Shown: positions 1-23,911 of the stretch, one piece after another
Position numbering within the stretch: position 1 is the first letter of the stretch
Layout: every line of letters begins with the position of its first letter
Virus record (IMG/VR): IMGVR_UViG_3300027969_000421
Location: 1 to 23,911 of that record
From: a virus
Direction: 5' to 3' (one strand)
DNA: 23,911 bases
Program-made: the position numbers and the translations under genes
Notes under the pieces: model-generated
What the model was told of the DNA's origin: nothing
The model's input: only the letters and a program-made list of their open reading frames with translations
Database searches by the model: none

Positions 1-565
1 ACTCAGGCGCGATCTCCATTGCTAAAGAATACGTGAACGCACGCAGGTAGCCTGGCGGGAACGCTAGTACCGTGTTCAACGTAGCAGGCTGAGTTAATTC
101 TTCAACACTGACAAAATGCCACTCCAAGTCCCGCGTGGGCTTGGGGTAGATGTACATATCAACGTCTGGATATGTCATGTTGATAAACAACACTTGCGGG
201 TAAGTAGACGTTACTGTTTTCACAGCAATACCATCGTATTGCTGCTGGTTAATCATTTTTATGCCGTAAGAAACGTTTGTGCTTGCGTCACGGTAGTAGG
301 TTGCATCATCCAGCAAAATAGGCCGGTTGCCTACAAAATCGCCTGTTGGGCCAAGGGTGCGGTTAATAAAACCAGCAGGCCATGTAAAGACTTGATCTTG
401 CGTAGAAAAAACAGACAGACGTTCTGTATTCCACGAATCTATCATCTGATTTAGCGCAACAAGGCAATCGTTGGATGTTTCGGAGGAAGGCGTTTCACCT
501 TCGGCCAGCATACCGATTAAGCGCAAAGCGCGGTTAATTTGATCCCCAGCGGTATACGTGGCCAT
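1..565 (-). CDS. P22 gp4-like head-tail adaptor / head completion protein (3' end cut by window)
   Basis: The frame is open from the ATG at 565 to the window edge, so at least 188 residues are present and the C-terminus is missing. The product begins MATYTAGDQINRALRLIGML and continues with a helical adaptor-like region (ALNQMIDSWNTERLSVF) and a 'FTWPAG' stretch. This is the pattern of the P22 tail accessory factor gp4 family, which binds under the portal ring, closes the DNA-filled head and starts tail assembly. The start lies 2 nt after the TGA of the 62-aa gene upstream, suggesting translational coupling. Its place after the coat-protein cluster fits head completion. Family assignment is by recalled sequence pattern; the missing end cannot be judged. 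Confidence 0.75.
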   Translation of the reverse strand, partial: MATYTAGDQINRALRLIGMLAEGETPSSETSNDCLVALNQMIDSWNTERLSVFSTQDQVFTWPAGFINRTLGPTGDFVGNRPILLDDATYYRDASTNVSYGIKMINQQQYDGIAVKTVTSTYPQVLFINMTYPDVDMYIYPKPTRDLEWHFVSVEELTQPATLNTVLAFPPGYLRAFTYSLAMEIAPE

Positions 566-567
566 GC

Positions 568-756
568 TCAGACTCCTTCGGTTTCACCTTTGCGGGTGTA
601 TTTGCGCTTCACAACTAACGTGTTGGCCGCTTCTTCAGAGTCTGAAGGCGTGTCTGGATTGTAGCGCATCCAGCCATTTTTTTCATCAAAATCGGCTTCA
701 AGGTCCATTGTGGCTACTTTGCGACCGTGGACAGGATGAGAAAGATAAATAACCAT
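568..756 (-). CDS. Small conserved phage protein of unknown function, 62 aa
   Basis: The product starts MVIYLSHPVHGRKVATMDLE and includes 'DEKNGWMRYNPD', followed by an acidic stretch and a basic KRKYTRKGE tail. Short proteins opening 'YLSHPxHG' and containing 'EKNGW' are common between the coat and head-tail connector genes of podovirus-like phages. Their function is not known to me. It sits 36 bp after the 138-aa gene and 2 nt before the gp4-like gene, so it is probably co-translated with head-completion genes. A structural or connector-accessory role is inferred from position only. Confidence 0.7.
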   Translation of the reverse strand: MVIYLSHPVHGRKVATMDLEADFDEKNGWMRYNPDTPSDSEEAANTLVVKRKYTRKGETEGV

Positions 757-792
757 GATTTAAAAAATGGGGGTAATTAACCCCCATTTAAT

Positions 793-1209
793 TTAGCTTG
801 CGCCGTGGATGATGGAAAAGTTAATGATGACAGCTTCGGAGTACGAAGTTGCAGCAGTCAAGTTTCGCAACGTAATCAATGCAGAACCAGCAGCCAAATA
901 CGAAACGTAAGTGGTGTAAGCCCCAGCAGCGCTACCAGTAGTGTTACTGGAAACGCACACAATAATTGTGTCATTGATGGAGATTGAACTATTGGTCAAA
1001 ACAAACGACACGGCGGTGGCTCCGGCCAACGCTGCGTTGTTCATTGTGATGCGGCCAGCACTGGTATTCAGCGTCACCCCTGTGGATTTGCTGGTGGCTT
1101 GCGTTACCGCACCTTGGGCTGCTGCACTGTAGCCGATTTCTTGGCTGGCGTAGCAGGTAGTAAATTCGGGATCGCTATAAGCAACACCGACAGCTTGTGA
1201 ATTTGCCAT
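793..1209 (-). CDS. Putative beta-rich virion protein, 138 aa (head decoration or fibre candidate)
   Basis: The protein is rich in Ala, Ser, Thr, Val and Ile, has almost no charged residues after the N-terminus, and shows alternating hydrophobic/polar stretches typical of beta-sandwich virion proteins. The N-terminus reads MANSQAVGVAYSDPEFTTC. It has no signal peptide, membrane segment or catalytic motif. It is the second of two small Ala/Thr-rich genes directly after the major coat protein, 40 bp from the first, which is the usual place for decoration proteins. I do not recognise the family; the virion role is inferred from composition and position. Confidence 0.6.
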   Translation of the reverse strand: MANSQAVGVAYSDPEFTTCYASQEIGYSAAAQGAVTQATSKSTGVTLNTSAGRITMNNAALAGATAVSFVLTNSSISINDTIIVCVSSNTTGSAAGAYTTYVSYLAAGSALITLRNLTAATSYSEAVIINFSIIHGAS

Positions 1210-1249
1210 GATTGTTCCTTAAAGAATGGGGCCAAAGCCCCATTTAAGT

Positions 1250-1672
1250 TTAGGCCACGCGGTACACAGTGTAAGCAGCATCGCCGGTTTTGCGGAACAA
1301 GAATTGCGCCGCGCCACCAACACCGGCTGCACTGCCAGTAATAGCAACAACCAAGTTACCAACCGCAGTAATGCCAGTTCCAACAGCCATCGTAATCAGG
1401 CCGGTTGAAGTGCCCAAGTTGATAACTGTCAGTTCAAACGTGCTGTTGATTTTTGCGTTGGTAAACACAGCGTCAATTGCGGTAGCAGTTGGCAGTGTGT
1501 AAGTTGCCGCTGTGGTAGACGGATTGCCCACCAAGATGCCACCAGTGGTTTGTGCAACGGTCAAAGTGGCCGTAGCAGTTGCCGTATTGGGCGCTGCTTG
1601 AACGCCCATAATGATTTCATTGGTGTTGCCATCAGTAAACTGATATCCACCGCCAGAATTAGGTAAAGCCAT
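1250..1672 (-). CDS. Putative beta-rich virion protein, 140 aa (decoration candidate next to coat gene)
   Basis: The product opens MALPNSGGGYQFTDGNTNEI, then runs through low-charge Ala/Thr/Gly/Val-rich segments such as 'GGILVGNPSTTAATYTLPTA' and ends 'FLFRKTGDAAYTVYRVA'. The middle resembles a single beta-sandwich domain as found in capsid decoration and fibre-head proteins. It follows the coat protein by 27 bp and precedes a second protein of similar size and composition, suggesting a pair of accessory shell proteins. No catalytic signature is visible. Family not recognised. Confidence 0.6.
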   Translation of the reverse strand: MALPNSGGGYQFTDGNTNEIIMGVQAAPNTATATATLTVAQTTGGILVGNPSTTAATYTLPTATAIDAVFTNAKINSTFELTVINLGTSTGLITMAVGTGITAVGNLVVAITGSAAGVGGAAQFLFRKTGDAAYTVYRVA

Positions 1673-1699
1673 GATATTTTTCCTTTAAAAAAGAATTGA

Positions 1700-2908
1700 T
1701 TAACCCCAAAGACGGCAAGCCATCTGTGGACGAATGGTGTTAAAGCCATACAGAACGTCAATACGGCAAGGCAGGCGGTCGTTGTTGATGTCGTACTGAC
1801 GAACAACACGCAAGCTGATACCGTTATGAACTGCACGGGCAGCCATGTCAACACCTTGTGGGAGCAAGAGGTCAGCAGTAGCGAACGTGATAGCGTCCTT
1901 GTGGTAAACCAAGTTCTGTGCGTAAGCAGTAGATGCAGTGCCCAAGAAGGTCACAACAGCGCTAGATACTGGCAAAGCGGTCATGGTAGCCAGTGCGTTA
2001 GCAGCGGAGTACATGGGGGCCACAGTTACAGTCCAAGTGCCGGACACAGCGGTTGCGTCAGCCAAAGCCACAAACTGGAACAACGAACCAGTGGTTTCAC
2101 GGGTTTGTGGGTTCACAGCAAAGCAAGCTGCAATGGTAAACACATCACCGGCTTTGATGGTAGTAGTTACAGAACCTTGAGCCAAGGTTACAGTAGAAGA
2201 ACCTTCAGAAGTCACGGTAGCGCCAACTGTGGTAGATGCAGTAGCATCACGCGAACCAGTGGTGAACTGTTTGATCGACTGAGACATATTGATCTCGTCA
2301 TAACCCAACACGCCAGTGCCCATCATGCCGTTCTTAAACTGCTTGCTGATGGTGTCGGTGGGGTTAAACAAACCTTTCATGCCTTCAACCAGACCAGCGT
2401 TAGCGGCAGGGTTGACGGTGGCGTAACGTGGGTTCATCACAGCGGCGTTTTCGTTCAGCTTCTGCTGGGCTTGCAACAGCACCAAAGAAGTTGAAGGTGT
2501 AGAGCCAGGAGTGCCAACCGAGTTGCCGATAGTCTTGAAGCAGTTAGCAACGTCAGCATCAATGCTGGAGGCCAACTGGCTGATACGAGGCTTCAACACA
2601 CGTTCTGCAAAGTCATCCAATTGCATGGTCAATTCAGCAGATGTGAAGTTGACACCGATGTGCTTTTGGGTGGAGACAGTCAGAGTGGTGAACTGTTCGT
2701 TATCGTCCTGAACTTGCAGGGCGGCACCGTCAGTTACCAAAGCGCGGTCAGGTAAACGGATACGCAGTGTGGAACCGATTTTTGCGCCTTCAACAGCGAA
2801 AGAATCGTCATACTGGCGGTTCACGTTGCGGGTGATCACAAGATTGTTCTCGAGGATTTCGAGAGCCTTCCGTGTGATCATGTCAATGGTTAAGATACTG
2901 TTAGACAT
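1700..2908 (-). CDS. Major coat protein, P22 gp5-like (HK97 fold with I-domain insertion)
   Basis: At 402 aa this is close to the P22 coat family length of about 430. The N-terminal part (DMITRKALEILENNLVITRN, then VEGAKIGSTLRIRLPDR) matches the P22 coat N-arm and E-loop region. A central segment near residues 225-345 ('KAGDVFTIAACFAVNPQTRE', then 'GSLFQFVAL') resembles the telokin-like insertion domain of P22-type coat proteins, and an HK97-type core resumes after it. It forms the icosahedral shell, assembled on the scaffold encoded 22 bp upstream. The order scaffold, coat, accessory proteins, gp4-like adaptor is typical. The call is strong. Confidence 0.9.
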   Translation of the reverse strand: MSNSILTIDMITRKALEILENNLVITRNVNRQYDDSFAVEGAKIGSTLRIRLPDRALVTDGAALQVQDDNEQFTTLTVSTQKHIGVNFTSAELTMQLDDFAERVLKPRISQLASSIDADVANCFKTIGNSVGTPGSTPSTSLVLLQAQQKLNENAAVMNPRYATVNPAANAGLVEGMKGLFNPTDTISKQFKNGMMGTGVLGYDEINMSQSIKQFTTGSRDATASTTVGATVTSEGSSTVTLAQGSVTTTIKAGDVFTIAACFAVNPQTRETTGSLFQFVALADATAVSGTWTVTVAPMYSAANALATMTALPVSSAVVTFLGTASTAYAQNLVYHKDAITFATADLLLPQGVDMAARAVHNGISLRVVRQYDINNDRLPCRIDVLYGFNTIRPQMACRLWG

Positions 2909-2930
2909 TTCAAAAGTCCTTTAAAAAGTT

Positions 2931-3701
2931 TTAGCGGTTCTGTGCTTCCCACTTCTTCCGCTGTCGCAACCTTTCGGCTTCAATCCACTGCGAGGCTGTC
3001 ATGGTCTTGATAGACCGTGGGTCCGTAGTGTCATGTGCCGGTGATCCAGAGGATCGGGCGGTAACTGGCGAAATCGGCGCTGGCGCAGATGTTGTTTTCT
3101 TCATCGGAGGTTCAGCGGCCAATTTGGCTTCGATCCGTCCGATTTCCTTCGCCTGGCTCAAGGGCGTCATGCGTGAGATGCGATCTGCTTCTTTTGGATT
3201 TGACCCGAGGTAGTACGCTAACTCAGGTCCAATGTCCGAAGACTGAATCGTTTCTGCCATCACGTTGGTGATTGGTAGCTTGGGGTTGTACGCGACTTGT
3301 TCAAAGTCATCGTATTTGCTCCGCGCTTCTTCCTCAAGATCGTGATAACTCTCAAGAACCTGCGAGTGCTGCTTGGCAGCTTCACGCTTGGCGATCAGTT
3401 CTTCTGCCTTCTGGAGGGCCAATGCGTCTGCATAGGCTTCAGTTGACTCAAACTGGTCAGCGGTGGCTGTCGGGGCTGCTCTCAGCGTCTGTTGTTCAGA
3501 CTGACGCTGTGCTTGTTCTCTTTCCCACTTACGTTGCTCTCTTGCAAGGCGTTTGCCGATAGCTGCATCAAGTTCCTCTTGCGAGAATGATTTGGCTTCG
3601 GTTACTTCCGGCGTACTTTCAGCAACTTCAGGTGTGGCCGTCACATCCGTGGTTGGCGCGGAGTCTACTTCCGCTAGGGCTTGTTGGACTTCTTCAGTCA
3701 T
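2931..3701 (-). CDS. Capsid scaffolding protein
   Basis: A 256-aa, strongly charged, low-complexity protein. It has an acidic Thr/Glu/Val-rich N-terminus (residues 1-40), a helical charged segment 'LDAAIGKRLAREQRKWEREQ' near 44-63, a Gln/Ala-rich coiled-coil region, and a basic C-terminal helix (QWIEAERLRQRKKWEAQNR). The basic C-terminus is where P22-type scaffolds contact coat protein. It lies immediately upstream of the coat gene with a 22-bp gap, the expected position. Scaffolds diverge quickly, so the call rests on composition, the helical architecture and context. Its role is to direct procapsid assembly and then leave or be degraded. Confidence 0.8.
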   Translation of the reverse strand: MTEEVQQALAEVDSAPTTDVTATPEVAESTPEVTEAKSFSQEELDAAIGKRLAREQRKWEREQAQRQSEQQTLRAAPTATADQFESTEAYADALALQKAEELIAKREAAKQHSQVLESYHDLEEEARSKYDDFEQVAYNPKLPITNVMAETIQSSDIGPELAYYLGSNPKEADRISRMTPLSQAKEIGRIEAKLAAEPPMKKTTSAPAPISPVTARSSGSPAHDTTDPRSIKTMTASQWIEAERLRQRKKWEAQNR

Positions 3702-3735
3702 TTCTATGAATCCTAAGATTCCCTGATGGACTGCA

Positions 3736-4083
3736 TCAGTACAGTTTTATTGGCACATACGTTTGGTTAACCCAAGGCAGGCCAGTTGTGGTCAATTGCG
3801 GTGCGGCTTTCTTGGCCAGTTCTTCATCAAGTCTGGCTTCGTATTTACGCACTTCTTCTTCACCGAGCGAATTCTTGACCCAGCCAATTACTTGGTCTGG
3901 TGTCAAGGATGCGTACTCAGTGTACGGCGAACCTGGAGCGTACTCAAGATTAGCTGTACTGTAAATATGTGCAGTATAGTCGCCTTGTGTGCCGGTCAGC
4001 AACCAGTTCACCACATAAACGACATTTTCCTTTCCCCCATACTGGGGAAAGCACTGCATTTGTTCTACGGTCCAAGTTTTCAT
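3736..4083 (-). CDS. DUF7936-like phage protein, 115 aa
   Basis: The product starts MKTWTVEQMQCFPQYGGKEN and contains 'VNWLLTGTQGDYTAHIY' and 'YASLTPDQVIGWVKNSLGEE', ending with a Pro-rich 'GLPWVNQTY'. This pattern (WxxEQMxCxP, then xGxxGxY, then LTxxQVxGWVxxxLG, then LPW) is familiar from small proteins near phage tail-fibre or capsid genes, which I recall as DUF7936. No biochemical function is known to me. Its start overlaps the stop of the upstream 170-aa gene by 4 nt (ATGA), so the two are co-translated. Confidence 0.7.
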   Translation of the reverse strand: MKTWTVEQMQCFPQYGGKENVVYVVNWLLTGTQGDYTAHIYSTANLEYAPGSPYTEYASLTPDQVIGWVKNSLGEEEVRKYEARLDEELAKKAAPQLTTTGLPWVNQTYVPIKLY

Positions 4084-4592
4084 ACGGGTTCCTTGTAATC
4101 AGGATCATGTGGCCAAGTAATGCTACTCATCACAGCTTCAAGTGCTGGCATATCAGCCGCCGCCATGACCGCCGTAACAGAATCAGCCGCTGTAACACGG
4201 ATCGACTGACGCCATGTGTTCCACGCTGGATCAATCGGTGTGCTTGTCTCAGTGGCCTTGACCACCATCCAATCTGATGGAAAAAGGATTGAGTAAGCTG
4301 TAGCGTTAATCTGTGACTTGCAATTGGCCTTGGTAGCGTCCAAGTCCTTGGGTGTGCTGGTGTAAGTGACTACAACTTGACCGTCAACCAAGGCTGGCGC
4401 ATTTTGGGTTACCCAGTAATAGATGTCTGACGGTGCTTGACCGTAGATCACATCGACCATGCCGATTGCAATCTTTTCTTCTGGCGTAGACAAGTTGCAC
4501 CAGTTGGCGGGGTATTGAACCTCATCAAGTGTGAATGCTGTGCCCTCGGGTACAAGTTGGACGATGACATTATTTTGGACAATTGCAAACAT
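4080..4592 (-). CDS. Putative tail-fibre-associated protein, 170 aa
   Basis: It opens MFAIVQNNVIVQLVPEGTAF and continues 'PANWCNLSTPEEKIAIGMVD', then has a C-terminal helical part ('WNTWRQSIRV', 'ALEAVMSSITWPHDP'). Proteins with this 'IVxNNxIVxLVxxGT…YPxxW' opening usually follow tail fibre genes and may act as fibre assembly or accessory proteins. It is 4 nt after the 811-aa appendage gene and coupled to the next gene by an ATGA overlap. I see no catalytic motif. The role is inferred from position and resemblance only. Confidence 0.6.
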   Translation of the reverse strand: MFAIVQNNVIVQLVPEGTAFTLDEVQYPANWCNLSTPEEKIAIGMVDVIYGQAPSDIYYWVTQNAPALVDGQVVVTYTSTPKDLDATKANCKSQINATAYSILFPSDWMVVKATETSTPIDPAWNTWRQSIRVTAADSVTAVMAAADMPALEAVMSSITWPHDPDYKEPV

Positions 4593-4596
4593 GGGG

Positions 4597-7032
4597 TTAC
4601 CTTGCTAAAGCGTTTTGGAATGGGTTTTCTGCAAAGGCTGCGTAAATGTATGTACCAGCAGAAACGTTATTGCCTGTAAAATCATTCCGAATTTTAAAAC
4701 CATTTGAAACTATATCCAATGCGGTAGACGCTTCAGCACTAGATTGATTTGGTTTCAATTGCAAATTAACCAAGTTTGATGGATTCATGCTAGTGTCGTG
4801 AGCAAACCATTGGTCTGCTGTATCAGTACGTTTAATTAACAACCATCTTGGTCTAAAACCCGTGTACACAAACGGCCCATCAGAAGACCCGTTGCCCGTG
4901 TAACTACCAAATGCGGAGAAGCCTTTGATTGCGGCAAAGCAATAGGCGGCGTAAGTATAGACACTGCTGTTGATGTTTACATCGTTGCTTGTGCCGATGG
5001 TGAACACAGAGCTACTTGGCGCAGTGTTATTCCAATATGCCGATGATGTGGTTGCGGCATCAAGTGACTGCAATGTCAAATATTGCGTTGCCCCCAATGA
5101 TGCGTGGTATACCGCCCATGCTTGTGTTGTACCTGTGTATGTGCATTTTACAATCACCAGACTTGGGGCTACACCCAAACCATGACCCACCGTAGCGCCG
5201 TTTGTACCGTTGGAAATGTATTTGATTACACTGCACCCACTGGTTGTATTGGCGCTTACAGTAGATGTAATAGTCCCATTTGTGTTAGATACACCAGTGC
5301 CGCCACCCTTCCATTGCCAAGCAACATACGTTGCTGACAAATTGTTGTAGTCGGTGTTTGTGCCCACTGTAAAGCCAGTAGAGCCAAATGCAGTCAGACC
5401 TTGGACATCTGTTGTTTCTGCGGCTGTTGTGTTTGAAATCAAAGCCTTGGTCACACCCCGCACAACGTCAGTTAACTTGTGATCGGTAGCCGCAGAGCGT
5501 GACTTAATCCACACCAAATCAGGTTGGAACGATGCAGACCCCACTGTGTTTGCAATTGTGTTGCTCAACAATGTACCTGTGTACAGTGTAGCCGCCATGT
5601 AAGCCGCACCGTTTGGAACTGTGCTTGCTGGCAGGTTGTATGTGTTCAGCGTAGAAAAACCAGTTGGAGCGGTGTAAGTAAGTGGACGCTGACCAAAGTT
5701 GGCAGATACTTTGTTGCCAGTTGTAACTGATGAAACGCCAAAGAAAATGGTTCCGGTCAAGTTTGTAAAAGATGCGCCAGTGCCAGCAGACGGAGAGCCT
5801 TCTACCCATGTGTTGTTTTTGCCAAACCAGATTCTGCCGTTGTCAACATCAATAGCCACTTGAAGAATGTCGCCAGCAACAATTGTTCCTGTGGTTATAT
5901 TAGTCCCGCTTCCATTGTTATATTTAAAAATTGATGCGGGTGAACTATTACCATATTGAACGCCCCAACCATCTGCACTTGCTCCAAGATAGTTGGCGTA
6001 TCCTGTAAACGTATTGGATGCCGCACCAACAAAAACAAGGTTTGCTCCTGTGATGGCAGTTGCTGTTATTTCACAATACCATTTGCCACTACTCACGCCA
6101 ATAGTAGAAAGTCCAGACTGCCACGCTCCAACAGCAGAAGTTGATGTGAAATCTAAGTTTGCAGATGAATACGTGCCATTTCCCACACTGCCAATTGGAT
6201 TAAGCGTTGGATAGTTAGCCGCAGTCGCACTGGTCAGTGTCGGCACATCAGTCATTGAGTCGTATGTCGTTCCCGCAGTAATGCTGATGTTGTTGGTTAC
6301 CCAGTAATTAGCATTGCCTGAAAAGTCTTTACCCAAACCTGCATTGGATGCGGTAGTCAGCGCAGAGTTGTCTGTGAAGGGCAAGTAGAACCCGTTTGTG
6401 CCGTATGTACCCGTGTATTTAGCTGGTTGCCATACGCCAGTGGTTGCGTTGGTTGAGCCAAACGATGATGGGGTCAATTGCTGGCCGTCAATAAAGTTAA
6501 CTTCAGTAAAGTAACCGTCAAGATAATATCCGGTGGGCAAAGCAACCCTGCCAATTGAATGAGCAGTAGCGGTATTAACAATAGAACTGTAATTTAATGG
6601 TGGGTCAACACTCGTGCTAAAAGAAGTTACTTGCGTTCCATTGACATAAATTTTAATGCGGTTGCCTGCCGTTGCTTGCGTAGAATCAAAAGCAAAAACA
6701 ATGTGATACCAAGCTGATGGATCACGAAAAACTTGTGTGGTAACTCTGCGCCATTGTTGGGTTGTTGCAAGTTCGCCGCAGTCTAATTCATTGTTAGCCC
6801 CACTGTTATTAAATGTCATGAACATGTAAGATGTTGTTCCGTCAACACCAAAAATACCCATTGTTGCCGAGCTGATTGCCCCCCGTTTAACCCACCCACT
6901 CCAAGTCCATGTCGTGCGGTTTGATGCACTTGCTGGGGTCCGACTTAAATACGCACTTGCGCTAGAACGAAACCGCAAAGAACGGGTTAGGTTGTACGCG
7001 CTTGTGCCAGCCGAGAAGACGGGGAAGGTCAT
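4597..7032 (-). CDS. Large tail appendage protein with LamG-like, SPRY-like and DUF7483-like regions, 811 aa
   Basis: Residues about 20-200 look like a concanavalin/LamG jelly roll ('TWSGWVKRG', 'WYHIVFAFD', '[10 protein letters not shown]', '[15 protein letters not shown]'). Residues about 295-450 look like a SPRY domain ('[11 protein letters not shown]', '[20 protein letters not shown]', 'FFGVSSV'). From about 500 to the end, motifs such as '[11 protein letters not shown]', 'WQWKGGGTG' and '[12 protein letters not shown]' recall the DUF7483 repeats of phage tail proteins. All are glycan- or receptor-binding type beta folds, so the protein probably recognises host surface polysaccharide. It overlaps the upstream fibre gene by ATGA. 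No lyase or glycosidase active site is evident. Confidence 0.78.
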
Positions 7033-8810
7033 GCCACCCCCTGCGAACGGCCTTGTTCATATAAGTTTGTACCGTTGCTGCGAAACACAAAGTAATCTTG
7101 TGCCGCTGCCGCAGTGGACAATGTTGGTGCAGTGCCGTTAGCCCACTTAAACACGCTGTTCCAAGTAAGCGTGTTGCTACCAGCGTTCTGGATCACAGCA
7201 AGCGCATAGAAAGCACCAGACACAAGACCTGTAGGCGCTCCAACAGTCCTGTTTGTGGACACAAAAGTAAAGGTAGCCACTTGGCCTGTTGTGGTGTCCC
7301 AAGCGACTGTAGCCGCATCTGTCAAAGCAATGTTGGGGCTGTAACCCGTGCCAACCACACTCAAACGGTTGTTTGTAGCGTCATAACTTAAGTTGGACTC
7401 ATTGCCAAATGCTGATGTGCCGTTACCGTATGGGATATAGCCAGCAGTCAGGGTTGTAAGGCCAGTGCCGCCGTTGGCGACAGGCAAAGTTCCTGTAACG
7501 CCAGTGGTCAAGGGTAAGCCTGTCAAGTTAGTAGCCACACCCGATGTCGGCGTACCAAGCAAAGGCGTGACAAGTGTGGGGCTGGTAGACAAAACAACAG
7601 CGCCTGTACCTGTAGAAGTTGTGACACCTGTACCGCCGTTAGCCACCGCCAAAGTGCCAGTAACATCAGCCGCAGCCAAAGCCGCCAAGACCGAGTTTGT
7701 ACCGTTGGATCGGAGGTAATACGCTGTGGTCTGAGTGCCTGTCAAGGCAGTGATGGCAGCCGCCGCAGTTGTCTGACCTGTACCGCCGCTGGCAATTGCC
7801 ACCGTGCCTGTCAGATCAGCCGCAGCAAGTGCTGAAAGCGTAGCGTTTGTGCCGTTGGAACGCAGATAGTATGCGCTTGTCTGTGCGCCAGTTAAAGCCG
7901 TAATTGCCGCCGCCGCAGTTGTTTGGCTCGTACCACCATTGGCTATGGGCAGTGTGCCGGTCACGCCAGTAGTCAAAGGCAAGCCGGTTAAGTTAGTTGC
8001 CACGCCAGAAGCTGGTGTTCCCAAAACGGGAGTCACAAACGTAGGGCTGGTTGCCAAGGCCACTACAGTGCCTGTACCAGTTGTGCTGTATGAAGTGCCC
8101 CAAGCTGTGCCGGTAGAATTACCAATACCCGCGCCAGGGTAAGTCATGCCCCCGCCGCCAGATGAATTGATTGTTTGGTTTGGCCAAGTGCCTGAGATTG
8201 TTACGTTTGTACCCGCCACTAATGCCGGTGTCGTTGTACCTGTGCCGCCATTGGCCACTGCCAACGTACCGGCCAAAGTCACAACGCCCGTGCTGGCCGT
8301 AGCCGGTGTCAAGCCAGTTGTACCTGCGCTAAACGAAGTTACGCCGCCGCCGCCGCCGGTTGAAGCAATTGTTTGATTAGGCCAAGTTCCTGTAATCGTA
8401 ACGTTTGTACCCGCCACCAAAGCAGGCGTAGCTGTGCCGTTACCGCCGTTGGCCACAGGCAAGACACCTGTCACGCCAGTGGTTAACGGAAGACCGGTCA
8501 GGTTGGTGGCTGTGCCCGAAGAAGGAGTGCCTAAAGCACCGCCGACTGAATATTTGCTGTTAAACGTAGCCCAATCGGTTGAGGTCAAATAACCATTAGC
8601 TGAAGTGGTAGCCGCAGCCATGCTGATAGCTGGAGTTGTGCCGCCCGAGGATACGACTGGCGCAGTGCCGGTCACCGAAGTCACTACAGTCCCCCGCAAG
8701 TCGTTGACCGTGACCTTTTTGGTCGTTGTGCCTTGGACCAGAGGCAAAACCTCCGTCCCGCCCAAGGGCGTGGTGGCCGCAGGGAGTTGGGAAATTTTGA
8801 CGTTGGACAT
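7029..8810 (-). CDS. Tail fibre protein with ANGGTG-type repeats, 593 aa
   Basis: The N-terminus ([20 protein letters not shown], then [16 protein letters not shown]) is the common virion-attachment start of phage fibre proteins. It is followed by a long shaft of Gly/Thr/Ala repeats: three copies of '[20 protein letters not shown]' (residues 93-123, 263-293, 418-448), several '(V/I)ANGGTG' turns, and two 'YYLRSNGTN' units. The C-terminal 140 residues ('[19 protein letters not shown]', '[10 protein letters not shown]') form a distinct beta domain. The repeats suggest a trimeric fibre shaft. It overlaps the appendage gene downstream by 4 nt and follows the 88-aa gene by 3 bp. Confidence 0.82.
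7467..8534 (-). repeat. Three coding repeats in the fibre shaft
   Basis: Units at 8442-8534, 7932-8024 and 7467-7559 encode near-identical 31-residue blocks ([20 protein letters not shown]… ANGG). Their DNA has diverged at many third positions while the protein is conserved, so selection acts on the shaft sequence. Confidence 0.8.
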
Positions 8811-8813
8811 GAT

Positions 8814-9080
8814 TTAATCGTAGTAGACGGTTGCGGAAACAGTGCCACTGATGACAATGTAAATGCCCTTGTTGGCATAAATACCATTAACACCAAAATT
8901 GTAAGCAGTCGCCGCTGTTGGCGTAAACACTTTAAAAATCGGCGTGGTCGTAGTCGTTGCAGCCGAATCATAAACCGTGATGGTTGGTGTACCACTGGCC
9001 GCAGTGACCATGATACCAATCAATTTACCAGCCGATGCTTTTATGTTTACTGTTGCGTCAGTTTGGGTATAGTTTGCCAT
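8814..9080 (-). CDS. Small beta-rich structural protein, 88 aa
   Basis: The protein opens MANYTQTDATVNIKASAGKL and is nearly all beta-type, low-charge sequence with alternating hydrophobics ('GTPTITVYDSA', 'NKGIYIVISGTVSATVYYD'). It has no signal, membrane or catalytic motif. Small proteins of this type lie next to fibre genes in other phages and may be decoration or adaptor domains. It is separated by 3 bp from the fibre gene and 8 bp from the DUF5856-like gene. Family not recognised; virion role inferred. Confidence 0.6.
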   Translation of the reverse strand: MANYTQTDATVNIKASAGKLIGIMVTAASGTPTITVYDSAATTTTTPIFKVFTPTAATAYNFGVNGIYANKGIYIVISGTVSATVYYD

Positions 9081-9088
9081 GATAGTCC

Positions 9089-9451
9089 TTATGCAAGAAA
9101 GCGGAGTTTGTACAAAGTTCTTAAATAAATCTCAATGATATTGTCAATCAGTTGTTGCAATGACATATCGGTTTTGTCAACCACCTCATATCTGGCGTCT
9201 TCGATCTGCTTGAGCGAGTCTTCCAAGAATTCAATGATGTTAGATGTTTTCTTGGCCGAGTGCAATGTAATGGGGCCAATCAGACCGTGACGGCCTTGAT
9301 AGCTTTCAGCAAAATCATCCGCTGCATCAATGATGCGGTCGTAAAAAATGTTCAATGCTTTGTGCTTGGAAAAGCTGCGCGTGTTCAAATGAACACTGTG
9401 CGCCACATCTCTTGCAAGAAACAACAAACCTAAAAACTCGTTTGCTTTCAT
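9089..9451 (-). CDS. DUF5856-like all-helical protein (ferritin/Dps-like fold suspected), 120 aa
   Basis: The sequence is almost entirely amphipathic helix: 'EFLGLLFLARDVAHSVHLNT', then 'SKHKALNIFYDRIIDAADDF', 'SAKKTSNIIEFLEDSLKQIE', and 'QLIDNIIEIYLRTLYKLRFL'. The 'H-L-x-T-x-S-F-x-K-H-x-A-L-x-x-F-Y-D' pattern matches the phage DUF5856 family, which looks like a Dps/ferritin-type four-helix protein. His, Asp and Glu at ferritin-like spacing are visible, but metal binding is not proven. The start overlaps the portal stop by 4 nt, so production is tied to portal synthesis. Possible roles are DNA or metal handling in the virion or cell; function unknown. Confidence 0.7.
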   Translation of the reverse strand: MKANEFLGLLFLARDVAHSVHLNTRSFSKHKALNIFYDRIIDAADDFAESYQGRHGLIGPITLHSAKKTSNIIEFLEDSLKQIEDARYEVVDKTDMSLQQLIDNIIEIYLRTLYKLRFLA

Positions 9452-11646
9452 TGTGGCATTCCCATTTGTTGTTCAGGTGGCATCATTTCCATACCTTCTT
9501 GCGGCATCTCAGCGCCGACATCAACATCACGGCCTGGCATTTCGCCAATCAGATCACCAGAGGTGATCATACCGTGAACCGTGCCCATTACGATGTCTTG
9601 AATTTGCTCTGGCGACATAGATGCCTGCACTTGCGCCAACCGTTTAGTCTCAGCTTCGTATGCCTTAACCTGCGCCTCAAAGTCTTTGCGCTTCATGTCT
9701 TGCACTTCAACCGACTGGTTGACATGCTGAAGCATCTGGTGCATCTGCTCCATCTCTTGACCCATCGCCTGCATCTGTTGCTGCGCGGCCTGCAACGCTG
9801 GATTTTCATCGCTGTCGTTCATCAACTTAGGATCAATGGTCTTGGCAAAGCGCTTGGCCATCTCTTGAGCGCCAGGCCAATCCATGTTTTTCACAAACAG
9901 GTCACCGGCCACAGCCCACAATTGAGGATTGCCTTGCAACAGTTGTGCCATTGCTTCAAGAGCCTCTTGACGTTTGGTCGCGTAGCCTGGGCCGGTGGTC
10001 GCAACGACATCGTACTTGCCAACGCCAGGATTGTAGATTTTTTCAAGCACAATCCCGTTTTGGTCAACAATCTTGTTGACCGGCTCGGGCTGTTCGGGGT
10101 TAATCTTGACCATCTTGGTGTCGCCATCTTCACCAATAATTCGAGCAATACGCTGGGTGTCGTAAATCTTCGGAATCAAGTCCACCAGTTGACGAGCCAC
10201 ATGACGCACGCCACGGGCTAAGTTGTCGCCATAGTGGTATGTGCCAACATCGCCTTCACGCTGACGCGCAAGGATGGCTTTGCCTGACCGTTCGTTGCTT
10301 CCCATGCCCAAACTGGCGTTATATTGGCCAGTGGTGGACTTAATGTCTTCAGAAGCACCCGATTTGGCTTGCAGAAGACCGCTGGAGGCCATTGGAGGCT
10401 GGGCACGTTGTGGCAGTGGCAAGACACTGCCTTGACCGTCTGTAACGTCTGGATTGACTTCCAAATAAGGCCAATTGTTGGTGTTAGCGGTCTTCCACTT
10501 GTCTTCGTAGCCTTCAAACTGGCCGCCATAACCAATAAATGGCGCTTTTGGCGCCAAGGCCAGCATCTCAGCTTCTTGGGACACCCAATAGTTGTACATC
10601 CTTTGGGCATCTTTGGCGTTTCGGACCAAACCAGACACATACAAGCGGCCATCCACCTCAAATTCATTGCCAACAATGCGAATGACGGGGATATATTTGC
10701 CTGCCCACTCGCGTTGCTCTAAGATTTCGTACCCATTGATCTTGCAATACCGCACTTTTGGGCGGTCAGACTCGCGGGATTTGATGGGTTTGCCGTAAAA
10801 CGCTTTTAATTGCTTGTCTTCGGGTGTGCCCTCAAACGCCGTAGCGTTGCCAGGGTACAAATTCAGCGTTGTGCGGTCGTAGTCGATGTAGTAGTAGTCG
10901 GCAATGCGGATCGTGTCCTCATTAAGCCAGTTGCTGATCGACTGGTCACCCACACCCAGCGACTGGAGCGTGGTGATTGGCGCAGCATCAGGGTACATGC
11001 GCTCAAATTCTTCTTTTTGCAGGTCTTCAGTGATAAAGCAATACTTGGCATCCGCACCCGTTGGGTCTTGGATCGTAGGGTCCATGTAGACACTGAAACT
11101 GTTGCGTACACGGCCAATCTTGATGTCTTGGTCAAAGCTGTTGTCTTCGCAATACTCAGTTAGCAAGCGAATATACCCTTCGCCGTAAGACACTTGGTTT
11201 TCACACGCGGTGTCGTAGGCCACATCGGCATCACTGATGTACTCAATGTGCCGAATCATGCCATTGAAAATGTCAGCCACCTCGATGTCAGCGTTGTCAT
11301 CCACGGGAATAACTTTAGCGCCTGGGCGGTTTTGCCGTTGGTCGTTGGTGACCTGCCGCACATGCTGGGGCAGCTTGTTGATAGTCAGGCAAGGACGGGC
11401 GTTGATGGTCTGGCCTTGCACCGCGCCACGGGTGGCCAGTACATCGGCAGGCCACTGCCAATGGTTGTCCGGTGAGCCTGCGTAAAACTTCAGGTCATCG
11501 GTTTCATCTTCACGGGATTCGGACAGCGCAGAGACAGCCATATCCAACCTTGCACGCGCAACGGTCAGGATGTCTGCGTCAGACTTCAGTGGTTTGCCGC
11601 TAGCAGCAACATTAGCCGCAGCAACTATTCCGGTTGGATCAGCCAT
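9448..11646 (-). CDS. Portal protein, P22 gp1-like
   Basis: At 732 aa this matches the P22 portal (about 725 aa). The N-terminal part includes 'DDLKFYAGSPDNHWQWPADV', 'INKLPQHVRQVTNDQRQNRP' and 'GYIRLLTEYCEDNSFDQDIK', all characteristic of the P22-type portal stem and wing. The C-terminal ~130 residues are Gln/Met/Glu-rich helix ('QAAQQQMQAMGQEMEQMHQM'), as expected for the long portal barrel of this class. It forms the dodecameric ring at one vertex through which TerL pumps DNA. It overlaps the GroES-like gene upstream by 8 nt and the DUF5856-like gene downstream by 4 nt. Confidence 0.92.
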   Translation of the reverse strand: MADPTGIVAAANVAASGKPLKSDADILTVARARLDMAVSALSESREDETDDLKFYAGSPDNHWQWPADVLATRGAVQGQTINARPCLTINKLPQHVRQVTNDQRQNRPGAKVIPVDDNADIEVADIFNGMIRHIEYISDADVAYDTACENQVSYGEGYIRLLTEYCEDNSFDQDIKIGRVRNSFSVYMDPTIQDPTGADAKYCFITEDLQKEEFERMYPDAAPITTLQSLGVGDQSISNWLNEDTIRIADYYYIDYDRTTLNLYPGNATAFEGTPEDKQLKAFYGKPIKSRESDRPKVRYCKINGYEILEQREWAGKYIPVIRIVGNEFEVDGRLYVSGLVRNAKDAQRMYNYWVSQEAEMLALAPKAPFIGYGGQFEGYEDKWKTANTNNWPYLEVNPDVTDGQGSVLPLPQRAQPPMASSGLLQAKSGASEDIKSTTGQYNASLGMGSNERSGKAILARQREGDVGTYHYGDNLARGVRHVARQLVDLIPKIYDTQRIARIIGEDGDTKMVKINPEQPEPVNKIVDQNGIVLEKIYNPGVGKYDVVATTGPGYATKRQEALEAMAQLLQGNPQLWAVAGDLFVKNMDWPGAQEMAKRFAKTIDPKLMNDSDENPALQAAQQQMQAMGQEMEQMHQMLQHVNQSVEVQDMKRKDFEAQVKAYEAETKRLAQVQASMSPEQIQDIVMGTVHGMITSGDLIGEMPGRDVDVGAEMPQEGMEMMPPEQQMGMPQ

Positions 11647-11881
11647 TAAAGACCCCTAAAACGTGAGGTTCGCGCATTAGCACATACTCTTTGCCACCAT
11701 GCGTAAATTCTTGCCCGACATCAAAATATACACGATCATTGACCTTGACGTCTTTGCAATCTGGGCCTGCGGATAGTACCACACCAGTGCCAAGTTTTTC
11801 GCCAGGTGGCAATACAAACAGCGCATGTGTCTCAACATCACGCTCCATGATCAGGCAGTTTTGCAGGGCTTTTGGGGTCAT
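11639..11881 (-). CDS. GroES-like co-chaperonin, compact, 80 aa
   Basis: The chain follows the GroES plan: an N-terminal strand '[20 protein letters not shown]' corresponding to 'DRVIVKR…ETKSAGGIVL', then '[20 protein letters not shown]' matching 'RGEVLAVG…VKVGD', '[20 protein letters not shown]', and the closing 'EPHVLGVF' matching 'ESDILAIV'. It is about 17 residues shorter than bacterial GroES and its mobile-loop/roof region is reduced. Phages such as T4 encode a co-chaperonin (gp31) to fold coat protein; a similar role for this HK97-fold coat is inferred. It is coupled by ATGA to the 46-aa gene and overlaps the portal start. Confidence 0.8.
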
Positions 11882-12018
11882 TTTTTCTTTGGAGGTGGAG
11901 AAGCACGTTTGACAGAATACGCAATGGCCACGGCTTGCTTGACCGGCTTGCCAGCTTTGACTTCAGCAGCTACGTTCTTGCGGAACGCCTCGGGTGATTT
12001 AGATTTAACGAGGGGCAT
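11878..12018 (-). CDS. Small basic phage protein, 46 aa
   Basis: From the ATG at 12018 the protein reads [20 protein letters not shown] and then '[18 protein letters not shown]', ending in a PPPKKK tail. The '[21 protein letters not shown]' pattern is common in tiny phage proteins near portal and terminase genes; the function is unknown. The start overlaps the upstream stop (TGATG) and the stop overlaps the GroES-like start (ATGA), so it lies inside a tightly coupled chain, which strongly supports that it is real. The high Lys content suggests nucleic-acid or acidic-surface contact (inference). Confidence 0.8.
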
Positions 12019-12182
12019 CACTTTCCTTTTTTGACGGGTTTAGCCGTTTTAGCAGAGTCTTTAAAGTCTTTGGCAGTTGGCGCACCCTTATCACCAGGGC
12101 TTCGCATCTTCTCTTTAGACCCAGCAGCAATTCGTTGTTGTTTAGCATGAATATTGGCATAAAGCCCCTGTTTAGTCGCCAT
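12018..12182 (-). CDS. Small basic phage protein, 54 aa
   Basis: The ATG at 12182 gives [20 protein letters not shown], then '[20 protein letters not shown]' and a [10 protein letters not shown] tail. '[35 protein letters not shown]' is a recurrent motif of small phage proteins next to the large terminase. The frame also extends upstream to 12281 inside the terminase gene, but the internal ATG lies just after the terminase stop and begins the conserved motif, so I chose it. Function unknown; strongly basic, perhaps DNA- or capsid-binding. Confidence 0.8.
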
Positions 12183-12183
12183 G

Positions 12184-13710
12184 TTAAGACCCCATCCAAC
12201 TGGTTGAAACCATGCCGCGATCAGAAGACACACGGCGCTGTGTTTTTTCATTGTACTCTCGGTGCGCCACAGGAAAAGCAAAGGTCACGCAAATGGCATC
12301 AGCCGCATCCGGTGAAGCCAACCCCCGTGCTCTCATGTCTTTCTTAGACTCCAAGAATATTGTTCCACGTGAATCAGGCTTGATCATAGGTGAAACCAGA
12401 TCCGTTTTCAAGAACCTGTCTTTAGGGATGCTTGCTGACCTTAACCAGTCCTTCATCTTGCCCCACATCTCAGCCCTCTTGTTGCCATACATAATTGGGT
12501 TAGCCGACTTGTTGCCAAAGTTCACGCCCTTGACCTTGTAGCGCTGCTCTTTCAGGCGGTCAACAATACCGGCGCCAAGACCACCTTCATCAATCACCAC
12601 CATGGCCGGCTTCCATTCTTCCATGGCCTCAATAATATGGCCAACCACCGTCATCGTGTCATCGCCTCGATGCCGGTCAATGCGGATAATGTCGCGCCCT
12701 TGCCGGATTGCAAGGACTGTTGCATCGGCGCCAAACCTTGCAGGGTCCACACCAATAATAATCGGCGCAGTCTGATCCTTGTACTTTTCGCGCTTCATAG
12801 CCTCGTCCACAATGTCAGCCGGTATGAACTGGTCATCACCTTCTGACGGAAACATGCCATAGACCTCAACGTGAGCCTGGCTCGAGTCCGGTCCGTACTC
12901 ATCAATGATGTTCTGGTACACAGCCTTGTCCGTACCCTCAACCGTTCGGGCGTCCACCACCTTGTTGGTCCAGAAATCTCGCTTGGAGTTAAAGCATTCG
13001 TAGAAGTACCCCGTATTTCGGCGGGGATTGCTGAACGCCAACCATAGGCGGTTTGGCGTATTCTCCGTAAAGAAACCAGCGGTCACCGCCCAAATAGCAT
13101 CATCAATACCAGATGCCTCATCAAAGATCACCATCACACCATCGTGGTTGTGGACTCCAGCATAAGAGTCTGGATTCTCAGCAGACCACAGCCGGCCTTC
13201 AACCGCCCAATAACGGGTGCCTTTTCGCAGATCTTTTTCCACCAGCTCAGTAAGCCAGTTGGCAGGGGCTACTTTTGTCGCACTCACTTCAAACCAGTGG
13301 CTGTTAATGCTCATGGCCAACCACTTGGTGATCTCGGCCCATGTCACTGCTCTGAGCTGTGCTTCGCTGTTGGCCGAAATAATGGTGGTCGAACCTATCC
13401 TAGTGGACAGCATCCAGATGGTGAGCCAACTCACTAACGCTGACTTGCCAATCCCACGGCCAGATGAGACTGCATGGCGCAGGGTTTCAAAGTCTATCAA
13501 CCCATTCTGGCGCTTGATGTGCTCGGTAATCTCTCGCAACACTTCCCTCTGCCATTTTCTTGGCCCCTTGAAATTGTGCAAAGGCGTGTTCTCTTTACCC
13601 CAAGGAAAAGCAAACAACACAAAAGCCTCGGGATCGTTAGAGATTGAAGGGCTCCAAAGAGTCGCCATCAGCTCTTGTTCGTCTTCGGGCTTGTAGATTG
13701 TGGTTTGCAT
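12184..13710 (-). CDS. Terminase large subunit (TerL)
   Basis: The 508-aa protein has the two-domain TerL layout. ATPase: Walker A 'SSGRGIGKS' (82-90), Walker B 'VMVIFDEAS' (192-200) with catalytic Glu198, and a coupling-type 'FSNPR' (226-230). RNase H-like nuclease: Asp322 in 'GVDPAR', Asp374 in 'VVIDEGG' and Asp468 in 'ASPDAADAI', a complete acidic triad. It pumps and cuts DNA at the portal. The ATG directly follows the TAA of the LPD23-like gene. TerS is not adjacent; it lies about 1.8 kb upstream across a non-coding gap and the zincin-like gene. Confidence 0.95.
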   Translation of the reverse strand: MQTTIYKPEDEQELMATLWSPSISNDPEAFVLFAFPWGKENTPLHNFKGPRKWQREVLREITEHIKRQNGLIDFETLRHAVSSGRGIGKSALVSWLTIWMLSTRIGSTTIISANSEAQLRAVTWAEITKWLAMSINSHWFEVSATKVAPANWLTELVEKDLRKGTRYWAVEGRLWSAENPDSYAGVHNHDGVMVIFDEASGIDDAIWAVTAGFFTENTPNRLWLAFSNPRRNTGYFYECFNSKRDFWTNKVVDARTVEGTDKAVYQNIIDEYGPDSSQAHVEVYGMFPSEGDDQFIPADIVDEAMKREKYKDQTAPIIIGVDPARFGADATVLAIRQGRDIIRIDRHRGDDTMTVVGHIIEAMEEWKPAMVVIDEGGLGAGIVDRLKEQRYKVKGVNFGNKSANPIMYGNKRAEMWGKMKDWLRSASIPKDRFLKTDLVSPMIKPDSRGTIFLESKKDMRARGLASPDAADAICVTFAFPVAHREYNEKTQRRVSSDRGMVSTSWMGS

Positions 13711-15003
13711 TTATTTCGTCCGGACAATCAACTGATTGACCGGAACGTCGTAGCTTTGATAGGGAAAAGTGGCTATGCGTTCTTGAGGCGTCATGTTCAT
13801 GCGAGTTTGCACTGCTCTGGCTTCGGCTTCGCCGGCAAGACGCTGATACAAATCAAATTTTGCTTGTTCGCTGTGATAAGCAAGTAACGCTTTTTCATCT
13901 AATTCACGCGCCTCTTTTTCAAGTTTTAAACCTTTTTTGCGGGCGCCAGGCTTGACAATCTTTGTTGGATCAAGCGGGTCATTAGCGCTAGACATCCTAA
14001 ACATTTCTTGTGCTTGTTCTCTTTTTTGTTTTGCAATTTCTTCAAGCGTCAAAATCATTGTTTGTGGATCACCACCCCCTGCAAAACCTTCTCTTTGCTG
14101 TACAGCGTGTTGAAGCTCATGCAACATTGTTGATCTATTTACAGCTCCATTTTCGCTAATAGGAACACCAATATTGTCCCTTTCGGTTTCGTAATATCCG
14201 CCCTTTCTGCCAGGCTTCAAAAAGACGCCAATATTTTTTGTGTCGGGATATGCCGCCGATAGTTCTGGGTGCAACAAAGCCTTTTGCCTGCGAACTACAG
14301 TTGAATTTCCTCTTTCTAAATCTGTTCTTTCACCCCAAGAATAAAGTTTGTGGCCAGGCATTGAATTAGCGTCACTAATCTCTTGCCTCAATTTGCCTTC
14401 TGACCCCCTAAATGTGCCAGTAGCTGCCCAGATTTCTTCAGGTTTTGCGCCAGCCTTTTCCATCTCTAACGCTTTATTTGCAGCAGCCTGATTCCATGTC
14501 TTAGAAGTAGGGCCAACAAAAATCTGGCTTTGCGTACCCTGCGCCAGATCTTGCAACATCTGCGCCGGCATCCCACCGCGCTCCATGATCTGTGGGATTA
14601 CCCTTTCAGCATACCGTTCACCAGCCATGCCTGCTGTCAGTGCCGCCTGCCTTGCTGCTCTCGCTGCCTGCAATGACGCCATTGTGGCCGGCTTGACCGC
14701 TGGTGCTACCGCCATCGCCGCATCCAACACTTCCGGCCTGATGCGTGTGGTGCCACCCAACCCACCAGCGCCAGTTGTCAAGGGTTCGCCATAAGACAGC
14801 CGGTCCAATGTTTGACTGACTTCTGGAGCCATCAGAAACCTTGAAACCCCCTGCATCTGCTGCGTGCGCTGGGGCGCATAACTCTGCGCCAGAAAGTCAG
14901 CCAACGCGCCAAGATACTCATTGCGTGGCACCGCACCAATTGAGTCCTGATACGCCAACATGTTTGCTGGGCGCTGCGTTAAAGCGTTGCTGTAGGTTGC
15001 CAT
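13711..15003 (-). CDS. LPD23-like protein with zincin-type HExxH motif, 430 aa
   Basis: The middle carries 'STMLHELQHAVQQREGFAGG', containing HELQH (HExxH zinc-protease signature), and a later conserved Glu-rich stretch 'RLAGEAEARAVQTRMNMTPQ', as in the Large Polyvalent Protein-associated Domain 23 family. Upstream blocks 'KTWNQAAANKALEMEKAGAK' and 'TGTFRGSEGKLRQEISD' also match LPD23 proteins, which often sit in phage ejection or polyvalent proteins. Here the domain is almost free-standing and lies between TerS and TerL. The N-terminal 150 residues are Ala/Gln-rich helix. Protease activity is plausible, not shown. No clear Shine-Dalgarno precedes the ATG. Confidence 0.72.
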   Translation of the reverse strand: MATYSNALTQRPANMLAYQDSIGAVPRNEYLGALADFLAQSYAPQRTQQMQGVSRFLMAPEVSQTLDRLSYGEPLTTGAGGLGGTTRIRPEVLDAAMAVAPAVKPATMASLQAARAARQAALTAGMAGERYAERVIPQIMERGGMPAQMLQDLAQGTQSQIFVGPTSKTWNQAAANKALEMEKAGAKPEEIWAATGTFRGSEGKLRQEISDANSMPGHKLYSWGERTDLERGNSTVVRRQKALLHPELSAAYPDTKNIGVFLKPGRKGGYYETERDNIGVPISENGAVNRSTMLHELQHAVQQREGFAGGGDPQTMILTLEEIAKQKREQAQEMFRMSSANDPLDPTKIVKPGARKKGLKLEKEARELDEKALLAYHSEQAKFDLYQRLAGEAEARAVQTRMNMTPQERIATFPYQSYDVPVNQLIVRTK

Positions 15004-15296
15004 GGCGTGATGTTAAACGAAAAATTAAAAAATGAAAAATATTTTTAAAATGTTCGCGGGGCTACCGTTCCTGTGGCCCTTTCGCGCCGGCCCTACCCCC
15101 CCCGACCGTGGCCAGTTGGGCAGGCCAGGCGCCGCGGGGCCACCCAACAACCCAAGTGTTAGTAGGCACTTACATACTTAGCGGCTTAAATCATAATGAA
15201 TACCAAACAACTCAGCGACTTTACACAATGTCCATTATGTTAAGTCGTAACGTGGTTACGCACAGGTTATACATGATCGTATGTCGCCAAACTCGG

Positions 15297-15305
15297 TTGT
15301 CCACA
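15297..15305 (+). promoter_or_regulatory. DnaA-box-like site, one mismatch
   Basis: TTGTCCACA differs from the consensus TTATCCACA at one position. It is embedded in a short inverted repeat (GGTTGT-CC-ACAACC) and lies 29 bp from a perfect box in opposite orientation. Confidence 0.4.
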
Positions 15306-15334
15306 ACCAACAATGAATAACTGCCAGTTTGCCC

Positions 15335-15343
15335 TGTGGATAA
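15335..15343 (-). promoter_or_regulatory. DnaA box, perfect consensus
   Basis: The minus strand reads TTATCCACA, the exact consensus DnaA box, within the spacer and right arm of the CCAGTT/AACTGG inverted repeat. A 9-mer can occur by chance; the nearby second site and AT-rich stretch raise its weight. Confidence 0.45.
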
Positions 15344-15493
15344 CTGGCTTGAGTAGTTCATAGGTTTTGTCTATCAGCTTTACCAAACCGGTAGTTTTTG
15401 GCTATTTTTTGGCTATGCGCCTGCGCGTAGTTGTAAAGAATTTCGGCGTAATCCGCACAAACCCACCACTATTACCACACCAAAAGTCACAAA

Positions 15494-16003
15494 TCACCCA
15501 TCCTTTGCCTGCACATCCACAACGTTGCTATCGTCCTGAAGCACGCGCTGTTTAGCTTCGTTCAGGGCATCCAAGACGCTGATGCGGGTGTCGGTAACGC
15601 TAACATCAATGCGATCACCGTACATTTTGGGCTTAAGTTTGGAGGCAATCCATTTGCGCGCATCGACTTGCATTCGCTTTTGCTGAACCCAAGCAGAAGC
15701 CATGGGTCCTTCCAAATGATCTGGCATGGGTTCGTCAGCCAGCTCGAGAATTTCTTCAGCCAGGCGGTCGGCTCGGTTTTCAATGGCTTTCTCGTACATC
15801 TCCCGAAACTGAAGATTGTTTCGCAGCATCATCATCACGGCATGATACGAAGGCATACCTTCGGCCTTCAATGCACTGCTTAGACTTTTGCCAAGCGACA
15901 TTTGTTCGGTCATTATTTGCCAGCATGGATTGTCAATACCAAACACGGTTGGCCGGCCTGGCTTACGTTTCACGGCCACCTCAGACGCCAAGTTTTGAGT
16001 CAC
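15494..16003 (-). CDS. Terminase small subunit, Sf6 type (TerS), GTG start
   Basis: The 169-aa product has an N-terminal HTH-like part ('KRKPGRPTVFGIDNPCWQIM', 'SLSSALKAEGMPSYHAVMMM') and a helical oligomerisation part ('RADRLAEEILELADEPMPDH', 'KRMQVDARKWIASKLKPKMY', 'GDRIDV'). The 'RAD.L.EEI…D.RKW.ASKLKPK.YGDR' pattern is typical of Sf6-like TerS. It recognises phage DNA and regulates TerL. The frame is open upstream to an ATG at 16084, but a good AGGAG 7 nt before the GTG at 16003, and start of similarity there, favour GTG; the longer form would run through the terminator-like hairpin. Confidence 0.88.
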   Translation of the reverse strand: MTQNLASEVAVKRKPGRPTVFGIDNPCWQIMTEQMSLGKSLSSALKAEGMPSYHAVMMMLRNNLQFREMYEKAIENRADRLAEEILELADEPMPDHLEGPMASAWVQQKRMQVDARKWIASKLKPKMYGDRIDVSVTDTRISVLDALNEAKQRVLQDDSNVVDVQAKDG

Positions 16004-16010
16004 TTGTAAA

Positions 16011-16015
16011 CTCCT
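16011..16015 (-). promoter_or_regulatory. Ribosome binding site that decides the TerS start
   Basis: The minus strand reads AGGAG, 7 nt before the GTG at 16001-16003. No comparable site precedes the upstream ATG at 16084. Confidence 0.65.
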
Positions 16016-16051
16016 AAAAAACGGGGTACTGACGCCAAAGCGTGGTCCCCC
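16016..16051 (-). terminator. Candidate intrinsic terminator between early operon and TerS
   Basis: Reading the minus strand, a GGGGGAC…ACGC stem 5' arm, TTTG loop, and GCGT…GTACCCC 3' arm form an imperfect hairpin (internal mismatches), followed by G and a run of six T. It lies downstream of the RusA-like gene and just before the TerS ribosome binding site. It could end or attenuate early-operon transcription before the late genes. Confidence 0.45.
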
Positions 16052-16088
16052 AAAAATGCGGCAACTGCAGTCTTCCCACCGCACGCCA

Positions 16089-16427
16089 TCATGTTATCAC
16101 CTCAATTTCAACCTTGTACTGCTTAACCCCATTGGAGCGTTGCTTGTACTGCCAGTCTAATTGCTTGTGCCCATCATCCACACCAAGCCAATCAGCAACC
16201 CCATCCCTGACCGCCTTAAACCCAGACTGCAGATTATCCCCATCCAACGCCCTTGGAGCCACCCTAGTGAGCACAATCGTACAAGGTGGTACCGGAGGTG
16301 CGGCAACAGCACATAACGTGTTGTACGCCCTTTTACGGTGATCCTTGGCCAACTTAGCCTTAACCGCCCAATGCATCCTGACATTTGCCACACTCACCAC
16401 TTTCATGTCCATTTCCACTTCAATCAT
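16089..16427 (-). CDS. RusA-like Holliday junction resolvase, 112 aa
   Basis: The core motif 'RALDGDNLQSGFKAVRDGVA' followed by 'DWLGVDD' matches RusA family endonucleases. Asp62, Asp64, Lys71 and Asp75 are placed like the catalytic Asp/Lys set of E. coli RusA (about 120 aa). It would resolve four-way junctions or branched replication intermediates before packaging. The ATG at 16427 is preceded by AAGGGG. It lies alone between the GGTAC array and the terminator-like hairpin, the last gene of the replication/modification operon. Confidence 0.85.
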   Translation of the reverse strand: MIEVEMDMKVVSVANVRMHWAVKAKLAKDHRKRAYNTLCAVAAPPVPPCTIVLTRVAPRALDGDNLQSGFKAVRDGVADWLGVDDGHKQLDWQYKQRSNGVKQYKVEIEVIT

Positions 16428-16455
16428 CCTAACCCCTTAAAAACTCAAAATCCGT

Positions 16456-16766
16456 GTACCGACGATTCGACCCGACTTTGTGTACCGAACCGAAGGGGGT
16501 ATATATACCCCTTCGGTACGTTTCGGTACAACGGGCAAGTCGGGCATCGGTACGTTTCGGTACGTTTCGGTACATCGGTACAGTGTTTCGGTACACTTTG
16601 ACTGTACCGAACGTACCGAAATCGGTACAGATCGGTTCGGTACGGTACATTTCACTTTCAAAATAATTGCCGTTTCGGTACATCGGTACATCAATTCTGG
16701 TTGTTTCTGGCATGTGTATTGCTTAAACAACATTAGAATTCGGTGTTTTTGGTACAGATCGGTACA
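16456..16766. repeat. GGTAC repeat array: 18 motifs in about 310 bp
   Basis: GGTAC occurs on the + strand at 16515, 16525, 16549, 16559, 16569, 16577, 16590, 16624, 16639, 16644, 16677, 16685, 16751 and 16761, and as GTACC at 16456, 16482, 16604 and 16613. Random expectation is well under one. Most are within a longer TCGGTAC(A/G) context. Several are exactly 10 bp apart (16515/16525; 16549/16559/16569; 16751/16761), so they would face the same side of the helix. Units run in both orientations. It fills the gap between vut and rusA and extends into the vut 3' end. It is not CRISPR: no spacers of constant length. Confidence 0.9.
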
Positions 16767-17220
16767 TCAACAAAGCACTCCAAAATGCCCCGCCAAGCAC
16801 TTTGGCTGCGAACTGCATAGCAATGATGCTTGGCATCAAAACCCCAAATGCAAGTGTTGGGAACACTAAAGAGTCCACCGCCGCGCCAGCCACATTAGAG
16901 CCATTGGCTCTTACGGCCCATGAGCCTTTGATCTTGGCAAACGCAGTCCAATCAACAACGGCGGCAGCCGTAAATGACACGGCACTGGCAATGGCAATCA
17001 TGCCAGCCGATGGGTTGAGGGCGTAAGTTAATGCGCCAGAGAACGCAATCAAGCCAAGCATTTGCTTGGCGCTTAACTTTTCGTGTAGCCAATCCCGCAA
17101 GGTTAGATCCAAGCCAATGAACAAAAAGGCATTAATAGGTGACACCCAAGGCCCAAATGTGGCAATAGATAGGTTGGCAACTGTCATGGCAATTGCGTAA
17201 ACAATAAGAGCAAAAATCAT
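16723..17220 (-). CDS. VUT family (YhhQ-like) membrane transporter, probably for 7-deazaguanine precursor
   Basis: The 165-aa chain starting MIFALIVYAIAMTVANLSIA is strongly hydrophobic with about five to six membrane segments. Family landmarks include 'ANLSIATFGPWVSPINAFLF', 'GLDLTLRDWLHEKL', and 'RANGSNVAGAAVDSLVFPTL', matching VUT_1 proteins such as YhhQ, which import queuosine precursors (preQ0/preQ1). The ATG at 17220 overlaps the dpdA-like stop (ATGA), so I prefer it to an ATG 33 nt upstream. Coupling to a DpdA-like transglycosylase supports precursor import for DNA modification. The last residues (MYRSVPK…) are encoded by GGTAC repeat sequence. Confidence 0.82.
   Translation of the reverse strand: MIFALIVYAIAMTVANLSIATFGPWVSPINAFLFIGLDLTLRDWLHEKLSAKQMLGLIAFSGALTYALNPSAGMIAIASAVSFTAAAVVDWTAFAKIKGSWAVRANGSNVAGAAVDSLVFPTLAFGVLMPSIIAMQFAAKVLGGAFWSALLMYRSVPKTPNSNVV
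16751..16766 (+). repeat. 16-bp repeat copy 1, in the 3' end of the vut gene
   Basis: GGTACAGATCGGTACA is identical to 17919-17934. On the coding (minus) strand both copies are read in the same frame and contribute YRSVPK to the C-terminus of their proteins. A 13-bp partial copy lies at 16624-16636. Confidence 0.85.
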
Positions 17221-17894
17221 ATTAAACTTTCTTGTAAAGGTTGGAGTTCCCAAAGGGAGGGTGGGTTTGTTGAATCAATACGTTTTGCCATGCATCCAGC
17301 GCAAATAGTGCTTTCAGCATGGTGTAACGCAACATTTGTTGAATCAGCACTTGCTAAAGGCCAAGGGCCAGCAGACAAACCAAGCATTCGCAAACCATGA
17401 ATCCAAGGCAGTTTTCCAAAAGTTTTGGTCAAAATATTAAAAGCCTCATCCATTTTTCCTGACCATTTGGGCGTTCCAATTTGCCAATACTCGCCACTTG
17501 AACCAAAGCAAACTCTGCCCCATGTATCTGACAATTCCAAAAGGTATGAAATTGGCATACCCAAATGCCAAACTGGAATTCCAAATTCTTTGCGGAAAGG
17601 CCAAGTTTTGACCATTTCTTTTTGTTGCTCAACCGTGCCATCTATTACATCAGGAACAACCGCCCAATGTGGATGTGCCAACAATGGCTCAACCCATTCA
17701 TAAAATCCATTTATGTCAAACGGCAATCCCCGTGTTTTGGCACTAAATGCACCGTTGTCTAACATCAAAGACTGCCCCAAACGCAAACATCTTTTAAGAT
17801 CATCAGGACGGGCATAAGAAACACAAAAGTGTTTCCCACCCATTGTCTCAATTGCTTTTATGGGGGTGATTGGTGTCCCGTGATAGTGAATCAT
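17217..17894 (-). CDS. DpdA/TGT-like transglycosylase, 225 aa (7-deazaguanine insertion in DNA)
   Basis: The sequence keeps TGT-barrel landmarks in order: 'LDNGAFS' (45-51; cf. DSGGFQ), 'VPDVIDG' (80-86), 'VWHLG' (108-112), 'FGSSG' (130-134; cf. GGLAVG), 'HGLRMLG' (166-172; cf. HFMGVG), 'SADSTNVA' (182-189; cf. the nucleophile DS.DC region), and CAGC (198-201), a possible zinc CxxC. Bacterial TGT is about 375 aa, so this is a compact form lacking the tRNA-recognition parts, as in phage DpdA relatives, which swap guanine in DNA for preQ0-type bases. It overlaps the primase stop and the vut start by ATGA. Function inferred; substrate base unknown. Confidence 0.75.
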   Translation of the reverse strand: MIHYHGTPITPIKAIETMGGKHFCVSYARPDDLKRCLRLGQSLMLDNGAFSAKTRGLPFDINGFYEWVEPLLAHPHWAVVPDVIDGTVEQQKEMVKTWPFRKEFGIPVWHLGMPISYLLELSDTWGRVCFGSSGEYWQIGTPKWSGKMDEAFNILTKTFGKLPWIHGLRMLGLSAGPWPLASADSTNVALHHAESTICAGCMAKRIDSTNPPSLWELQPLQESLI

Positions 17895-19936
17895 GCCGCC
17901 ACCTCTAGCACTGCTTTCGGTACAGATCGGTACACCTCATTGCGTAGGCTTACCATGTCTTTTTTAATCAATCCATCCGCTGATTCCTTAAACCGCCTGG
18001 CGTTCAAACCATGGCCTTTAGCTGATTCCCGCCACTCATCGTAATTGGCTGAAACGTCTATGCCTTCCATGCCATCGGTAGTTTTCTTGACTTCAATGGC
18101 CACCAAACAGTTCAGGGCAATCAACTGGTTGCCTGGCAACACGGTACGCTTTTGCACACTGCTTACCAACCCGCTGATGTCCACACTAGTGAGGTACGCA
18201 CCCTTGACTGGGTTGCCGTGTTTGTCAAGGATTGGCAAATCAACCTGAGTGATCTGGAAATTCTTAATCGCAGGCATTTCTGCGTCTTTCATCTTTTTGG
18301 ATTCAAACTGGATGGTCTTGGAGCCTGAATCCAGCTGGCACTTGTACTCGGCGTCCAGTGCGCCCTTTAATGCTGTCGATCCCCGTGACCGTTCCTTGTC
18401 TGCCGCCCCGCTGTGGTGAGCCACCAGTACGCAGCACTTATAGTCTTGGCGCAAGTAGGTATCCAAATGTTGGATAAAGCTGTTCATGTCTTGGGTGCTG
18501 TTTTCATCCCCGCCCATGTTCCGAGCCAATGTGTCGATGACAATCATGGCTGGTGTATGGCCACACTCTGTGGCCAAGGTTTTGATGGCCTCTGCCACCA
18601 TGGCCGCTTCTGTGGCGTCATACAGTTGAGCTGCCCTGTGGCTTTTGAACAGTGGTGCGCCTTGCAGGGATATGCCGTTGCCCAGCTCCCACGCCTTAAA
18701 CCGCCGAGCCAGTCCGTTGTGCCCTTCGCCGGCGATGTAGAACACTGCACCCTTTTGCACGCCATGCCCATGCCAAGGTGTGCCGGTTGCCACACAGCAG
18801 GCAATGTCGATGCTGACAAAACTCTTGCCCCCGCCTGGGTCACCGAACACCTGCGCCAAGCTGTCTGATTCGATGTAGTCATCCACAATCCACTTGATTT
18901 CTGACAGCTCCAGACTGTCGATGCGCGAGAATTCAAACGCCAGTTTTTCCCGTGCCGGCCCAGCCACGCGCTCAATCTGGTCCTTGACCGCATCAAGCCC
19001 CTGCAGGCAGTGAAGGTCATTAAAGTCTGTTGGCTTGTTGTCCACCATGTCAGACTCTCCAAATGATGGATACACAATCTCGCCAAACACCAGTGCCGCG
19101 GCAGCCCGTCCCTTAGTCACCCCAGGGTTGCCCTCCGTCCACTGGTCATTGTCTGCGCCAATAATGATCTTAGAGCCTGGGAACATCTCTTTTGCGCTCT
19201 TGGCCACCTTGGCAAGGTTGCCACAATCAAACGCCACCATGACGGTGTAGCCCGTTGCCTCATGGATCGAAGCGCAAGTGGCAAAACCCTCACCAATGAA
19301 CACAATCTTGCGGTTCCCCCGCAACTCATAGAACCCGCCATCAATCTTGCCGCCCTTCAGGAAGCGTTTGTTCCCTTCAGCGTCAATCGTTTGGTAACTT
19401 AGGATTTCGCCAGACTGGTTGATCACCGGCACCACCAATCTGCCTGCCCTGTCAATCTTGATCCCATGCGCGCCAACGTGCTTGCGAACAAGGTAAGGAT
19501 GGTCATCACTGGCATCAGCATAGGTGCCCACCTCATCCTCTGCACGCTCAGCAGCCACTGCCTGACTGGCCAACCGTTCTGCATCCTTCTTGGCCTTGAG
19601 CTCGGTCACCCACTTATCATGCTCAAATCGCTCAGTAAAAGACATGGACCGCCCAATGTCAGCCACCCACTTGGCCTCAAACGTAGGCTCCTTCCAGCAC
19701 CCAGCAATCCCCACAGGAATCTTGCCACTGGTGTGCAAGATATACCAGCCATCAAGCGCCCCCTTCTTGCTTGATACATGTGGCACACGGTGGATCTCAC
19801 CATCAGCGATCAAATCTTTGATCAATAAGCCACTGGCCTCACAGTGAGATCTGAACGCAGCTTCAGGGTTGATCAGGTCTTGCGACTCTGTGGCCACAGC
19901 AAAGCCATTGGGGAATATGGTTGAAAGGGATGTCAT
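17891..19936 (-). CDS. TOPRIM primase - RecA-like (RepA/AAA_25) helicase fusion, 681 aa
   Basis: Residues 1-110 resemble the N-terminal region of Toprim phage/plasmid primases ('DGWYILH', 'GIAGCWKE'). A TOPRIM domain spans about 208-290 with 'EGFATC' (216-221) and 'GADND' (260-264), then 'DFNDLH' (304-309). A RecA-like helicase follows: Walker A 'GDPGGGKS' (365-372), Walker B 'MIVID' (464-468), and 'VLVAHHSG' (503-510). The C-terminal ~80 residues resemble a winged-helix end. No N-terminal zinc finger is seen. It would prime and unwind at the fork. It overlaps the Mom-like and dpdA-like genes by 4 nt each. The last residues include YRSVPK from the GGTAC repeat. Confidence 0.88.
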   Translation of the reverse strand: MTSLSTIFPNGFAVATESQDLINPEAAFRSHCEASGLLIKDLIADGEIHRVPHVSSKKGALDGWYILHTSGKIPVGIAGCWKEPTFEAKWVADIGRSMSFTERFEHDKWVTELKAKKDAERLASQAVAAERAEDEVGTYADASDDHPYLVRKHVGAHGIKIDRAGRLVVPVINQSGEILSYQTIDAEGNKRFLKGGKIDGGFYELRGNRKIVFIGEGFATCASIHEATGYTVMVAFDCGNLAKVAKSAKEMFPGSKIIIGADNDQWTEGNPGVTKGRAAAALVFGEIVYPSFGESDMVDNKPTDFNDLHCLQGLDAVKDQIERVAGPAREKLAFEFSRIDSLELSEIKWIVDDYIESDSLAQVFGDPGGGKSFVSIDIACCVATGTPWHGHGVQKGAVFYIAGEGHNGLARRFKAWELGNGISLQGAPLFKSHRAAQLYDATEAAMVAEAIKTLATECGHTPAMIVIDTLARNMGGDENSTQDMNSFIQHLDTYLRQDYKCCVLVAHHSGAADKERSRGSTALKGALDAEYKCQLDSGSKTIQFESKKMKDAEMPAIKNFQITQVDLPILDKHGNPVKGAYLTSVDISGLVSSVQKRTVLPGNQLIALNCLVAIEVKKTTDGMEGIDVSANYDEWRESAKGHGLNARRFKESADGLIKKDMVSLRNEVYRSVPKAVLEVAA
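17919..17934 (+). repeat. 16-bp repeat copy 2, in the 3' end of the primase gene
   Basis: GGTACAGATCGGTACA, identical to 16751-16766 and about 1.2 kb from it, lies about 30 bp before the primase stop. It is outside the main array yet has the same in-frame reading (YRSVPK). Confidence 0.85.
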
Positions 19937-20601
19937 ACAAATAAAAGTTGTTGTGTTTTGACCAAACCGCCAGAGTCATATCGCATGGATTCACCCTTTG
20001 GATATGGCTCAATTTCGTATTTCAATGCCTCAAGCATTGACTGCTTTTGCTTTTTGCTACCCAAAAAGAAAATGTATCTGTGTTTTCTGGATCTGTCTTT
20101 TAAATAAAAGTCATCTCCAAATTTATCACGCATCCATTGAGCGCGATTTTCTTGGCCACGACTCATATCTGCCACGGTAACACCATGCAAATGCTCTTGG
20201 CCTTTTAATTTCCAATCAGTTCGCTTCGCACTTAACCCTGTGTAAATAAAATTTGTTGCTTGGTATACATACCCAACATGACCTTGTTCAGTGTCTGCAT
20301 AACTAACCACAATCAATGGCTTGGGTAGCATTCTCAATGATCTGCCAACCAAAAAAGATGCGCTATTTGGCTTGTTGTCGCAACAAAGTCTGTTCAATTC
20401 AATTACGTTATCAATCCATTTTTCACCGCACAAACCAATGCGTAATGCACTGCTTGCAGGCATCCCATAAGTTACAACGCCAATCAATTCGCCAGAGTCG
20501 TAAAGCCCAAAAGCATAAGAAATTGGGCACATTCTTTTTGCGTAGTGTTTTTGCAACAGCCAAGGCTCAACCTCAAAGCTGTTAATTGGCAAAACTTTCA
20601 C
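19933..20601 (-). CDS. Mom-like DNA modification protein (adenine carbamoylmethylation family), GTG start
   Basis: The 222-aa protein shows the pattern of phage Mom-family proteins: 'LLQKHYAKRMCPISYAFGLY', 'GELIGVVTYGMPAS', 'VIELNRLCCDN', 'ASFLVGRSLRMLPKP', 'IVVSYADTEQGHVGYVYQAT', 'NFIYTGLSAKRTDW'. Mu Mom, a GNAT-fold protein, modifies adenines in phage DNA to resist restriction. An ATG at 20652 exists in frame, but it overlaps the regulator gene by 55 nt. The GTG at 20601 has GGAGG 7 nt upstream, overlaps the regulator stop by 4 nt (GTGA), and starts directly at the conserved part, so it is preferred. Chemistry inferred from family. Confidence 0.78.
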   Translation of the reverse strand: MKVLPINSFEVEPWLLQKHYAKRMCPISYAFGLYDSGELIGVVTYGMPASSALRIGLCGEKWIDNVIELNRLCCDNKPNSASFLVGRSLRMLPKPLIVVSYADTEQGHVGYVYQATNFIYTGLSAKRTDWKLKGQEHLHGVTVADMSRGQENRAQWMRDKFGDDFYLKDRSRKHRYIFFLGSKKQKQSMLEALKYEIEPYPKGESMRYDSGGLVKTQQLLFV

Positions 20602-20816
20602 GCCTGTGCCTCCACCAGCTCTGGCCATATAGCGCCCCAGCTGTCCTGGCACAGCATCTTGCGACTTAACCGCCCACCGGTTTCTTGCTCAACCCGTACA
20701 GCCTCAGTGGCCGACATCTCCCGCCTGCCGGTGAGGCACTGGTAAAGATACTGTTCATTGATGCCGACTTTTTCTGCCAGTAGTCGGCGCTCGTCTGGTG
20801 TAATTTGTGTGTTCAT
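20598..20816 (-). CDS. YdaS/Cro-like helix-turn-helix regulator, 72 aa
   Basis: The sequence 'RRLLAEKVGINEQYLYQCLT' then 'GRREMSATEAVRVEQETGGR' is a clear Cro/YdaS-type HTH, with the typical 'VEQETGG…SR' end of helix 4. At 72 aa it has the usual Cro-like size. It is the first gene of the minus-strand operon and faces the divergent early genes; three related palindromic sites lie in the intergenic region just upstream, so it is a good candidate to bind them and control both directions. Its stop overlaps the GTG of the Mom-like gene, so regulator and DNA modification are co-translated. Confidence 0.82.
   Translation of the reverse strand: MNTQITPDERRLLAEKVGINEQYLYQCLTGRREMSATEAVRVEQETGGRLSRKMLCQDSWGAIWPELVEAQA
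20609..20613 (-). promoter_or_regulatory. Ribosome binding site that decides the Mom-like start
   Basis: The minus strand reads GGAGG, 7 nt before the GTG at 20599-20601. Confidence 0.65.
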
Positions 20817-20828
20817 AGAAGCAGAACT

Positions 20829-20843
20829 CTAGCACATTGATAG
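20829..20843. promoter_or_regulatory. Operator-like site O1
   Basis: CTAGCACATTGATAG is a degenerate copy of the perfect palindrome at 20913-20927. It lies 13 bp upstream of the regulator start codon, positioned to repress the leftward operon. Confidence 0.55.
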
Positions 20844-20890
20844 ACAAATCATGGCATAGGGAAAACACCTACAAAATAAATGAAATAAAT

Positions 20891-20905
20891 CTAGCAAAGT
20901 GCTTG
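20891..20905. promoter_or_regulatory. Operator-like site O2
   Basis: CTAGCAAAGTGCTTG matches the perfect palindrome at 13 of 15 positions. It is 22 bp (about two helical turns) from the next site, allowing cooperative binding on one face, and touches the start of the putative -35 box. Confidence 0.65.
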
Positions 20906-20930
20906 ATCAGGTCTAGCACAGTGCTAGAAT
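20903..20930 (+). promoter_or_regulatory. Putative rightward early promoter
   Basis: A -35-like TTGATC (20903-20908), a 16-bp spacer and a -10-like TAGAAT (20925-20930) would drive the early + strand genes. The palindromic operator occupies the spacer and the start of the -10, a classic repressible arrangement. Confidence 0.55.
20913..20927. promoter_or_regulatory. Operator-like site O3, perfect palindrome
   Basis: CTAGCAC-A-GTGCTAG is a perfect 15-bp palindrome overlapping the putative early promoter. It is the best copy of three; the likely binder is the adjacent YdaS/Cro-like protein or a repressor outside the window. Confidence 0.7.
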
Positions 20931-20986
20931 TCATACATGCCACGAAATTGTTCATGGCATCACGCCGAAAGGCCAAAGGAAACAAA

Positions 20987-21256
20987 ATGACAGAAGCAGC
21001 ATACAACGACATGACAGAAACCTACATCGGCACAGGCCGCAAAGACAACAAAGGCCGTGAGATTGGCTGGATTGTTGGCCTTAACAACAACGGTGTTAAC
21101 TTTGCCGCATGGGTGCAAAACGCACGCAAAGTTAACGGCGAATGGAAAGAGTTTGGCGTGCAACAACGCAGCAAATCTTTTCCTTCACAAGCAACAGCAA
21201 CTGCATGGGCTTACGCAACCGCCCAAGTTCGCCGCCAGAAATTCCTCACAGCTTAA
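20987..21256 (+). CDS. Small early phage protein, 89 aa
   Basis: From the ATG at 20987 (with AAAGGA upstream) the product reads MTEAAYNDMTETYIGTGRKD, then 'GWIVGLNNNGVNFAAWVQNA', 'KEFGVQQRSKSFPSQATATA' and a basic end. The frame is open further upstream to 20837, but that would run through the promoter and operators, so the internal ATG is used. It looks like a single small alpha/beta domain; the family is not recognised. As the first gene after the early promoter it could be a host-takeover or regulatory protein (inference). Confidence 0.7.
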   Translation: MTEAAYNDMTETYIGTGRKDNKGREIGWIVGLNNNGVNFAAWVQNARKVNGEWKEFGVQQRSKSFPSQATATAWAYATAQVRRQKFLTA

Positions 21257-21311
21257 TCCAACCCACGGGGCTCCGGCCCCATAAGTCCCACAAAATTTTC
21301 AGGAGTTAAAA

Positions 21312-21515
21312 ATGAATGCATATCAAGTAAAGCGTGTTGAAGAATTTAGGGTATTACGGGATGCGGTTACCCATGCAAAAAATTGTCTAGAGTCATGCGA
21401 TGGTTGGGATGTTGAAACACTCAGTTTTAACATTGAATGTGCCTATCCAGAAATTGACTCAGACAAATGCGAACGCATGGCTGCTGCTGTGATGCGTTAT
21501 AAAGGATTGCTTTAA
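21312..21515 (+). CDS. Small early phage protein, 67 aa
   Basis: An AGGAG lies 7 nt before the ATG. The product, MNAYQVKRVEEFRVLRDAVT…, is helical and mildly acidic with three cysteines (CLESC, and one each in IEC and KCER), so four Cys in all. It does not match a family I know. It lies between two other short early genes and is probably transcribed with them. Confidence 0.65.
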   Translation: MNAYQVKRVEEFRVLRDAVTHAKNCLESCDGWDVETLSFNIECAYPEIDSDKCERMAAAVMRYKGLL

Positions 21516-21551
21516 ATCAACAAAGGCTTCTGCCCCTACGAAAGACAAACC

Positions 21552-21695
21552 ATGAAACACAGCAAGTACTACCACTACCCCGAAGTCAAGAACGCACGCA
21601 TTAACGCACGCGCCGAGGCCGCACTGGACTTTATCTTGGCGCTCATCATTGGCGCCTCACTGGCCGTCCTGTTGATTGCATGGTGGACTGCATGA
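21552..21695 (+). CDS. Single-span membrane peptide, 47 aa
   Basis: Read from the ATG at 21552: MKHSKYYHYPEVKNARINAR, then a hydrophobic segment 'LDFILALIIGASLAVLLIAW' (residues 25-44) and the end WTA. A charged, basic N-terminus followed by one membrane helix suggests an inner-membrane peptide. Its stop overlaps the next start by ATGA, supporting reality. No recognisable Shine-Dalgarno is strong. A role in the host membrane early in infection is possible; a holin is less likely given the early position and single short helix. Confidence 0.6.
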   Translation: MKHSKYYHYPEVKNARINARAEAALDFILALIIGASLAVLLIAWWTA

Positions 21696-21964
21696 ACACC
21701 ACCCCTGTTTGCCCCCCTGGCTTTATCGAATTTGCCTGCGATCTTGAAGGCGTTGATTTAATTTGTCACTTGGAATACATCCCAAGCGAATACGGATCAC
21801 AAGATTCTATGGGCTTACTCTATGAGCCCGACAGCGATCAAAGTATGGATCTGGTTAATGCCTACATTGCCGGCACTGACATCGACATTGGCCATTTGCT
21901 CTTGCAGTATCTGGTCGATCACATTACAACCACAGCACTTGAGGACATGAAAAATGATCACTGA
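21692..21964 (+). CDS. Acidic early phage protein, 90 aa
   Basis: The ATG at 21692 overlaps the stop of the membrane peptide (ATGA), so I prefer it to the in-frame ATG at 21680. The product, MNTTPVCPPGFIEFACDLEG…, is strongly acidic ('SEYGSQDSMGLLYEPDSDQS') and ends DMKNDH. Acidic small early proteins can mimic DNA or bind host factors, but there is no family evidence. It overlaps the next gene by 11 nt. Confidence 0.65.
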   Translation: MNTTPVCPPGFIEFACDLEGVDLICHLEYIPSEYGSQDSMGLLYEPDSDQSMDLVNAYIAGTDIDIGHLLLQYLVDHITTTALEDMKNDH

Positions 21965-22322
21965 ACTGACCGCCCTGCTTCGCAAAGCAAAATTTGCAGA
22001 ATCTACCGCCAAGGCCGAACGCCTGCGCTTGGAAGATTTAATTGAGAAACAATTCACTAAGCCCGAAGGCGGTGAAGGCACGCACATTGATGAGGAGATC
22101 CGCATCAAGTGGTCAATTAACCGCAGTGTAGACACACCAGCAGTGCAGGCCGGCTGGGAACAACTGACGCCCAACGCCAAGAAAGCATTTCGTTGGAAGG
22201 CTGACGTTGACCTGACTCACCTTCGCGCCATCAAAGATTTGGACTCCATTGCCTATGCACAGGCCACGGTGTTCATCACTAGCAAACCCGCAAAACCCTC
22301 TATCGAAATTTTGAAAGACTGA
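21954..22322 (+). CDS. DUF7173-like phage protein, 122 aa
   Basis: A helical N-terminus ('ELTALLRKAKFAESTAKAER') is followed by 'RIKWSINRSVDTPAVQAGWE', 'AFRWKADVDLTHLRAI' and the ending 'FITSKPAKPSIEI'. The order RTVDTxAxxxxWxxL, AFRWKAxxxLxxxRA, TKPAKPxxxI is a pattern I recall from phage proteins (DUF7173) encoded just before Sak4/ATPase genes in recombination cassettes. It precedes the ATPase by 1 bp. A role in recombination is likely from context; the mechanism is unknown. Confidence 0.75.
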   Translation: MITELTALLRKAKFAESTAKAERLRLEDLIEKQFTKPEGGEGTHIDEEIRIKWSINRSVDTPAVQAGWEQLTPNAKKAFRWKADVDLTHLRAIKDLDSIAYAQATVFITSKPAKPSIEILKD

Positions 22323-22323
22323 T

Positions 22324-23067
22324 ATGTTTGATTTGAAATCTATTTCCAAGACCCGCCGTGTCCGTGCCCCCAAAGTTGTTGTTGTTGGCACCGGCAAGAT
22401 CGGCAAGACCACCTTTGCAGCCATGGCGCCCAACGCCATTGGCATTCTGACTGAAGACGGTGCTGACGCTGTAGACGCCAACGCATTTCCATTGGCATCC
22501 AGCTTGACCGAAGTCTATGCTGCCATTGACACGCTGATCAATCAAGACCATGAGTTTCAAACGCTGTTTATTGATTCGCTAGACTGGCTTGAGCCACTGG
22601 TGCAAGACCATGTGTGCAAGGCCAACAACTGGAAAAACATTGAGCAGCCAGGCTTTGGTAAGGGTTACGTTGCAGCTGCCGAAGAATGGCGCAACCTGCT
22701 GTCCGGCCTTGAAGTATTGCGTGCCAACAAGGGCATGGGCATCATCCTGATTGCCCACGACAAGATCAAGCGCATTGAAGACCCCTTGACTGAGGGCTAT
22801 GACAGCCATGTGCTTAAGCTGCATGACCGCGCTGCCGGTCTGGTGCAAGAATGGGCTGACGTTGTGGGTTATGCCGGCTACCGCATCTTTACGAACAAGA
22901 CAGATGCTGGCTTTGGCAACAAAGAAACCAAGGCCACTACCACGGGTGAACGCATCTTGCATGTAGAGCCCCATCCAGCCCATTGCGGTGGCAACCGCTT
23001 TGGCCTTACCAACATGCCGCTTGACTGGGCGGCATTCCAAGAAGCGCTGACTGTAGCGCAATCTTGA
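22324..23067 (+). CDS. Sak4-like RecA-fold ATPase (AAA_24), 247 aa
   Basis: Walker A 'GTGKIGKTT' (22-30), Walker B 'TLFIDSLDW' (80-88) and 'IILIAHDKIKR' (140-150) mark a RecA-core nucleotide-binding protein of the AAA_24 type. Proteins of this size in phage cassettes with DUF669 and a PD-(D/E)XK nuclease are Sak4-like recombinases, which promote strand annealing or exchange with an SSB. It has no helicase or DnaB-like N-terminal domain. It is sandwiched between the DUF7173-like and DUF669 genes on one transcript. Confidence 0.85.
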   Translation: MFDLKSISKTRRVRAPKVVVVGTGKIGKTTFAAMAPNAIGILTEDGADAVDANAFPLASSLTEVYAAIDTLINQDHEFQTLFIDSLDWLEPLVQDHVCKANNWKNIEQPGFGKGYVAAAEEWRNLLSGLEVLRANKGMGIILIAHDKIKRIEDPLTEGYDSHVLKLHDRAAGLVQEWADVVGYAGYRIFTNKTDAGFGNKETKATTTGERILHVEPHPAHCGGNRFGLTNMPLDWAAFQEALTVAQS

Positions 23068-23103
23068 TTCTCAGTCCGTAACTTTAAACTTTGAAAGAAA
23101 ACA

Positions 23104-23583
23104 ATGGCTCAATTTAACTTTGACGCATCGACCGTCACCCCCCAGGCCGCAACCGGCCCCGTTCCCGCCGGCACTTACTTGGCTCACATTACTGAGTCTG
23201 ATGTGCAGCCGCTGAAGTCCGGCAACGGCACTGGCCTGAAGCTGACCTTTGAAATTATTGATGGCCAGTACAAAGGCCGCAAGATTTGGGAGAACCTCAA
23301 CATTCAACACAGCAACGAAGACACCCAGCGCATTGCTCAGTCGCAGCTGTCTGCGCTGTGCCATGCTGTGAACGTGATCAAGTTGCAAGACACTGCAGCC
23401 TTGCACCTTAAGCCTGTCAACCTTAAAGTTGTGGTGCGCGAGGCCCAAGGCCAATATCAGGCAAGCAACAACATCAAGGGCTATGAGTCTGCCGGCGGTG
23501 TGCGCCAGGCTGCGTCCTTTGTGCAGCAGGTAGAAGAAGCACCAGCCCTGAAACCTACAGCCCCTGCTTGGGCTAAGAAGTAA
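23104..23583 (+). CDS. DUF669 protein, likely ssDNA-binding partner of the recombinase, 159 aa
   Basis: The central part 'PVPAGTYLAHITESDVQPLK', 'GLKLTFEIIDGQYKGRKIWE' and 'NLNIQHSNEDTQRIAQSQLS' is the DUF669 signature, an OB-like beta domain. The C-terminal tail is Ala/Pro/Gln-rich and flexible. DUF669 proteins stand next to Sak/ATPase genes and probably act as phage SSBs. The start ATG follows a GAAAG-type site 36 bp after the ATPase stop. The ending WAKK is basic, unlike the acidic tip of bacterial SSBs. Confidence 0.85.
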   Translation: MAQFNFDASTVTPQAATGPVPAGTYLAHITESDVQPLKSGNGTGLKLTFEIIDGQYKGRKIWENLNIQHSNEDTQRIAQSQLSALCHAVNVIKLQDTAALHLKPVNLKVVVREAQGQYQASNNIKGYESAGGVRQAASFVQQVEEAPALKPTAPAWAKK

Positions 23584-23586
23584 ACC

Positions 23587-23911
23587 ATGGCCGCAGTACC
23601 ACAATCTGTTGTGGACCCTGTGGCTGACGCCATCTTTGCCCATTACAAGGCAAAGTTTGGCGCCGACCCACAGCGCCCCTATCTTGGCGCCAGTGCAATT
23701 GGCAAGCCTTGCTTGCGTCAGCACTGGTATTCATTCAGATGGTCCAAGCCGGCTGAGTTTTCTGGTCGCTTGTACCGTGTGTTCCAGTCTGGCCACTTGC
23801 AAGAGCCAAGGGTTTACGATGATCTGAGAGCAATTGGCTGCACGTTGTACGACACAGATCCAGTGACTGGCCGGCAATGGACGTTTACCGAACCCACCAG
23901 TGGTGGCCATT
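23587..23911 (+). CDS. PD-(D/E)XK nuclease, RecB/Cas4-like (C-terminus outside window)
   Basis: The frame is open from the ATG at 23587 to the window end (108 codons). 'YLGASAIGKPCLRQHWYSFR' and 'GRLYRVFQSGHLQEPRVYDD' resemble the N-terminal half of phage RecB-like exonucleases, in which the Ser-x-x-G-x-x-C start and 'GHxxE' (here GHLQE, the first conserved Glu) come before the catalytic D-ExK. The catalytic D-ExK itself would lie beyond the edge. It follows DUF669 by 3 bp. It would resect ends for the Sak4-like recombinase. Confidence 0.75.
   Translation, partial: MAAVPQSVVDPVADAIFAHYKAKFGADPQRPYLGASAIGKPCLRQHWYSFRWSKPAEFSGRLYRVFQSGHLQEPRVYDDLRAIGCTLYDTDPVTGRQWTFTEPTSGGH

Follow-up and report, generated by a model that had tools for sequence, protein, structure and literature searches.

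A conserved, invertible DnaA-box module next to the phage small terminase gene: a predicted replication origin element for host DnaA

The 490-nt non-coding gap beside the terminase small-subunit (TerS) gene of virus record IMGVR_UViG_3300027969_000421 is probably a replication origin element that binds host DnaA, either as the primary origin or as an accessory one. The phages carrying it are predicted to borrow the replication starter of their host, and probably do so. The window analyzed here is the whole IMG/VR record of 23,911 bp, both ends of which cut through open genes. Its gap consists of two separable parts: a DnaA-box module of ~130 bp, termed M, and a G-rich conserved block, termed B, with an adjoining AT tract. 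A sequence-only reading had proposed either an origin using host DnaA or a cos/pac packaging site. The first proposal is largely supported, as a prediction, by conserved boxes at fixed spacings, by the extreme AT tract that adjoins them, and by the retention of M with replication genes when terminases are replaced; the second is not supported, given circular contigs, scattered contig ends and a lack of TerS specificity.

The late genes lie on the minus strand and run leftward: an Sf6-type TerS gene (15494-16003; GTG start picked by eye; PF20901, 2.8e-28; phrog_1482), a 430-aa cargo gene with an LPD23 domain (13711-15003; PF18838, 1.6e-10), the terminase large-subunit (TerL) gene (12184-13710; phrog_2, 1.1e-42), and P22-like portal and coat genes. 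A primase-helicase gene with Toprim and AAA_25 domains (17891-19936, minus strand; profile match), linked to module M, is located upstream of TerS, and the early genes face the opposite way. Long relatives of 32.9 to 37.9 kb have the same gene plan. The cargo gene is variable, with a full-length, partial or no match in relatives. Its slot between block B and TerL (13711-15003) encodes the LPD23 protein together with a metallopeptidase match below the Pfam cut-off, and in other relatives the slot is empty, partial or occupied by different genes. A 112-aa ORF before TerS, which we take to resemble a RusA resolvase, had no match in Pfam or PHROGs, and a Mom-family DNA modification gene (19933-20652; PF25680, 2.9e-40) had no tblastn match in 17 long contigs. 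By eye, G001, which is the closest long relative, has no ORF for a DNA polymerase or a DnaA-like initiator, and a PF08299 search of it was also negative. Nine of the 10 TerL loci in genome contigs are on MAG contigs, and five are labeled Rhodoferax, Burkholderiales or betaproteobacterial; these MAG sources and named relatives from lake and spring records, which are not a survey, suggest a freshwater group.

The gap extends from the ATG of the cargo gene to the stop of TerS (15004-15493). Its length, its AT-rich stretch (15012-15051, 10% GC), its GC-rich block (15052-15160, 72% GC), its C8 run (15096-15103, the sole run of at least eight C or G in the window) and its two opposed DnaA boxes (perfect TTATCCACA at 15335-15343, minus strand, and TTGTCCACA at 15297-15305, plus strand) all agree with the first description. 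The gap does adjoin TerS, as had been said, but its other neighbor is the variable cargo gene, and TerL comes only after that gene. Relatives retain a gap after TerS with or without a cargo gene next to it; where TerL follows directly (38 distinct loci), it measures 333 to 427 nt in 34 loci and 77 to 170 nt in the other four, whose TerS proteins are 37 to 49% identical. The TerS and TerL scans covered the best 80 loci each, with loci of one contig recurring, and counts of relatives are therefore lower bounds.

The five or more inverted repeats that had been claimed are a weak point of that description. Perfect 6-bp stems with loops of up to 20 nt are in excess in the gap (8 versus a shuffled mean of 2.62; 3 of 300 shuffles had as many), but 7-bp stems are not (2 versus 0.89; 61 of 300 shuffles had as many), and 8-bp stems are absent from the gap. 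The inverted repeat that matters is an imperfect palindrome at 15219-15244. The gap was judged non-coding, as only ORFs of 62 to 70 aa reach into it and relatives carry the module in the opposite orientation. Rfam returned no match in the gap, the GC-rich block folded as RNA no better than its shuffles (z = -1.23, -1.40 and -0.37), and no terminator was found in the gap region. The DnaA-box signal of the window is a cluster and not an overall count: TTATNCACA with one mismatch has 17 matches window-wide versus a shuffled mean of 23.2, which is no excess, whereas TTRTNCACA matches nowhere in the window except at two sites in the gap, a number reached by 1 of 1,000 dinucleotide shuffles of the gap.

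Module M occupies 15217-15348 on the plus strand, as located by blastn of the relatives' modules and an alignment of 105 distinct modules, and in the window it has its inverted state, directed against the late genes. Its 26-bp palindrome (arms at 15219-15230 and 15233-15244) is followed by two forward boxes: box 1 (TTACGCACA, 15256-15264, plus strand), which is weaker, with one mismatch to TTATNCACA, and box 2, the forward box named above, recovered by the box scan and 41 nt from box 1, as in relatives. The reverse boxes are the degenerate box 3 (TTATTCATT, 15312-15320, minus strand; read from the sequence) at +15 from box 2, and box 5, the perfect one, at +38, both as in relatives. The recurrent spacings among relatives are forward boxes 41 apart, then reverse boxes at +15, +10 and +14. 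The window's own module has just two strong boxes, which counts against the origin reading.

All 84 distinct gaps chosen by TerS alone, the window included, contain at least two TTDTNCACA boxes (mean, 3.80 versus 0.083 in shuffled sequence). They derive from 102 gaps by removal of those with identical first 330 nt; TerS below 60% identity and gaps shorter than 250 nt were excluded, and the alignment covered 82 of the 84. The palindrome arm, CATTATGTTAAGT, is almost invariant, with 74 exact copies among the 84 gaps and 83 when one mismatch is allowed. At up to two mismatches, a scan for the arm recovered only its own two copies in the window and five further matches, each at two mismatches, in the 12 long M-positive contigs. 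The 500 nt that follow TerS in the same 12 contigs have 6.67 boxes per kb, compared with 0.114 per kb in the remainder of their sequence.

Variation within the boxes is also structured. Among the 105 distinct modules (each at least 150 nt), which were found by similarity to M so that box loss is under-counted, box 2 reads TTATNCACA with C in 66, G in 32, T in 6 and A in 1 at the fifth position and at least 97 of 105 in agreement at every other position. The fifth position of box 1 is likewise C in 69, G in 32, T in 2 and A in 1, its fourth position is C in 11 of 105, and the TGTG of box 5 is kept in all 105. The DnaA box consensus is TTWTNCACA, with a degenerate fifth position at which C is best, according to the part of PMC5835720 available to us. 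Boxes 1 and 2 vary most at the position where DnaA tolerates substitution, and variation within the boxes thus appears to follow the DnaA consensus; judged from box sequence, DnaA is the probable ligand of M.

Block B (15046-15100, minus strand; delimited by the relatives' alignment) is a conserved G-rich 55-mer that keeps its orientation and immediately precedes the first late gene. The AT tract (15010-15050, minus strand) is the least stable 40-mer of the window in a stability scan, and B and the tract together span 15010-15100. In 10 of the 12 M-positive long contigs, no 40-mer of the contig is less stable than this AT tract behind B. The tract belongs to a block separate from M: ten contigs with M show no B, a point against the origin reading, and blastn located B in 42 of 74 TerL loci that lack a close TerS (four of these 74 are cut contigs that bear M). 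Among the five M-negative long contigs, the least stable 40-mer is behind B in G013, ~280 to 360 nt before B, in the slot of M, in G010, G011 and G012, and far away in G009, in which B is present, another point against that reading.

M is inverted in 15 of the 84 gaps, including that of the window, while the direction of block B is constant. Orientation changes six times on a primase tree (71 rows) and three times on M's own tree (105 rows); the rows of the former have at least 1,800 nt of primase at >60% identity plus M, and recombination can inflate its six changes. These changes, which are relative to the AT tract, count against M as an origin. DnaA alone can start opening at P1 oriR, and DnaA sites there work when moved to the other end, as far as the accessible part of PMC5043065 describes, which fits the changes in orientation of M.

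M is present in 148 of 150 loci with TerS of >60% identity (the window counted twice and contigs repeated), and both misses are contigs ending in or at TerS. It is present in 124 of 142 loci with primase of >60% identity; the remaining 18 comprise 11 contigs whose sequence stops at or short of the place of M and seven loci (L212, L214, L223, L243, L244, L258 and L264) with a reduced form, in which the palindrome arm has zero to two mismatches and two boxes are 76 nt apart. The end of one contig (L221) falls on the palindrome arm. No tblastn match to the TerS or TerL of the window was obtained in ten contigs that share the primase and M; six of them have at least 4 kb after the primase, the other four ~2 kb. 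In two loci read in detail (L256 and L225), M precedes a gene in the TerS position, followed by a 419-aa TerL. The TerS-position gene of L256 has no Pfam or PHROG match, and its TerL matches phrog_2, the broad family of the window's TerL, so that kinship of the two large subunits appears distant rather than absent.

A motif search recovered a further 110 loci, each with one box by construction, as the search pattern includes one; 98 of them have at least three boxes, and 44 carry only a distant TerL (25 to 33% identity). Two pattern-scan loci (L341 and L346) were judged by eye to be chance matches. Two lineages read in detail have, respectively, a PriCT_2/AAA_25 and an AAA_25 replication protein, with a distant Sf6-type TerS, and one contig (L106/L314) combines M and a TerS of 73% identity with a primase of only 34%. 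M accompanies several different terminases and replication proteins, which suggests a host factor; the box sequence points to DnaA. All three lineages tested share an AAA_25 helicase domain, so M may also have a phage partner. A 130-nt composite of the module matched 3 of 50,697 phage records over 29 to 30% of its length and none over most of it, and a plasmid source was rejected after a 191-nt stretch with the module had no match in 72,556 plasmid records.

Relatives without the full M carry other repeats in the slot before block B. In 16 of 35 loci, the 400 nt preceding B contain an 8-mer repeated at least five times, compared with 11 of 572 control windows from the same loci (the 35 include the seven reduced-M loci, and three loci with <300 nt before B were excluded). 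The array units differ, being TGACCCAA, TGACTCA, or DnaA-like TTGTCCACA with 7 to 13 box matches; the last, mostly as pairs of TTGTCCACA, occur in seven loci with another TerS (L138, L139, L128, L121, L136, L141 and L267). Slot arrays differ even where TerS is 87 to 94.5% identical (six pairs checked), and median TerS identity is 88.3 within array-unit types versus 89.0 between them (17 proteins, the TerS frame having been found in 17 of 20 slot loci; between-unit identities from 0.0, no hit, to 97.9). A 764-aa upstream protein, however, is 86 to 100% identical within and 65 to 88% between unit types, L267 excepted, in a comparison of few independent lineages that includes near-copies. The array unit therefore tracks the 764-aa protein and not TerS, which argues against the slot as a TerS site and fits an initiator array. 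A DnaA partner encoded by the phages themselves was also sought and rejected. In 30 records, PF08299 was found only in MW202483, which encodes a 98-aa stand-alone DnaA DNA-binding domain (L194, 7083-7379; 1.1e-17); blastn of its available part recovered no match to M. A repeat of the search on 12 records turned up nothing but an open frame of 489 aa, located in the MAG that includes L267 and presumably encoding the DnaA of the host.

In the mechanism that we propose, the gap would be a composite control region at the boundary of early and late genes. M would bind host DnaA via boxes at fixed spacings, two of them forward and two or three reverse, and its palindrome would be bound by a further, hypothetical factor. 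The DnaA assembly would open nearby DNA, most likely the AT tract behind B in the lineage of the window and, where B is missing, the AT-rich stretch between boxes 1 and 2. The phage primase-helicase and host polymerase would then start replication at the opened DNA, with M as the main origin or as an accessory one beside an iteron array; we infer these steps of DNA opening, helicase entry and origin firing at the gap. B and the AT tract also sit at the place expected of a late promoter and may serve both roles. GC skew, which had been suggested as a check, did not single out the gap: the detrended cumulative extreme falls inside it in 1 of 12 long contigs (G005) and not in the other 11, although this is a weak test, as phage GC skew also follows gene strand.

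The best-surviving alternative places the origin proper in an iteron-like array just 3' of the primase gene (16480-16690, minus strand), with units of GTACCGAA partly phased at 10 bp around a GGGGTATATATACCCC palindrome; the gap itself contains no iteron array. The array would be bound by the primase-helicase, and M would be a datA- or DARS-like site for DnaA titration or recharge that would disturb host initiation or supply DnaA-ATP. We consider this unlikely as a whole, yet it accounts for several observations. Each of the 12 M-positive long contigs has such an array 3' of its primase gene, and the units (GTACCGAA, GCACCGAA, CATCCGAA, GAACCGAA and CGTCCGGA) are lineage specific, as if co-evolving with an initiator. 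The distant primase genes of phages PB15, XX1924, CGphi29, 1N2-2 and CRP-406 are each followed by four to six repeats (uncontrolled counts), and these five have no DnaA-box cluster; M may thus be dispensable for initiation. Changes in the orientation of M also favor this alternative, and ColE1 has a 70-bp DARS with three DnaA boxes (available part of PMC5835720). Against it, M lies beside DNA that is the least stable of its contig in 10 of 12 cases, relatives fill its slot with initiator-like arrays, and E. coli has 307 consensus boxes (same part of PMC5835720), to which two to six more would add little unless phage copies were many. The iteron array may nonetheless be the main origin, with M as a second origin or a DnaA-control site.

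A packaging initiation site (pac or cos) is improbable. Terminase genes are nearby in the loci read, B is strongly conserved in a fixed orientation before the first late gene, M again lies between an Sf6-type TerS and TerL in lineages iii and iv, and a number of contigs start or end within ~150 nt of B. However, of the 17 long contigs, six can be closed into circles, each at an arbitrary point, with overlaps of 127, 99 or 55 nt that are taken as assembler overlaps, and the printed contig ends near B scatter with no common nucleotide, by inspection and not by comparison with chance. Fixed genome ends at the gap, as expected of cos, are not seen in the contigs, which do not themselves show virion ends. 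Specificity for the accompanying TerS, as expected of pac, is found neither for M, which in L256 precedes the TerS-position gene that lacks profile matches, nor for the slot arrays, which differ among the closely similar TerS pairs above. Circular closure, scattered ends and the TerS results together argue against cos and against M as pac. B is also kept with different TerS types, but could have a packaging role of its own.

Equally improbable is a late-gene control region in which B and the AT tract form a late promoter, its activator sites being M or the arrays and DnaA serving as a transcription factor: B is directly upstream of whichever gene opens the late operon, in fixed orientation and with a very short leader before the start codon, and a sigma-70-like TGGACA/TACGAT match (15303-15276) points towards the late genes, but this match, the only one so directed of three in 14900-15560 (0.5 expected), is inside M and not at the AT tract in a scan restricted to the sigma-70 type, and M turns around among relatives.

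Origins driven by DnaA are familiar from chromosomes and from some plasmids. The predicted host-DnaA origin resembles E. coli oriC, in which clustered DnaA boxes face each other in two groups at conserved spacing with a very AT-rich stretch close by. Unlike oriC, it is phage borne and ~130 bp long, has a 26-bp palindrome and a G-rich block between boxes and AT tract, and has a box group that faces either way, and the phage supplies its own primase-helicase. The DARS and datA sites of E. coli and ColE1, for which we know of no phage role, regulate DnaA. They too are small DnaA-box clusters with a defined arrangement, as described in the part of PMC5835720 at hand. P1 oriR and the iteron plasmid origins of F, RK2 and pSC101 share DnaA sites and an AT-rich region with the gap, whereas M lacks initiator iterons, which are instead separate, beside the primase gene, with two genes between. 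P1 oriL is likewise a phage lytic origin region with two DnaA sites and an AT2 region preceded by a C/G-rich stretch, but it lies within repL, and mutating the two DnaA sites had no effect in a reporter assay (PMC9948254, accessible part), which counts against M. The putative origin of Pseudomonas phage PseuGes_254, predicted by Ori-Finder, also combines an AT-rich region with predicted DnaA boxes, as a single-genome prediction lacking comparative evidence (PMC11512268, accessible part). None of the titles and abstract openings surveyed, which covered few subscription papers, describes such a module, and its novelty is provisional.

More tentatively, and as a possibility that we would not yet call probable, M may represent a portable origin for the host initiator: a DnaA cassette of ~130 bp that would spread among otherwise distantly related phages and function in either orientation, within a slot occupied in relatives by iteron arrays of their own. 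These phages would then have switched during evolution between the initiator of the host and their own, some having both DnaA and iteron origins. If true, a conserved mobile DnaA cassette would tie phage replication to host initiation control and provide a ready system for studying the choice that a phage makes between its host's initiator and its own. Comparisons of the same terminase with different arrays, and of the same replication gene with different terminases, would make that choice of initiator testable.
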